Positions 1 through 64,000 of a stretch of DNA of 64,000 bases are shown piece by piece; within the stretch, counting starts at the first letter, position 1, and each line of letters opens with the position of its first letter. Both the position numbers and the translations under genes were made by a program. The notes under the pieces are model-generated. The model was not told where the DNA came from, made no database searches, and was given only the letters and a program-made list of their open reading frames with translations. Source of the stretch: an uncultured Hoeflea sp. (GTDB taxonomy: Bacteria; Pseudomonadota; Alphaproteobacteria; Rhizobiales; Rhizobiaceae); assembly GCF_947501405.1 (NCBI RefSeq), contig NZ_CANMVK010000001.1, positions 1,674,001 to 1,738,000 on the forward strand, read 5' to 3'.

Positions 1-1751
1 ACCATTTTCATGACCGTGGTCTCGCCGGATCCCAACGACATCGCCAACACCGGCATCAAATCATCGTAGACGCCGAAGCGCTCTGCATACTCGGCCACCA
101 GGTTCATGCCCATGTCCTTGGCTAGGCGGACTGTCATCTGGTTTCGCGACCGTTCGATGCCAAGCCGCAGCGTCGACGGGCCGGCGGAACCACCGCCATA
201 GTTCTTGGGCTTCCACAATTCACCGCCAGACACCACCTCGATGGGCGCGTCAAGCACCACGGATGCCGGCGTGTAGCCATTGTCGAGAGCTGCCGCATAG
301 ACGAAGGGCTTGAAGGACGATCCGGGCTGACGCTGCGCCTGGGTGGCGCGGTTGAACTCCGACTGGGCAAACGAGAACCCGCCGACCAGCGCCAACACGC
401 GGCCGGTGTGCGGATCCATGGCGACCAGGGCGCCCTGAACCTTCGGCGGCTGGCGCAGGCGGAGCCGGGCCGCGCCCTCTTCCTCAAAGGGCTCGACATA
501 GACCACGTCGCCGGGCTTGAGGACGTCAGCGACCGATTTGACATTGCGCCGCTTGTCGTCAGGCAGATTGAGGCGGAACGCCCATTTCATATCGTCGGCA
601 AGGATCGTTCTGGTGTCGCGTTCCGCGCCAATGGCACCGGAGGCCTCGCGGCCAGGCCGCATGCCGACCTCGGCCTGACCCTCGTCGGCGGCCAGCACCA
701 CGGCGAGCGTCCACTCGGGCACGTCGCGCAAGGGGCGGATATCGCCCAGTTGCACGCCCCAATCACCGGCAATATCGATCCTTTGCACCGGACCGCGGAA
801 TCCGCGTCGTTCATCGTAGTTGAGCAGCCCCTTGTGCAACGCCTTGCGAGCCACGGCCTGCAGCTTGGGATCAAGCGTGGTGCGCACCGACAGCCCGCCC
901 CGGTAGAGTGCGTCCTTGCCGTAGCGGTCGATCATTTCACGGCGGACTTCCTCGGCGAAGAACTCCGAGGCGAACAGATAGGAGCCGGTGCGGCGCGGAT
1001 TGACGCCCAGCGGCAGCGCCTTGGCGTCGGCGCCATCGGCCTGGCTGACATAGCCGTTCTCGACCATGCGATCGATCACCCAGTTGCGGCGGTCGATCGC
1101 GCGTTCGGTGTTGCGAAACGGATGGTAGTTGTTGGGCGCCTTGGGAAGCGCTGCGAGATAGGCAGTCTCGGAAATCGTCAACTCATTGACCGACTTGTTG
1201 AAGTAAGTCAGCGCGGCGCCGGCGATGCCATAGGAGTTCAAGCCGAAGAAGATCTCGTTGAGATAGAGTTCGAGAATCCGGTCCTTGGAATAGGCCTGTT
1301 CGATGCGGAAGGAGAGGATGGCTTCCTTGATCTTGCGCTCATAGGTCTGATCGGAGGAAAGCAGAAAGTTCTTTGCGACCTGCTGGGTGATGGTCGACGC
1401 GCCCTGGCGGCCGCCGGTGCGGATGTTATTGACCACGGCCCTCGCCAGACCAACAGGATCGACGCCGGGATGGCGGTAGAAATTCTTGTCTTCAGCGGAC
1501 AGGAACGCCGCCTTCACCCGGTCGGGGATTGCCTGGATCGGCAGGAACAGACGCCGCTGCTCCGCATATTCGGCCATCAGATCCCCGGAGGCGGCATGCA
1601 CCCGCGTGGTAACCGGCGGCTCGTAGCTGTTGAGCACCTCATAGTCGGGCAGATCCTTGGAGACGTCGCCAATGTACCAGGCAACACCTGCTGCGACGAC
1701 CAGGAACAGCACGGTCCCGATCCCGAAGAAATATCCAATCAATCGTACCAT
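1..1751 (-). CDS. mrcA: Penicillin-binding protein 1A (C-terminus beyond window)
   Basis: Bifunctional class A PBP that polymerises lipid II and cross-links peptidoglycan in the periplasm. The first 583 codons are in the window; the rest runs off the left edge. The ATG at 1751 is followed by one N-terminal membrane anchor (about residues 4-24). The glycosyltransferase domain follows, with AEDKNFYRHPG around residue 90, GASTITQQVAKN and ELYLNEIFFG. The transpeptidase domain starts near residue 430 and holds the SxxK serine motif in PGSSFKPF. The SxN and KTG motifs should lie near or past the edge. The gene follows amiC on the same strand after 205 bp, the usual rhizobial order amiC-mrcA. Family identity is secure; the symbol mrcA (or ponA) is a naming choice. 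Confidence 0.95.
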   Translation of the reverse strand, partial: MVRLIGYFFGIGTVLFLVVAAGVAWYIGDVSKDLPDYEVLNSYEPPVTTRVHAASGDLMAEYAEQRRLFLPIQAIPDRVKAAFLSAEDKNFYRHPGVDPVGLARAVVNNIRTGGRQGASTITQQVAKNFLLSSDQTYERKIKEAILSFRIEQAYSKDRILELYLNEIFFGLNSYGIAGAALTYFNKSVNELTISETAYLAALPKAPNNYHPFRNTERAIDRRNWVIDRMVENGYVSQADGADAKALPLGVNPRRTGSYLFASEFFAEEVRREMIDRYGKDALYRGGLSVRTTLDPKLQAVARKALHKGLLNYDERRGFRGPVQRIDIAGDWGVQLGDIRPLRDVPEWTLAVVLAADEGQAEVGMRPGREASGAIGAERDTRTILADDMKWAFRLNLPDDKRRNVKSVADVLKPGDVVYVEPFEEEGAARLRLRQPPKVQGALVAMDPHTGRVLALVGGFSFAQSEFNRATQAQRQPGSSFKPFVYAAALDNGYTPASVVLDAPIEVVSGGELWKPKNYGGGSAGPSTLRLGIERSRNQMTVRLAKDMGMNLVAEYAERFGVYDDLMPVLAMSLGSGETTVMKM

Positions 1752-1956
1752 CAGTCAGCTACCGTTTGTTTTTTGACGACCGGTCCGGGATTGCTCGGTG
1801 CGGTCATTTGATTATGCCGTCCGGTTAGCCCGGACAATGTGCAGAAAATAGGGCCTGCCCCAGGATTGTGGGCAACAGCGGCATTTGTAGATCCGGTCGT
1901 TGCCAATCTATCACACCGACGGCCGCGCACCCAAGCCATCCATGACGCACGCCCGC

Positions 1957-3234
1957 TCATGGCCGGCCCGCCATAATGGTTTCACGATACTCAACGACCG
2001 ACTGCGCCAACAGACGCGCTGTCGATGTGCGCCAGGTCTCGTCATTGAGCATCTTCTCGTCGTCACGATTGGACAGATATCCCAGTTCGATCAACACCGA
2101 GGGCACATCCGGCGCCTGCAACACGCGGAACCCGGCATGGCGGTGCGGATTGTTGATCAGCCGGACCTGGCCCTCGAAGGAGCCGATCACCTGGCGCGCC
2201 AGTCCGGTGGAAAAGACGCGGGTTTCGGTGCGAGCCAGATCCACAAGGATGGCGGCCACCGCCTCGGGCGCATCCTCGAGACTGGCGCCGACCAGCGAAT
2301 CACCGGCGTTTTCCTGATCCGCCAGCGATTGCGCCATGGCGTCGGAGGCCTTGTCAGACAGGGTGTAGACGGTGGCGCCGCGCAACGACTTGATCCGGAT
2401 CGAATCAGCATGCAGCGACATCAGCAGATCGGCCTCCGCATGGCGGGCCTGGCGAACCCGGGCGGAGAGCGAGAGGAACTTGTCATCGGTGCGGGTCATG
2501 CTCACGCGAATGTCATCCTCATCCTCGAGCGCCTCCTTGAGCGCCTCGGCGAAGGCCAGTGTGACATCCTTTTCCATGGTGCCGGCGGGACCTTCGGCGC
2601 CGCCATCGATGCCGCCATGGCCGGGATCGATGACAATGGTCAGCACTTGATCTTCAGACGCATTGCCCGGCGTTGGGTCCGGATTTGTTGAAGGCCACTC
2701 GGTCTGGGCGGCCAATTTTGCAAACGCTTCCGGGTCAACCGCAATGGCGTCAAACACCAGGCGATGGATCGCGCCGTCTGCTTCAAGGCTGCTCGTGGCC
2801 ACTTCCAACCGGGCCGGTGCGGCAAGTTCCAGCACCATGCGCGCCCGCTCGCCGCCGACTGCGCCATATCTGAGCGCCTTGACCAGGCCGCGCGGGCTGA
2901 GGCTTTCGGGCTCGAATGCGAAGACGGTTTCAGGCAGATCGATCACCACGCGATCGGGCTGGGCGAGATAACGTACTTTAAATTCAGGGACTTGTTCAAA
3001 ATCAAGAACCAAGCGGAGGCGGTTGTCATCGCCTGCCATACGCGCGGCAATGGCCACCAGCGGTGCACCATTATCGGCTTCCGGCTCGGCTATTGCGGGC
3101 GACACCAGCGAAGCGGTGAGCGCCAGCAGGATCAAGAACGCGGCAAGACCGTGCCGGATCGTACTGGCGCAAAAGCACGGCACGGAGCCAAGCGCACCGC
3201 GCGCTCCCGACGTCTCCACCTTGCGCCTGTTCAT
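1957..3234 (-). CDS. amiC: N-acetylmuramoyl-L-alanine amidase with AMIN domain
   Basis: Zinc amidase that removes peptide stems from peptidoglycan at the division septum. About 425 residues from the ATG at 3234. There is a hydrophobic export segment (AAFLILLALTASLVSPAIA), then an AMIN domain (about 60-170, with LDFEQVPEF and YLAQPDRVVIDLP). The Amidase_3 catalytic domain begins at VIDPGHGGIDGGA (zinc His), followed by LSLHADS (zinc His) and ending in VLIELGYLSN, which carries the catalytic Glu. The frame is open further upstream (ATG at 3330 or 3444). I chose 3234 because it puts the signal segment near the N-terminus, but its ribosome site is weak and the start is uncertain. It lies upstream of mrcA and is divergent from rne. 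A CtrA-like motif lies upstream at 3359. Confidence 0.92.
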   Translation of the reverse strand: MNRRKVETSGARGALGSVPCFCASTIRHGLAAFLILLALTASLVSPAIAEPEADNGAPLVAIAARMAGDDNRLRLVLDFEQVPEFKVRYLAQPDRVVIDLPETVFAFEPESLSPRGLVKALRYGAVGGERARMVLELAAPARLEVATSSLEADGAIHRLVFDAIAVDPEAFAKLAAQTEWPSTNPDPTPGNASEDQVLTIVIDPGHGGIDGGAEGPAGTMEKDVTLAFAEALKEALEDEDDIRVSMTRTDDKFLSLSARVRQARHAEADLLMSLHADSIRIKSLRGATVYTLSDKASDAMAQSLADQENAGDSLVGASLEDAPEAVAAILVDLARTETRVFSTGLARQVIGSFEGQVRLINNPHRHAGFRVLQAPDVPSVLIELGYLSNRDDEKMLNDETWRTSTARLLAQSVVEYRETIMAGRP

Positions 3235-3358
3235 CACCAGCAATCGCTTGCCCTTTTCATTCCGCGGTCCGCTGCCCATCTGCACCGGACCGCTGCCCGC
3301 GCCGCAGTTGAGTGCTCCGAAGCGCTGCATCGATCCGTGCAATTGTGACCGATTCTGG

Positions 3359-3374
3359 TTAACCGCGCGTTTAC
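3359..3374 (-). promoter_or_regulatory. CtrA-like site upstream of the amidase gene
   Basis: The plus strand reads TTAA, seven bases, then TTTAC. The alphaproteobacterial CtrA consensus is TTAA-N7-TTAAC, so one base differs. It is about 125 bp upstream of the chosen amidase start. CtrA control of a septal amidase would make sense, but one degenerate site can occur by chance. Confidence 0.3.
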
Positions 3375-3764
3375 CATGTTTGCATTCGAAGATGTTTCGG
3401 AGCTGTAACCTGTGGTTGCTTTGCGGCAGGCCACCAGCCTTCAAGCGCGCACTCGATTTCAGCTTGCCAGAAAGCCCCTCACCTCATAAAAGCAGTGACT
3501 GGGAAAGTATTTTGACGGGATAGGTCTGTCACCCCTCCGGCCGCCGCCCGAACAGGGTCCACGGCGCCAGGAGCGCAGATCATCCGTCGTCCATGCAAAT
3601 CCTTCCCCAGAGCAGGCGGCTCACCGTTCTCATGTGGAGAACCCAATCGGCCTGTTCGTGCAAGGCAATAGGGCCGAAATTGCGGCAAGGCGAACTGCCT
3701 ATCACCGCAAACCGGCCGACACGCTGATTAAACCCGGCGAACCAGAATGTTCGCCATAACCTTC

Positions 3765-3796
3765 GCGGCATTTTTGCCGCATGTCCCATCCGGGAC
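3765..3796 (+). promoter_or_regulatory. Paired hairpins in the RNase E leader
   Basis: The 810 bp between the amidase start (3234) and the rne start (4045) has no convincing gene. It must hold the divergent promoters and a long rne 5' leader. Two small inverted repeats stand side by side: GCGGCA/TGCCGC (3765-3780) and GTCCC/GGGAC (3783-3796). rne leaders are autoregulatory in several bacteria (known for E. coli), so they could be part of a control structure, but this is inference. I see no other named element in the interval. Confidence 0.3.
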
Positions 3797-4044
3797 TTCC
3801 ATCGGTCCGCAAGGACTATACGCAAAATGAATTTCCGGCCGGCTTTTATGGTGCAAATGCGGATTTCCAACAGTTTGAACAGGCCCCGGGCGTCGATCGT
3901 CCCGGATCAGGCCGTTCCGCGCGCCACTCCCAGCCCTGCTCCGGAATATCTTTCATCCGGCACATGTCCGCGTCCGCCACTCACGCCCCGGCTTTCCGGG
4001 CGGAGATACGGTCCATTGCGGGCTTGCCGAGGAGCTCAATTTCA

Positions 4045-7000
4045 ATGGCAGAAAAAATGCTTATCGACGCCTCCCATCCCGAGGAGACCCGCGTCGTTGT
4101 CGTTCGTGGAAACCGCATAGAGGAATTCGATTTCGAATCGCAGCACAAGAAGCAGCTGCGCGGCAATATCTATCTCGCCAAGGTCACTCGCGTGGAGCCA
4201 TCGCTCCAGGCAGCCTTTGTCGACTATGGCGGCAACCGCCATGGCTTCCTGGCCTTTTCCGAAATTCACCCCGACTACTATCAGATCCCGCTGGCCGACC
4301 GACAGGCGCTGTTGCAGGCCGAGGCTGAAGATGCCGCCGGTGACGATGAATTCGACAATGCCGACGAACCGGAAACCGGCAAGTCGAAGTCACGGTCGCG
4401 CGGCAAGGCCAAATCCGCCAACGGCGACAAGGACGGCGAGGACGCGACGCAGTCGAAATCCCGCCCCAGGCGCTCGCGCCGCGGCAAGAAGAGTAGCGAC
4501 GAGACTGGAGCGGACCAGGCCGAGGGCGAACAGGCGGCAGCCGACGCGGCCAGCTCCGCGGAGCCCGAAGGTGAAGACGAGACCGTCAGCAAAGACAACG
4601 CGCCCACAGACATCGCCCCGAATGGTACCGCAGAAACACCCGCGCCTGAGATGGCGCAGAATGCCGGTGCAGACGCGGAAACCTCAGAAGCAGTTTCTGA
4701 GGATGCGCCCACCGGTGCCGACGATGCGGCAGAAAACGGTGACGAGGGCGATAATGACGGCGATGGCGATGGCAAGCCCACCAGCATGGCCGCCAATGTC
4801 GAAGCCGAGGAAGTTTCCGAACCCGCGCCGCGCCGCAAGCGCCGGAGCCGCAAGGACAAGGACGAGGACAACAGCGCCTCTGAAGACAATGGCTCGGATG
4901 ACGACGACGTCGAATCGGTTGGCTCCGAGGATGCACTGGAAGAGGTGCCGAGCCGCTCGCAGCGCAAGCCGCGCAAGCAGTACCGGATCCAGGAAGTCAT
5001 CAAGCGCAGACAGATCCTGCTGGTTCAGGTGGTCAAGGAAGAACGCGGCAACAAGGGGGCGGCGCTGACCACTTACCTGTCGCTGGCAGGCCGCTATTCC
5101 GTGCTGATGCCCAACACCGCGCGCGGCGGCGGCATTTCGCGCAAAATCACCAACCTGCCCGATCGCAAGCGTTTGAAGGAGATCGCCCGCGAACTGGAAG
5201 TGCCCAAGGGCATGGGCGTGATCCTGCGCACCGCTGGCGCTAACCGCACCAAGGTCGAGGTGAAGCGCGATTTCGAATATCTGATGCGGCTGTGGGAGAA
5301 TGTGCGCAATCTGACGCTGAAGTCGACCGCGCCAAGCCTCGTCTATGAAGAAGGCAGCCTGATCAAGCGTTCGATCAGGGATCTCTACAACAAGGACATC
5401 TCGGAAATCGTCGTCTCCGGCGAGGAAGGCTACCGCGAAGCCAAGGATTTCATGAAGATGCTGATGCCGAGCCACGCCAAAGTGGTTCAGCCCTATCGCG
5501 ATCTGCACCCGATCTTCGCGCGCTCTGGCATCGAGGCCCAGCTCGACCGCATGCTGCAGCCGCAGGTGACGCTCAAATCCGGCGGTTACATCATCATCAA
5601 CCAGACCGAGGCGCTGGTCGCCATCGACGTGAACTCGGGTCGCTCGACCCGCGAACATTCGATCGAGGACACGGCGCTGCAGACCAATCTGGAAGCCGCG
5701 GAAGAGGTGGCGCGCCAGCTCAGGCTGCGCGACCTGGCCGGGTTGATCGTGATCGACTTCATCGACATGGAAGAAAACCGCAACAACCGTGCGGTCGAAA
5801 AGAAGATGAAGGATTGCCTGAAGAACGACCGGGCGCGCATTCAGGTGGGCCGCATTTCGCATTTCGGGCTGTTGGAAATGTCGCGCCAGCGGATCCGTGC
5901 ATCGGTGCTCGAAAGCACCATGCAGGTCTGCCCGCAGTGCAGCGGCGCCGGTCACATAAGGTCCCAGTCCTCGGTGGCGCTGCATGTGTTGCGCGGTGTC
6001 GAGGAGCATCTTCTTAAAAACACCACCCACCACATCACCGTGCGCACCACGCCGGATACCGCGCTTTATATGCTCAACCACAAGCGCGACACGATTGTCG
6101 ATCTGGAAAACCGGTTCGGCGTGTCGATCAGCTTTGCCGCGGACGATGCCGTGGGCGCGCAGCACTTTGCGATCGACCGCGGCGCCGCTGTGGAAAAACC
6201 GGTCAATATCGACCACATCACGGTCAGCTCCTACGCCGAAGAAGACGATGACGACGTCGAGATCATTGCCGAGGAAGCCGAAGAAAGCGCTGACGCCCAG
6301 AGCGACGAGCGTCGCGAAGACGGCTCGGGCCGCAAGCGCCGTCGCAGACGCCGCCGCGGCGGGCGTAAATCCGAGGGTGAAAACGGCGACAGCGATGATC
6401 GCGCCGCTTCCTCTGATGACGACAATGGCGACGAGGCTGACGAGGGCGATGATGACAGCGCCAGCGACGCCGAGACCGTCGCCCGCGACGGCGATGCTGA
6501 CGGCGAAGCCGGACGCAGGGGCAAACGCCGCCGTCGCGGCAAACGCGGTGGCCGTCGGAACCGCGAGGAAGAGGCTTCCGCATCCGGCAGCGCAGACGCT
6601 GGCGATGACGGCGAAGCATCTGGCGCACAGGATGCAGAAACCGCCGAGACCGCTTCCGATGACGCAGATGCTACTCAGGAGGCGGCCGGAACCGATGGCA
6701 CCGCCGACGCCGCAGTGAGCGAAACGCAAGCTGAGGGCGAAGCGCCATCGGCGGAAGCGGCTGCGGACGAACCGCCGGCCAAGCCTGCCCGCAAGCGGCG
6801 TCGCACCAAGGCGCAGATCGCGGCCGATGAAGCCGCCAAGGCAGCCGAGAGCGAAGCTGCGGCTGACGCCACCGAGGCCGAAGAGGTGTCGGGCGATAGC
6901 GCGGCGGTGGCGGAAGCTGCAGTGGAAGCACCTGCAATCGTTGAGGACGCCGGCGAGAGCGCTGCTGATCCGGGCGCCAACCAGAATGCCGATCCGGCCG

Positions 7001-7155
7001 AGACCGATGAAGCGGCTGCCGAGGCGGAACGCCGTCGCCGTACGGACCTCGCCGCGATCGCCACCGCCCCGAAGGTGACCTCGTCATCGCCCAAGGCCGA
7101 TGAAGGCGAGAAGCCCAAAAAGGCCGGCTGGTGGCAAAAGCGCGGCTTCTTCTAA
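4045..7155 (+). CDS. rne: Ribonuclease E
   Basis: Endoribonuclease that starts mRNA decay and processes stable RNA; core of the degradosome. 1036 residues from the ATG at 4045, which has GAGGAG upstream and begins MAEKMLIDASHPEE as in rhizobial RNase E. The S1 domain starts near residue 35 (KKQLRGNIYLAKVTRVEPSL). It is interrupted by about 200 residues of alternating acidic and Arg/Lys-rich low complexity, a typical alphaproteobacterial insertion. The DNase I-like catalytic part includes ALVAIDVNSGR and GLIVIDFIDME. The zinc-link motif is CPQCSGAGH. The acidic/basic C-terminal scaffold ends in WWQKRGFF. The frame is open upstream to 3781, but that extension is unlike the family. A strong terminator follows. 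Confidence 0.97.
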   Translation: MAEKMLIDASHPEETRVVVVRGNRIEEFDFESQHKKQLRGNIYLAKVTRVEPSLQAAFVDYGGNRHGFLAFSEIHPDYYQIPLADRQALLQAEAEDAAGDDEFDNADEPETGKSKSRSRGKAKSANGDKDGEDATQSKSRPRRSRRGKKSSDETGADQAEGEQAAADAASSAEPEGEDETVSKDNAPTDIAPNGTAETPAPEMAQNAGADAETSEAVSEDAPTGADDAAENGDEGDNDGDGDGKPTSMAANVEAEEVSEPAPRRKRRSRKDKDEDNSASEDNGSDDDDVESVGSEDALEEVPSRSQRKPRKQYRIQEVIKRRQILLVQVVKEERGNKGAALTTYLSLAGRYSVLMPNTARGGGISRKITNLPDRKRLKEIARELEVPKGMGVILRTAGANRTKVEVKRDFEYLMRLWENVRNLTLKSTAPSLVYEEGSLIKRSIRDLYNKDISEIVVSGEEGYREAKDFMKMLMPSHAKVVQPYRDLHPIFARSGIEAQLDRMLQPQVTLKSGGYIIINQTEALVAIDVNSGRSTREHSIEDTALQTNLEAAEEVARQLRLRDLAGLIVIDFIDMEENRNNRAVEKKMKDCLKNDRARIQVGRISHFGLLEMSRQRIRASVLESTMQVCPQCSGAGHIRSQSSVALHVLRGVEEHLLKNTTHHITVRTTPDTALYMLNHKRDTIVDLENRFGVSISFAADDAVGAQHFAIDRGAAVEKPVNIDHITVSSYAEEDDDDVEIIAEEAEESADAQSDERREDGSGRKRRRRRRRGGRKSEGENGDSDDRAASSDDDNGDEADEGDDDSASDAETVARDGDADGEAGRRGKRRRRGKRGGRRNREEEASASGSADAGDDGEASGAQDAETAETASDDADATQEAAGTDGTADAAVSETQAEGEAPSAEAAADEPPAKPARKRRRTKAQIAADEAAKAAESEAAADATEAEEVSGDSAAVAEAAVEAPAIVEDAGESAADPGANQNADPAETDEAAAEAERRRRTDLAAIATAPKVTSSSPKADEGEKPKKAGWWQKRGFF

Positions 7156-7178
7156 GCGCTGGCACCCCGTCTGAAGTT

Positions 7179-7216
7179 GTGAGAACCCGGCCATCGCGCC
7201 GGGTTTTCTCATTTTT
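7179..7216 (+). terminator. Rho-independent terminator of rne
   Basis: GAGAACCCGG (7181-7190) pairs with CCGGGTTTTCTC (7199-7210) around a short loop and is followed by ATTTTT. It lies 25 bp after the rne stop codon. Confidence 0.88.
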
Positions 7217-7316
7217 GGGCCGTACCTCGTGATGTTTTGAGGCCCGACGTATATCGGGTGGGCGAGCCGGTGGAACCTTGAGACAAGGCTTTGGCCAACA
7301 ATCAAGGAACATCATC

Positions 7317-8081
7317 ATGCATTCTTTGCAAAACAAAACCGCCATTATCACCGGCGCCAGCGCCGGGATCGGTCGCGCCGCCGCCAAATTGTTCGCCAGC
7401 AACGGCGCCAAGGTCATCGTAGCCGCGCGGCGGCGGGATTTGCTCGACCAACTCGTTGGCGAGATTGAATCCAAGGGCGGACATGCCACGGCTATCGATG
7501 GCGATGTCCAAAGCGAAGCCTTTCATCGCGAACTGGCCGCAGAAGCAATGAGACTTCACGGCGGACTGGATATCGCATTCAACAATGCTGGAATCATGGG
7601 CACCCTCTGCCCGGTCCGGGATTTGTCGCTGGACGAATGGAATGAAACGATATCCACAAACCTGACGAGCGGCTTCCTCGCCGCCAAGCACCAGGTCCCG
7701 CTGCTCGAGAAGGCTGGCGGCGGGTCGTTGATTTTCACATCGAGCTTTGTCGGGCATACCGTGGGCATGCCATCCATGGCCGCCTATGCCGCAGCCAAAG
7801 CCGGATTGATCGGTCTCGTTCAAGTCCTCGCCGCGGAGCTCGGTCCAAGCAATATCCGCGTCAATGCTCTGCTGCCCGGTGGAACTGACACAGATATGGG
7901 GCGATCAGTGGCCAATACGCCTGAAACGCGGGCCTTTGTCGAAAACCTGCACGCGCTCAAGCGGATCGCGCAGCCGGAGGAAATCGCCCGGGCCGCGCTC
8001 TATCTTGGTTCGGATGCGGCGAGCTTCGTCACAGGTACGGCCATGCTGGTGGATGGCGGCGTGTCGATCACCCGCACCTGA
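7317..8081 (+). CDS. Short-chain dehydrogenase/reductase (SDR)
   Basis: NAD(P)-dependent oxidoreductase of the classical SDR family, 254 residues; substrate unknown. The N-terminal nucleotide-binding motif is TGASAGIGRAA (about 12-22). NNAGIMG (about 87-93) is the structural NAG motif. The catalytic Ser falls in TSSFVGH and the YxxxK motif in YAAAKAG (about 155). The protein ends with the usual VTGTAMLVDGG. The ATG at 7317 has AAGGAAC ten bases upstream. It stands alone between the rne terminator and a convergent GNAT gene, so the context gives no substrate clue. Confidence 0.93.
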   Translation: MHSLQNKTAIITGASAGIGRAAAKLFASNGAKVIVAARRRDLLDQLVGEIESKGGHATAIDGDVQSEAFHRELAAEAMRLHGGLDIAFNNAGIMGTLCPVRDLSLDEWNETISTNLTSGFLAAKHQVPLLEKAGGGSLIFTSSFVGHTVGMPSMAAYAAAKAGLIGLVQVLAAELGPSNIRVNALLPGGTDTDMGRSVANTPETRAFVENLHALKRIAQPEEIARAALYLGSDAASFVTGTAMLVDGGVSITRT

Positions 8082-8104
8082 GCGCGCCCGCACGCCGGAT
8101 CCGG

Positions 8105-8126
8105 ACGGCCGCATTGCTGCGGCCGT
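8105..8126. terminator. Hairpin between convergent genes
   Basis: A perfect 9-bp stem ACGGCCGCA/TGCGGCCGT with a 4-base loop lies between the SDR stop and the convergent GNAT stop. It is followed by TTTGG on the plus strand. Likely a (bidirectional) terminator, though the T tract is short. Confidence 0.55.
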
Positions 8127-8139
8127 TTGGCTTGGCCGC

Positions 8140-8691
8140 TCAGTTTTCCGGCTTCATTCGCTCCATGATCAGGGTCAGATTACCGGCGAAGCTGGCATGA
8201 CATTTTTCCGCGTAGCCATTCTTTTCCGCTACGCGAATGGACGCCCGGTGTTCCGGGTCGAATATGCACACGGTCCGGTCGGCGGCCAGGTTGCCGTCCC
8301 CCCACGTCAGAGCGGCGGCCACGGTTTCACTCGCCAGGCCGCGCCCATGGGCGTGCGAGGCGAGAACCCAGCCGATTTCCGGCCAACGGTCGATCGATGG
8401 CGAGATATCGCGCTTGTAACTGGCAAACCCGACTTCGCCAAGAAACGCGCCGGTGACCCGGTCCTCAACAACCCAGTAGCCGAAATTGAGCGCATGCCAA
8501 TGTCCTATGTAGCGCAGCAGGCGCGACCAGGATTCCGACCGGGTTGAGGTTTTGCCGGTAATGCGCCGAACCACATTCTCATCCGCCCACAACGCCGCTG
8601 AATTTTCAAAATCATCCAGCCGATGAGGACGCATGCGGGTTCGCGGCGTGATCAAGTCCGTTGGCCACTGGCCGTCAGTACCGGGCGGCAT
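8140..8691 (-). CDS. GNAT N-acetyltransferase (RimJ/RimL-like)
   Basis: Probable acetyl-CoA-dependent N-acyltransferase, 183 residues. It starts with TPRTRMRPHRLDDFE, typical of the RimJ/RimL (Acetyltransf_3) branch. The central strands YWVVEDRVTGAFLGEVGF and EIGWVLASHAHGRGLASE are the acetyl-CoA-binding region; HGRGLA stands for the Q/RxxGxG/A loop. The HRASIRVAEKNGY segment is the usual late helix. The acceptor could be a protein N-terminus or a small amine; nothing in the sequence decides. It converges on the SDR gene. Confidence 0.88.
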   Translation of the reverse strand: MPPGTDGQWPTDLITPRTRMRPHRLDDFENSAALWADENVVRRITGKTSTRSESWSRLLRYIGHWHALNFGYWVVEDRVTGAFLGEVGFASYKRDISPSIDRWPEIGWVLASHAHGRGLASETVAAALTWGDGNLAADRTVCIFDPEHRASIRVAEKNGYAEKCHASFAGNLTLIMERMKPEN

Positions 8692-8749
8692 TACGGCAAG
8701 CCCTGCAGTGCCGGGCCAGTCACGGCGGGCGCGAACATTCCCATACCGG

Positions 8750-9979
8750 TCACCGGCTCTTCAACCAGGGGCCGATACGGTCAAGCGCAGATTCCATTTC
8801 AGCATGGCTGCCTGCATAGGAAAACCGCATGAAGCGTGCGCCGTCGACCGGATCGAAATCCCTTCCCGGCGTTGCCGCGACGTGGATGTCGGCCAGCATC
8901 CGGCGTGCAAAGCTCATGGAATCGTTTGTGTGTGCCGAGACATCGACCCAGGCATAGAACGCGCCATCCATCGGGGCGGCGAAAGGCAGGCCCAGTTCCG
9001 GCAGGCGTTGCGCCAGGAGATCGCGGTTTTGCCGGTAGCCCGCGCACACCGCATCCATTTCCGCCGTCGCGCCAAGCGCTGCTTCTGCGGCGTGCTGGGA
9101 GAGTTCCGGCGGGCTGATATAGAGGCTCTGGGCCAGGCATTCGACCGGGCGGATCAGATCCTCGGGCAGCACCATCCAGCCAATGCGCCAACCGGTCATG
9201 CAGAAGTATTTCGAGAACGAATTGATGATAATGGCATTGTCGGAAACCGAGAGCGCGGTGGCTTCCTCGCCGCTCCAGGTAAGGCCGTGATAGATCTCGT
9301 CGGAGATGAAGGCGACGCCGCGATCGGCGCACCAGGCGTCGAGTTCGGCAATGGCCTGGCGCGAATGCACCGCGCCGGTGGGGTTGGCGGGACTTGCGAT
9401 CAGCACGCCGGACACCCGCCTGCCCTTTTCGGCTTCCGCCGCCTCGATGGCCGCAGGCGTGAGGGCGTGAGCGGTTTCCGGCCCGACCGGGATTTCGACA
9501 ACTTCAAGGCCAAGTGCCGAGAGGATGTTGCGATAGGCCGGATAGCCAGGCCGGGTGATAACGACCAGATCGCCGGGATTGAACAGCTGCAGGAACGCCA
9601 GATTGAAACCCGCCGAGGAGCCCGTGGTCACCGCGACCCGCGCCGGATCGATCTCCACGCCATAGTGGGTGCGGTAGCGCGCCGCGATCGCCTGGCGCAG
9701 GCTTTTGATACCCAGCGCGTCGGTGTAGCCCAGACGCCCGGTCTCAAGCGCCCGCCGTGCCGCCTCGCGTGCGGCCATCGGCGCAGGATGGGCCGGCTGT
9801 CCGACCGCCATGGAAATCACATCCCTGCCCTCGCCCTTCAGCCGTGTGGCTTCGGCCAGCACGTCCATGGCGTGAAAGGGTTCAACCGAGGGCTTGCGCT
9901 GCAGTGTCAAGGTGGTGGCTCCCGAGCTTGGATGCGGAGATGGCGTTTGGCCGCACAAATGCCTGATTGTGATGGCCAT
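8750..9979 (-). CDS. PLP-dependent class I/II aminotransferase
   Basis: Fold-type I aminotransferase of the aspartate aminotransferase superfamily, 409 residues from the ATG at 9979. Motifs in order: MAVGQPAHPAP near the N-terminus; GRLGYTDALGIKSLRQAIA; TTGSSAGFNLAF (phosphate-binding loop); SPANPTGAVHS (the Asn that contacts PLP); FISDEIYHGL (the Asp on the pyridine nitrogen); INSFSKYFCMTGWRIGW (the PLP lysine is the K of FSKYF); and MRFSYAGS near the end. The donor amino acid cannot be read from sequence. The frame extends to a TTG at 10090, which overlaps the divergent gene's possible long form; I prefer 9979. Confidence 0.92.
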   Translation of the reverse strand: MAITIRHLCGQTPSPHPSSGATTLTLQRKPSVEPFHAMDVLAEATRLKGEGRDVISMAVGQPAHPAPMAAREAARRALETGRLGYTDALGIKSLRQAIAARYRTHYGVEIDPARVAVTTGSSAGFNLAFLQLFNPGDLVVITRPGYPAYRNILSALGLEVVEIPVGPETAHALTPAAIEAAEAEKGRRVSGVLIASPANPTGAVHSRQAIAELDAWCADRGVAFISDEIYHGLTWSGEEATALSVSDNAIIINSFSKYFCMTGWRIGWMVLPEDLIRPVECLAQSLYISPPELSQHAAEAALGATAEMDAVCAGYRQNRDLLAQRLPELGLPFAAPMDGAFYAWVDVSAHTNDSMSFARRMLADIHVAATPGRDFDPVDGARFMRFSYAGSHAEMESALDRIGPWLKSR

Positions 9980-10209
9980 CACAAGTGCGAGAGGCCAACC
10001 GCCTGCGCGCTTATGGCAATTGCATTTCCACGCGGTACCGGTAGGTTTCGGCTTCGGAACGAGGACCCTGAAACGCCATGCCCCCAGCAAGCTCCACCCT
10101 CACCTCTGATTCGAGTGATCCCGCAGCGCTACGCTTTAACCGGCTAACAGACCGACCGGCCGGCCGTTGGGTAGTTCGCAGCACCCCCCGCTCGCACCAA
10201 GGCTCGGCT

Positions 10210-11556
10210 TTGCGCCGAGCTATGAGCGGCGCGATGGCCGCGCTGCTGGCTTGCGCCGTCTCACTGCCTGCTCTGGCCCAGGGCCGCGTGGCGGTGGTGC
10301 GGGATGCGGAGATCGAAACCCTGCTGCGCGATTACGCAAAGCCGGTGTTGAGGGCCGCAGGCCTGAAATCGAGCCGGGTGCAGATCGTTCTGGTCAATGA
10401 TCGCAGCTTCAACGCCTTTGTCGACGGCCAGCGGATCTTCGTCAACACCGGTGCGTTGACGGCGGCCGAAGTGCCCAACGAGATTATCGGCGTGCTCGCC
10501 CACGAGGCCGGCCATCTGGCGGGCGGGCATCAGCAACGCCTGCGTGAACAGATCGCCACCGCGCGGACCCTTGCCATTGTCGGCAGCCTGTTGGGCGCAG
10601 GCGCGATTGCGGCGGGCAGCATTTCGGGCAATTCCGGAGGCGCCCGGGCCGGTAGCGCGTTGATTACCGCAACGCCGAGCTTGGTGCAGCGCAACCTCTT
10701 GAGCTACCGGCGCTCGGAAGAAATGAACGCCGACCAGGCGGCCGCGCGCTACCTTGACGCGACCGGCCAGTCGATGCGCGGGATGCTCACCACATTCCAG
10801 CGGTTTTCGCAAAGCCTGTCGCTGTCAGGCGTTCAGGTCGACCAGTACCAGATCAGCCATCCGCTGCCGCGGGAGCGCATCGCGCTGTTGGAGGAACTGG
10901 CGCGCAATAGCAGCCATTTCAACGCCACCGATCCGGCCCGGCTGGTCGCCCGGCACAATCTGATGCGCGCCAAGATCGCCGCCTATACCGGCGGCGCACA
11001 AGCCGTGGCGCGGCTGTTCAGCAAGGATCGCGGGTCGTTGGCCGCACGCTATGGCGCGGCGATCGCCACGGATCTGGCCGGCAATTCGGCCTCCTCGCTC
11101 CAACAGATGGACAAGCTGATCCGCGAGCAGCCGAAGAACCCCTATTTTCACGAGTTTCGCGGCGAAGTGCTGATGAAACTGCGCAAGAACGACGCTGCCG
11201 TGAAAGCCTTCGCCTCAGCCGTCAAGCTCGACCGGGCCAAATCGCCGCTGATCCGCGCCCGGCTCGGCTTTGCGCTGGTGGCCTCGGGAGAGCCGGGCAA
11301 TATGAAACGCGCCATTCAGGAATTGCGGGCCTCGCTGCAGGCCGAGCCCGACAATTTCAATGCCTACCGGCACCTGTCTCAGGCCTACGGGTTGTCAGGC
11401 GACATCGCCAATGCGGAACTGGCCATGGCGGAGGGAAATTTCCGCGCCGGCAACATTCGCGAAGCCAAGGTGTTTGCAGCCCGGGCGTTGCAAAAACTCC
11501 CTGGAGGCTCGCCCGGTGCGGTGCGGGCCAATGACATCTTAACCATCGGGCGATAG
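10210..11556 (+). CDS. Periplasmic M48 zinc metalloprotease with TPR repeats (BepA/YfgC-like)
   Basis: Secreted M48 protease predicted to handle outer-membrane protein quality control in the periplasm. About 448 residues. A signal peptide (MAALLACAVSLPALA) is followed by the protease domain with HEAGH (HExxH) and the downstream zinc Glu in RRSEEMNADQAAARYL. The last 200 residues are TPR-like helices. Start choice: TTG at 10210 has AAGG seven bases upstream and gives an Arg-Arg n-region. ATG at 10222 is the alternative, but its ribosome site would sit in a 7-bp hairpin (GCTCGGC/GCCGAGC). ATG at 10078 adds an unlikely 44 residues. It is followed by the DsbA-like gene after about 50 bp. Confidence 0.9.
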   Translation: MRRAMSGAMAALLACAVSLPALAQGRVAVVRDAEIETLLRDYAKPVLRAAGLKSSRVQIVLVNDRSFNAFVDGQRIFVNTGALTAAEVPNEIIGVLAHEAGHLAGGHQQRLREQIATARTLAIVGSLLGAGAIAAGSISGNSGGARAGSALITATPSLVQRNLLSYRRSEEMNADQAAARYLDATGQSMRGMLTTFQRFSQSLSLSGVQVDQYQISHPLPRERIALLEELARNSSHFNATDPARLVARHNLMRAKIAAYTGGAQAVARLFSKDRGSLAARYGAAIATDLAGNSASSLQQMDKLIREQPKNPYFHEFRGEVLMKLRKNDAAVKAFASAVKLDRAKSPLIRARLGFALVASGEPGNMKRAIQELRASLQAEPDNFNAYRHLSQAYGLSGDIANAELAMAEGNFRAGNIREAKVFAARALQKLPGGSPGAVRANDILTIGR

Positions 11557-11609
11557 AACGGCTCCCGTCGCTCATTGTCCCTTCAAGGATCCGCAAAGGA
11601 AACACAGCC

Positions 11610-12374
11610 ATGGCACTCCACACCCGCTCGGGCCTTGCCGCCGCCCTTATGATCGGAGCAGCAACATTTGTGCCCTTGCCGGCGGTTGCGCTTGACGACG
11701 AGCAGAAGCAGGAATTCGGCGCCTTCATCCGCGAGTATCTTCTGGCCAATCCGGAAATCGTGGAGGAAATGCAGGAGGCGCTGGCGGTCAAGAGAGAAGC
11801 CGAAAGCCGCCAGATGGCGCAGTCGGCAATCGCCGATAATCAGGATGCGATCTTCCGGGCGCCCGAAGACATGGTGCTGGGCAATCCGGTCGGCGACATC
11901 ACGGTGGTGGAGTTCTTCGACTACAATTGCGGCTTTTGCAAACGCGCCATGGAGGACATGACCGAGATCCTCGAGACCGACGACAATGTCCGTTTCGTGC
12001 TCAAGGAATTCCCGATTCTGGGACCCGATTCGATGGACGCGCACCGGGTGAGCATGGCGTTCAGAAAGCTTGCGCCTGAGCAATATGCCGAATTCCACAT
12101 CAAGCTGCTGGGCGCCGATGTCCGCGCTACCGAAAGCCAGGCAATCGCAGTCGCCAAGGAATTCGGCGTCGATGAAGACGCGCTGAGGGCGGGCATGGAG
12201 GATCCTGAGATCGATCAGTCGATCCGCAAATCCTATGAGCTCGCCAACGCGCTGGGAATTTCCGGGACGCCATCCTTCGTGATCGGCGATGAGGCGGTGT
12301 TCGGCGCCGTCGGTTCGGAGACACTGCTTTCCAAGATCAACAACATGCGCCAATGCGAAAGCACCGTTTGCTAA
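11610..12374 (+). CDS. DsbA-family thiol:disulfide oxidoreductase
   Basis: Exported thioredoxin-fold protein, 254 residues, predicted to form or isomerise disulfides in the periplasm. Signal peptide at residues 1-27 (ending PAVALD). A helical N-terminal region (about 30-75) resembles the ScsC/Com1 type. Then come TVVEFFDYNCGFCKRAM with the active-site CGFC near residue 110, and the cis-Pro loop GISGTPSFVIGDE near 230. One further pair of cysteines flanks the C-terminus (CESTVC). It follows the M48 protease on the same strand, a conserved pairing in rhizobia; both act in the envelope. Confidence 0.93.
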   Translation: MALHTRSGLAAALMIGAATFVPLPAVALDDEQKQEFGAFIREYLLANPEIVEEMQEALAVKREAESRQMAQSAIADNQDAIFRAPEDMVLGNPVGDITVVEFFDYNCGFCKRAMEDMTEILETDDNVRFVLKEFPILGPDSMDAHRVSMAFRKLAPEQYAEFHIKLLGADVRATESQAIAVAKEFGVDEDALRAGMEDPEIDQSIRKSYELANALGISGTPSFVIGDEAVFGAVGSETLLSKINNMRQCESTVC

Positions 12375-12650
12375 CTTGGACCGAGACAAAGATATGCAAA
12401 CGCGAGCGCGTACTGACTTGTGGACAAGCCGCAAGTCGGCGCAAAAGCCTTCCCGCCGCGCGGAACCGCCGTGTATGTCTGATAAAGAAAAGGAATTTGC
12501 GCTTTTGCGAAGTCTGGTGAGGGAATTGAGGCCGGTGCGCGTTTGCGCGGGCTTGTCACCGGGCAGCGCGGGGCTGTAAAGGGACGGGCAACCAGCGGGA
12601 CGGCGTCAGCGAACGTCTCCCACGCCAACAACAACAGAGGCAACAGTCCG
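12375..12650 (+). other. Non-coding interval upstream of accB
   Basis: 276 bp between the DsbA-like gene and accB with no credible ORF. In several rhizobia aroQ (type II dehydroquinase) occupies this place; here it is absent. The last 120 bp are GC-rich and could fold, but I recognise no riboswitch. An AGAGG ribosome site precedes accB. Confidence 0.4.
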
Positions 12651-13115
12651 ATGGCAACACGAAAACCGTCGATCGACCAGGATCTGATCCGGGATCTGGC
12701 CAACATTCTCAACGAGACCGAGCTGACCGAGATCGAGATCGAGCAAGACGATCTGCGGGTGCGCGTCAGCCGCGCCGGAACACCCCAGACGGTTCACGCG
12801 CCAATTGCCCCGCCGCAACCGCAGCTGCAGCCAGCTGCCCCTGCGGCTTCAGCCGCCGAAGCGCCAGCAGCGGCCCCATCGGCCAACGCAGTGACCGCAC
12901 CGATGGTGGGCACCGTTTATCTGTCACCCGCGCCCGGTGCCAAACCGTTTGTGGAGATTGGCCAGTCGGTCAAGGAAGGCCAGACGATTCTCATCATCGA
13001 AGCGATGAAGACCATGAACCAGATCCCGTCGCCGCGCTCCGGCAAGGTGGTGGACGTGCTGGTGGGCGACGGTCATCCGGTCGAGTTCGCCGAACCGATG
13101 ATCGTGATCGAATAG
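12651..13115 (+). CDS. accB: Biotin carboxyl carrier protein of acetyl-CoA carboxylase
   Basis: Carries biotin between biotin carboxylase and carboxyltransferase in the first step of fatty acid synthesis. 154 residues. It has an N-terminal helical part (SIDQDLIRDLANILNETEL), a Pro/Ala-rich linker (about 45-80), and a C-terminal biotinyl domain with IEAMKTMNQIPS, whose Lys (about residue 119) is the biotinylation site. Thr rather than Met after that Lys is common in rhizobial AccB. The ATG at 12651 is preceded by AGAGG. The frame is open upstream to 12543, but the extension is not family-like. accC follows after 12 bp. Confidence 0.96.
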   Translation: MATRKPSIDQDLIRDLANILNETELTEIEIEQDDLRVRVSRAGTPQTVHAPIAPPQPQLQPAAPAASAAEAPAAAPSANAVTAPMVGTVYLSPAPGAKPFVEIGQSVKEGQTILIIEAMKTMNQIPSPRSGKVVDVLVGDGHPVEFAEPMIVIE

Positions 13116-13127
13116 GTGAGCCAGCCC

Positions 13128-14477
13128 ATGTTCTCAAAGGTTCTCATTGCAAACCGGGGCGAGATCGCGCTCAGGGTTTTGCGCGCCTGCAAGGAGCTCG
13201 GCATCCAGACGGTGGCGGTGCATTCGACCGCCGACCAGGACGCGATGCATGTGCGGCTTGCCGATGAGAGCGTGTGCATCGGCCCGCCGCCCTCGCGCGA
13301 CAGCTATCTCAACATTCACCAGATTGTCGCGGCTTGCGAGATCACCGGTGCGGATGCGGTGCATCCGGGCTACGGATTCTTGTCCGAGAACGCCAAGTTC
13401 GCCGATATTCTCGATGCTCACGGCATCACCTTTATCGGGCCGACCGCTGATCACATTCGCATCATGGGCGACAAGATCACCGCCAAGAAGACCGCCGAGG
13501 AACTGGGCATTCCGGTGGTGCCGGGCTCCGAGGGGGAAATCACCACCGACGAGGATGCGGCCCGGATCGCCAAGGAGATCGGTTTTCCGGTGATCATCAA
13601 GGCCACCGCCGGCGGCGGCGGACGCGGCATGAAGGTTGCCAACAACGAAGAAGAGCTTTCAATTGCGCTGTCGACCGCGCGTTCGGAAGCCGGCGCCGCC
13701 TTTGGCAACGAGGCGGTCTATATCGAAAAATATCTCGGCCGACCGCGCCACATCGAGATCCAGGTTCTGGGCGATGGTGAAGGCAATGCGGTGCATCTGG
13801 GCGAGCGCGACTGCTCGCTGCAGCGCCGGCACCAGAAGGTTTGGGAAGAAGCCAACTCGCCTTCGCTGAACGAGAATCAGCGCGCGGAAATCGGCGAGAT
13901 CTGCGCCAACGCCATGCGCAAGCTGAAGTACCGCGGCGCAGGCACCGTGGAATTTCTCTATGAGGACGGCAAATTCTATTTCATCGAAATGAATACGCGG
14001 CTGCAGGTCGAGCATCCGGTCACCGAGGCGATCACCGGCATCGATCTGGTCAATGAACAGATCCGGGTGGCCTCCGGCGCCGGCCTGTCGGTGACACAGG
14101 ACGACATTCGTTTCCACGGCCATGCCATCGAATGCCGGATCAATGCCGAGGATCCGAACACCTTCGTGCCCTCGCCCGGCACAATCACCCATTACCACAC
14201 CCCCGGCGGGCTTGGCGTGCGGGTCGATTCGGGCGTCTATCAGGGCTACAAGATCCCGCCCTATTACGACAGCCTGATCGGCAAGCTGATCGTGCATGGC
14301 CGCACGCGGGTCGAGTGCATGATGCGTTTGAGACGTGCGCTGGATGAATTCGTGGTTGACGGGATCAACACTACGATCCCGCTGTTTCGCGAGTTGCTGG
14401 CCAATCCGGACATTGCAAACGGGGATTACGATATCCACTGGCTGGAGAAATTCCTTGCGGCCAAAGCCGCCAAGTAA
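13128..14477 (+). CDS. accC: Biotin carboxylase subunit of acetyl-CoA carboxylase
   Basis: ATP-dependent carboxylation of biotin on AccB. 449 residues, the usual length. It opens [21 protein letters not shown]. Later motifs are [14 protein letters not shown], the ATP-grasp glycine loop [13 protein letters not shown] (about 160-172), [15 protein letters not shown] and [16 protein letters not shown], which carries metal and catalytic residues. The ATG at 13128 is chosen over the GTG at 13116 because AGGTGAG lies seven bases before it and family members start at this Met. It is cotranscribed with accB, and aat follows 55 bp later. Confidence 0.97.
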
Positions 14478-14532
14478 GGCGCGGCCAAGGCCGGTCGGCA
14501 GGCCGGCCCTCACCTGCCTGAAGGGTTGAGCC

Positions 14533-15144
14533 ATGGTGCGTGGTCTCCAGTTTCAGATCACGCCGGAATTGCTTTTACGCGCCTATGCGTCGGGGCTGTT
14601 TCCGATGGCCGATTCCGCGGATGATCCCGAGCTGTTTTGGGTGGAGCCGGAATTGCGCGGCGTGCTGCCGCTCGACGGCTTTCATGTCCCCCGGCGGCTG
14701 GCCCGTACCGTGCGTCAGGCCCCTTATGAGATCCGGGTCAACAGCGCGTTCGATCTTGTTCTCGCAGCCTGCGCGGAAGCGGTGGAAACACGGCCGTCGA
14801 CCTGGATCAACGCCACCATTGCCGAGCTCTATGGCAGCCTGCACCGGATGGGCCACGCCCATTCCGTCGAGGCCTGGCGTGGCGGCGAGTTGGTGGGCGG
14901 GCTTTACGGGGTATCGCTCAGGCGGGCGTTTTTCGGGGAAAGCATGTTCAGCCGCGCCACCGATGCCTCCAAGATCTGTCTTGTGCATCTGGTCGAACGG
15001 CTCAAGGCGCGCGGCTTCGTGCTGCTCGATACCCAGTTTACAACCGAGCATCTCAACCGCTTCGGCGCCATTGAGGTGCCGCGCGACGATTATGCGGACA
15101 TGCTGGCGGAGGCACTGGAGGGAGAGGACTTGCCGTTTGCATGA
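14533..15144 (+). CDS. aat: Leucyl/phenylalanyl-tRNA--protein transferase
   Basis: Adds Leu or Phe from tRNA to proteins with N-terminal Arg or Lys, marking them for ClpS/ClpAP (N-degron pathway). 203 residues. Family motifs include [60 protein letters not shown] and [15 protein letters not shown], then [22 protein letters not shown] near the end. It is downstream of accBC on the same strand, the conserved rhizobial order. Confidence 0.97.
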
Positions 15145-15170
15145 CCAAGGCGGGCTCGTTTGAGACGGGT

Positions 15171-15596
15171 CTAGTTTGCCGGAGGCGGAACGTCGGAGTC
15201 CAGTTTGCATTCCTTGAGCCAGACGTCATAGACGGCATGGTCGACGGCGTTCAGGCCGGGCGAATCAGCAAACATCCAGCCGGTAAACAACCGCCTGATC
15301 TTGCGGTCGAGCGTGATCTCGTCGACCTCGACAAAGGTGGTGGTCTTCGGCGCTTCGGTCTCGTCGCGGCTGTAGCAGACCCGCGGGGTGACCTGCAGCG
15401 CACCGAATTGCACGGTCTCGCCGACATAAACGTCGAATGTGGTAATCCTGCCGGTGATCTTGTCGATCCCGGAAAACACCGCGACAGGGTTTTCCACCCG
15501 CGCGGCAGAGGCCGGGGTCTGGATTGCGATAGACGTAAAGCCCGCAAGAAGCAGCGCACCCGCGCTGCTCGCCAAGAATGTCCTGTCAAATCTCAT
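15171..15596 (-). CDS. DUF2155 domain-containing secreted protein
   Basis: About 141 residues. It has an N-terminal export signal (TFLASSAGALLLAGFTSIA) and then the DUF2155 core: ARVENPVAVFSGIDKITGRITTFDVYVGE, VTPRVCYSRDETEAPKT, and a C-terminal half with FTGWMFADSPGLNAVDHAVYDVWLKEC. Two cysteines may pair. The family is common beside NDUFA12 in alphaproteobacteria; its function is unknown. ATG 15596 is used; a GTG at 15605 is also in frame. Confidence 0.9.
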   Translation of the reverse strand: MRFDRTFLASSAGALLLAGFTSIAIQTPASAARVENPVAVFSGIDKITGRITTFDVYVGETVQFGALQVTPRVCYSRDETEAPKTTTFVEVDEITLDRKIRRLFTGWMFADSPGLNAVDHAVYDVWLKECKLDSDVPPPAN

Positions 15597-15726
15597 ATGC
15601 TTCACTCGTCACACTTGCCGCCGCCGGCTGGTTCACGCGCTTGAAAGCCGAATCCTAGCGCGCCGCCGTCAATCAAGCGTTAACCATGCAATTGTGGCGC
15701 GCCTGCGCCCAACCACGATGTCAATT

Positions 15727-16125
15727 TCAGGATTTCGGGGTCCAGGCGTCATAATCGCCGGTCACGGTGGGCCGGGCGCCCTGGTTGAGGATCGAGCCCT
15801 TGGGGCGGTAGGCCCCGGCAGTGCCCGTAAGGTTGGGCTGGTGCGCCTGCTCCCAGTCCCGCGCCTCGTAGGTCTCGGAGGGCGGGGCGACATCAGTGCG
15901 ATGGTGCATCCAGCCATGCCAGCCGGGCGGAATCTGCGATGGTTCGGAGGACTCTTTATAAACTACCCAGCGCCGGGTGCGGCCTTCGGAATCCTCGCCG
16001 CCCTGGTAATAGACGTTGCCCATGGCGTCTTCGCCAACGCGCTCGCCATGCCGCCAGGTGTGAAAGCGCAGGCCAATGGTCCGGCCGCTCCACCAAGTGA
16101 AAATCTGAAGAAGTAGCGACTTCAT
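15727..16125 (-). CDS. NADH:ubiquinone oxidoreductase subunit NDUFA12
   Basis: Accessory subunit of respiratory complex I, shared by mitochondria and alphaproteobacteria. 132 residues from the ATG at 16125, which has AAGAGG eight bases upstream. Typical motifs are QIFTWWSGRTIGLRFHTW, GERVGEDAMGNVYYQGG, RRWVVYKESSEPSQIPPGWHGW and a Pro/Gly-rich tail (YRPKGSILNQG). It acts on the cytoplasmic side of the inner membrane. It lies upstream of the DUF2155 gene on the same strand, the usual pairing. Confidence 0.95.
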   Translation of the reverse strand: MKSLLLQIFTWWSGRTIGLRFHTWRHGERVGEDAMGNVYYQGGEDSEGRTRRWVVYKESSEPSQIPPGWHGWMHHRTDVAPPSETYEARDWEQAHQPNLTGTAGAYRPKGSILNQGARPTVTGDYDAWTPKS

Positions 16126-16335
16126 GAATGCCTCTTGTCCCGGGACGCACCGGCAGGGTTTTGCGCCGGTCCTTGCCCGCCTTATGGCCCGCCCGGCTTG
16201 CGATGTCCAGTGGAAGGAAGTTCTAGGCGACAGCCAAATTGAACCCGATTCCGGCGATGCCTCGCCAACTACTTGTTTAGGTCGCAAATTCGTTGGAACA
16301 ATGGCGGTCGTTCAAGGATGAATGGGAGCCTGCAC

Positions 16336-16773
16336 ATGTTTTTGAAACTCGCTGCTCTTGCATTGAGCGCCCTGTTGATGGTCAGCGCACAGGCAACGAC
16401 GCCCGCCCATGGCCAGGGTGGGCCGATTGGCATCGCATTCGCTCAAGCGCCCGAACAATCCTCGGGCGTATGCACGGGACAAAACACCGACAAGGCACTC
16501 GCGTGCGCAAAGGCCCAGTGCGTAGAAGGCGGCGCATTGGCGGAAGATTGCCTCCGGGTGAAGTGGTGCTATCCGGCCGGGTGGTCGGCTGATGTTTTCG
16601 TTCAGCACCAGGAAGGTCCGCATTGGCATGAATATCTGTGCGGATGGAGCAGCAAGGAAGCCATGATGGCGGCCGTAGCGGTGGCCTGCGACCGCAGCCT
16701 TCGCGACTACCTCATTGAGTGTTCAGCAGTGCGCTACTGGGACAATGACGGGCGGGAATTGGAGGCCGAGTGA
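16336..16773 (+). CDS. Cys-rich secreted protein of unknown function
   Basis: About 145 residues. A signal peptide (MFLKLAALALSALLMVSAQA) is followed by a mature part with eight cysteines (VC, AC, QC, DC, WC, LC, AC, EC), enough for four disulfides. It also has an aromatic patch (HEYLCGWSS). It faintly resembles small periplasmic DUF4189-type proteins, but I cannot assign a family. The ATG at 16336 has GGGAG seven bases upstream; the ATG at 16318 (with AAGG) is an alternative. It converges on a GNAT gene. Confidence 0.7.
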   Translation: MFLKLAALALSALLMVSAQATTPAHGQGGPIGIAFAQAPEQSSGVCTGQNTDKALACAKAQCVEGGALAEDCLRVKWCYPAGWSADVFVQHQEGPHWHEYLCGWSSKEAMMAAVAVACDRSLRDYLIECSAVRYWDNDGRELEAE

Positions 16774-16814
16774 TTGGGCCGGGCCCTGCTCGCTAGCACC
16801 TGGCCAACAAGTAC

Positions 16815-17312
16815 TTAACCAACCAGCGTCTTCTCCATGATCAGCGCCGGAATGCCTGATTCGCCGCGGCCGCAATTGTCGGTGCGGCCGGCTTCAGTCA
16901 TTCCATGGGCGCGGTAGAACGCGATGGCCGGCTCGTTGCCGGGATCGACCTCGAGGCTGAGCTTCTTTGCCCCGGGAAAACAGGTCTCGATCTCGGCAAA
17001 CAGGTCACGGCCAATGCCCAATCCCTGGCACTCGGGCCGAACGTAAAGCTGATGTAGCGAGACAGTGCTGTTTGCCCCCGAATGACTTGCGAATGCGACG
17101 CCGCCAATCATCTTGCCATCGTCGGCCACGAGAAATTCGCCGTCGGGACGGGCGAGACAGGCCTTGATGGCCGCTTCGGAGTGCCAATCCGCGATGATCT
17201 CCTCGACCTTGGCCGCACCGTAAAACTGCGCGTAGGTCGCCCGCCAGGTTTCGGCCAGAACTTCACGGATTGCGTCAATATCGCGGGATGAGGCGGAGCG
17301 GATGAAGAACAT
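16815..17312 (-). CDS. GNAT N-acetyltransferase
   Basis: 165 residues covering one complete GNAT domain. It starts FIRSASSRDIDAIREVLAETW. The acetyl-CoA loop is ECQGLGIGRDL (Q-x-x-G-x-G) after the strand HQLYVRP, and AIAFYRAHGM is the conserved final helix. The C-terminus contains GIPALIMEKTL. Substrate unknown; no operon partner. Confidence 0.9.
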   Translation of the reverse strand: MFFIRSASSRDIDAIREVLAETWRATYAQFYGAAKVEEIIADWHSEAAIKACLARPDGEFLVADDGKMIGGVAFASHSGANSTVSLHQLYVRPECQGLGIGRDLFAEIETCFPGAKKLSLEVDPGNEPAIAFYRAHGMTEAGRTDNCGRGESGIPALIMEKTLVG

Positions 17313-17492
17313 GGATCGGTTCCTGAGGTGGATGCGCGTCTCATCGAAAGACGGTTTCAGATCGCAGCGCGAATGCGGTTCAAGCGCGGCAAGAGCTTAC
17401 CGGAGATGCAGCGAAAGCAGGCCGCGCCGGCGGAACTGATCACACGTTTGAAAGGTCTTAGGTTGCCCCGTCACCGCCAGATAAGCCCGGGA

Positions 17493-18158
17493 TCAGCGAT
17501 CGTCAAGCGATCGGATATGCGACGGCAGATGCCCCACGAATCCCGCGGCCACCAGGTCGTCAAAGGCCTCACGCACGGCGATGGGAACCGGCTGGCTGAC
17601 AGAGTAGCCCTTTTCGGCATAGGCAACCAGCCGCCAGACATCGCCAACCATTTCGGAGACAAGCGCATTGTACGGATGATCCGCCACCGGCTGGTCGAGA
17701 AAATCATGACGCGGCGCGGTGACCATCGAGGCGATCTGGGGCCATTGCGCGGCAAGTGTCGCCGCCACCCGCCGCCGGGTCTGGGGTTTGGTCACCCAAA
17801 TCACCCGTTCGATCCCGCGCATCTGCGCCCGCGAGAAGGCGATGTTTTCACCTATGTTGGTGGCGCGCTCTTCAAGCTCAATGGCGCTATCGGGAATCCC
17901 TTTCGCCCTCGCCCGCTCCGCAAAGGCAGCGGCTTCGGAGCTTTCATATCTGCCGCGCGTCCAGTTGCCCGCAGCGCCTGTGAAAAGGAGGCGTGGCGCA
18001 TATCCTTCAAACCACAGCCCGGCGCAGCGATCGGCGACCCGAAGATCGTAGCTGCCGAGCCCGACGATCACATCGGCCTTTTGCAATAAACAGTCGACGG
18101 CGTGGAAATCCCACAGAATTCGCGCCCGCACCAGCATAGCAGGATCGGGTGCGGTCAT
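17493..18158 (-). CDS. YdcF/DUF218 family protein
   Basis: 221 residues of the DUF218 (YdcF, SanA/ElyC-like) fold. The core motif VIVGLGSYDLRVADRCAGLW (about 30-50) is followed by LLFTGAAGNWTRGRYESSEAAAF, the conserved ERATNIGENIAFSRA, and VIWVTKPQTRRRV. No signal peptide or membrane segment, so probably cytoplasmic. E. coli YdcF binds S-adenosylmethionine, but the cellular role is unknown. It begins 8 bp after the gatB stop, so the two are probably cotranscribed. Confidence 0.87.
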   Translation of the reverse strand: MTAPDPAMLVRARILWDFHAVDCLLQKADVIVGLGSYDLRVADRCAGLWFEGYAPRLLFTGAAGNWTRGRYESSEAAAFAERARAKGIPDSAIELEERATNIGENIAFSRAQMRGIERVIWVTKPQTRRRVAATLAAQWPQIASMVTAPRHDFLDQPVADHPYNALVSEMVGDVWRLVAYAEKGYSVSQPVPIAVREAFDDLVAAGFVGHLPSHIRSLDDR

Positions 18159-18166
18159 GTCCCCGA

Positions 18167-19669
18167 TCAGTCCTCGATGCCGAGCTTGGCCTTGACCAGT
18201 TCCTGCACCGCCTTGGGATTGGCCTTGCCGCCTGTGGCTTTCATCACCTGACCCACGAACCAGCCCGCAAGCGCCGGTTTGGCGGCCACCTTGGCGACCT
18301 GATCGGGATTGGCGGCGATCACATCGTCAACCGCCTTTTCGATGGCGCCGGTGTCGGTAACCTGCTTCATGCCGCGGCTTTCCACCACTTCGGCGGGATC
18401 ACCTCCCTCTTCCCAGATGATCTCGAACAGCTCCTTGGCGATCTTGCCGGAGATGGTGCCGTTCTTGATGAGATCGATCACGCCGCCGAGTTGAGCGGGC
18501 GAAACCGGAGTCTCTTCAATGGCTTTGCCGGATTTGTTCAATGCGCCAAGCAGGTCGTTGATGACCCAGTTGGCGGCCAGTTTGCCGTCGCGGCCCGCCG
18601 CCACTTCCTCGAAATAGTCAGCGACCGCCTTCTCAGAGACCAGGATCGAGGCGTCATAGACGCTCAGGCCCATATCAGCCACGAACCGGGCTTTCTTGTC
18701 GTCGGGCAGTTCGGGCAGTTTTGCGGCGAGAGCTTCGATGAAGGCGTCGTCAAATTCGAGCGGCAGCAGATCCGGATCGGGGAAATAGCGGTAATCATGC
18801 GCATCCTCCTTGGAGCGCATCGAACGTGTTTCGCCCTTGGCCGGATCGAACAGCCGGGTTTCCTGATCGATGGTGCCGCCATCCTCAATGATCGCGATCT
18901 GACGCCGCGCTTCGGACTCGATCGCCTGTCCGACAAAGCGGATCGAGTTGACGTTCTTGATTTCGCAGCGTGTGCCGAATTCGCCGCCGGGTTTGCGCAC
19001 CGAAACATTGACATCGGCGCGCATCGAGCCTTCGTCCATGTTGCCATCACAAGTGCCGAGATAACGCAGGATCGAGCGCAGCTTGGTGACATAGGCCTTG
19101 GCCTCGTCCGCAGAGCGCATGTCGGGCTTGGAGACAATCTCCATCAGCGCCACGCCGGAGCGGTTGAGATCGACATAGGACATGGTCGGGTGCTGGTCGT
19201 GTATCGACTTGCCGGCATCCTGCTCAAGATGCAGCCGTTCAATGCCGATCTCGATGTCCTCGAACTGGCCCTTGCGATCAGGCCCCACCGAAATGATGAT
19301 CTCGCCCTCGCCGATGATCGGGTCCTTGTACTGGGAGATCTGATAGCCCTGCGGCAGGTCCGGATAGAAATAATTCTTGCGGTCAAACACCGAGCGCTTG
19401 TTGATCTGCGCCTTCAGCCCCAGACCGGTGCGCACGGCCTGAGCCACGCATTCCTGATTGATCACCGGCAGCATGCCGGGCATGGCTGCATCGACCAGGC
19501 TGACATTGGAATTGGCGGCGTTGCCGAAACTGGTCGAGGCGCCGGAAAACAGCTTGGAATTGCTCGTCACCTGGGCGTGGACCTCGAGGCCGATGATGAT
19601 TTCCCAGTCGCCGGTGGCGCCGGAAACCAGCCGTTTGGGATCGGGAGTGCGGGTGTCGACGAGGCTCAT
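18167..19669 (-). CDS. gatB: Aspartyl/glutamyl-tRNA(Asn/Gln) amidotransferase subunit B
   Basis: GatB of GatCAB recognises and activates misacylated Glu-tRNA(Gln) and Asp-tRNA(Asn) for amidation. 500 residues from the ATG at 19669. Signature segments: [13 protein letters not shown] near the N-terminus, [21 protein letters not shown] (kinase-like cradle), [36 protein letters not shown], and a C-terminal helical/YqeY-like tail. gatC and gatA lie about 8 kb away in another cluster. The ydcF-like gene follows. Confidence 0.97.
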
Positions 19670-19860
19670 GAGATGCTCTTTGTCTCGGGAAGGAAGTGAT
19701 CCCTGTCCGGTAGAACAAAGCCGCCCGGACTGCAAGGCTTACGGCGCGCCGGAGCGGACCGCAACGGCCACATCCGGCGAAATCGACCGGGTTTGACCGA
19801 GATCAAAGCGGCCCTGATGCCACCATGTCAGATTGAGCCATCATCAAGGAGGAGCGATCC

Positions 19861-20145
19861 ATGAGCGTACTCGACATTTTCAGCCGTTTGACCCAGCAGG
19901 CCGATCTGATGGACGCCATGATGGACAAGCTCGGCGTGGCCAATGAGATGCGGCATATGCCCGATCATGCAGCCGTTCTGCGCCGCGCCGCCAATCGCTG
20001 CCTGACCTGCGAGAAGCCCGATTCGTGCCAGCATTGGCTCAACAACGAGAGCCATCCCGACGAAGCGCCGGCATTTTGCAAGAACCATGACCTTTTTGAG
20101 CGGGTGCTCGACCAAATGGACAAAGAGACGCAGCCCGCCGCCTGA
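19861..20145 (+). CDS. Small DUF6455-type cysteine protein
   Basis: 94 residues. It is mainly helical: MSVLDIFSRLTQQADLMDAMMDKLGV, then a Cys motif (RCLTCEKPDSCQHWL) and a fourth Cys in APAFCKNHDLFERV. The spaced cysteines suggest a metal or redox site. This matches the short alphaproteobacterial DUF6455 family as I recall it; function unknown. GGAGG lies six to seven bases before the ATG, and a strong terminator follows. Confidence 0.8.
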   Translation: MSVLDIFSRLTQQADLMDAMMDKLGVANEMRHMPDHAAVLRRAANRCLTCEKPDSCQHWLNNESHPDEAPAFCKNHDLFERVLDQMDKETQPAA

Positions 20146-20188
20146 TTTCAAGCTCCCTCTAGGCAGAGTGATCTTTGCCCACCTGACG

Positions 20189-20225
20189 AACCCGGAACAA
20201 CCAAACGGTTCCGGGTCTTTTTTTT
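20189..20225 (+). terminator. Rho-independent terminator
   Basis: ACCCGGAAC (20190-20198) and GTTCCGGGT (20208-20216) form a 9-bp stem with a 9-base loop, followed by an unbroken run of eight T. It ends the DUF6455 transcript. Confidence 0.92.
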
Positions 20226-20359
20226 GCCTGATGCCCGGCTTGCCCCGAGTTTTGCGCGGGGAGCGGCGGATCCCATCCATTGAAACGGCTTCCGGCGGAG
20301 TACCGCCCTTTTGGGCCAAGCGGGCGCGGTGGCATTGTCGTCAATAGTGAGTTCGGTTT

Positions 20360-20632
20360 CTAACAGGTCTCGCAAGCGGATTGCGATGATGTCGCTTCGC
20401 TGCGCCGTCGCCGGATTTTGGTTCTCTCTCCGATAACCTGCGCGAGGCGTGATATCGGATGGCAAGCCATCTCCAGCAGTTGTGAAAGAGCTTCGACCGC
20501 GAGGTAGACCGAGCGCGGGCCCGGGCCTCCGTGAAGCTGCATGAATTCGTCTTCCTGTCTCATTTGACGCGTCGGTTCGGCGCCGGGGAACGGCCGTTCG
20601 CTCACGCCGCGGTATGGATTGCGCAGGGTCAT
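20360..20632 (-). CDS. Small hypothetical protein
   Basis: 90 residues, no family recognised. There is a polar N-terminus rich in Arg and Pro, then an amphipathic helix-like stretch (SVYLAVEALSQLLEMACHP) and a basic C-terminus (RTKIRRRRSE). The main support is a good start context: AAGGAG lies about seven bases before the ATG at 20632. A shifted ATG (20639) opens another, less protein-like frame. It is divergent from the LysR gene, so it could be its target. Confidence 0.5.
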   Translation of the reverse strand: MTLRNPYRGVSERPFPGAEPTRQMRQEDEFMQLHGGPGPRSVYLAVEALSQLLEMACHPISRLAQVIGERTKIRRRRSEATSSQSACETC

Positions 20633-20769
20633 GGGTCATCTCCTTGGATCAAATCAGCAGCGACCTGGAACCGGACGCCGCGCGGCCATTCAGTGGCGGC
20701 GCTTGACTGAAGTCGAGTTTAGTGGCTCCCTGCCCGATCCGAAATGGAGTGAATTGAACAGGTCTTTGC

Positions 20770-21594
20770 ATGAATGAAAAGATGCCCCAGTGGGGAGATC
20801 TGGCGCTGTTTCTCGCCGTGGCGCGCGAAGGCGGCCTGTCGCCCGCAGCCAGAATCACCGGCCGCAGCGCTGCCACGCTGGGACGCCGGATGCGCGAAAT
20901 GGAGCGGGCGCTTGGCCGCGAGCTGTTTGTCCGACATGACCGCGGCTATGCGCTGACCGCCCAGGGCCGCGAATTGCTCGCCGAACTCAGTGAGGTCGAG
21001 GCCCGCATGATCCGGCTGACCGCCGATCACTCCGCAACCGCGCTTCCGCTGGTCAAGGTTTCGGCGGGCACCTGGACGGCACTTGCGCTCATCAATGTGT
21101 TCGACACGCTCATCGGCCAGCCGGCGGATGTGCGCCTGCGCTTCATTGCGACGGAATCGACCCTGGATTTTTCACGGCGTGAAGCGGCGATCGGCTTTCG
21201 CAACCGCCGCCCGCAAGAGGAATTCCTAGCCGGACGCAAACTGTCATCGGTCGAATTTGCGCCCTATGCCCGCTCCGATGCGCCGGACCGGTGGATCAAG
21301 GTGATTGCCGACACGCCTTCAGCGCGATGGCTCGACAAGATGGTGGGGGCGGACGCGGCATGTGAAGTCACCAGCCCGCGCCTCAGCCTCGATCTGGCGC
21401 TGGCGGGTCAGGGCATAGCGTTGTTGCCCACCTTTGTCGGGGATCAGTGTCCGGAGCTCGAACGCGCCGGAGACCCTGTGGCCGAACTCACTCATGACCG
21501 GTGGATCGTCACCCATCAGGACGACCGCCACCTCCCTGAAGTGCGCCGCACCATTGACCGGCTCTGCGCCGCGCTGGACAAGCGCCGGCTCTGA
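20770..21594 (+). CDS. LysR-family transcriptional regulator
   Basis: 274 residues, slightly short for the family. The winged helix-turn-helix (about 8-67) reads WGDLALFLAVAREGGLSPAARITGRSAATLGRRMREME, then LGRELFVRHDRGYALTAQGRELL. The effector-binding domain (about 90-270) is less conserved and has a shortened first lobe. A LysR regulator often controls a divergent neighbour, here the small gene at 20360-20632. Effector unknown. Confidence 0.9.
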   Translation: MNEKMPQWGDLALFLAVAREGGLSPAARITGRSAATLGRRMREMERALGRELFVRHDRGYALTAQGRELLAELSEVEARMIRLTADHSATALPLVKVSAGTWTALALINVFDTLIGQPADVRLRFIATESTLDFSRREAAIGFRNRRPQEEFLAGRKLSSVEFAPYARSDAPDRWIKVIADTPSARWLDKMVGADAACEVTSPRLSLDLALAGQGIALLPTFVGDQCPELERAGDPVAELTHDRWIVTHQDDRHLPEVRRTIDRLCAALDKRRL

Positions 21595-21663
21595 CCGGGC
21601 ATCGGGTCAATCTGACGTCTCATTCGTGTTGTGCTTGATCCTGGCTGTTGGTTCCGGGCTGCT

Positions 21664-22194
21664 CTACGGGCTGTAAAGCCCGTCATCGCCTTGCTCATCG
21701 TCCGTGCCTGCGCCGGGTTCGAACTCCTTGATCATCTCGACCTTGTCGATGTCCTCGTCCAACGGCTCGGAATAGGTCACGAAATAGGCTTTTACCCGGT
21801 AGCCCAGGCGCTTGTAGAGCTTGATTGCACCGGCGTTGCGGGCATGGGTGTCGAGCCGCGCGGCCCCGTAGCCACGGGCGCGGATCCCCGCTTCGATGTC
21901 CTTGAGCAAGGCGGTGCCGATTCCCCTGCCCTGAAACTCGGGATGCACCCACAGATCGGTGATGAAATCATCGGCCTTCTCGCAGGCGCCCCACCCGGCC
22001 AGGTCGCCGTTCCATTCCGCCACAAGAATATCAGGCCACGAGCGGGTGCAGAATTCATAATAGGCCGATCGGGCGTTTTCGCGCAGCCGGTCGGCGTCTT
22101 CGCCCCAGACCCGGATTGCGCGCTCCCAGGCTTCCAGCCCGATCCGTGCCAGGTCCTGGGCTTCCGACGAGCTTGCGGGACGAATTGAGAGCAT
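21664..22194 (-). CDS. GNAT N-acetyltransferase
   Basis: 176 residues from the ATG at 22194 (MLSIRPASSSEAQDLARIG). The GNAT core is ITDLWVHPEFQGRGIGTALLKDIEAG (Q-x-x-G-x-G loop) and the late helix NAGAIKLYKRLGYRVK. The C-terminal tail is acidic (GAGTDDEQGDD). The frame is open upstream to 22443, but that extension is not GNAT-like. It is divergent from the yjhX-type toxin gene, which is notable because E. coli YjhX is countered by the GNAT-like YjhQ; the gene order differs here. Confidence 0.88.
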   Translation of the reverse strand: MLSIRPASSSEAQDLARIGLEAWERAIRVWGEDADRLRENARSAYYEFCTRSWPDILVAEWNGDLAGWGACEKADDFITDLWVHPEFQGRGIGTALLKDIEAGIRARGYGAARLDTHARNAGAIKLYKRLGYRVKAYFVTYSEPLDEDIDKVEMIKEFEPGAGTDDEQGDDGLYSP

Positions 22195-22638
22195 GCGCGA
22201 CCGGCTCCAGACGATGATGGCCGGTTGAGTGCAATCGGCGGCCGCCAGTTTCGCCTGTTCTTCAAGCTGCATCAACCCCGGAGGTGACCGGGTGACACCG
22301 TCACACCACCAAAATTGCGGCCCGATCCCGGGCGCGTTTGGCTGTTGTGCAACACCTGGCCGCTTTGGGATTGCCTGGGCCTGCATACGGGCCGGGTGCG
22401 GCTTGACCAGTGCTGCGGGGCTGCTTATCTGGCGGGTGTTCACCTATGGAGTTTGAATGTCTATCCAGTCCGAGGCCCGGTAAAGGGCCCTGCCCGCACC
22501 AGGCGCAGGCGGCCGATCCGTCTGCCACGCGCCGCACCTCGCCGGCATGGCCCGAAAAACGTTGCAACCGCCCGCGCAGCTATGCGCCGGCTGACGTTTT
22601 CGTGCGCTTTGATGCGCGTCAATCCGGACTGAAAGACA
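22195..22638. other. Divergent intergenic region between GNAT and yjhX-type gene
   Basis: 444 bp without a convincing gene. It contains a short dyad GTGAC-ACC-GTCAC near 22290, which could be an operator but could be chance. The promoters of both flanking genes should lie here. Confidence 0.4.
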
Positions 22639-22896
22639 ATGGATATATCCCGCGCCGAACAGCGCATTTTGCACCTGCTCGCCCAGGGCGGCAGGATCGA
22701 ACTGATCCGTGACGATCATCGCAAAATCACCGAGATCAAACTGATCACCCGGGAAGGCTGGCTGTTCAGCGGCCTCGACATGATCACCTTCCGCAAGCTC
22801 AAGCGCAAACGCGCCATCGCCTCGCGGCGGGGCCAGCCCTATGCCGTCACCCGGCGCGGACTGGAGCTGGTCCGATCACAATTGGACAACCGCTGA
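22639..22896 (+). CDS. YjhX/TopAI-family toxin (UPF0386)
   Basis: 85 residues that match the UPF0386/YjhX family over the full length: ISRAEQRILHLLAQGGRIELIRDD at the start, REGWLFSGLDMITFRKLKRK in the middle, and a C-terminus GQPYAVTRRGLELVRSQLDNR nearly as in E. coli YjhX. E. coli YjhX (TopAI) binds and inhibits topoisomerase I and is neutralised by YjhQ. Whether this copy is toxic is not shown by sequence. A GC-rich hairpin follows directly. Confidence 0.88.
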   Translation: MDISRAEQRILHLLAQGGRIELIRDDHRKITEIKLITREGWLFSGLDMITFRKLKRKRAIASRRGQPYAVTRRGLELVRSQLDNR

Positions 22897-22902
22897 AAGG
22901 CA

Positions 22903-22925
22903 GAGCGGCGCCTCCGGCGCCGCTC
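22903..22925. terminator. Hairpin terminator between convergent genes
   Basis: A perfect 10-bp stem GAGCGGCGCC/GGCGCCGCTC with a 3-base loop lies just after the yjhX-type stop and before the stop of the convergent gene. The T tract is weak (TCATTTG). Confidence 0.6.
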
Positions 22926-22934
22926 TCATTTGCA

Positions 22935-23321
22935 TCAGTATTTGAGACAGTTTTTGACGACTCGGCCCGTGATACGTCCTGCCTTTATGTCCGCGTAGTC
23001 GAGGGTGCCCTTGGGCATCTCTTTCCAGCCGAAGCCATTGAGATAGGTTTCCTTGTCCAATGTGATTGTCCGGCCTGAGGCGGAAAACATGATCAAACCA
23101 TTCCTGCCATGCTTCATCACACCCACGCCCTTCATCCCGCAAAAGAAGACCTCGCCATCCTTTGTCAGCTTCCAGCCGGGATTACCGCCTTTGGACTTGC
23201 TCAGGCCGGAGATCTTGTAGCCCTTTTTCACAAGACTATCGAAGCTTTCGGCCTGTGCCACACCCGGCGCCATGGCCAGGACAAACAGCGTCAGGGACAA
23301 CCATTGAAAATGCTTTTTCAT
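22935..23321 (-). CDS. Secreted hypothetical protein
   Basis: 128 residues with a clear signal peptide (MKKHFQWLSLTLFVLAMAPGVAQA). The mature part (about 104 residues) begins with ESFDSLVKKGYKISGLSKSK. It has two cysteines (FFCGM and KNCLKY) and reads as a small beta-rich periplasmic domain. No family recognised. It has a lower GC content than its neighbours, and the downstream side holds the gatA scrap and insertion sequence, so this is a locus that has seen rearrangement. Confidence 0.75.
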   Translation of the reverse strand: MKKHFQWLSLTLFVLAMAPGVAQAESFDSLVKKGYKISGLSKSKGGNPGWKLTKDGEVFFCGMKGVGVMKHGRNGLIMFSASGRTITLDKETYLNGFGWKEMPKGTLDYADIKAGRITGRVVKNCLKY

Positions 23322-23481
23322 AAATCACCATATGGGGTTACGGAAGATTCGTACTCCATCATGGCTTGCTTTTTGCGCGAGTCAACTCAAACACACACCG
23401 CATCCGTGCGCTGAAGGCGTAGGCTAAATCACCGGCTCAGCCGGCTTGCAGGTTTTCGTCCGGATGGTCGCTGCCGCTCAA

Positions 23482-23589
23482 GGCCGATCAGTTGCAGCCC
23501 GAGCGGCAGGCCCTTGGGGTCGAGACCGGCGGGCACTGCGATGCCCGGCAGCCCGGCGATGTTGACGGTGACGGTGAAGACGTCCTGCA
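23482..23589 (-). pseudogene. Duplicated fragment of gatA
   Basis: 108 bp align without gaps to 26457-26564 of the true gatA in this window with three mismatches (all in the last third of the plus-strand reading). It encodes [21 protein letters not shown] and on to LQLIG, the C-terminal part of GatA. On either side the similarity stops, apart from a short GACATGTAC match to another gatA site. It is a scrap, not a second gatA. The IS5-family element starts 30 bp beyond it. Confidence 0.85.
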
Positions 23590-23619
23590 TGTCGTACATG
23601 TCGGCGGCCGGACACCCTA

Positions 23620-24463
23620 GGCTGTGTGGACACTTGGGATTCCCAAGACTGAGCAAATCAGATTCAAGACTGTCTTTTGGAGGCAGTCATGGGTGTTTTG
23701 GACCGGTTGATCCTTCGGGACGACCAGTGGGCGCGGATTTCGGCACATATCATTGGTGATGATCGAACGCGGGGATCGTCCGGTCGCGACAACAGGATGT
23801 TCGTGGAAGCTGTGCTGTGGATTGTGCGCACCGGCTCACCCTGGCGTGACCTGCCCGAGGCGTTCGGCGAGTGGAACAGCGTTTTCCGGCGCTTCAGCCG
23901 CTGGAGCCAGAAGGGCATCTGGTGGCGTGTGTTCGCTGCGATGTCTGATGATCCGGACTTCGAGTATTTGATCGTCGATTCCACCATTATCCGCGCCCAT
24001 CAGCACGCCGCCGGTGCAAAAAAGGGGCTCAAGATCAAGCCCTTGGCCGCTCTCGCGGCGGCCTGAGCACCAAGATCCACATGGCAGTGCGAGGTCTGGG
24101 TTGCCCGGTCCGCTTCACTCTGAGCGCAGGCCAGAAGGGCGACGCGCCGCAAGCCGATGCCCTGATCAAAGGCCTGCCCGCCGACATCGTGATGGCCGAC
24201 ACCGCCTATGACAGTGATCGCCTGCGTGAGGCTATCGCGGAGAAAGGCGCCGTGGCGGTGATCCCCAACAATCCGTCCCGCGCCCGCAAATACCCGCTAG
24301 ACAAAGACCTCTATGCCCAGCGCCACCTCATCGAATGCTGTTTCTCAAAGCTCAAACACTTCCGAAGGGTCGCAACCCGCTTCGAGAAAACAGCACGAAA
24401 CTATCTCGCAGTCGTCACAATCGCAGCTATCGTCCTATGGATCAGATAAGTGTCCACACAACC
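23620..24463 (+). mobile_element. IS5-family insertion sequence (IS427-like), intact
   Basis: 844 bp. The terminal inverted repeats are GG(C/T)TGTGTGGACACTT, 16 bp with one mismatch (23620-23635 and 24448-24463). The element is flanked by a TA duplication (23618-23619 and 24464-24465). It encodes one transposase in two frames. Size, ends and TA target fit the IS427 group of IS5. Removing the element and one TA joins the end of a membrane protein gene to the gatA scrap, with the same TAG stop codon, so the insertion landed in a stop codon and rebuilt it. Confidence 0.93.
23689..24449 (+). CDS. IS5-family transposase, two ORFs joined by a -1 frameshift
   Basis: The first ORF (ATG 23689 with GGAGG upstream, stop at 24066) carries the N-terminal DUF4096-like region (LRDDQWARISAHI, SPWRDLPEAFGEWNSVFRRFSRW) and the first catalytic Asp in IVDSTIIRAHQHAAG. 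At AAAAAAG (24018-24024) a -1 slip enters the second frame: ALGRSRGGLSTKIH, DTAYDSDRLREA (second Asp) and RHLIECCFSKLKHFRR (Glu), ending at 24449. The slippery site sits where related elements shift frame, so I read this as programmed expression of a working DDE transposase rather than a mutation. Confidence 0.9.
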
Positions 24464-25428
24464 TAAGGCTTCGCATCGGAGCCTTTGGCGGTTTTTTGTG
24501 TGCGGAAGCGGGTAAGCCGTGCCCAAGCCTCCGGCGAGCGATAGAGGAACACGCGGGTGACTTCACGCCACATTTCACGCTCGGCTTCGGGATTGCGCGG
24601 CAGTTCCAAGCCGAGGTGATCGGCGAGATCGCCCCTGTAAAGATCGTAGGCGGCGGCAAAATGCGCGCCGTAAACGCCGCCGGCGACGAACATCAATCGG
24701 CGCGCCGCAAGCAGAATGAGAATTCCGCCCACGATCAACGGCCACGACAGCGGGCCCGTTGTCAGAGTGAGCCACAACGCGATCGCTACAGCCACAAGTG
24801 TGAGAACGAACACATTGCAGGCAAAAAACAGCTGTGCCCGCGCCGCGGCTATGGCGTCACGGGTTGCCTCCGGGATCAAGGTCTGCAGCCGTTGCCAGGA
24901 CCCAACGGCGTCAAGACCATAGACAACGCGCGGATAGACCTCTGCTGCACGCAGGAAATTGCCGATCCGGAATGGCAGAATGTGCTCGGTGCTGTCGGGG
25001 TAATCGCGTACTGCGGCGAGGAGATCGCTGCCATGACCTTCAGGAACCGCAGGATCCGGCGCACCGGCCCTGCGAGCCAGGTCCAGCGACCGCTGAACGG
25101 AAAGGGTGGATTTGTGGCGGCGGTTGAACTCCTCTATGAGGCGCCAGCGCAATCCCAGGAAATCGAGGATTCCATGCCAGTCATAACCCTGGATAAGGCG
25201 CATCATCAGCGGATTGGCCATCATCAGCAAAACCGAAAACACCACGGCTCCCAGGAGGAAGACCGAGGCAGCGACAATGTCGGCCAATGCGCCGCCGACG
25301 CCCGGGATCAGTTCAACGCCGAACACCTGACCGATCAGGTAGAGCTCAATGGCGAAGATCAGGGTCGGGATGAGATAGCTGACGGCAAACTCTCGATCGA
25401 ACACCCCGACGATTTTGGTCAGATCCAT
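24463..25428 (-). CDS. Membrane protein of unknown function
   Basis: 321 residues. Two hydrophobic segments lie in the first 80 residues (AVSYLIPTLIFAIELYLIG and ADIVAASVFLLGAVVFSVLLM). A long soluble middle part follows (about 85-190), then a second pair of helices (FFACNVFVLTLVAVAIALWL and WPLIVGGILILLAARRLMFV) and a cytoplasmic tail ending RTQKTAKGSDAKP. Four membrane spans in all; no family recognised. Its TAG stop is made of the TA target duplication plus the first base of the insertion sequence; the pre-insertion site also read TAG, so the protein is not truncated. The HU gene lies 9 bp upstream on the same strand. Confidence 0.8.
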   Translation of the reverse strand: MDLTKIVGVFDREFAVSYLIPTLIFAIELYLIGQVFGVELIPGVGGALADIVAASVFLLGAVVFSVLLMMANPLMMRLIQGYDWHGILDFLGLRWRLIEEFNRRHKSTLSVQRSLDLARRAGAPDPAVPEGHGSDLLAAVRDYPDSTEHILPFRIGNFLRAAEVYPRVVYGLDAVGSWQRLQTLIPEATRDAIAAARAQLFFACNVFVLTLVAVAIALWLTLTTGPLSWPLIVGGILILLAARRLMFVAGGVYGAHFAAAYDLYRGDLADHLGLELPRNPEAEREMWREVTRVFLYRSPEAWARLTRFRTQKTAKGSDAKP

Positions 25429-25437
25429 CGCCGCGTC

Positions 25438-25731
25438 TCACGGATCCGTTGTGGGATCACCATTGATCGCCATCTTGAGGGTCTTGGATGGCGAGAATTT
25501 CGGGCTCTTTTGGGCCGGGATCTGGATCTGCTCGCCGGTTGCGGGGTTGCGGCCGGATCTCGCGGCACGCTCGCGCACCGAGAAGTTGCCGAAGCCCGGA
25601 AGCTTGACCTCCTCGCCGTTTGCGAGCCCAGAGGCAATGGAGCGCAACACCGAATCGACAGCCTCGGCTGCCTGCTGTCTGCTCATACCGGTTTTGGCTG
25701 CGACGTCGGCGATCAACTCGTTCTTGTTCAT
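25438..25731 (-). CDS. HU/IHF-family DNA-binding protein
   Basis: 97 residues starting MNKNELIADVAAKTGMSRQQAAEAVD. The beta-arm motif is LPGFGNFSVRERAARSGRNPATGEQIQIPA, the DNA-bending arm with the intercalating Pro. It has a short extra C-terminal tail (INGDPTTDP) compared with HupB. A second HU gene is at 57946 in this window. It is more divergent than that HupB, so it may be a specialised paralogue. The membrane protein gene follows 9 bp downstream. Confidence 0.93.
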   Translation of the reverse strand: MNKNELIADVAAKTGMSRQQAAEAVDSVLRSIASGLANGEEVKLPGFGNFSVRERAARSGRNPATGEQIQIPAQKSPKFSPSKTLKMAINGDPTTDP

Positions 25732-25837
25732 GGCGTTCCCCCGGGTCGAACGCACAAAGCGTAATCCAATCAACCCCGACGATCAACGTTTCGGGACCTA
25801 CATCCGGGCGTTACAAGGGACGCGCTGTACATTTGGC

Positions 25838-26377
25838 TCAATCGAGCGGGTAGCGCATGCGGATCAGGGGAATGTCCCTGCCCAAGCCCTGTGACCACCG
25901 CATGGCGGTATGGTCCGGAACGAACCCCATGCGCCGATACAGGCTGATCGCGGCTTCGTTGCGCCGATGTGTTTCAATCCACGCGTCATTGTGCCTCTCA
26001 TCCGCAACGTCTTTCAGAAACTTCCGGATCAGCGCGGCGCCGGCACCCCGTCGTTGGAAATCCGCGTGCACCCACATTTCGGCGATTTCATTTTTGCCGG
26101 CGAACCTGGCGCCCCAGCCGACGGCTTCGCCTGAAATCTCGGCAATCGTAAACTCTGACCAGAAATCGCGCGCTTCCCGCTCGTGCATCTCGGCAACAAG
26201 CTCCCGGTAACCGGGATGCCCCGCGCTGCCAGGCTCCACCCGGTCGAAATTGGACCAATAGGCGCTGTGCGAAATCGCGATGATCGCCGGAATGTCCGCT
26301 TCAACGGCGCTGCGAAGGCCAGGCTCGGACCCGCCGGTGCGGATCTCCTGCCCGTCTTGACCTCGGCTTTCTACCAC
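25838..26377 (-). CDS. GNAT N-acetyltransferase coupled to gatA
   Basis: 179 residues from a GTG at 26377 that overlaps the last codons of gatA (shared bases 26371-26377), which points to translational coupling. The GNAT core is [27 protein letters not shown] (Q-x-x-G-x-G/A loop) and the late helix [16 protein letters not shown]. The C-terminus [10 protein letters not shown] is typical. The substrate is unknown; expression with gatA may be only convenience. Confidence 0.88.
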
Positions 26378-27852
26378 CAGCGTTTGGGTTCGAACCGGCC
26401 GGCGGCCTGTTCGATGACGTGGGCGGCTTTAAACAGGGTTTCCTCGTCAAAAGGACGGCCGATCAGTTGCAGCCCGAGCGGCAGGCCCTTGGGGTCGAGA
26501 CCGGCGGGCACTGCGATGCCCGGCAGCCCGGCCATGTTGACCGTGACGGTGAAAACGTCCTGCAGGTACATCTTGACCGGATCGCTCGCCAGGCTCTCAT
26601 CGCCCACCGCGAAGGCCGAGGATGGCGTGGCCGGGGTCAGGATCGCATCGACACCGGCGTTGAAGGCAAGTTCGAAATCGCGCTTGATCAGGGTGCGCAC
26701 CTTCTGGGCGCGCAGGTAATAGGCGTCGTAATAGCCGGCAGAGAGCACATAGGTGCCGATCATGATGCGGCGCTTGACCTCGGCGCCGAATCCGGCGGCG
26801 CGGGTCTGCTCGTACATGTCGGCGATGTCCTTGCCGGGCACGCGCAAGCCGTAGCGTACGCCGTCGTAGCGTGCCAGGTTCGACGAGGCTTCGGCCGGTG
26901 CGACAATGTAATAGGCGGGAAGCGCATATTTGGTGTGCGGCAGTTCGATGTCGACCACTTCCGCTCCGGCATCCTTCAGCCAGGCGATGCCCTGCTGCCA
27001 CAGCGTCTCGATCTCTTGCGCCATGCCCTCCATACGGTATTCCCGCGGGATGCCGATCTTGAGCCCCTTGACGGACCCGCCGAGCACTGCCTCGTAGTCG
27101 GGCACGGGACGATCAACCGATGTGGTGTCTTTGTCATCGACTGAAGCCATGGATTTCAAAAGGATAGCCGCATCGCGCACGTCGCGTGCGATCGGGCCAG
27201 CCTGATCAAGCGAGGAGGCGAATGCGACAATGCCCCAGCGCGAGCAGCGGCCATAGGTGGGCTTGATGCCGACAGTGCCGGTGAGTGCCGCCGGCTGACG
27301 AATCGAACCACCGGTGTCGGTGGCGGTAGCGCCCGCGCACAGCATCGCAGCGACTGCGGCCGCAGAACCGCCCGAAGAGCCGCCGGGCACCAGATTGGCG
27401 TTTGAGCCTTCATTGCGCCAAGGGTTGATCGCCGGGCCGTAATAAGAGGTCTCGTTGGACGAGCCCATGGCGAACTCGTCCATGTTGAGTTTGCCGAGCA
27501 TCACTGCGCCATCGGCCCACAGGTTGGAGGTAACAGTGGATTCGTAGCGCGGCTTGAAGCCATCGAGGACATGCGAGCAGGCCTGGGTGTGCTCGCCCTC
27601 GGTGCCGAACAGATCCTTGATGCCCAGCGGAATGCCTTCAAGCGCCCCGGCTTCGCCTTTGGCGCGACGCGCGTCCGACGCCTTTGCCATGTCGCGGGCC
27701 TTGTCGCCGGTAACGCTGACATAGGCATTGATCGACGGATTGGCGGCCTCGATTGCCGCAAGGTAGGCGTCGGTCAGATCGACGCTCGAAAGCGCACCCC
27801 TGCTCATTTCTTCGCGCGCTTGGGCAATGGTCAGGCGGATCAGGTCACTCAT
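26371..27852 (-). CDS. gatA: Aspartyl/glutamyl-tRNA(Asn/Gln) amidotransferase subunit A
   Basis: GatA hydrolyses glutamine and feeds ammonia to GatB for tRNA-dependent Gln and Asn synthesis. 493 residues. The amidase-signature Ser-cisSer-Lys triad is visible: Lys in [13 protein letters not shown] (about 78), [13 protein letters not shown] (about 150-162) and [11 protein letters not shown] (about 176-180). The C-terminus is FEPKRWW. The ATG at 27852 overlaps the stop of the upstream GNAT gene in ATGA, and its own stop overlaps the next GNAT. A 108-bp piece of its 3' part is duplicated at 23482. Confidence 0.97.
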
Positions 27853-28331
27853 GCGGACAACTTCTTTTCAAAGAACCGGGAATAGCCGGAATCGGGATAA
27901 TTGAGCACGGCGCCACATTCGGTGAAGCCATGATTTTGATAAAGCCGGATGGCCGCGGCGAGCCCCTCGCCGGCGCCGGTTTCGAGCACCAGCCGCCTGA
28001 TTCCGAGCTCCCTGGCGCGGGCTTCAATCGCAGCAAGCAGCGCGGAACCCACGCGCTGGCCGCGCACGGCGGGGTCGGTGTACATGCGTTTGATCTCGCC
28101 CAGATGCAGACCGCCAAACTGGCCGATGTCCTTGATGGCGCCGATGCCGACCGCCTTGCCATCGGCGTTGCGGGCCACAAACACCGTGGTGTCGTCGGCG
28201 CCCATCTGCTCCAGATCGAGACCGAAATTGAATTCGGGCGGAGCAAGCGGCGTCAAATGCGCATCGAGCGCCTCGATCAGCCCCTTGACCTCTTCCTGAA
28301 ACGGCGTCTCCACCGCGATCGACACAGCCAT
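27849..28331 (-). CDS. GNAT N-acetyltransferase between gatC and gatA
   Basis: 160 residues. A GNAT domain with [34 protein letters not shown] (R-x-x-R-V-G loop) and a late [20 protein letters not shown] segment, resembling the small PA4866-like or bacterial amino-group acetyltransferases. Its start lies 5 bp after the gatC stop and its stop overlaps the gatA start (ATGA), so it is locked into the gatCA operon. Its acceptor is unknown. Confidence 0.9.
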
Positions 28332-28336
28332 GACGC

Positions 28337-28624
28337 TTACTCGACCACCTTTGGAACCAGGAAAAAATGATCGGTGGTCTCGGGCGCGTTGGCGACAATG
28401 TCTTCGGCCTTGGAGCCGTCGGTGACGACGTCCTCGCGCTTTTTCATCGCCATCGGCATGACCGAGGTCATCGGCTCGACGCCCTCGACATCGACTTCAG
28501 AGAGCTGCTCGACAAAGCCCAAAATCGCATTGAGTTCGCCCTCCATGCGCCGGGCGTCGTCCTCGGTGACGGCGATGCGCGCCAGATGGGCGACACGCTT
28601 GACGGTGGCAAGATCTACGGACAT
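28337..28624 (-). CDS. gatC: Aspartyl/glutamyl-tRNA(Asn/Gln) amidotransferase subunit C
   Basis: Small subunit that wraps around and stabilises GatA/GatB. 95 residues from the ATG at 28624. It begins [21 protein letters not shown]; the helical pair continues [22 protein letters not shown], and the extended C-terminus includes REDVVTDG and [10 protein letters not shown], as in other GatC. The reading frame is open to 28738 but the extra N-terminus is not family-like. First gene of gatC-GNAT-gatA-GNAT. Confidence 0.95.
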
Positions 28625-28778
28625 CGGGTCCTCATTCAGGTCGGGTGGACGAATGGCCCCGCTATAGCGGCGGGACGCGGACCGCGCAACTGTGCACGGG
28701 GGTTTTGTGGGCCGGCCGTTCTCCAAGGCTTTGCCCACCCGCCGTGCCCACGGGTCAGACGCGGCGCGATGTTGCCGG

Positions 28779-29486
28779 CTAGACCTCGATGCTTCCGCCC
28801 GACTTCGGCACTGCTACAGTCGCGGCGTCTTCCTCCATGGCCTCGAGGAATCCGTCGGCGGTCTGCTCGATGATCGGGAACGAACCGTAGTGGCACGGCA
28901 GCACCTTGGAGAAGGAGAAAAACCTGCGGCAGGCAAGGGCTGCCACCGCGCCACCCATGGTGAAGCGGTCACCGATCGGCACGATGCCGATCTCGGGCCG
29001 GTGCAGTTCATTGATCAACGCCATGTCGGAAAAGATATCGGTGTCGCCCATGTGCAGCAGCGACGGCTCGTCCTCGAAATGCAGCATCAAGCCGTTGGCG
29101 TTGCCGAGCGAATGCGACACGCCATCTTCGGTGATGTGGGCAGAGGAGTGCAGCGCGTTGACGAAAGTTGCGGAAAAGCCGCCCAGCGAGATGGTTCCGC
29201 CGGTGTTGCCCGGCTCCAGCTTGTCGAGACCGTGATGGTGGCCCAGCCACATCGCCAGATCGTAATTGGCCAGCACCACGGCGCCGGTCTGCTTGGCGAT
29301 TTCGGCGGTGTCGCCGACATGATCGCCATGGCCGTGGGTGAGCAGAATATGGCTGACATCCTTGATCGCATCCTTGCGGTCATTGCCCTCAAATCCCGGG
29401 TTTCCGGTGAAGAACGGGTCGATCAGAACCGTTGCCTTAGCGGTTTCCAAACGAAAAGCCGAATGGCCGAGCCAGGTGATTTTCAT
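28779..29486 (-). CDS. UPF0173 metal-dependent hydrolase (metallo-beta-lactamase fold)
   Basis: 235 residues from the ATG at 29486 ([14 protein letters not shown]). It has the zinc-binding HxHxDH motif in [17 protein letters not shown] (about 50-60), [10 protein letters not shown] upstream of it, and later zinc-ligand segments [13 protein letters not shown] (Asp) and LPCHYGSFP (His). UPF0173 proteins are widespread hydrolases; the substrate is unproven. It is divergent from ruvX. Confidence 0.93.
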
Positions 29487-29585
29487 TGCGCATGCTCCCT
29501 CGCCTTTGCCGGGTTTGTTCGCTACACCCCGATTTTGCACAAACTAGCGCGGCCGGGGCAATGGCGCAAAGGCGGAGTGACCGAT

Positions 29586-30080
29586 ATGGCGGCAATTGAG
29601 ATCGATCAGCTTGCACAGGATTGGGAGCGAGGCAAAACAATCGCCGGACTTGATCTCGGCACCAAGACGATTGGATTGGCGGTGTCGGATTTGTCGCTGA
29701 AGCTGGCCTCGCCGCGGCCGGTGATCAAGCGCAGGAAATTCACCCTCGACGCCATCGATCTTCTGGCCCGGTTTGAGAAAGACAATGTCGCAGCGGCAAT
29801 CATCGGACTGCCGGTTAATATGGATGGCAGCGAAGGCCCCCGCGTCCAGGCAACGCGGGCGTTCGTGCGCAACATGGCGGAGAAAACCAGCCTGCCGTTT
29901 GTCTTTTGGGATGAGCGGCTGTCGACGGTGGCCGCCGAGCGGATGCTGATCGAAATGGATGTGTCGCGCAAGAAACGGGCCGAGCGGATCGATTCGGCGG
30001 CTGCCTGTTTCATCTTGCAGGGCGCGCTCGACCGCCTGGCGGGCCTGCGCGCGGGGTCAGGCGGCTCAGGACGCGCGTGA
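29586..30080 (+). CDS. ruvX: Putative pre-16S rRNA nuclease / Holliday junction resolvase (YqgF)
   Basis: RNase H-fold nuclease, 164 residues, implicated in 16S rRNA 5' maturation and proposed as a Holliday junction resolvase. The ATG at 29586 has GGAG eight bases upstream. Motifs: [17 protein letters not shown] (first catalytic Asp), [33 protein letters not shown] (Glu) and [16 protein letters not shown] (last Asp). Its 3' end overlaps the convergent gene at 30066-30419 by 15 bp. Confidence 0.95.
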
Positions 30081-30419
30081 GAGCTCCGGCTCGGGTTCGC
30101 GGACGCTTTCGAGCGGAGCTTCGCCGGCTTCTGTGTCCCAGCCAAACGTGCGCTTGAATGCTGCCCAGATTTGCTTGCGGCGGCGCTTGAGCAGGATGAA
30201 CCCCAGAACCAGAACGGTGTCCACAATGATTGCCTTGAGCACCAGCGGCGGGATCGCCTCGGGCGCCATGCCAAGCAGATCACCATAGATCATGAAGACC
30301 AGATCATGCAGGTCCCGGCTCAGAATCCGGTAGCCGAAATTGATGTCGTAGTAAGACAGGCCATACCAGCCGCCCAGCAAGGTCAAAGGCGTAATCCAGA
30401 GAACAAGAAACAGCTTCAT
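30066..30419 (-). CDS. Small membrane protein (DUF6105-like)
   Basis: 117 residues with two predicted membrane helices: [28 protein letters not shown] at the N-terminus and [21 protein letters not shown] in the middle. A basic cytoplasmic patch ([15 protein letters not shown]) and an acidic tail follow. The N-terminal pattern matches a short rhizobial family I recall as DUF6105; function unknown. The gene upstream (30416-31012) ends in an ATGA overlap with its start, so the two form an operon. Confidence 0.75.
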
Positions 30420-31012
30420 GTGCGCTGCTCCCGCTGCGACAGCGATGCAAGCTGCGCGCTGAAAGCTGCATGGGTGGCAGCGTGATCGGCGATCACATCA
30501 TCAAGCAAAGAGTCCTGCTCCTCGTCCACCGGCGATTGCCGGTCGTCAGCGCCGGCCTGCCCGATGGCCAGCACCACCAGACCCAACCCGCCAAAGGCTG
30601 CAAGTTCGAGCACCATCAAAACCCCGGCATGGCCGCCGGCGAAACCGGTCAGCATGATGAGTGCACTGGCCGCGGCGACACAGACAGCCGCCCCCTCGGC
30701 CAGCGGCTGGGCGTCACGGCGTTCGGCTGCTTCACCAAGCACGCAGAACATCATTGCAAAGAGCGTCAGGCCCGCCGCAGCGAAATTCAGTCCGCCAACC
30801 AGTCCGAGAAGAATGCTCTGGGCGGTGGACGACAGCCCGATCGCGGTCATCGCGGCGATCATGGCTTCGACAAGGCCCGCGCTTTCGAACAGCGTCAGGC
30901 CGGCGAGCTTCACCCCTCCCTGCGGAGCATAGGTAACGACCAGCGCAAGGAGCGCCAGATACAGCACCCAGAACATCGTGATGACGGCAAAAAACAGGCG
31001 GCTGGGTCTCAT
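30416..31012 (-). CDS. Membrane protein of unknown function
   Basis: 198 residues with four to five hydrophobic segments (LFFAVITMFWVLYLALLALVV, AQSILLGLVGGLNFAAAGLTLFAMMFCVL, GAAVCVAAASALIMLTG, GVLMVLELAAFGGLGLVVLAIG). A hydrophilic, acidic C-terminal tail follows (DRQSPVDEEQDSLLDDV). No family recognised. Its stop overlaps the start of the next small membrane protein (30416-30419), suggesting a two-gene unit that works at the inner membrane. Confidence 0.75.
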   Translation of the reverse strand: MRPSRLFFAVITMFWVLYLALLALVVTYAPQGGVKLAGLTLFESAGLVEAMIAAMTAIGLSSTAQSILLGLVGGLNFAAAGLTLFAMMFCVLGEAAERRDAQPLAEGAAVCVAAASALIMLTGFAGGHAGVLMVLELAAFGGLGLVVLAIGQAGADDRQSPVDEEQDSLLDDVIADHAATHAAFSAQLASLSQREQRT

Positions 31013-31172
31013 TACGGGTCCGATAATTCACCAAGGGGCAGTCAACCGGCTTAGAGCATGGACGCCACACCCTGTGGGCGCAACGTAAACCATTTGTTAA
31101 GGTTAACGCCGCGCCATTGCATGCGCCCTCTCCTGCGCCTATGAGAGTGAAACCCTCCATCCGGCCTCCTCC

Positions 31173-32108
31173 ATGATCCCGATTTTTGAAAGCATTGTGC
31201 CGATTTTTCTCATCGTGCTGTTGGGCGTGGTGCTCAAACGCGCGCCGGTCATCGACCAGAGCGTCTGGCCCGGACTGGAGACCATCGGCTACTACGTGCT
31301 GTTTCCCGCACTTTTGTTCCTCACCCTGGCGCGGGCGGATTTCGCCGGGCTGGAACTCGGCACGGTGGCCATCGTTTCGCTGATCGCGGTTGCGGTGATG
31401 ACTGTGCTGTTGCTGGCGATCTACCCGCTCACCCGGCTGCGCGGCTGGAGCGACGCCAGCTACACCTCGGTGTTTCAGACCGCATCGCGCTGGAACGCTT
31501 TCATCGCGCTGGCGATCGCCGAGAAGATTTCCGGCCCCGAGGGTCTGGCGCTCGTTGCCCTGGTGATGGCGGTGATTATTATTCCGCTCAACCTGATCAA
31601 TGTGGCAATGCTGGTCTGGTTCGGGACCGGCGCGCGCAGCGTCTCGTCGCTGGCCAAGAGGATCATCGGCAATCCGCTGATTTTGGGTTGCATCGGCGGC
31701 ATCGCTGTCAACGTGGCGCCGTTCGGGATCTACCAGCCAGTCGAACAGGCCGTTGATCTCATTGCCCGGTCCTCGTTGGGGCTGGGGCTTGTGATGGTCG
31801 GCGCAGGGTTGAAAATCAGCGATGCGCTCAGACCGGGCCCGGCGGTGATCCTGCCCACGGCGCTCAAGCTGATCGCCTTTCCGGTCATTATGGTGGGGCT
31901 GGCGCTGGGCTTCGGACTGAGCGGTGAAACCGTGACCATTCTGGCGCTGTGCGCGGCGGTGCCAACGGCCATGAACGGCTATCTGCTGGCGCGGCAAATG
32001 GGTGGAGATGCACCGCTTTATGCGGCTGTCGCCACCTTGCAGACGGTGTTTTCGTTTCTCACCATTCCAGCAGTGCTGTGGGTTTCCGCTCAGCTTGCCG
32101 GCGGATAG
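31173..32108 (+). CDS. AEC-family transporter (auxin efflux carrier fold)
   Basis: 311 residues with about ten membrane helices throughout. It begins IPIFESIVPIFLIVLLGVVLKR; middle segments include GVVLKRAPVIDQSVWPGLETIGYYVLFPALLFLTL and FQTASRWNAFIALAIAEKI. Two five-helix halves are typical of AEC carriers, which export or import small carboxylates or amino acids. Substrate unknown. Its 3' end overlaps the convergent acyl-CoA dehydrogenase gene by 19 bp. Confidence 0.92.
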   Translation: MIPIFESIVPIFLIVLLGVVLKRAPVIDQSVWPGLETIGYYVLFPALLFLTLARADFAGLELGTVAIVSLIAVAVMTVLLLAIYPLTRLRGWSDASYTSVFQTASRWNAFIALAIAEKISGPEGLALVALVMAVIIIPLNLINVAMLVWFGTGARSVSSLAKRIIGNPLILGCIGGIAVNVAPFGIYQPVEQAVDLIARSSLGLGLVMVGAGLKISDALRPGPAVILPTALKLIAFPVIMVGLALGFGLSGETVTILALCAAVPTAMNGYLLARQMGGDAPLYAAVATLQTVFSFLTIPAVLWVSAQLAGG

Positions 32109-33766
32109 AGCATGTCGATGATCTGGCGGGCGTCGAACCGGGCATCGAGCATGCCGTAAGTGGCGCGCCAGGCGCCTCCCAGCCTGGTTTCGACGAAGGC
32201 TTCGGCGACATGACCGGCGCCGAGCCGGGTGAGTTCCGCCGCCGCAGAAGCCAGCGCCAGTTGCTCCGTCAGCAGCCGCCCTGCCCCTTCATCGCGCTCG
32301 GCCACGGCCATGCAGGCCCGCAATACATCGACGGTGCGCGGCCCCGCAGCGCCCAGATCGGCATTGATGCTTTCGAGCGCCACGTCGCAAAGCTCCTTGC
32401 CACGGGTCAAAACCCTGAGCACATCGAGCGCCATGACATTGCCCGATCCTTCCCAGATGGCGTTGACCGGGGCCTCCCGGTAGTGACGGGCAATGGCGCG
32501 ATCCTCGACATAGCCGTTGCCGCCCATGCATTCCATGATCTCGTAGATCACCGACGGGGCAATCTTGCAGACCCAGTATTTGACCACCGGCGTCATAAGC
32601 CGGGCGATCGCCGCTTCGGCCGCGTTGTCGCGGGCATTGTCAAAGGCGCGGGCGAGCCGCAGCGACAGCGCGGTGGCGGCCGCCACATCGAGCGCCAGAT
32701 CTGCCAACACCCGGATCATCAGCGGCTGGTCGATCAGCAATTGCCCGAACACCCGGCGGTGGCGGCAATGGTGCACGGCCTCGGCGAGGCTGGCGCGCAT
32801 GATGCCAGCCGAAGCCAGCGCGCAATCAAGCCGCGTCAACGTCACCATGTCCAAAATTGTGCGGATGCCCTCGCCTTCGCCGCCGAGCAGAAAGCCATAG
32901 GTGTCGGAAAACTCCACTTCGGAGGAGGCGTTGGAGCGGTTGCCGAGCTTGTCCTTGAGCCGCTGCAGCCGCAAACCGTTCAGCGTGCCGTCCTCAAGGA
33001 TGCGGGGCACGAGAAAACAGCTCAAATCCGCACCGGAACGCTGATCCGCGCTATTGCCGGCGCCGGTTTGCGCCAGCATCACGAAGGCGTCCGACATCGG
33101 CGCCGACATGAACCATTTGTGGCCTGACAGGCTGTAGACCCCCTCGCCCGCCTTGACGGCGACGCTTTCATTGGCCCGTACATCGGTGCCGCCCTGCTTT
33201 TCGGTCATGCCCATGCCGATGGTGACGCCGGATTTCTGCATCGCCGGGCGATGGCTTGAATCATAGCGGCGCGAAACCACCTGCGGCGCCCAGCTCTTCT
33301 CGATTCGCGGTGAGGCCATGATGGCGGCAATGGACGCGCTCGTCATGGTCAGCGGGCACAGATGGCCGCATTCGAGGCCCGCGGTGAGGTAAAAGCGGAT
33401 GGCGCGGGCCTGATGGGCGATGCCCTTCTCCTCGCGGCGGCCTTCCCAGACCGAGCCCTGCAATCCGATCGACACCGACCGGCGCATCAGCGCGTGCCAA
33501 CTGGGGTGGAACTCCACCTGGTCGATGCGGTTGCCGCTGGCGTCGTGGGTTCTCAACTCCGGGATGGCGCGGTTGGCGATGCGGGCCAGATCCTGAGCCT
33601 CGGCGGAGGCAGTGAACTTGCCGATGGTCTCGAAATCATCTCGCAAGGACCGCGGCAAATCGGCGGCGATGTCTTTCAGCAGCGGATCGGACCGGAACGC
33701 ATTGTGTCCCGCGAAAGCCGGGCTTTGATTGATGGCCTGATGGCCGGTGGTGTGGGTCGGGCTCAT
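32090..33766 (-). CDS. aidB: AidB-like acyl-CoA dehydrogenase
   Basis: FAD flavoprotein of the acyl-CoA dehydrogenase superfamily, 558 residues, the AidB branch (adaptive response to alkylation in E. coli; DNA-binding). AidB hallmarks: an extended N-terminus (NQSPAFAGHNAFRSDPLL), HPSWHALMRRS, GMGMTEKQGGTDVRANES (FAD loop), LSGHKWFMSAPMSDAFVMLAQ, RLDCALASAGIMRASLAEA and MECMGGNGYVEDRAIARHYREAPVNAIWEGSGNVM. The ATG at 33766 is used; the frame runs to 33802. Whether it acts on DNA damage or on acyl-CoA is not settled by sequence. It is divergent from pyrB. Confidence 0.9.
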   Translation of the reverse strand: MSPTHTTGHQAINQSPAFAGHNAFRSDPLLKDIAADLPRSLRDDFETIGKFTASAEAQDLARIANRAIPELRTHDASGNRIDQVEFHPSWHALMRRSVSIGLQGSVWEGRREEKGIAHQARAIRFYLTAGLECGHLCPLTMTSASIAAIMASPRIEKSWAPQVVSRRYDSSHRPAMQKSGVTIGMGMTEKQGGTDVRANESVAVKAGEGVYSLSGHKWFMSAPMSDAFVMLAQTGAGNSADQRSGADLSCFLVPRILEDGTLNGLRLQRLKDKLGNRSNASSEVEFSDTYGFLLGGEGEGIRTILDMVTLTRLDCALASAGIMRASLAEAVHHCRHRRVFGQLLIDQPLMIRVLADLALDVAAATALSLRLARAFDNARDNAAEAAIARLMTPVVKYWVCKIAPSVIYEIMECMGGNGYVEDRAIARHYREAPVNAIWEGSGNVMALDVLRVLTRGKELCDVALESINADLGAAGPRTVDVLRACMAVAERDEGAGRLLTEQLALASAAAELTRLGAGHVAEAFVETRLGGAWRATYGMLDARFDARQIIDMLYPPAS

Positions 33767-33834
33767 GGCATCTCGCTTACAGGGATTCGCACGCCTTTGC
33801 ATGGGGACATCGCCGATTTCACAAGTTGCGAAGC

Positions 33835-33863
33835 TTGCCCCTTCAAGCGAACCTTTCTATGAA
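33835..33863 (+). promoter_or_regulatory. Candidate sigma-70 promoter of pyrB
   Basis: TTGCCC (33835-33840) and TATGAA (33858-33863) stand 17 bp apart, upstream of the pyrB ATG at 33894. The positions fit a housekeeping promoter; four of six bases match in each box. Confidence 0.45.
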
Positions 33864-33893
33864 CGCGGGACAATGTAGATTACAGGATGTCCG

Positions 33894-34826
33894 ATGTCAT
33901 TTCCGCACCGCCACCTGCTCGGCATCAAGGGTCTTTCGGAGCCGGACATCCACTATCTGCTCGATCAGGCCGATGCGGCGGTGAAAATCTCGCGGCAGCG
34001 TGAGAAAAAGACCACGACCTTGCGCGGTCTCACCCAGATCAATCTGTTTTTTGAAAGTTCGACCCGGACGCAGGCCTCCTTTGAACTGGCCGGCAAACGG
34101 TTGGGCGCCGACGTGATGAACATGTCGGTGGCCAATTCCAGCGTGAAGAAGGGCGAAACGCTGGTCGACACGGCAATGACGCTCAACGCCATGCGCCCCG
34201 ACGTGCTCGTCGTACGGCATTCTTCGGCTGGCGCGGTGGCGCTTCTGGCCCAGAAGGTCGGCTGCCCGGTGATCAATGCCGGTGACGGCGCTCACGAACA
34301 CCCCACCCAGGCGTTGCTCGATGCGCTCACCATCCGCCGTGCCAAGGGCAAGGTCGGCCGGCTGATCGTGGTCATTTGCGGCGATGTTTTGCATTCGCGG
34401 GTGGCGCGGTCCAACATCCTGCTGCTCAACGCGCTGGGTGCGCGGGTGCGGGTGGTGGCGCCATCGACACTTCTGCCGGCGGGCATCGCTGACATGGGCG
34501 TGGAAGTGTTTCAACGCATGGAGGATGGGCTCAAGGACGCCGATGTGGTGATGATGCTCAGGCTGCAGCGCGAGCGGATGGCCGGTTCATTTGCGCCCTC
34601 GGTGCGTGAGTATTTCCGCTATTTCGGCCTCGACGCCGACAAGCTCCGGCACGCGCGCGACGACGCGCTGGTGATGCATCCGGGTCCGATGAACCGGGGC
34701 GTCGAGATCGCTTCCGACATTGCCGACGGGCCGCAAAGCGTCATCGAGCAGCAGGTGGAAATGGGCGTGGCGGTGCGCATGGCGGTGATGGAAACGCTGA
34801 TGCTCGAAGGGGAGTTGGCGCGATGA
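33894..34826 (+). CDS. pyrB: Aspartate carbamoyltransferase catalytic subunit
   Basis: Condenses carbamoyl phosphate and aspartate, the committed step of pyrimidine synthesis. 310 residues. Carbamoyl-phosphate motif [20 protein letters not shown] (about 47-66, with STRT), then [33 protein letters not shown] and the C-terminal [15 protein letters not shown] precedes the ATG. Its stop overlaps the start of the dihydroorotase-like gene (ATGA), so the two proteins are translationally coupled, as for PyrB-PyrC' complexes. Confidence 0.97.
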
Positions 34827-36109
34827 AGCCGCGGGTACTGGGCAATGTGCGGATCATCGATCCCTCCACGGGAATGGACGAGACCGGCGACATCGTCATT
34901 ATCGACGGCAAGGTAGCAGCCATCGGCGCGTCGGCCGCTCAACTGGAAAGATCCGCCCAGCGCCAAGTCGAGGATTGTTCCGGATTGATCGCGATTCCGG
35001 GTCTGGTCGATGCCTGCGTGCACATTGGCGAACCGGGCGCGGAACACCGCGAGACCATCGCGTCCGCTAGCCGTGCCGCCGCCAAGGGCGGCGTGACCTC
35101 GATTATCATGATGCCTGACACCAGCCCGGTGATCGACGATGTGGCGCTGGTTGACTTCGTGCAGCGGCTGGCGCGGGACGAAGCCATTGTCAATGTTCAT
35201 CCCGCCGCAGCACTGACCAAGGGGCTCAAGGGCGAGGAGATGACTGAATTCGGGCTGCTCCTGGAGGCTGGCGCGGTGTGCCTGAGCAATGGCCGCCACA
35301 CGGTCGCCAACCCGGCGGTGATGCGCCGCGCGATGACCTATGCGCGCGATTTCGGCGCGGTGGTGTCGGTGGCCACGCAGGATCCGCATCTTGGCGCGAC
35401 AGGCGTTATGAATGAGGGCCTGTTTGCAAGCTGGCTCGGCCTGCCGGGCATTCCCCGCGAAGCCGAAATCATTCCGCTTGAGCGCGATCTGCGGCTCGCA
35501 GCACTGACCCGCGCGCGCTACCACGCCATGGCGATCTCGGTTCCCGAAAGCGCCGACGCCATCCGCGCCGCCAAGGCCCGCGGTCTGGCGGTGACGGCAG
35601 GCGTGTCGGTCAATCATCTGACCTTGAATGAAACCGATATCGGCGAATACCGCACCTTCTTCCGGCTTTCACCGCCGCTGCGCGGCGAGGATGACCGCCG
35701 CGCCATGGTCGCAGCTCTTGCCGACGGCGCCATCGATATCATCGTCTCTGCCCACGACCCGCAGGACGTCGACACCAAGCGCCTGCCCTTTGCCGATGCC
35801 GAAAACGGCGCAATCGGGCTGGAAACGCTGCTGTCGGCGGCATTGAGGCTGTATCATTCGGGCGACGTACCGCTGATGCGGCTGATCGAGGCCCTGTCAA
35901 CGCGGCCGGCCGAGATTCTCGGGCTGGAGGCCGGATCGCTCAAGGTTGGTGCGCGCGCTGACATCGCGCTGATCGACCCCGAACACCCCTGGGTCTTGTC
36001 GAAGGACGACATCGTTTCCAGGTCCAAGAACAGCGCGTTTGAGGATGCACGGTTTACGGGCAAAGTGTTGCAAACCCTGGTTGCGGGTGTCACTGTTTAT
36101 CGCGCATGA
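34823..36109 (+). CDS. Dihydroorotase-like protein PyrC' (probably non-catalytic)
   Basis: 428 residues of the amidohydrolase fold, homologous to class I dihydroorotase. The metal site is broken. Where active enzymes have DxHxHxR, this one reads [14 protein letters not shown]: the first His is Cys and the Arg is Gly. The later metal positions are also altered ([10 protein letters not shown], and SAHDPQD instead of DHAP). The rest of the fold is intact ([48 protein letters not shown]). Such proteins are known as structural partners of aspartate carbamoyltransferase (Pseudomonas PyrC'). The ATGA overlap with pyrB agrees. The catalytic dihydroorotase must lie elsewhere. Confidence 0.9.
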
Positions 36110-36198
36110 AGGCTGCACCCAGCGCCTGACCCATGCGCAACCGGTCCTCAGAGCGCGGCTGAATTCCGCAGCGCAACTGACAAAAGGAGACCCGCGTC

Positions 36199-36816
36199 GT
36201 GCCTGAACTGATCAGTTGGTCCCTGTCCACCCAGGCGATGCTGGGCGCATTGCTGTTTGGCTATCTTTGCGGGTCGGTTCCCTTTGGGCTGATCCTCACG
36301 CGCATGGCCGGCCTGGGCGACGTGCGCAACATCGGATCGGGCAATATCGGCGCCACGAATGTGCTGCGCACCGGCAACAAGAAGCTGGCCGCGGCCACGC
36401 TTTTGGCCGATGCGCTCAAGGGCACGGTGGCGGTGATCGCCGCGCGCGAATTTGCAGGACTTGAAGCGGCGCTGATTTCCGGGCTGGGGGCATTTCTGGG
36501 GCATCTCTATCCCGTCTGGCTGAAATTCAAGGGTGGCAAGGGCGTCGCCACCTATCTGGGTGTGCTGCTGGGGCTTGCGCCGCTGATCGTGCTGGTGTTC
36601 GCCGCAATCTGGCTCGGCATGGCGAAACTGTTCCGCTACTCCTCACTGGCCGCGCTGGCGGCTGCGGTTGCGACGCCGGTAGCACTTTATCTCTCTGGCC
36701 GCCCCGGCGTGGCGTCGCTGTTCGTGGTTATGTCAGCCATCACCATTCTCAAGCACCACGAAAACATCCGCCGCCTGCTGGCGGGCACCGAAAGCCGCAT
36801 CGGGGACAAGGGCTGA
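36199..36816 (+). CDS. plsY: Acyl-phosphate glycerol-3-phosphate acyltransferase
   Basis: Inner-membrane enzyme that moves acyl groups from acyl phosphate to glycerol-3-phosphate, the first step of phospholipid synthesis. 205 residues with about five membrane helices. Conserved PlsY motifs: [24 protein letters not shown] (about 48-59), [23 protein letters not shown], and [14 protein letters not shown] at the end. It uses a GTG start (36199) with AAGGAG about 12 bases before it. Its stop shares one base with the dprA start. Confidence 0.96.
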
Positions 36817-37967
36817 TGGCTTCGGACTGTGAAGCGCGACGCGGCGTGGCGCTTACCGACCGGCAACGGCTCAACTGGCTGCGGCTGATCCGCTCCGACA
36901 ATGTGGGACCCGCGACCTTTCGCGACCTGATCAATCATTTTGGTTCCGCCGAGACAGCCATCTCGCAGATTCCGGAACTGTCACGACGCGGCGGTTCGGC
37001 GCGGGCCATCCGGGTGGCGAGCATTGACGAGGCCGAACGGGAACTGGAAGCGGCGCAACGCATCGGCGCGCAGTTCGTGGGCATCGGCGAACCGGATTAT
37101 CCGCCGGCGCTCCGGCGTATCGATGGCGCGCCGCCGCTGATCGCCGCCATCGGCGATCTGGCGCTCGCGACACAAGTAGCCGTCGGCATGGTAGGGGCGC
37201 GCAACGCCTCGGTGTCGGGCGCCAAGATGGCCGCGCGGATGGCGCGCGAACTGGGGGCGGCCGGCTACGGTGTGGTCTCGGGGCTTGCGCGCGGCATCGA
37301 TGCGGCGGCGCACCGCGCCAGCCTCGACCACGGCACCATCGCGGCAATGGCCGGCGGGCTCGACCAGCCCTACCCGCCCGAAAATCTGGAGCTTTATCAA
37401 CAGATCTGCGAGGGCGCAGGGCTGGCGATCAGCGAGATGCCGATGGGATGGGAGCCCCGCGCGCGCGATTTTCCGCGGCGCAACCGGTTGATCGCGGGGG
37501 TCGGCCTTGGCCTGGTGGTGATCGAGGCGGCACAGCGCTCCGGCTCGTTGATCACCGCGCGCCGGGCCGCCGATTTCGGACGGCTGGTGTTCGCGGTGCC
37601 CGGCTCGCCGCTCGATCCGCGGGCGGCAGGCACCAATGCGCTGCTCAAGGACGGTGCGATCGTGACCACTTCGAGCCGCGATGTGATTGACGCGCTGGCG
37701 CCCTCCAGCGGGATGTTTTCCGATGACGAGCCGATCATGGAAGAACCGGGCGACGACGATGCGGCGCCCTATGCCGAGCCGGGCGATGACGACCGGGCGC
37801 GGGTGATCGAGGCGCTAGGCCCCTCGCCCGCCGAAATTGATGATATCATCCGGCATACTGGCGTGGCGGCGGCAACGGTGTATCTGGTTCTTTTGGAGCT
37901 GGATCTGGCCGGGCGGCTGCACCGCCATCCAGGCGGAATGGTCTCGCTATCGCTTGACGACACTTAA
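36816..37967 (+). CDS. dprA: DNA-processing protein DprA
   Basis: Loads RecA onto incoming single-stranded DNA in transformation. 383 residues. An N-terminal helical/SAM-like part ([24 protein letters not shown]) is followed by the Rossmann-like DprA core: [59 protein letters not shown] and [14 protein letters not shown]. The C-terminal winged helix is [33 protein letters not shown]. It overlaps plsY by one base. Its last 21 bp overlap a small convergent gene. Confidence 0.95.
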
Positions 37968-38150
37968 GGGCTGTTTGCCGGACAACACGTCGCCAGCCTC
38001 GAGATAGGCCATTTCAATAAGGTAGCACAGCATATCGGCCCGTTCGCTGTCGGCAACAGCGCGAAGTTCGCCAAGCATCTGCCTGATGTAGGTGATGTTC
38101 TGTTCCGTCCGGGCGTTGTCAAGCGTACCTTGCGTGGGTCGGCTAGCCAT
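37947..38150 (-). CDS. Small conserved hypothetical protein between dprA and topA
   Basis: 67 residues from the ATG at 38150, which has GGGA six bases upstream. The sequence is helical and well formed ([50 protein letters not shown]). As I recall, similar short proteins occur at this place in rhizobia. The long frame that continues upstream to 38912 is antisense to topA and is not believable. It overlaps the dprA 3' end by 21 bp, convergently. Function unknown. Confidence 0.75.
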
Positions 38151-38235
38151 GCGCATTCCCTTAGATTGGGCCGCATCTGCCTCGGGGGCCTGCGAATAAA
38201 TAGTACTCAAATACATCCTAGACCAATTATCCTGA

Positions 38236-38254
38236 ATTGCAATACAGTTGCAAT
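38236..38254. promoter_or_regulatory. Palindrome in the divergent region before topA
   Basis: ATTGCAA-TACAG-TTGCAAT is a perfect 7-bp inverted repeat with a 5-base centre. It lies in the 250-bp divergent region between the small gene (start 38150) and topA (start 38403). An operator for an unknown dimeric regulator is possible. Confidence 0.4.
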
Positions 38255-38402
38255 CGCGCAATGGTTGTATTCGGGTGTGAAATTGGCCGATTTGACCGCT
38301 TGGGCTTGACCGCGCCGTTTTCCCTGTCCATTTCGAAGGCCAAATCGGCGTGGCGCGAATGACCGCGATCAGCCGAAACCATGGCCGGGTGCGAGCAACC
38401 TC

Positions 38403-41027
38403 ATGAATGTAGTCGTAGTGGAATCGCCTGCAAAGGCAAAAACCATCAACAAATATTTGGGCAGTAATTTCAAGGTTTTGGCCTCGTTCGGCCATGTTCG
38501 CGATCTGCCTGCGAAAGATGGCTCGGTGCTTCCGGACGAGGATTTCGCCATGTCCTGGCAGGTCGATGCGGCCTCCAACAAGCGGCTCAAGGACATCGCC
38601 GACGCGCTCAAGGGCGCCGATTCGCTGATCCTTGCGACCGACCCCGACCGCGAGGGTGAAGCCATTTCCTGGCACGTGCTGGAAGTGCTGACCAAGAAGA
38701 AGGCGCTCAAGGACAAGTCGGTCAAGCGTGTGGTGTTCAACGCCATCACCAAGAAATCGGTGCTCGACGCGATGGACAATCCGCGCGAGATCGACGCGCC
38801 GCTGGTCGACGCCTATCTGGCGCGGCGCGCGCTCGATTATCTGGTGGGTTTCAACCTGTCGCCGGTGTTGTGGCGCAAACTGCCCGGCGCGCGCTCGGCC
38901 GGCCGGGTGCAATCGGTGGCGCTGCGGCTGGTGTGTGACCGCGAAGGCGAGATCGAGCGCTTCACCTCAGAGGAATACTGGCAGATCGCAGCCGAGCTGA
39001 AGACCCCGCGCGGCGACGGCTTTGTCGCCCGGCTGGTGTCGCATGAGGGCGAGAAGCTCACCAAGATGTCCGTGGGCAACGGCGAGCATGCAGGCAAGAT
39101 CCGCGACATGCTCGAGGGTGCCGCGTTTGTCGCCGACACTGTCGAAGCCAAACCGACCCGGCGTCATCCCTCGCCGCCGTTTACGACCTCGACCCTGCAG
39201 CAGGCCGCCTCCTCCAAACTGGGCTTCAATGCCTCGCGCACCATGCAGGTGGCGCAGAAACTCTACGAAGGCATCGACATCGGCGGCGAGACCGTGGGTC
39301 TGATCACCTATATGCGAACCGACGGCGTGCAGATGGCGCCGGAGGCGATCGAGGAAGCGCGCGCGGCGATCTCGTCACGCTTTGGCGCGCGTTACGTCCC
39401 CGAAAAGCCGCGGCTCTACGCCACCAAGGCCAAGAACGCCCAGGAAGCGCACGAGGCCGTTCGACCGACCGGCTTCGAGCGCGCGCCCGACGATCTCAAG
39501 CGCTATCTCGACGCCGACCAGTTGCGGCTTTACGACCTGATCTGGAAGCGGGCGACGGCCAGCCAGATGGCTTCGGCCGAGATCGAACGCACCACCGTCG
39601 ATATTTCGGCCTCGAATGGCGGTCAGAGCGCGGGCCTGCGCGCCACCGGATCGGTGATCCGGTTCGACGGGTTCATTGCCGCCTACACCGACGCCAAGGA
39701 GGACGGCGAACAGTCCGATGGCGACGATGACGACAACACCCGGCTGCCCGAGATCAACGCCCAGGAGGCGCTGGCCAAGGACAAGATCAATGCCACGCAG
39801 CACTTTACCGAGCCGCCGCCGCGCTATTCGGAAGCCTCGCTGATCAAGAAGATGGAAGAGCTTGGCATCGGCCGGCCCTCAACCTACGCCTCGACGCTGG
39901 CGACGCTGCGCGACCGCGAATATGTGGTGATCGACAAGCGACGTCTGATCCCCGAACCCAAGGGCCGGCTGGTGATTGCGTTCCTGGAAAACTTCTTCGA
40001 GCGGTATGTCGAGTTCGGCTTTACCGCGTCGCTTGAAGAAAAGCTCGACCGGATTTCCGCCGGCGAACTGGCCTGGAAGGACGTGCTGCGCGAATTCTGG
40101 AAAGAGTTTCACGCCCATATCGACGAGACCAAGGACCTGCGGGTCTCGCAGGTGCTCGACGCGCTGAACGAGGAACTGGCGCCGCTGGTGTTTCCGCAGC
40201 GCGAGGACGGTTCCAACCCGCGCATCTGCCCGACCTGCGGCACCGGCAACCTGTCGCTCAAGCTCGGAAAATACGGCGCCTTTGTCGGCTGCTCGAACTA
40301 TCCGGACTGCAACTTCACCCGCCAGCTTTCCGCCGATGCGGATGCCGCCGGCGACGCGGCGCTCGCCAATGAACCCAAGGATCTGGGTGCCGACCCGCAT
40401 ACCGGCGAACCGATTACCCTGCGCACAGGCCGGTTCGGCCCCTATGTGCAGCGCGGCGAAGGCAAGGAGGCCAAGCGCTCCAGCCTGCCCAAGGGATGGA
40501 CGCCCGACAGCATCGATCATGAGAAAGCGTTGGCGCTTTTGAGCCTGCCGCGCGACATCGGCCAGCATCCCGAGTCCGGCAAGATGATCTCGTCGGGACT
40601 TGGCCGTTACGGCCCGTTCCTGCTCCATGACGGCGGCTACGCCAATCTCGAAAGCATCGAGGACGTCTTCTCCATCGGTCTCAATCGCGCCGTAACGGTG
40701 ATTGCCGAGAAGAAGGCCAAGGGGCCTGGCCGCGGACGCGGTACGCCGGCGGCATTGAAAACGCTGGACGATCATCCCGATGGCGGCGCAATCACCGTGC
40801 GCGATGGCCGCTACGGGCCTTACGTGAACTGGGGCAAGATCAACGCGACACTGCCCAAGGACAAGGACCCGGCTTCGGTCACCATGGAAGAGGCGCTGGC
40901 GCTGATCGCCGCCAAGGCCGAAGCATCGGGCAAGAAGACCAAGGCTCCGGCCAGGAAGGCGGCGGCGAAGAAAACGGCGAAACCAAAAGCCAAGAAAGCC
41001 GCGGCCGCCAAAACGACGAAGGATTGA
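38403..41027 (+). CDS. topA: DNA topoisomerase I
   Basis: Type IA topoisomerase that relaxes negative supercoils; 874 residues. The TOPRIM domain starts MNVVVVESPAKAKTINKYLG and includes LATDPDREGEAISWHVLE (acidic triad). The active-site Tyr lies in LITYMRTDGVQM (about residue 302). A C-terminal four-Cys zinc motif is CPTCGTGNLSLKLGKYG then GCSNYPDC. Repeats of the type RYGPF/RYGPYV follow, and a Lys/Ala-rich tail ends the protein. The first half overlaps a long antisense frame that is not a gene. rnr follows with an overlapping start. Confidence 0.97.
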   Translation: MNVVVVESPAKAKTINKYLGSNFKVLASFGHVRDLPAKDGSVLPDEDFAMSWQVDAASNKRLKDIADALKGADSLILATDPDREGEAISWHVLEVLTKKKALKDKSVKRVVFNAITKKSVLDAMDNPREIDAPLVDAYLARRALDYLVGFNLSPVLWRKLPGARSAGRVQSVALRLVCDREGEIERFTSEEYWQIAAELKTPRGDGFVARLVSHEGEKLTKMSVGNGEHAGKIRDMLEGAAFVADTVEAKPTRRHPSPPFTTSTLQQAASSKLGFNASRTMQVAQKLYEGIDIGGETVGLITYMRTDGVQMAPEAIEEARAAISSRFGARYVPEKPRLYATKAKNAQEAHEAVRPTGFERAPDDLKRYLDADQLRLYDLIWKRATASQMASAEIERTTVDISASNGGQSAGLRATGSVIRFDGFIAAYTDAKEDGEQSDGDDDDNTRLPEINAQEALAKDKINATQHFTEPPPRYSEASLIKKMEELGIGRPSTYASTLATLRDREYVVIDKRRLIPEPKGRLVIAFLENFFERYVEFGFTASLEEKLDRISAGELAWKDVLREFWKEFHAHIDETKDLRVSQVLDALNEELAPLVFPQREDGSNPRICPTCGTGNLSLKLGKYGAFVGCSNYPDCNFTRQLSADADAAGDAALANEPKDLGADPHTGEPITLRTGRFGPYVQRGEGKEAKRSSLPKGWTPDSIDHEKALALLSLPRDIGQHPESGKMISSGLGRYGPFLLHDGGYANLESIEDVFSIGLNRAVTVIAEKKAKGPGRGRGTPAALKTLDDHPDGGAITVRDGRYGPYVNWGKINATLPKDKDPASVTMEEALALIAAKAEASGKKTKAPARKAAAKKTAKPKAKKAAAAKTTKD

Positions 41028-43405
41028 ATTTGGGCTCCCCTCCCCGCACGCCCAAATCAGGCAAATCCAGATCCCCCGCCCCGGATGGTCCGGCCGGCAC
41101 TGCCGGCAAGGATCAACCGGTATTTCGCCGCGGCGATTTGCCGGATCGGCAGACAATTCTCAGTTTTCTGACCGAGAACCCCGAGCGGGCCTCCAAGCGC
41201 GACATCGCCAAGGCCTTCGGGCTCAAGGGCGATGCCCGAGCGGAGCTCAAGGCGCTGCTGCGCGAACTGGAAGATGAAGGTCTGATCGAGCGCGATCGCA
41301 AGATGCTCAGACGGCCAGGCGCCCTGCCTGCCGTCACGGTGCTTGAAGTCACCTTGCGCGGCAGCGATGGCGATCTGATCGCCCGGCCCGCCGAATGGCT
41401 CGAAGAGCACGGGCCGGCGCCGGCGGTGACGATCCGGCAATCCAATGCCGGGCGCGACAAGGGCCGCGGCAAATCCCGCACGCCCTCAACGGCGGCCACG
41501 ATCGGCGACCGCGTGCTTGCCCGGATCTTCTCGACGTCACACGGAAAATCAACCGCCTACACCGCCCGGATCATGAAAATCCTGGACCGCCGTGGCGGTG
41601 CGATCCTGGGCGTGTTCCGCGAGACTCCCGGCGGCGGCGGCCGGATGATGCCCATCGAGCGCCGCGGCGAGGAATACGCGATTGATCCCGATTACACCGG
41701 CGGCGCAGCCGATGGCGACCTGGTGGAAGTCGAGACCGCACGCCGCGGTCGCATGGGCCTGCCGCGCGCCAGGGTGATGAAGGTTCTGGGTTCGGTCGAG
41801 GGAGAAAAGGCGATCTCGATGATCGCCATCCATGCCCATGGCATCCCGCATGTGTTTCCGTCCGAGGTGATTTCAGCCGCCGATGCCGCGCAACCCGCGC
41901 CGCTTGCCGGCCGGGAAGACTGGCGGAAGATCCCGCTGATCACCATCGATCCGGCCGACGCCAAGGATCATGATGATGCGGTGTATGCCGAGGACGACCC
42001 TTCGCCCGACAATCCCGGCGGCGTCATTGTCACGGTGGCGATCGCCGATGTGTCCTGGTATGTGCACCCTGGCTCGCCGCTCGACCGGGAAGCGCTGAAG
42101 CGCGGCAACTCGGCCTATTTCCCGGACCGGGTGGTGCCGATGCTGCCCGAACGGATCTCCAACGATCTGTGTTCGCTGCGTGAGGGCGAAGACCGGCCGG
42201 CGCTGGCGGTCAAAATGGTGTTTTCGGCCGAGGGCCGCAAGATCAGCCACCGGTTTCACCGGGTGATGATCAAGAGTGCCGCCAAACTGTCCTATCAGCA
42301 GGCACAGGCGGCGATTGACGGGCGCACCGACGAGGCCACCGGCCCATTGCTGGACCCGGTGCTCAAACCGCTGTGGCATGCCTATGGTGTGCTGAAGCGC
42401 GGACGCGACAAGCGTCAGCCGCTCAATCTCGACATGCCCGAACGCAAGATCGTGCTGACGCCGGAGGGCAAGGTCGACAAGGTGATCGTGCCCGAACGGC
42501 TGGATGCGCACAAGCTGATCGAAGAGTGCATGATCCAGGCCAATGTGGCCGCTGCCGAGACGCTGGAAAAGCGCCGGCAACCGCTGATTTACCGGGTGCA
42601 CGACCAGCCATCGCTGGCCAAGCAGGAAGTCTTGCGCGAATTCCTCGCCACGCTGGGGCTTTCGCTGGCCCGCGGCGCAGCCGTTCGGGCTGCGGCCTTC
42701 AACGGCATCCTGGCGCGCGCATCGGGCGAGCCGCATCAGATCATGGTCAACGAGATGGTGCTCCGCAGCCAGAGCCAGGCAATCTATTCGCCGGAGAATC
42801 TCGGGCATTTCGGGCTCAATTTGCAGAAATATGCGCATTTCACGTCGCCCATAAGACGCTATGCCGATTTGATCGTGCATCGCGCGTTGGTGGGATCTCT
42901 AGGCCTTGGCGAAGGCGCGATCACGCCGGAGCAGGAAGCAGCGCTGGAGACGATCGCTGCGGAGATTTCAACGGCCGAACGCCGCGCCATGGCCGCCGAG
43001 CGCGAGACTGTCGACCGGCTGATCGCCCATCATCTCGCGGGGCGGATCGGCGAAGCGTTTGACGGGCGCATCTCCGGCGTGACCAAATCCGGGCTGTTTG
43101 TCAGCCTGCCGCAATATGGAGCGGATGGTTTCATCCCTGTTTCCACCCTGGGGCTTGACTACTATCACTATGATGAGGCTCATCAGGCGCTGACGGGGGA
43201 AAAGAGCGGTCTCGGCTACCGGCTCGGCGACAGTGTCGAGGTCAAGGTGGTGGAAGTGGTGCCACTGGCGGGATCGATACGTTTCGAGATGCTCAGTGAA
43301 GGCCGGAAGATGCCCACGGGGACCCGCTCTTTCCATAAATCCGGACGCGCGCGCCGCGGCGGAAGCAAAAAACCGGGAACCCGGCCGCCGCGCGGACGCC
43401 GCTGA
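41024..43405 (+). CDS. rnr: Ribonuclease R
   Basis: Processive 3'-5' exoribonuclease for structured RNA; 793 residues. N-terminal helix-turn-helix-like region (LSFLTENPERASKRDIAKAFGLKGDAR), cold-shock domains, then the RNB catalytic domain with TIDPADAKDHDDAVYAED (metal-binding Asp cluster) and HFTSPIRRYADLIVHRAL. The S1 domain follows (IGEAFDGRISGVTKSGLFVSLPQYG), and a basic C-terminal tail (RGGSKKPGTRPPRGRR). The start is a TTG overlapping the topA stop (TTGA); a second TTG at 41030 is possible. Cotranscribed with topA. Confidence 0.95.
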   Translation: MNLGSPPRTPKSGKSRSPAPDGPAGTAGKDQPVFRRGDLPDRQTILSFLTENPERASKRDIAKAFGLKGDARAELKALLRELEDEGLIERDRKMLRRPGALPAVTVLEVTLRGSDGDLIARPAEWLEEHGPAPAVTIRQSNAGRDKGRGKSRTPSTAATIGDRVLARIFSTSHGKSTAYTARIMKILDRRGGAILGVFRETPGGGGRMMPIERRGEEYAIDPDYTGGAADGDLVEVETARRGRMGLPRARVMKVLGSVEGEKAISMIAIHAHGIPHVFPSEVISAADAAQPAPLAGREDWRKIPLITIDPADAKDHDDAVYAEDDPSPDNPGGVIVTVAIADVSWYVHPGSPLDREALKRGNSAYFPDRVVPMLPERISNDLCSLREGEDRPALAVKMVFSAEGRKISHRFHRVMIKSAAKLSYQQAQAAIDGRTDEATGPLLDPVLKPLWHAYGVLKRGRDKRQPLNLDMPERKIVLTPEGKVDKVIVPERLDAHKLIEECMIQANVAAAETLEKRRQPLIYRVHDQPSLAKQEVLREFLATLGLSLARGAAVRAAAFNGILARASGEPHQIMVNEMVLRSQSQAIYSPENLGHFGLNLQKYAHFTSPIRRYADLIVHRALVGSLGLGEGAITPEQEAALETIAAEISTAERRAMAAERETVDRLIAHHLAGRIGEAFDGRISGVTKSGLFVSLPQYGADGFIPVSTLGLDYYHYDEAHQALTGEKSGLGYRLGDSVEVKVVEVVPLAGSIRFEMLSEGRKMPTGTRSFHKSGRARRGGSKKPGTRPPRGRR

Positions 43406-43466
43406 AACCCGTTCTAGGCAATAGGGCCGCGCTGCCGCGCCCGACACGACAAGAAGGAGACGAGCG

Positions 43467-43916
43467 ATGCTCGAATTTGGCCCAGACGCGGACAAGACCG
43501 CAACCAAGCCGCAAGCGCGCGACACCGGGCGCGCCATCAAGCGCGGAGCGCTTGGCCGCTGCCCGAACTGCGGCGAAGGCAAACTGTTCCGGGCCTATCT
43601 CAAGCCGGTGGATGCCTGCGCCAATTGCGGTGAGGAGATGCATCACCACCGCGCCGACGATTTGCCCGCCTATCTGGCGATCTTTGTGGTCGGCCACATT
43701 GTGGTGGCGGGCTTCATGGCGACCGACACCTGGCTGGTGCTCGAGAGCTGGCAGCATCTGGCCATCTGGATCCCGGTGACGGTGGTGCTGTCACTTTTGC
43801 TGCTGCAGCCGCTCAAGGGCGGCGTCATCGGGCTGCAATGGGCCTTGCGCATGCACGGGTTCGGTGGCGAAAGCGAAGAGCCGATGCTTGAGCCCGCCCA
43901 TGAGGATGCGCGATGA
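43467..43916 (+). CDS. DUF983 zinc-ribbon membrane protein
   Basis: 149 residues. An N-terminal zinc ribbon CPNCGEGKLFRAYLKPVDACANCGEE (four Cys) is followed by the family motif HHHRADDLPAYLAIFVVGHIVVAGFM. Two membrane helices follow (LAIWIPVTVVLSLLLLQPLKGG). DUF983 proteins are frequent in alphaproteobacteria; function unproven, with redox or respiratory assembly roles suggested. GAAGGAGA precedes the ATG. The stop overlaps the NUDIX start in ATGA. Confidence 0.92.
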   Translation: MLEFGPDADKTATKPQARDTGRAIKRGALGRCPNCGEGKLFRAYLKPVDACANCGEEMHHHRADDLPAYLAIFVVGHIVVAGFMATDTWLVLESWQHLAIWIPVTVVLSLLLLQPLKGGVIGLQWALRMHGFGGESEEPMLEPAHEDAR

Positions 43917-44629
43917 GCGATGACGGCGCGGTGAAAGCCGAGCTCCTCACCGAGGATCTCAAGCATCGCAACGAACAAACCCATCCGCCACGTCGGCCGC
44001 GCGATGCGGCTGCACTGGTGCTGGTTGACCGGACACGGCCGACGCCCAGCGTGCTTGTGGGCAAGCGCGGCAAGGCGCACGCCTTCATGCCGGATCTTTA
44101 CGTGTTTCCGGGCGGGCGGCGGGACCCGGGCGACAACAAGACCCCGCTTGCCCATCCGCTCGACAGCGATGTGGCGCAGAAACTGCTTATGCGCACCCGC
44201 GCGAATTTCAGCGAGAGTGCGGCCCGCGGGCTGGCGGTTGCCGCGGCACGGGAGATGATGGAAGAGGCGCATTTGTCGCTCACCCCGTCCGTGCTTGGTC
44301 CGGTGCTGCGCCCCGATGTGGCGCCCTTCCGGTTTCTGGCGCGGGCCATTACTCCGCCCGGCATGCCGCGCCGCTTCGATACGCGGTTCTTCGTCTGCTT
44401 CACGGACGAGATCGAAGCCGATCCGCAGGCGGTCCGCGACAGCGAAGAACTACACGACTTAACCTGGCTGCCGATTGACGGGCAGGAGGATTATCCCCTG
44501 CCCCGCATCACCAAGGTGATCCTGACCGATCTGGAGCAGGCGCTTGAGGATGACGCGTCTTTACCATTCCGCAGGACGGTTCCGTTTTACTATTTCCGTA
44601 AAGGGCGATTCGTCCGTGAATTGATTTAG
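43913..44629 (+). CDS. NUDIX hydrolase
   Basis: 238 residues. A long N-terminal part precedes the Nudix fold (RDAAALVLVDRT, MPDLYVFPGGRRDPGD). The Nudix box is split by an insertion; its second half is AAAREMMEEAHLSL (RExxEE). The C-terminal half contains RRFDTRFFVCFTDE, EELHDLTWLPIDG and YYFRKGRFVRELI. It resembles the RappB/NUDT7-19-like hydrolases of nucleoside diphosphate or CoA derivatives; substrate unknown. The start overlaps the DUF983 stop. Confidence 0.9.
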   Translation: MSDDGAVKAELLTEDLKHRNEQTHPPRRPRDAAALVLVDRTRPTPSVLVGKRGKAHAFMPDLYVFPGGRRDPGDNKTPLAHPLDSDVAQKLLMRTRANFSESAARGLAVAAAREMMEEAHLSLTPSVLGPVLRPDVAPFRFLARAITPPGMPRRFDTRFFVCFTDEIEADPQAVRDSEELHDLTWLPIDGQEDYPLPRITKVILTDLEQALEDDASLPFRRTVPFYYFRKGRFVRELI

Positions 44630-44705
44630 ACCGGATTGCGGCCGCAGGATGCATCAGGCCGCATGATCCCGGAGGCCGGGTGACCGAGCAGCAAGGCTTT
44701 TTCAG

Positions 44706-45890
44706 ATGAATCATGCACCATCGGATCAAACCGAACTGCGCGAACAAATCCATTGGCCCGCACTTATCGCCGCCGTGGCTTCGATCACCGCAGTTGGCAT
44801 CGCCATCGGCCTGGGCCTGCCGCTTTTGTCGGTGATTTTGGAGAAGCGCGGCGTTTCGTCGTCGATGATTGGTCTGAATTCGGCCATGGCGGGTGCGGCG
44901 GCGATGGTTGCGGCCCCCATCACCACATGGATTGCGCGGCGGCTGACGGTGGTCACCACCATGGTCCTGGCGATTGTCGCCGCAGCAGCCAGCGCGCTGG
45001 GCTTCTACTACGCCGAGGCGTTGTGGATGTGGTTTCCGCTGCGCATCGTTTTCCACGGCGCCATTACCATTTTGTTCGTGCTGTCGGAGTTCTGGATCAA
45101 CACCGCAGCGCCGCCATCGAGGCGTGGACTGGTGCTTGGAATCTACGCCACCGTGCTGTCGCTCGGCTTCGCCGCCGGGCCTTTGATCTTTTCGGTGATC
45201 GGTTCAGAAGGCGTCCTGCCGTTCGCAATCGGGGCCGGCATCATTTTGATGGCGGCGATCCCGGTGTTGATGGCGCGCCACGAAAACCCCGTCATCGGCG
45301 CCTCCACCAATCTGCCTTTCATGCGCTATGTGTTTCTGGTGCCTACTGCGACAGCTGCGGTGTTCGTGTTCGGTGCAGTTGAATCTGGCGGATTGTCGCT
45401 GTTTCCGATCTACGCCAACCGTACGGGCTTTACCGAATCGCAAGGCGCGCTGCTTTTAACCATGATCGGGCTCGGCAATGTGCTGTTTCAGATCCCGGTG
45501 GGGCTGATTGCTGACCGGATCAGTGACCGGCGCAGATTGCTGTCGTTGTTTGCCGTTATCGGGCTTGCGGGCTCGCTGGCGCTGCCATTCCTGATCGACA
45601 ACTGGCTGCTGACCGCGGTGATCTTGCTGTTCTGGGGCGGCAGCGTGGCCGGGCTCTACACGGTCGGCCTGGCGCATCTGGGCGACAAGCTGCACGGCGC
45701 GGACCTGGCTTCTGCCAATGCGGCTTTCGTGTTTTGCTATGCGCTGGGCATGCTGGTCGGCCCTCAGACCATCGGCGTGTCGATGGATCTGACCGGCCAT
45801 CATGGATTTGCCTGGGCTCTGGCCTTCTTTTTCGGACTGTATGTGGCGCTTACAGCGTTTCGGTTGATACTGAGCCCGAAACGGGCTTGA
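44706..45890 (+). CDS. Major facilitator superfamily transporter
   Basis: 394 residues with twelve predicted membrane helices and no large loop. It starts after a short polar N-terminus (LREQIHWPALIAAVASITAVGIAIGLGLPLLSVILEKRG). Later segments include YANRTGFTESQGALLLTMIGLGNVLFQIPVGLIADRISDRR, carrying the MFS motif A-like DRISDRR between helices 8 and 9. It resembles the YcaD/UMF-like group. Substrate unknown. The nearest neighbours are a NUDIX gene and rpmG. Confidence 0.92.
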   Translation: MNHAPSDQTELREQIHWPALIAAVASITAVGIAIGLGLPLLSVILEKRGVSSSMIGLNSAMAGAAAMVAAPITTWIARRLTVVTTMVLAIVAAAASALGFYYAEALWMWFPLRIVFHGAITILFVLSEFWINTAAPPSRRGLVLGIYATVLSLGFAAGPLIFSVIGSEGVLPFAIGAGIILMAAIPVLMARHENPVIGASTNLPFMRYVFLVPTATAAVFVFGAVESGGLSLFPIYANRTGFTESQGALLLTMIGLGNVLFQIPVGLIADRISDRRRLLSLFAVIGLAGSLALPFLIDNWLLTAVILLFWGGSVAGLYTVGLAHLGDKLHGADLASANAAFVFCYALGMLVGPQTIGVSMDLTGHHGFAWALAFFFGLYVALTAFRLILSPKRA

Positions 45891-45981
45891 CATTCGGTCC
45901 GGTATTTGTAGTTTCCGCGCAAGTTTCGCCGTGGAGCCTGTGCGCTGTCCGCGGCTTCATTTTTGAAGAAGGCAAGACATC

Positions 45982-46149
45982 ATGGCCAAGGCGACCACCA
46001 TCAAGATCAAGCTCCTGTCGACCGCAGACACGGGCTTCTTTTACGTGACGAAGAAAAACAGCCGCACCTTCACCGACAAGATGGTGAAAACCAAATACGA
46101 CCCGATTGCCAAGAAGCATGTCGAGTTCAAGGAAGCCAAGATCAAGTAA
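45982..46149 (+). CDS. rpmG: 50S ribosomal protein L33
   Basis: 55 residues: [22 protein letters not shown] at the start, [18 protein letters not shown] in the middle and [12 protein letters not shown] at the end, the standard alphaproteobacterial L33. It has no CxxC zinc motifs, so it is the zinc-free type. A GAAGGCAAGAC ribosome site precedes the ATG, and a strong terminator follows 50 bp later. L33 sits on the 50S subunit near the E site. Confidence 0.97.
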
Positions 46150-46201
46150 CGGGCTTTCCGCGTCCTCGCCTGTTCTCCCGAGAGCAGCCGCGACACCAGA
46201 C

Positions 46202-46242
46202 CACAAAAAACCCGCTTCCAGTCTGGAAGCGGGTTTTTTGTG
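46202..46242 (+). terminator. Rho-independent terminator of rpmG
   Basis: CACAAAAAACCCGCTTCCA (46202-46220) pairs with TGGAAGCGGGTTTTTTGTG (46224-46242), a 19-bp stem with a 3-base loop and an internal T run. Very strong, and symmetrical enough to act on both strands. Confidence 0.95.
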
Positions 46243-46247
46243 TCGAG

Positions 46248-46307
46248 GGCCGATCAAAACGAAGGCGTGGAACGAGGATGCCACTATGCACTCAGTCTTG
46301 ATCGGCC
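46248..46307. repeat. Imperfect inverted repeat after the rpmG terminator
   Basis: GGCCGATCAAAAC (46248-46260) and GTCTTGATCGGCC (46295-46307) match in 12 of 13 positions as inverted arms around 34 bases. It lies in the 495-bp gene-free interval between rpmG and pleD, where I see no ORF. It may be a remnant of a small mobile repeat or an RNA structure. Confidence 0.35.
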
Positions 46308-46644
46308 ACCCCACGACCCAGGAGATGCGGCGGACCTGAACATCATGGGGTTTTCGTATTCAATGCGATTTCGTCCGGATGCCGCAGCCAGCCGAATTCG
46401 TCTTTTCATCATCAACTTTTGTACCAATTATGGAAAAAATCAACAGTTTCTTAAGCTTTGGTCCCGTCTGTCCACCATCGTGGTTAATCCAGGAGCCGCA
46501 AAACCCATGCGATGTTATGGGGATGCCGGTGCCATCGGCGACATCGCGACCGGTCAGCACGCGACAAGTCGAGCGGCACCCGCGGCGCGCGCCTTGCCCG
46601 CTCAGTTCAGGTTGAAAGAATTTGAATTGAACAGCGACGCGCGC

Positions 46645-48018
46645 TCAGGCGGCCTCGCCGACCACCCGGTTTCGGCCGGCGTGCTTGGCCTGGTAGAGCG
46701 CCTGGTCGGCCCGGCGGAGCAGCGACGCGGCGTCTTCGCCCGCAGTCTCGAGCGTCGCCACGCCCACCGATGTGGTCACCGCCGCCTGGGCGCCGGTAGC
46801 CGATAATGCGAAAGGACATGCGGCAATCGCATCACGCAGCCGCTCGGCGATCTGTGCTGCCACCCCTTGGGTGGTGTCGGGCATGACGACGACGAATTCT
46901 TCGCCGCCATAGCGGCAGGCAAAATCAGCGCCGCGCACCGCGCCGCGCAAGCGACGGGCAAATTCGCGCAACACATCATCCCCGCCTTCATGGCCGTGCC
47001 GGTCGTTGATCGCCTTGAAGTGATCGATATCGGTTATCAGCACCGACAGTGGCCGGTCGCGGCGGTGGGAGCGGTCGACAAGCGTTGCCAGATGGGTGTC
47101 GAGATAGCGGCGGTTGTTGAGCCCGGTCAGCGCATCGGTAACCGCCATTTCGACGGATTGCGTGAGGCTCGCGCGCAGCCGGTCGGTGTAGCGTTTGCGG
47201 CGGATCTGAGTGATGCTGCGGGCCACAAGCTCATTGGGATCGAGCGGGCGCAGCAGATAATCATTGACGCCCAGATCCAACGCCCGGATCACCAGATCGT
47301 CCTCGCCCTGCTCGGCCACAACCAGCATTGGAATGAAGCGAGTGCGTTCGAGTGAGCGCAATTGCGAGCACAGCCGCAACGGGTCGTAGTCCTCAAGCGC
47401 CGAGGACACGATCACCAGCTCATAGGGTTTTTCCGCCGCTTCAAACAGGGCTGCCTGCGGATCGCCAATGGCGGTGATTTCGGCAATGCCCTTGAGCGCC
47501 CGGGCCATGCGATCCTGGGTGTTGGCGCGGCCTTCGACCAGCAGCACCAGCCCCGGTTCGTCAAGCTGGCCCTGATGCGGGGAGAGCAGGCCTTCGATGC
47601 CGGTGGACCGGGCGGTCTCGGCGCGCAGCCTTAACTCATCGCTGAGCGCCTTGAAGCGAATCAGGCTTTTTACCCGCGTCATCAACTGCAAATCGTTGAC
47701 CGGCTTGGTGAGAAAATCATCGGCGCCGGCCTTGAGCCCGCGAACCCGGTCGGCGGGCTGATCGAGTGCTGTGACCATCACCACCGGAATATGGGCTGTA
47801 CGCGGGTTCTGCTTGAGCCGCTCACAAACCTCGAAACCGTCGATGCCCGGCATCATGATGTCGAGCAGGATCAGGTCGACCTGGGTCTGGTCGCAAATTG
47901 ACAGTGCCGTCATTCCGTCATGGGCGGTCAGTACTTCGAAATACTCGGCCATAAGGCGCGCTTCGAGAAGCTTCACATTGGCCGGGATGTCATCAACCAC
48001 CAGGATTCGCGCAGTCAT
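46645..48018 (-). CDS. pleD: PleD-type response regulator/diguanylate cyclase
   Basis: 457 residues with two receiver domains and a GGDEF domain. The first receiver (about 1-120) has ILVVDD, the phospho-Asp in LILLDIMMPG and the Lys in DDFLTKPVN. The second receiver (about 150-270) is degenerate. The cyclase domain begins DALTGLNNRRYLDTHLA and has an intact GGEEF active site and the N-terminal metal site of ITDIDHFKAINDRHG. In the RxxD position upstream of GGEEF it reads RGADFACR. It makes cyclic di-GMP at the cell pole in cell-cycle control. It is 15 bp downstream of divK, the Caulobacter arrangement. Confidence 0.96.
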   Translation of the reverse strand: MTARILVVDDIPANVKLLEARLMAEYFEVLTAHDGMTALSICDQTQVDLILLDIMMPGIDGFEVCERLKQNPRTAHIPVVMVTALDQPADRVRGLKAGADDFLTKPVNDLQLMTRVKSLIRFKALSDELRLRAETARSTGIEGLLSPHQGQLDEPGLVLLVEGRANTQDRMARALKGIAEITAIGDPQAALFEAAEKPYELVIVSSALEDYDPLRLCSQLRSLERTRFIPMLVVAEQGEDDLVIRALDLGVNDYLLRPLDPNELVARSITQIRRKRYTDRLRASLTQSVEMAVTDALTGLNNRRYLDTHLATLVDRSHRRDRPLSVLITDIDHFKAINDRHGHEGGDDVLREFARRLRGAVRGADFACRYGGEEFVVVMPDTTQGVAAQIAERLRDAIAACPFALSATGAQAAVTTSVGVATLETAGEDAASLLRRADQALYQAKHAGRNRVVGEAA

Positions 48019-48033
48019 GTGAAGTCTCCGCGC

Positions 48034-48405
48034 TTACGCATCACCAAGATAGGTCTTGATGGTTTCGATGAATTTGGGCACCGAGATCGGTTTTGAAATA
48101 TAGGCCTCGCACCCACCCTGCCGAATGCGTTCCTCATCACCCTTCATGGCGAAGGCGGTGACTGCGATCACCGGAATGGTGTGCAGATCGTCGTCCTGCT
48201 TGAGCCATTTGGTGACTTCGAGGCCGGAAACCTCCGGCAATTGAATGTCCATCAGGATGAGATCGGGACGGTGCTGACGGGCGAGATCCATCGCCTCCAT
48301 ACCATTGCGGGTCTGGATGGTTTTGTAGCCTGACGCCTCGATCAGGTCCCGGAAGAGTTTCATGTTGAGTTCATTGTCCTCAACAATCATCACCTGCTTT
48401 GTCAT
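48034..48405 (-). CDS. divK: Single-domain response regulator DivK
   Basis: 123 residues from the ATG at 48405; nothing beyond one receiver domain. [22 protein letters not shown] (acidic pocket), phospho-Asp in [15 protein letters not shown] (about 53), Thr in [14 protein letters not shown] and Lys in [12 protein letters not shown]. It controls the DivJ/PleC-CckA-CtrA cell-cycle network in alphaproteobacteria. It has ATG 48405 rather than the upstream 48486 because [12 protein letters not shown] is the family N-terminus. pleD follows 15 bp later. Confidence 0.96.
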
Positions 48406-48623
48406 ATCCGTTCCCGTTCCCCGCTCCGCGCCGTAGCCGGCCCGCCGGTTGCCAGCTTCATCGGCCGGCATATCGCCAAATCGCATCTGCGGCGCCCGCC
48501 GCGGCCACTCATATCCATCCGGACAATGATCCTCATTGCGCCAAGCTTAGTTCCATTAGGTTGAAAAAGTGGTAATCGGTCCATTCGAATGCAGACTAGG
48601 CCGGACCGAAAGGACAACAGCCA

Positions 48624-48890
48624 ATGGCGGATGCGGAAGACACGGCGATTGCAGCACTTGCCTGGCTGGCCGGCCAACCGGAACTGATGGGCCGGTTTCT
48701 GGCGCTCACCGGCCTTGAGGCCTCCAATCTGCGTGAGGCGGCGCGTGAACCCGGTTTTCTCGCCGGTGTGCTGGGTTTTTTGATGAATCACGAGCCGACG
48801 CTGATGGATTTCTGCGCGGCGACCGACACCAGACCCGAAACCGTGGCCCGCGCCTTCCGGGCGCTTGGCGGTGCGGACGGCGCGGAATGA
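48624..48890 (+). CDS. DUF3572 family protein
   Basis: 88 residues, all-helical: DTAIAALAWLAGQPELMGRFLALTG, then LREAAREPGFLAGVLGFLMNHEPTLMDFCAAT. It matches the alphaproteobacterial DUF3572 family over its length; function unknown. Its stop overlaps the ATG of the next gene (ATGA at 48887), suggesting coupled translation. It is divergent from divK, as in other rhizobia. Confidence 0.88.
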   Translation: MADAEDTAIAALAWLAGQPELMGRFLALTGLEASNLREAAREPGFLAGVLGFLMNHEPTLMDFCAATDTRPETVARAFRALGGADGAE

Positions 48891-49543
48891 TGCGCATTCC
48901 CGACGCCGAACATGACGATCTTCACCTTGGCGACCGGGCGCTGATCGTTTGCGACATCGACGAGGTTGTGCTGGAATTCGTCGCACCGTTTCAGGCCTAT
49001 CTCATCCACAACGGCTATGAATTGCGGCCGCGCTCGTTCCGGCTGACGGGCAATGTGTTTGCGCTGGAAGACGGCAGCGAAACCGCCCAGGCCGAGGTGG
49101 ACCGGCTGCTCGAGGCGTTTTTTGCCGAACAGGATGGCTGGCAGACGCCGGTGGAGGCCGCCGCCGACAGTCTGGCGCGGCTGGCAGACCGGGCGGATGT
49201 GGTGTTTCTCACCGCCATGCCGCCCAGGCACCGCGCCATCCGCAGGGAGCTTTTGAGCCGCCACGGCTTCGATTACCCGATGATCGCCACGGAAGCCGCC
49301 AAAGGACCGGCGGTGCGGGCGCTGCATGGCGAGCGCAAGCATCCGCTGGCCTTCATCGACGACATCTTCATCAATCTGCATTCGGTGCGGGCGCATGTGT
49401 CCCAGACGCTTTTGATCAATCTGATGGCCAATGAGAGTTTCCGGGCACTGGCGCCGCATCCGGGAGAAGGTGTGGAGATCGCTACCGGCTGGGCCCATGC
49501 CGAAACGCTGATCAGCGCGCATCTCGACCGGCCCGCCGCCTGA
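48887..49543 (+). CDS. HAD-like hydrolase of unknown substrate
   Basis: 218 residues. ALIVCDIDEVVLEF near the N-terminus is a HAD motif I (DxD) and VVFLTAMPPRHRAIRREL carries the motif II Thr; AKGPAVRALHG and PLAFIDDIFINLHSV resemble motifs III and IV. It has a long insertion between motifs I and II. This suggests a phosphatase-type HAD fold, though overall family identity is not certain. It overlaps DUF3572 by four bases and so is part of the same operon. Confidence 0.7.
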   Translation: MMRIPDAEHDDLHLGDRALIVCDIDEVVLEFVAPFQAYLIHNGYELRPRSFRLTGNVFALEDGSETAQAEVDRLLEAFFAEQDGWQTPVEAAADSLARLADRADVVFLTAMPPRHRAIRRELLSRHGFDYPMIATEAAKGPAVRALHGERKHPLAFIDDIFINLHSVRAHVSQTLLINLMANESFRALAPHPGEGVEIATGWAHAETLISAHLDRPAA

Positions 49544-49587
49544 CCCCAGTAATCGTGGCCAATTCCTTCGTGACCGGCGAACGCAGC

Positions 49588-50166
49588 TCACGCGAGCACC
49601 TTGCGCATCAACGGGCGCCCAGGTTTGCGCTCGGCGACGGTCTCGAACCCGGCCTTTTCAAAGACGGCCTTGGATCCCACATACAGGCTCGGCGATTTTG
49701 AGTGTTTGGCCTGCTCCATCGGACAGGCTTCGAGGATGCGCGCGCCATAGCAAGCGGCATGATCAACGGCCGCATCCAGCAATGCGCTGCTGTGCCCCTC
49801 ACCGCGCCGGCTTGCGGTGATGAAAAAACACGACACCGCCCACAGGCCAGCATCATCCGGATCATCGCCATCCAGCGGGCGCGAGACGGTGCGGCTCGTG
49901 TTCCAACGCGGCACATGGGCGCGCGGCGTGACTTGCACCCAGCCAATCGGCTGCTGGTTGTCAAATGCGATCAGCCCTGGCGGCAGCGGCGCAGCTGTGG
50001 CCGCCTTGAGCAATTCTTCCCTGTCGTCCCGGCTCATTGCCAGCCGTTGTTTGGGCGCCAGCCGGAAGTAGCTGCACCAGCAGCCGTAACAGGCGCCCTG
50101 CGGCCCGAACAATGCCTTCAGCGCCGGCCAGAGATCGTGGGTTGCGGGACGGATATCAAGGCTCAC
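49588..50166 (-). CDS. GNAT-like N-acetyltransferase
   Basis: 192 residues from a GTG at 50166 (GTG AGC CTT, with GGAG six to seven bases upstream); no good ATG exists near the domain start. DIRPATHDLWPALKALFG, then a cysteine-rich motif CYGCWCSYFRLAPKQRL typical of a GNAT subgroup with YjdJ-like N-terminus, LIAFDNQQPIGWVQVTPRA, SCFFITASRRGEGHSSALLDAAVDHA (acetyl-CoA loop) and ALFEKAGFETVAERKPGRP-like end. Substrate unknown. It is divergent from dinB and shares the region with a LexA box. Confidence 0.8.
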   Translation of the reverse strand: MSLDIRPATHDLWPALKALFGPQGACYGCWCSYFRLAPKQRLAMSRDDREELLKAATAAPLPPGLIAFDNQQPIGWVQVTPRAHVPRWNTSRTVSRPLDGDDPDDAGLWAVSCFFITASRRGEGHSSALLDAAVDHAACYGARILEACPMEQAKHSKSPSLYVGSKAVFEKAGFETVAERKPGRPLMRKVLA

Positions 50167-50197
50167 GGCTCCGGGGCTCCTGACGTGCGGGGCGGAC

Positions 50198-50226
50198 TTG
50201 TGAGTCGGAAGATTATTGCGTAATCT
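50198..50226 (+). promoter_or_regulatory. Candidate promoter of dinB
   Basis: TTGTGA (50198-50203) and TAATCT (50221-50226) are 17 bp apart and lie directly upstream of the LexA box. The match to sigma-70 boxes is moderate (4/6 and 3/6). Confidence 0.35.
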
Positions 50227-50232
50227 GCGAAT

Positions 50233-50247
50233 GTTCAACCTTTGTTC
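50233..50247 (+). promoter_or_regulatory. LexA (SOS) box upstream of dinB
   Basis: GTTC-AACCTTT-GTTC is a perfect alphaproteobacterial SOS box (GTTC-N7-GTTC). It ends 17 bp before the dinB ATG at 50265. LexA bound here would repress dinB until DNA damage. The divergent GNAT gene may also be affected. Confidence 0.88.
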
Positions 50248-50264
50248 TTGTTTTCGCCGAGCCG

Positions 50265-51575
50265 ATGACCCAAGCGCCGCCCCCAGATCCGGTTTCCGGG
50301 TTTTGCCGTGATTGCCTGACTCCTGCCGGATCCGGGTGCCGCTGTGCAAGCTGCGGCAGCCCACGCATTATCCGTCATGCCGAAATCGATGAGCTCACGC
50401 TGGCGCATGTGGATTGCGACGCGTTCTACGCCACCGTGGAAAAGCGCGACAATCCGGATCTGGCCGACAAGCCGGTGATCATTGGCGGCGGCAAACGCGG
50501 CGTGGTCTCCACATGTTGCTATATCGCGCGCGTTCACGGAGTGCGCTCGGCGATGCCGATGTTCAAGGCGCTTGACGCCTGCCCGGATGCGGTGGTGATC
50601 AAGCCCGACATGGAGAAATATGTGCGAGTCGGCCGCCAGGTGCGGCAAATGATGGAGGAGCTCACACCACTGGTGCAGCCTATTTCCATCGACGAGGCTT
50701 TTCTGGATCTCGCCGGCACCGAACGGCTGCACAAGGACACACCGGCGCGGACGCTGGCGCGGTTTGCAGCCCGGGTGGAGGCCGAAATCGGCATTACCGT
50801 TTCGGTGGGGCTTTCCTATTGCAAGTTCCTGGCCAAGGTCGCCTCTGATCTCGACAAGCCGCGCGGCTTTTCGGTGATCGGCAAGCACGAGGCGCTGGAT
50901 TTCCTGCGGCCGCGACCGGTGACGCTGATCTGGGGCGTGGGCAAAGCCTTTGCCGCCTCGCTCGAGCGCGACGGGATCCGCACCATCGGCCAATTGCAGA
51001 CCATGGATCTTGAGGCGCTGATGCGCCGCTATGGGGTGATGGGCAAACGTCTCCATCATCTGGCGCGCGGCGAGGATGACCGCACGGTTCACCCCAATGA
51101 AGGCGCCAAGAGCGTGTCGACCGAAACCACGTTCAACACCGATCTTTCAAAGGCAGAGGAGCTTGTTCCGATTCTCAGGCGGTTGTCGGAAAAGGTTTCG
51201 GCGCGGCTCAAGGCATCGGACATTGCCGGGCAAACAGTGGTGCTCAAGCTCAAGACCGCCGAGTTCAAGAGCCGTACCCGCAATTTCAAACTGGAGGACC
51301 CGACGGTGCTGGCCGACCGGATCTTCCGCACCGGGCTGCATCTGCTGGACAAGGAGCTTGGCGGAGACCGGTTCCGGCTGATCGGCATCGGGGTCAGCGA
51401 CCTCACGGACGCCTCGCGCGCCGATCCGCCCGATCTGGTTGATCCTGCCGCCGCCCGGCGCGCTGTGGCGGAAAGCGCAATTGACGAGGTGCGCCAGAAA
51501 TTCGGACGCGACATCGTCGAGACCGGATACACCTTCGGCACCTCCCGCAAGATGAAGCAGGCGGATCAGGATTGA
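50265..51575 (+). CDS. dinB: DNA polymerase IV (DinB) with N-terminal zinc finger
   Basis: Y-family translesion polymerase, 436 residues (E. coli 351). The extra N-terminus holds [20 protein letters not shown], six cysteines in CxxC/CxC-like spacing, a likely zinc module. The catalytic palm has [17 protein letters not shown] (Asp 1), [20 protein letters not shown] and [14 protein letters not shown] (Asp-Glu 2). The little finger follows with TIGQLQTMD and [10 protein letters not shown]; there is no clear QLxLF clamp motif at the very end, but [12 protein letters not shown] closes the protein. A perfect LexA box precedes it. Weak ribosome site. Confidence 0.95.
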
Positions 51576-52115
51576 GGGTTTGGCCTGATTGTTCATTCAA
51601 ATCAGGCATCTGCTCTAACTCTTTCATGCGCATTTTGATCTGGTTGGGCGACCTGTATTGCGACGACCGGCGAGCCTTTCGGAGTGGCATGGAGTGTTGC
51701 GCGCCTTGTTCCGTGAAGCCTGCAGCGAAGTCGCTGGAAATGACACTGGCGCGACATTCCGGCGCCAAAGCGCGCCCCTGCATCGCACGGTCATGAACCA
51801 CTGCTGGCGACCGGACGATGGCGCCCGGTCCGCAATCATTGCGCCATATGGCTGAATATTGGGCATTTTCTCACATTGGCTGTATTGCGTTGTTCGCCAT
51901 GCCTACTGTTTCCGCGCGATAACGCGCCGCGGATTGGAGAATTTTCAGCTTCTGCTCAACTCGAGGGATCGGGACCCTCACCTGCTGCTGCGCGAGAACA
52001 TCCAAAACACCGCAAATCCCGTCTTCTTTGAAACACCACCCGATAGCCGAACGGTCAACAATCAGATTGTGATCTTCGATTGCCGGCAGCGCTTTGAGGC
52101 TACAAGCTCCCCCTT
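51576..52115. other. Gene-poor interval with possible protein scraps
   Basis: 540 bp. A hairpin GCCTGATT/AATCAGGC (51583-51607) without a T run lies right after dinB. Around 51930-52105 one plus-strand frame reads like a piece of a real protein (LENFQLLLNSRDRDPHLLL, TPPDSRTVNNQIVIF) but has no start or stop to fit, so it is probably a gene remnant. Otherwise nothing recognisable. Confidence 0.35.
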
Positions 52116-52768
52116 GTGGCGCAGAGTTTCGCTAACGCGTCTTCCAACGTCGCTCTCATCAAACCTGACAAACCCAAACGACAAAAGTTCAAGCGGTATC
52201 CAATTGGCTATTTCCATATCGATATTGCCGGGGTTAGGACCTGGGAAGGCAAACTCTATCTCTTTGTGGCTATTGACCGAACCAGCAAGTCGCCGTGGCG
52301 CAGTTGGCCGGGAAAGCCAATCGTAAGACAGCCTGGGAGTTCCTGGAACATCTACTACAGGCGGTGCCCTGCAAGATCCGCACGATCCTGACGGACAACG
52401 GCATCCAGTTCGCCAAGCAGCCACGCAATCGTGACAGCGTGACATTCCGCAAGATGCGTTTTGACCTGATCTGCGAGGCCAAAGCCATCGAACACCGGCT
52501 GACCAAACCAAATCATCCGTGGACCAACGGCCAGGTCGAAAGGATGAACCGTACGATCAAGGACGCAACGGTCAAGCGCTACCGCTACGAAAGCCACGAT
52601 CAGCCTCGAAGCCACCTCGCAGATTTCCTGGATGCTTACAACTTCGCACGAAGACTGAAGACACTCAGCGGCCTCACGCCTTACGAATACATCCGCAAAA
52701 TCTGGACATCGGAGCCAGATCGATTCATCCTAAACACAATCCACCAGATGCCGGGACTAAACAGCTAG
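52116..52768 (+). pseudogene. IS481-type transposase remnant
   Basis: Degenerate integrase-core transposase. The first part (frame of 52116) reads KPKRQKFKRYPIGYFHIDIAG and LYLFVAIDRTSK, with the first catalytic Asp in FHIDIAG. At about 52291 the frame is lost, apparently by deletion of one T in AAGTTCGCC. The second part (52295-52768) carries IRTILTDNGIQFAKQPRN (second Asp), NHPWTNGQVERMNRTIKDATVKR (Glu), and LKTLSGLTPYEYIRKIWTSEPDRF. The N-terminal helix-turn-helix half is missing, so the element is truncated on the left and frameshifted; not active. Confidence 0.85.
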
Positions 52769-52832
52769 GCAGGAAGCCAATCTTCCGGGATCAGCCGCCA
52801 GCACCGACTACATCAGTCGGACAGATGCAAAG

Positions 52833-53120
52833 TTGGTCTATGTGTCCCTTTACAGCTTGTCGGCCTACTCGGTATTGCATATCAACTCTTCTCATGCCGC
52901 GCTGACCGGACAGAGCTTCACTTATGATGGCCAAGCCAAACCCACGTCCGGCTCAACAATCCTGCCCAGCACGATCCAGCTTCTCAACACTTCGTGCAAC
53001 ACGGTGGCCTCGGGGTTTGCCAAAGATTTTATGGTCAACGGGCATGGCCAAGCCACCGTGATCACCAGCGCAGCCTCAGTTTTGAATAACGGATTGGGCA
53101 GCTTCCAGATTGCCAACTAA
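52833..53120 (+). pseudogene. C-terminal fragment of an unidentified protein
   Basis: The frame is open from at least 52791 through 53120 without a good start codon or ribosome site. It reads like a real protein end (YVSLYSLSAYSVLHINSS, GSTILPSTIQLLNTSC, DFMVNGHGQATVITSAAS, GLGSFQIAN) with a Ser/Thr/Gly-rich secreted-protein look. It lies right after the IS481-type remnant, so it is probably the surviving 3' part of a disrupted gene. No family recognised. 53121-53444 after it holds nothing I recognise. Confidence 0.35.
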
Positions 53121-53444
53121 ATGATGCTGGCCCTGCTTGGCGGCGCGCAGTTGGGCATGGCGCCCCCCAGCCAATCGATATCCGACTCTATACAGCATCA
53201 GATCAGAAAGCGCAGCGTACCCGCGGTCTCCGTTCACCCCCGCTGATGCTCGAATTCGCCGCAGGCAACGCGACCCAGACCGTCCATTTCGATGATTAAA
53301 ACAGCAGTTCGTGAATGGCGGCGTTGCATAGCTGACAGATTTGCTCCGGCCGCCATGGCTGATACGGGTAGCAACAAGTGATTGAGATGCCCGGAAAATG
53401 CGGCGGAAATGGCGTGACAAGGCTCTGTTGCGCGAGCCGGTCGG

Positions 53445-56400
53445 CTAAACCAGCTCCACATCCAGCACCCCGGGAGCCGCCTTCAGCGCAGAGGCGATCT
53501 GCGGGGAAATCTTGTAGCGGTCCGCCAGCGTGACTTCGATTTCGCGGCGTCCATCATCCTTGATCATGATGAACGACACCTGGCCGTCGCCACGGGTCTT
53601 GAGATGAGTGGTCAGCGACCCGAGCGGCTTGGCATCACGCAGATAGACCCTTAGCGCCGACTGGCCGCGGGCGGCGCGGTCCTCCAGCGAATCGGCGGTC
53701 TGAATGCGCAGGCCAATGCCTTCGGGTCGCTCTTCGGCGTTGACGGTGATGACAATCGATTTGCCCGGCTCGAGCAACTCGCGATATTGCGCCAGACTCT
53801 CAGAAAACAGCACCGCCTCATATTGGCCAGAGCTGTCGGAAAAAGCCACGATGCCCATCTTGTTTCCGGTGCGGGTCTTGCGTTCCTGCTTTGAGGTGAC
53901 GGTGCCCGCGAGCCGGCCCGCCGTTGCGCCGGCCTTGACGGCAATGGAAAAATCCGCCCAGGTTTGCACCCGCATTCTGTTGAGCAAATCCGAATAGGAA
54001 TCAAGCGGATGCGCGGAGAGATAAAAACCCAGAGCCTGGAATTCGCGATGCAGCTTGTCGGCCGGCAGCCAGGGCGTGGCCTGTGGCAGGTGGATGGCCT
54101 CAACCTCGTTGGCGCCGCCCGAGCCGAACATGTCGCTCTGGCCGCTGATGCGGTTTTCCTGGGCCCGCTGGGCATAGCCCAGTATCCGGTCTAAGCCCGC
54201 AACCAGGGTGGCCCGGTCATGGCCGAAACAATCGAACGCGCCGGCGGTGATCAGGCTTTCGATCACCCGCCGGTTGACCTGACGCGGATCGATCCTGAGG
54301 CAGAAATCTTCAAGCGACGCAAAGGGATTGTCGCTGCGCACCTCGACGATGTGCTCGACCGCCGCCTCGCCCACGCCCTTGATGGCGGCGAGCGCGTAAT
54401 AGATGCGGTTGTCCCCGGTTTCGAAATGCCTGAAGCTGGTCTGTACCGAAGGCGGCGCAACCTCGATGCCCAGGCGTTTGGCGTCCTGGCGAAAATCATT
54501 GAGCTTGTCGGTGTTCGACATGTCGAGCGTCATCGAGGCCGCCAGAAATTCGACCGGATAATGCGCCTTGAGATAGGCCGTCTGGTAGGACACGATTCCG
54601 TAGGCGGCGGCGTGCGACTTGTTGAAGCCGTAATTGGCGAATTTGGCCAGCAGATCGAAAATCATGTCGGCCTGCGGTTTGGAGACATCGCGCTCGACCG
54701 CGCCCTCGACAAAGCGGGCACGCTGCTTGTCCATCTCCTCCTTGATCTTTTTACCCATGGCGCGGCGCAACAGATCGGCCTCGCCTAGCGAATAGCCGGC
54801 CAGCACCTGGGCGATCTGCATCACCTGTTCCTGATAGACGATCACGCCTTGCGTCTCGGCCAGAAGATTGTCGATCTTGGGATGGATCGACGCCAGTTCC
54901 TCCTCGCCATGCTTGCGGGCATTGTAAACCGGGATATTCTCCATCGGACCGGGACGGTAGAGCGCCACCAGCGCGATAATGTCCTCAATCCGGTCGGGCC
55001 GCATTCCGATCAGCGCCTTGCGCATGCCCGCTGATTCCACCTGAAACACACCAACGGTTTCGCCGCGCGACAGCATTTCATAGGTGGGTTTGTCATCGAG
55101 CGGCAGGGCTTCGAGGTCGATGCTGACACCGCGCTTAGCCACGAAATCCACGGCTGTCTTAAGTACGGTCAGTGTTTTCAGACCCAGGAAGTCAAACTTG
55201 ACCAGACCCGCCTGCTCCACCCATTTCATATTGAACTGGGTAACCGGCATGTCCGAGCGCGGATCGCGATACATCGGCACCAGCTGCGACAATGGCCGGT
55301 CACCAATGACGATGCCGGCGGCATGGGTGGAGGCGTGGCGGTAGAGCCCTTCGAGTTTCTGTGCAATGTCGAGCAGCCGGCCGACGGCGGGCTCCTTCTC
55401 GGTTTCTTCCGCAAAGCGTGGCTCTTCCTCGATCGCTTTGTGGAGCGGCGTCGGATTGGCCGGATTGTTGGGCACCAGCTTGCAGATCCGGTCAACCAGA
55501 CCGTAGGGCATCTCAAGCACCCGGCCGACATCACGCAATGCAGCGCGGGCCTGCAGACTTCCGAAGGTGATAATCTGGGCTACCTGGTCACGGCCATATT
55601 TGTTCACAACGTAGCGGATCACCTCGTCGCGCCGATCCTGGCAGAAATCGATATCGAAGTCGGGCATCGAGATACGGGCAGGATTGAGAAAGCGCTCGAA
55701 CAGCAGCGAAAAACGCAAAGGATCGACATCGGTGATGGTCAACGCATAGGCCACCAGAGAACCTGCGCCGGAGCCGCGGCCCGGCCCGACCGGAATGCCC
55801 TGGTCCTTGGCCCATTTGATGAAGTCGGCCACGATGAGAAAGTAGCCGGGGAACTTCATTCCCTCGATAATGCCAAGCTCGGTTTCGAGGCGTTCGCGGT
55901 AATCATCGGCGCTAAAGCCTTCGGCCAGGCCAATGCGGCCCAAGCGGATCTCCAACCCCTCCTCCGACTGACGCCTAAGTTCGGCGGCTTCCGCGGCCAG
56001 GGCCGCCTGTGGATCATCCTCGCCGCCGCCGGTAAAGCGTGGCAGGATCGGCGCGCGCGTCTCAACAATCGCAGCACAGCGCCGGGCGATCTCGATTGTG
56101 CTGTCGAGCGCTTCGGGAAGATCTGAAAACAGCGCCGTCATCTCGGCGCGCGACTTCAAGCAGTGATCGACGCTCAGCCGAAGCCGGCGATCATCCGACA
56201 TCACCGCGTTGCAGGCCACAGCCATCAGGGCGTCATGGGCCTCGAAATCGTCGGGCGTGGGAAAGAATGCCTCATTGGAAGCCACCAGCGGAACCGCACT
56301 TTGATAAGCAAGCGCGATCATCCTGCTTTCATGCGCCCGGTCATAGCCCTCCTGGCGCTGCAGCTCGAGATAGAGCCGGTCGCCAAACACCGATTTGAGC

Positions 56401-57107
56401 CGTGACAGCCGAGCCTCCGCACGGTCGGAACGTCCCTCGATCATTGCCTGGTCGACCGGGCCGCCACGCCCGCCGGTGAGGGCGATCAGCCCTTCCGCTC
56501 CCTCTTCAAGCCAGGAGATGCAGATATGCGGCCGCTCGACGGAGTCGCCGTCCAGATAGGCACGGCTGACCAGCGCCACCAATCGTTCATAGCCGGTTCT
56601 GGTGGCGGCCAGCAGCACGATTGAGGGCGACTTTTGCAAATGGTCGCGATGCGAACGGCGGTCACCCTCCTGGCCATCTTCCATGTCAATATCGAGCTGA
56701 CAGCCGATCAGCGGCTGAATGCCAGCCTCCATGGCCTTGACCGAAAACTCCAGCGCGCCGAACAGATTGTTTGTGTCGGTGATGGCGAGCGCCGGCTGCT
56801 CATCGGCCTCGGCGCGCTTGATCAGCGTCTTGATCGGAAGAGCGCCTTCCAGCAGTGAATAGGCCGAATGCACCCGCAAATGCACAAAACCAGGCCAATT
56901 GCCGCCGCTCTGGCCATGGCCCGGCCTGTCGCCATTCTGCGATGCACCGGCTGGACCGCCCGGGTCAACGTCTTTCCGAGCGCCGCCGTGGTCACCGCTC
57001 CGGGCGCCGTCCGATGCACTCGCGGGCTTGTCTGTGCCGTCTGCTCCGGACGCAACACCCGCGGCTAGATTTGCAAGCATCTTCGCCGATTTGCTTTCGC
57101 GCGCCAT
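53445..57107 (-). CDS. dnaE: DNA polymerase III alpha subunit
   Basis: Main replicative polymerase, 1220 residues. The first 70 residues are a low-complexity Gly/Asp/Ala-rich extension; the PHP domain starts at [21 protein letters not shown]. The catalytic palm holds [23 protein letters not shown] and [17 protein letters not shown] (the catalytic PDFDIDF). Later segments are the finger and clamp-contact parts ([25 protein letters not shown]), the HhH region and an OB domain near the C-terminus. It is the DnaE1 class by length and motif. A tiny SOS gene lies upstream on the same strand; readthrough into dnaE is possible. Confidence 0.97.
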   Translation of the reverse strand: [1220 protein letters not shown]

Positions 57108-57337
57108 GCGGCCCCTCTGTCAATTGATGCAAGGCCCCGGCACCATCGACACGGCGCGAAGACTCAAAGCTCAATTGTGAGGACCCGGACCCGAAAGTCC
57201 AGTGCGCGCGTTCGCGAAATCAGAGGTTCACACAGCCAAGCCCCGCGCCGGCATCAGCGAAGCTGACAGCGCATGCTCAGGCCACAGTATCAGACCGGAC
57301 CAATGGCGCTCTGGCGGCGCATAAAACCTATCACCGA

Positions 57338-57353
57338 GGCCTTTCAAAAGGCC
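57338..57353 (-). other. Hairpin at the end of the 28-codon SOS ORF
   Basis: GGCCTT-TCAA-AAGGCC, with arms extended by another A/T pair, is a small perfect dyad that straddles the TGA of the tiny ORF. On the minus strand it is not followed by an immediate T run, so termination is unproven; it could limit readthrough into dnaE or stabilise the short mRNA. Confidence 0.35.
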
Positions 57354-57430
57354 ATGGCGATAACGGCAAAACTCGCAACGAACAAAGACATGGAGACGAA
57401 AGCAGCGAGATCGCGGGCAAATGCAGTCAT
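57344..57430 (-). CDS. 28-residue SOS-induced membrane protein (SidA-like architecture)
   Basis: ATG 57430 to TGA 57344, 28 codons. The product starts MTAFARD and continues as one hydrophobic stretch of about 20 residues (LAAFVSMSLFVASFAVIAMA), a single predicted inner-membrane helix with a short polar N-terminus. GGGAG lies six bases before the ATG. Upstream is a near-consensus promoter with a perfect LexA box in its spacer (57463-57491). Tiny SOS-induced membrane proteins are known (SidA of Caulobacter, 29 residues, inhibits division). I have no sequence match; the analogy is in size, topology and regulation. Too short for standard gene callers. dnaE begins 236 bp downstream. Confidence 0.7.
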   Translation of the reverse strand: MTAFARDLAAFVSMSLFVASFAVIAMAF

Positions 57431-57462
57431 GATCAACTCCCATTTATTCCTGATGTGTTTGC

Positions 57463-57491
57463 ATTATGTTCTATTTTTGTTCTGCTGTCAA
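57463..57491 (-). promoter_or_regulatory. SOS promoter: sigma-70 boxes with LexA box in the spacer
   Basis: On the minus strand TTGACA (57491-57486) and CATAAT (57468-57463) are exactly 17 bp apart. The spacer contains GAAC-AAAAATA-GAAC (57482-57468), a perfect GTTC-N7-GTTC LexA box read on the plus strand. A LexA dimer here would cover the RNA polymerase site. The predicted start of transcription is near 57456, giving a leader of about 25 bases with GGGAG before the 28-codon ORF. This is the best regulatory site in the window. Confidence 0.9.
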
Positions 57492-57880
57492 GCCACGGCA
57501 ACACATCCGGCTGGGTGCGGAAGCGGGAGCGAGAGAACGTGCCTGGCGGTATCGAGTTGGTTCGCAACGAGCCTCTGCACCGTGCTGGCCGGCACAGAGG
57601 TCCACAGGGCGCGCGAGACGCCCCGCCCTCGCCCCAGCGCTGTACCTCGCTCTCAACGCAGCGCCTCACCCAAGGCGGCGCGACGATGATTTGCCCAATC
57701 CGGCGCATGCCACACAGCAATAAGTTGGCTTCAGGTAGAGCTCCCATCAACCAAGCGGAAAGGCGTGGCAGCCCAGCTACCGGTATGAAGACGGTCAGGC
57801 GTCTTTGAAAGACGGAGTTTCATGATCGCCAACCGGGCAGTTGTAGACCCGGATATCGCTGATTGAGCCAATGGAGGACG
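57492..57880. other. Intergenic region between the SOS promoter and hupB terminator
   Basis: About 390 bp without a believable gene. Several short frames exist on both strands but lack ribosome sites and protein-like composition. No tRNA was found. Confidence 0.4.
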
Positions 57881-57882
57881 CG

Positions 57883-57915
57883 AAAAAGCCCGGAGAATCA
57901 TCAGATCCTCCGGGC
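57883..57915 (-). terminator. Rho-independent terminator of hupB
   Basis: On the minus strand GCCCGGAG pairs with CTCCGGGC (57915-57908 and 57895-57888) and is followed by TTTTT. It lies 31 bp after the hupB stop codon. Confidence 0.9.
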
Positions 57916-57945
57916 CAGCACCTTTGTTCAGGTGATGCGCTTGCC

Positions 57946-58218
57946 TTAGTTGCAGGCGTCCTTGAGGCCCTTGCCTGCCGAGAACTTGGGCACGTTGCGT
58001 GCAGGGATATCGACTTCCTTGCCGGTCTGGGGGTTGCGGCCCTTGGAGGCTTCGCGACGCGACACGGTGAAATTGCCGAACCCGATCAGGCGCACATCGC
58101 CGCCGTTTTTCAGTTCGCCGGTGATCGTCTCAAACACCGCCTCGACTGCCGACGTTGCGTCACCCTTGCTAATGCCCGATTTCTCGGCCACTGCGGCCAC
58201 GAGTTCATTCTTGTTCAT
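57946..58218 (-). CDS. hupB: HU family nucleoid protein
   Basis: 90 residues; standard HU. It starts MNKNELVAAVAEKSGISKGDATSAVEA. The DNA-binding arm is GFGNFTVSRREASKGRNPQTGKEVDIPA. The C-terminus is KFSAGKGLKDACN. It bends and coats DNA; single chain, probably homodimeric. AAGGGATGGACA precedes the start. lon lies upstream on the same strand (the rhizobial and general bacterial lon-hupB order), and an own terminator follows. Confidence 0.97.
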   Translation of the reverse strand: MNKNELVAAVAEKSGISKGDATSAVEAVFETITGELKNGGDVRLIGFGNFTVSRREASKGRNPQTGKEVDIPARNVPKFSAGKGLKDACN

Positions 58219-58350
58219 TGTCCATCCCTTTCCTGACGTTTGGTCGACTCAGTTTGTTCGATGTGGTGATCCTACGCATCTCGCGGTCTCACGCAACCAA
58301 ACTCCCTGCAAACCCGGGGTTTTTGGTGGTTTTTCAGGGGGAAAGACGAC

Positions 58351-58377
58351 AACGGGCGGGGAAATTCCCCGCCCGTT
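58351..58377. terminator. Strong hairpin between lon and hupB
   Basis: AACGGGCGGGG (58351-58361) and CCCCGCCCGTT (58367-58377) form an 11-bp perfect stem with a 5-base loop, 47 bp after the lon stop. The T run (TTTTTATT) follows on the plus strand, while on the minus strand, which carries lon and hupB, only GTCGTCTTT follows. It may still attenuate lon transcription before hupB. Confidence 0.55.
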
Positions 58378-58423
58378 CGGTTTTTATTGACCGCTAAGCC
58401 CTTAAGACAGCAAAAGCCCGGCC

Positions 58424-60856
<2,433 letters not shown>

Positions 60857-60980
60857 GTCATTTCCTTTCCTGGCCTTTTCGGCCCTGCCCTTCAAGGCCT
60901 GTTGGCAACGCACGCGGCGGCCCCGGTTTTCCAGCGGCCGGCCCTGGCGCCCTTGACGAGGGATAGCGCCCTCGTCCGTG

Positions 60981-61010
60981 TAAGTGGAGAACCGGCTTAC
61001 CGGTTTCAAG
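60981..61010 (-). promoter_or_regulatory. Candidate heat-shock (RpoH) promoter of lon
   Basis: The minus strand reads CTTGAA (61010-61005), 17 bp, then CCACTTA (60987-60981). The -35 fits RpoH well; the -10 fits only partly. It is about 125 bp upstream of the lon ATG. The 349-bp gap between lon and the next gene holds no other feature I can name. Confidence 0.35.
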
Positions 61011-61205
61011 TCAATCGTGCGCCGGTGAACACCGGCTCACCGATTCGTGACGATATTAGAGATTGAAGATGGCGGGAAGCTGGAAGACCGGCGAAACAGA
61101 CATCGCCAACAGATGATCCGAACACATCTTTCGCGTGAACACACAACTTACGCGCAAGAACTTGAAACGGTTCAATTCAACTTTGTCATGCAAGCTTGAA
61201 AGTCC

Positions 61206-64000
61206 CTAGCCCTCCGAGCGTCGGCGGATCAGTCCCGACACGGCCAGGATCAGCATGGAGGTAACAATCCAGCCCAGTGCCGTGTAGACCGATTTCGCCA
61301 TCTGCCAATACCAGAATTTCGGGTCCGGCCGGCAGCGCATTTCCTGTTTGAGATCGATCAGCGGCACGAAGGTGTCAACCGCGTAAAGCGGCACATTGAT
61401 CTGATCGCCGCAGGGTTTGGCGCGGCCATAGGCCGGTTCACCGGTCATCTCGATTTCCGTGACACCGGGAATGGCACCGCGCGCGTCGGCGCGCAATTCG
61501 ACTGGCATCTCGTCGTAAATCAAGACCCCGCTGGATTGCCAGATTTGCGTCACCACGCTTCCCGCAAGGATGAGCAAAACAAACACCACGGTGGGCTGCA
61601 CCGGCGAGAGCCCGTAATAGAACGGATGACGATAAAACCAGTCCGACCAGACAGGATAATAAAATCCGAGCATCGCCGCGGCCGCGAATGCGAGTGCGGA
61701 AAACACGAGTGAACCGAAAATCAGGTATGTCAGCACACCCGCAACCGCTGATATGGCGACCAGCAAGGTGATCCATTTCTTGTTGTCGGGGAAAACAGAA
61801 AACTTCTTTTTCCAGCGCTGCGTGTTGAATCCGGACTCAATGCTCATTCGGTCGTGAATGATCTCGGCGGCTTCGCGAGCCCGTCCCGAGCGCCGGAACA
61901 GTTGGGCAATATGCTCGTAAGGCTGAACGTTGAATTCGTTCTCGTCCTTGGGATTGTCATCAAGATATTGCAGCTTGAGCCAGTCCCGTCGGGCTTCCCA
62001 CTGATTGTGCTGTCGTGCCCCCGATCCCGCCGCAACGTCGAAATCCGCGCTGACGCCGAGTGACTCCGGGTCCTCATTGTGCAGCGCATACCTGAAATTG
62101 TCCAAATTGAGCTGGAACAGCTGTCGTCCCGCCGAATTGGCCTGCCGGCGCGATCGACGCCAGGCCTGACCGCCGGCATCGTTGAGATAGGAGCATTCCA
62201 CAAAGCCGAGATTGACGCGGGGCAATCCCTCGGGCTCTTGTCTGGCGGTGTCATCGGAAGCGGGCTGTTGATCGGTATTGACGGACCCGGACAGGCCAAC
62301 TCGATACTGCTTGAACCTCTCATCAAGGTCATCGGTCGGTTCGCTCCACGGCGCCGGCATGGGCATGATTTCGGGTGCTCTATCCCGCCCCACGACCCTG
62401 CGCCGCCCGGTTCCCTGCTCGAAAATGATCGGGGCACTGTCGGCGAATTCAAACAGCGGTGTGTCAGCCGTCATCTCCACCTGACCGCCGGCGGCGATGC
62501 GGAAATCCGCGACGAACACCGCATTGCCGAAAATCACGGTCACCCCGGAGGCCACGAATACGCTCTCGCCGTCGGCGCCAACCTCGCGGGTCACCTCGAA
62601 CCGCAATCCAGCCTTGGCTTGTGACCGGGATTTGCCGTTCGATGGTTCACCGGGCTTGAGCGAACGGTCCAGTTCTCCGGCGTCTTGGGGCAGACGGAAC
62701 CAGCCATTATCGCCCCAGACCATGTGGCAGAAAAACCGCAGGTATTCGGCGGCGGTCTCCGTGGTCAGGTCGAGCTTTGGTCCGAGCCGCTGATTGAGTG
62801 CGTGAATTGGCGGCGACGTTCCATCCAGCTTGATGAACTCGTCTTCGCCATTCCAGAGATATGATCGACGCCACGCCTCGTCGTCCGCGCTTTGGGCTTC
62901 AAGCAACGCCCAACCGGGGTAAAAACCAAGCTCCCTGACCCCGGTCACGAATTCGCCGTTCTCGCCACTGCGGTTGGTCGCCTGCTTGGCTGGCTTGCGG
63001 ATCGCATCGACAAAACGCTCGGCCTCGCCCTTGTCGAGCGCTGTCCAATCGCCAGGCACAATATCGATCGGATCACGTGGATTCTTGAACAGTTTCCGCC
63101 ACAGCGCAGCCGAAACTTCCTTGATCGTTTTCGGATTGTAGCGGCGATACCCATCCTTGAAACTGATGGGGCACGCGCCTTCCAGGGCAAATTTCGGATC
63201 GTCGTCCAGCATCTCGACCATGCCAGTTTTCATGATCTTGAAATCAGCGACAAAAACATTCCATGCATAGATGACCGGCACGTTCCTCGCCAGAAAGGCG
63301 CCCTGGTCATCCTGATCCGGGGTCACCACAATCTGGGCGCCAGTGGCGGCGAGCGCCTTCGCCTCACCAAGATGGCTGCCCGAGTACCTCAAAAGCCCGT
63401 TTTCATCGAAGGGAATTCGGAACCAGCCCTCCTCACCCCAGACCACGCTGCAAAAAAAACGCAGATAATCGGCGGCGGTGGTGGCGTCGATTTTCAGCCG
63501 GTCGCCAAGCCGCTCGTTAAACGCGTGGATTGGCGGCGACGTGCCGTCAAGGTGAACCGGCTGGCTTCGTTCATCCCAGAGATAACTCGTATGCGCACCA
63601 TCGGGTGTAACCGCCTCGATCATTGTATAGCCGGGATAAAACGGCAGATTCAGGGCCTTGACCGCCTTGAATGCCGCTACAATGGCCTCCGGTTCAGGTT
63701 CGTTTCGCGTCCATTGATAGTCAAGGTCGCTGAATTCGAGCGCGGCGGCTATGCGCGTTCCCATGAAATTGAACAGGGGTGGCGGACGGTGGCTTTCTGC
63801 TTTTTGAACATCGGATCCGGTTTGACCTTCGGTGTGATCCAGAGCATCGGCCACAACGCCCTTGACCTGGCACTCGCCATCGATGCGCATGTTGGACGCA
63901 TCCAGCCTCTCATAGATCCGCAGACCCTGGAGCTTGGCATTGCCACCCACCCGGCAATTGCGCAGTTCGATCACTTTCGCGTGCGACCGGCCGACGAGCA
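61206..64000 (-). CDS. Large membrane protein with a tandemly duplicated domain (N-terminus beyond window)
   Basis: At least 930 residues; the frame stays open past 64000, so the GTG at 63974 is not a likely start. Numbering from there: 1-70 has the beta-helix-like pattern ELRNCRVGGNAKLQG; about 112-275 and 351-520 are two copies of one module, with FYPG, YLW, LDGTSPPIHA, AADYLRFFCSVVWGEEGWFR (copy 2: AAEYLRFFCHMVWGDNGWFR) and a closing VFVADF strand. Then come an acidic linker and a helical section (NFRYALHNED to REAAEIIHDR). The last 200 residues have about four membrane helices and the end INVPLYAVDTFVPLIDL. The C-terminal part resembles the ends of bacterial pentapeptide or beta-helix membrane proteins as I recall them. 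Function unknown. Confidence 0.8.
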   Translation of the reverse strand, partial: LVGRSHAKVIELRNCRVGGNAKLQGLRIYERLDASNMRIDGECQVKGVVADALDHTEGQTGSDVQKAESHRPPPLFNFMGTRIAAALEFSDLDYQWTRNEPEPEAIVAAFKAVKALNLPFYPGYTMIEAVTPDGAHTSYLWDERSQPVHLDGTSPPIHAFNERLGDRLKIDATTAADYLRFFCSVVWGEEGWFRIPFDENGLLRYSGSHLGEAKALAATGAQIVVTPDQDDQGAFLARNVPVIYAWNVFVADFKIMKTGMVEMLDDDPKFALEGACPISFKDGYRRYNPKTIKEVSAALWRKLFKNPRDPIDIVPGDWTALDKGEAERFVDAIRKPAKQATNRSGENGEFVTGVRELGFYPGWALLEAQSADDEAWRRSYLWNGEDEFIKLDGTSPPIHALNQRLGPKLDLTTETAAEYLRFFCHMVWGDNGWFRLPQDAGELDRSLKPGEPSNGKSRSQAKAGLRFEVTREVGADGESVFVASGVTVIFGNAVFVADFRIAAGGQVEMTADTPLFEFADSAPIIFEQGTGRRRVVGRDRAPEIMPMPAPWSEPTDDLDERFKQYRVGLSGSVNTDQQPASDDTARQEPEGLPRVNLGFVECSYLNDAGGQAWRRSRRQANSAGRQLFQLNLDNFRYALHNEDPESLGVSADFDVAAGSGARQHNQWEARRDWLKLQYLDDNPKDENEFNVQPYEHIAQLFRRSGRAREAAEIIHDRMSIESGFNTQRWKKKFSVFPDNKKWITLLVAISAVAGVLTYLIFGSLVFSALAFAAAAMLGFYYPVWSDWFYRHPFYYGLSPVQPTVVFVLLILAGSVVTQIWQSSGVLIYDEMPVELRADARGAIPGVTEIEMTGEPAYGRAKPCGDQINVPLYAVDTFVPLIDLKQEMRCRPDPKFWYWQMAKSVYTALGWIVTSMLILAVSGLIRRRSEG

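Follow-up and report, generated by a model that had tools for sequence, protein, structure and literature searches.

The window analysed here, 64,000 nucleotides (64 kb) from an uncultured Hoeflea sp., holds a 28-codon open reading frame directly upstream of dnaE. We put the probability at about 75% that this micro-ORF is the Rhizobiales ortholog of Caulobacter sidA, that it heads a sidA-dnaE unit repressed by LexA, and that it encodes a helix which arrests division after DNA damage.

A micro-ORF behind a LexA-type operator

The micro-ORF lies on the minus strand (57344..57430), where an ATG at 57430 opens 28 codons that end in a TGA at 57346-57344; its product is MTAFARDLAAFVSMSLFVASFAVIAMAF. 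Upstream on the same strand stand a TTGACA -35 element (57486..57491), read in the sequence and returned by a promoter scan, a CATAAT -10 element (57463..57468), which follows after a 17-base spacer and was returned by the same scan, and, read by eye, a GGGAG ribosome-binding site (57437..57441). TTGACA-N17-CATAAT scores 11/12 matches and is the sole sigma-70-like site that the scan found in 57000-57700, where shuffles average 0.1. The spacer contains a LexA-type operator, GAACAAAAATAGAAC (57468..57482, minus), with the form GAAC-N7-GAAC (equivalently GTTC-N7-GTTC), whose last C is the first base of the -10 element. A third half-site, AAAC, follows with an 11-bp period (GAACATAATGCAAAC, 57457..57471, minus, one mismatch). 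The original prediction had described TTGACA-N17-CATAAT, the box in its spacer, GGGAG, the 28-codon frame and dnaE downstream, and the letters agree with it base for base.

We do not accept the box by itself as proof, with three exact matches in the 64-kb window against 2.2 expected; the case for LexA comes from its place in the promoter and its conservation, not from the count alone. A second exact match (50233-50247) lies 17 bases 5' of a DNA polymerase IV frame (50265-51575, plus strand, NF002751), 7 kb away, which is likely a second SOS gene. The third (56585-56599) falls within the dnaE coding region and is taken as chance.

Conservation of the promoter was read from a named scan of genome contigs, in which the best 80 of 152 relatives, all named Rhizobiaceae loci, were used; because these loci are related, their counts are not independent. 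Among the 80 are Sinorhizobium meliloti, S. medicae, Rhizobium leguminosarum, Agrobacterium, Shinella and Ensifer. A box stands upstream of the micro-ORF in 79/80 (background, 43/6,123 windows), and dnaE follows on the same strand in 80/80. TTGAC starts 9 bases 5' of the box in 76 of the 79 box-bearing loci, and a half-site at +22 (at most one mismatch from GAAC, mostly AAAC) is present in 73 of them; the same half-site test at adjacent offsets finds 0-9/79. Promoter and operator are thus almost a fixed block in Rhizobiaceae, and the LexA box in the promoter that membership of the SidA family requires is present in the window and in nearly all of the relatives read. Farther upstream the window carries the HU gene (57949-58218) and Lon (58427-61009), a pair found at only 14 of the 80 named loci. 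Beyond them, a 922-codon open frame (61206-63974, minus) has no Pfam match at E 0.001 and may be a non-gene or a wrong frame.

The encoded protein has 28 residues and one hydrophobic segment (17-residue hydropathy maximum 2.34), in keeping with SidA in both size and hydrophobicity. No Pfam or NCBIfam model matches it. A protein search of 41 genomes matched 21 at E up to 10, and 15 of 17 relatives from the same genus carry the micro-ORF, the two without a match being genomes that are 75-77% complete. At all 16 Hoeflea loci (L001-L016, the window genome included) the exact box is present and dnaE lies downstream.

Patterns of change across these 16 loci mark the frame as a gene under purifying selection. 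Over 120 pairs, pN is 0.044 and pS 0.469, with a dN/dS of 0.061; the 27 variable columns fall at codon positions 1, 2 and 3 in the numbers 8, 2 and 23; and the other two frames of the same DNA give pN/pS of 2.2 and 12.0. Across the 77 named loci with 28-residue ORFs (from the best 80 of 152), pN/pS is 0.32. The low dN/dS and the third-position change indicate that selection acts on the reading frame and not on the DNA alone. The original prediction had named loss of the frame at loci that keep the box as an outcome that would count against it; with a dN/dS of 0.06, and box and ORF found together in nearly all relatives, it came through. Conservation along the protein also follows a helical period (100 degrees; permutation p 0.011 with both groups pooled, 0.043 and 0.125 with each taken alone), with a conserved face formed by positions 6, 10, 13, 17 and 20 (R6, A10, S13, F17 and position 20).

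Less came of the hairpin that had been noted around the TGA. A 6-bp stem does fold there, but the stability of the 81-nucleotide stretch exceeds that of its shuffles only slightly (z -1.7, 12/200 as good), a terminator scan of 57000-57700 found none, and the DNA after the stop varies among Hoeflea species. We therefore reject it as a terminator and give it no role.

In S. meliloti the micro-ORF before dnaE reads MADFVRDLAAFASMSLFIVSISVIALGL (L219, L428), and the Ak57 record has the order proline-tRNA ligase, two lipoprotein-type ABC transporter genes, the ORF and dnaE. The gene had been called overlooked: one S. meliloti record (n = 1, with a gene table incomplete by its own description) shows no feature over the ORF, although a small ORF at this place had been detected earlier by Ribo-seq. 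A phage search with a Rhizobium homologue as query gave no match, nor did a plasmid search with the window DNA as query; a plasmid search with the Rhizobium homologue gave five matches, all to large rhizobial replicons. Two records that bear the micro-ORF are filed as plasmids: NZ_CP069303.1 (L427, 4.6 Mb), which shows no features, and CP090106.1 (L428, 3.7 Mb), labelled pSymB, in which dnaE is annotated beside the micro-ORF. From their size and content, both may be misfiled chromosomes.

Probable kinship with Caulobacter SidA

The family extends across the Rhizobiales. A 16-row model matched 218 of 397 genomes of the order and 121 of 151 of the family at E up to 1. Some hits at that threshold are due to chance, and the loci were therefore read individually. 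In one group (L023-L072) an exact box lies within 150 bases at 43/50 loci and dnaE downstream in the fetched stretch at 46/50; in another (L084-L143) the counts are 54/60 and 43/60, against a background of 11/2,234 windows with a box. These loci were returned by the search or picked from its matches and are not a random sample, and the locus groups overlap, four of the loci (L023, L026, L051, L052) coming from the same genomes as L019, L021, L018 and L017. At least 12 sampled families of the order (f1, f6, f13, f14, f16, f20, f27, f34, f40, f41, f44, f48) contribute loci that have a box, dnaE or both. Five matches (L020, L022, L069, L129, L130) have neither an exact box nor dnaE downstream and were set aside; L020 and L022 look like chance.

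Beyond the order, sequence searching is weak. With a 38-row Rhizobiales model, 13 of 387 genomes of the class gave a match at E≤0.05 (the f102 genomes of the sample were unlisted), and among the model's class matches outside the order only one locus (L081) was seen with both LexA box and dnaE. The best of these matches (L074, E 8e-4) has neither and was rejected. We therefore searched by position. A dnaE search matched 370 genomes of the class. We read 120 of the upstream regions, a non-random set picked by rank, family or guess, and 22 of them combine a box with a short hydrophobic ORF (13/30, 6/60 and 3/30; four in the first set, the window among them, belong to the order of the window, and the second has one doubtful member, L304).

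One of the ORFs recovered at class level, in family f102, has exactly 29 residues. Used as a query, it matched 50 of 60 f102 genomes at E≤10; dnaE adjoins at 30/30 fetched f102 loci and an exact box is present at 19/30, a set that counts two loci with no readable ORF (L365, L371). In genus g515, 60 of 61 genomes matched at E≤10, and 16 of the 27 loci read have the exact box, three of 30 (FCWM variants) having escaped the motif and been left out of the 27. Degenerate operators, which many Caulobacteraceae have, escape an exact-box rule.

We take genus g515 to be Caulobacter from its DnaN, its gene order and a PDB source. Of 19 DnaN proteins compared (18 from g515), two, from G990 and G1027, match PDB chain 5wce with full identity over 371 residues, and we take 5wce to be from Caulobacter. 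In G990, a 29-residue ORF stands directly before dnaE, and its divergent neighbour is an inosine-uridine nucleoside hydrolase (PF01156). In Caulobacter, sidA is CCNA_02004 (PMC11034885), CCNA_02005 is an inosine-uridine preferring nucleoside hydrolase (PMC3667746), and sidA is among the genes whose annotated start was corrected (PMC4117421). SidA itself is a 29-residue inner-membrane protein that binds FtsW (PMC4211646), and both it and its SOS control are known (PMC4211646, PMC12700426; review PMC9578287). From its length, its promoter and its neighbours, whose order these locus tags match, the g515 ORF is probably SidA.

The two groups can also be compared directly. A single profile-profile comparison aligns residues 1-21 with residues 1-21 without gaps (probability 88%, E 3e-6). 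Against the Caulobacteraceae model the window protein scores 11.3 bits, and in two runs 0 and 2 of its own 300 shuffles did as well; the top of 11,400 pooled shuffles is higher, at 14.2 bits. With the same model, 22 of 38 Rhizobiales rows exceed the 99th shuffle percentile and 16 fall below it, a modest similarity, and with the reverse (Rhizobiales) model 18 of 22 Caulobacteraceae sequences exceed their shuffle percentile. When 529 short hydrophobic ORFs from the fetched loci, family members among them, were scored, the top rows listed (≥8.5 bits) resembled the family by eye, L129 being doubtful.

Twelve further representatives gave mixed scores. With the Rhizobiales model, eight outscore all 300 of their own shuffles (G058 and G102 are from the same order), and the scores of the remaining four are reached by 12 (G649), 3 (G584), 66 (G714) and 4 (G859) of 300. 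With the Caulobacteraceae model, four outscore all 300 shuffles; a single shuffle reaches a fifth, and 28-233 shuffles reach each of the other seven. What unites the members from other orders is thus chiefly their position and promoter, and less their sequence.

The original prediction had offered SidA as an analogy. We now prefer orthology because SidA shares the chromosomal place, a similar length and detectable similarity: the Hoeflea micro-ORF is most likely a sidA ortholog, judged mainly from position, promoter and length, with weaker support from sequence.

Common descent would leave room for a changed partner. The two groups have the N-terminal half in common, with R6, D/E7, A10 and F17, but the FVWM core of Caulobacteraceae has become FVAS or FIAS in most Rhizobiales rows. 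The window protein has FVAS at positions 17-20, where FVWM is our reading of the Caulobacteraceae alignment and not a published criterion. With this core changed, the contact with the target may differ. The loss of FVWM and the restriction of the profile alignment to residues 1-21 would both fit a protein that descends from the same ancestor as SidA and has a different partner in Rhizobiales, perhaps another envelope enzyme; set against the shared N-terminal half, we regard this as unlikely, yet worth keeping in mind.

Relation to dnaE

In the window the micro-ORF has the position that characterizes SidA, directly upstream of dnaE (DNA polymerase III alpha; 53445..57107, minus; NF004226, 1501 bits), which is the probable second gene of the unit. 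The suggestion that dnaE is thereby partly damage-inducible is plausible. No second promoter was found between the two genes in the scan of 57000-57700, nor a terminator, and in S. meliloti the location of the small ORF sORF25 in the dnaE1 5'-UTR implies a transcript through both. In the named Rhizobiaceae loci (best 80 of 152), the gap to the most upstream dnaE start ranges from 15 to 545 bases at the 64/80 that could be scored, and a simple promoter pattern occurs in it at 1/80. Terminator-like hairpins occur there at 11/80, against 3.7 expected in shuffles, and some loci may therefore separate the ORF from dnaE. Basal dnaE transcripts could begin where those of the ORF do, or at a promoter that these patterns miss.

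The close linkage invites another reading, in which the ORF is a leader peptide or uORF whose translation tunes dnaE expression and whose product has no function in trans. It would account for an ORF placed just before dnaE on the same strand at all 80 named loci (best 80 of 152), and it is one of the ways in which the authors of the S. meliloti Ribo-seq study read sORF25, which lies in the dnaE1 5'-UTR (PMC10117765). It would also require obligatory linkage to dnaE, but at 18 of 110 order-level loci the ORF and an exact box persist with dnaE absent from the fetched downstream stretch. In the four of these given in detail (L049, L104, L137, L138), genes other than dnaE follow, and LolC/LolD-like ORFs, named by eye, are still upstream in L104 and L138, where S. 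meliloti Ak57 has its two ABC transporter genes. The survival of the ORF away from dnaE argues against a pure leader peptide, as do the strong selection on its amino acids and the periodicity of its helix face, and the Caulobacter gene in the same place works as a protein (PMC4211646, PMC12700426). On balance we hold a leader function to be improbable. One of the four loci, L137, has the micro-ORF and exact box between alcohol-dehydrogenase-like and carB-like ORFs (named by eye). Alternatively, the product could, like E. coli TisB or DinQ, be an SOS-induced peptide that acts directly on the membrane and has no target in the divisome. TisB too is a lone hydrophobic helix of about this size under LexA control, but the micro-protein shares its locus with sidA, and we think this reading very improbable.

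For the sidA ortholog we prefer, the following sequence of events can be proposed. LexA bound to the GAAC repeats within the promoter spacer would block RNA polymerase, as the placement of the site suggests. RecA-stimulated self-cleavage of LexA is an established pathway, and after DNA damage it would release this promoter. The 28-residue product would insert into the inner membrane as one helix and, by analogy with Caulobacter, arrest late cell division. Its conserved face (R6, A10, S13, F17 and position 20) probably docks on a membrane protein of the divisome, for example FtsW, a target suggested by Caulobacter SidA and the conservation pattern. The transcript probably continues into dnaE, in which case damage would raise the replicative polymerase too.

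A candidate SOS division inhibitor for rhizobia

SidA of Caulobacter crescentus resembles the Hoeflea protein in length (29 versus 28 residues), in LexA control and in its place directly upstream of dnaE in g515. The two differ in the core, FVWM there and FVAS here, and in the operator, which is cleaner in Rhizobiaceae, with a consensus -35 and a third half-site. DidA of Caulobacter, YneA, SosA and SulA are damage-induced division inhibitors that we set beside it by description only; DidA has 71 residues and is SOS-independent (PMC4211646).

Parts of this locus have been described before. In S. meliloti, sORF25 is translated, lies in the dnaE1 5'-UTR and has been treated as a possible uORF (PMC10117765); it is likely the family member that we find before dnaE. 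Among Alphaproteobacteria, dnaE is listed with the reported or predicted SOS-regulated genes; its regulation by LexA is reported from Caulobacter and has been recovered in comparative genomic work (PMC3323433). That account credits the control to dnaE, and no intervening micro-ORF is mentioned in its section 8. Our literature search, which lay outside the original SidA and 2004 LexA-regulon papers, found no link of sORF25 or of LexA control of dnaE to SidA, and nothing relevant on dnaE, LexA, SOS or SidA in PMC2245857 or PMC11031950. Two points were absent from the papers searched: the likely identity of the small ORF with SidA, and the recurrence of sidA-dnaE in families of the Rhizobiales and in some others among the Alphaproteobacteria.

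The finding joins two literatures, that of Caulobacter SidA and that of the translated small ORF before S. meliloti dnaE1. The LexA regulation ascribed to dnaE may be there mainly for the micro-protein, or for both. We know of no SOS division inhibitor established in rhizobia, and the model organism S. meliloti now has a precise candidate, with a promoter and a start codon. More tentatively, and at somewhat less than even odds, sidA-dnaE may be an old alphaproteobacterial checkpoint operon, in which one LexA-repressed transcript encodes both a division-arrest micro-protein and the replicative polymerase. If so, DNA damage would halt septation and raise replication capacity simultaneously, and the micro-protein would fill the place of the missing SOS division inhibitor in rhizobia and their kin, its ORF having escaped notice because gene callers pass over it.
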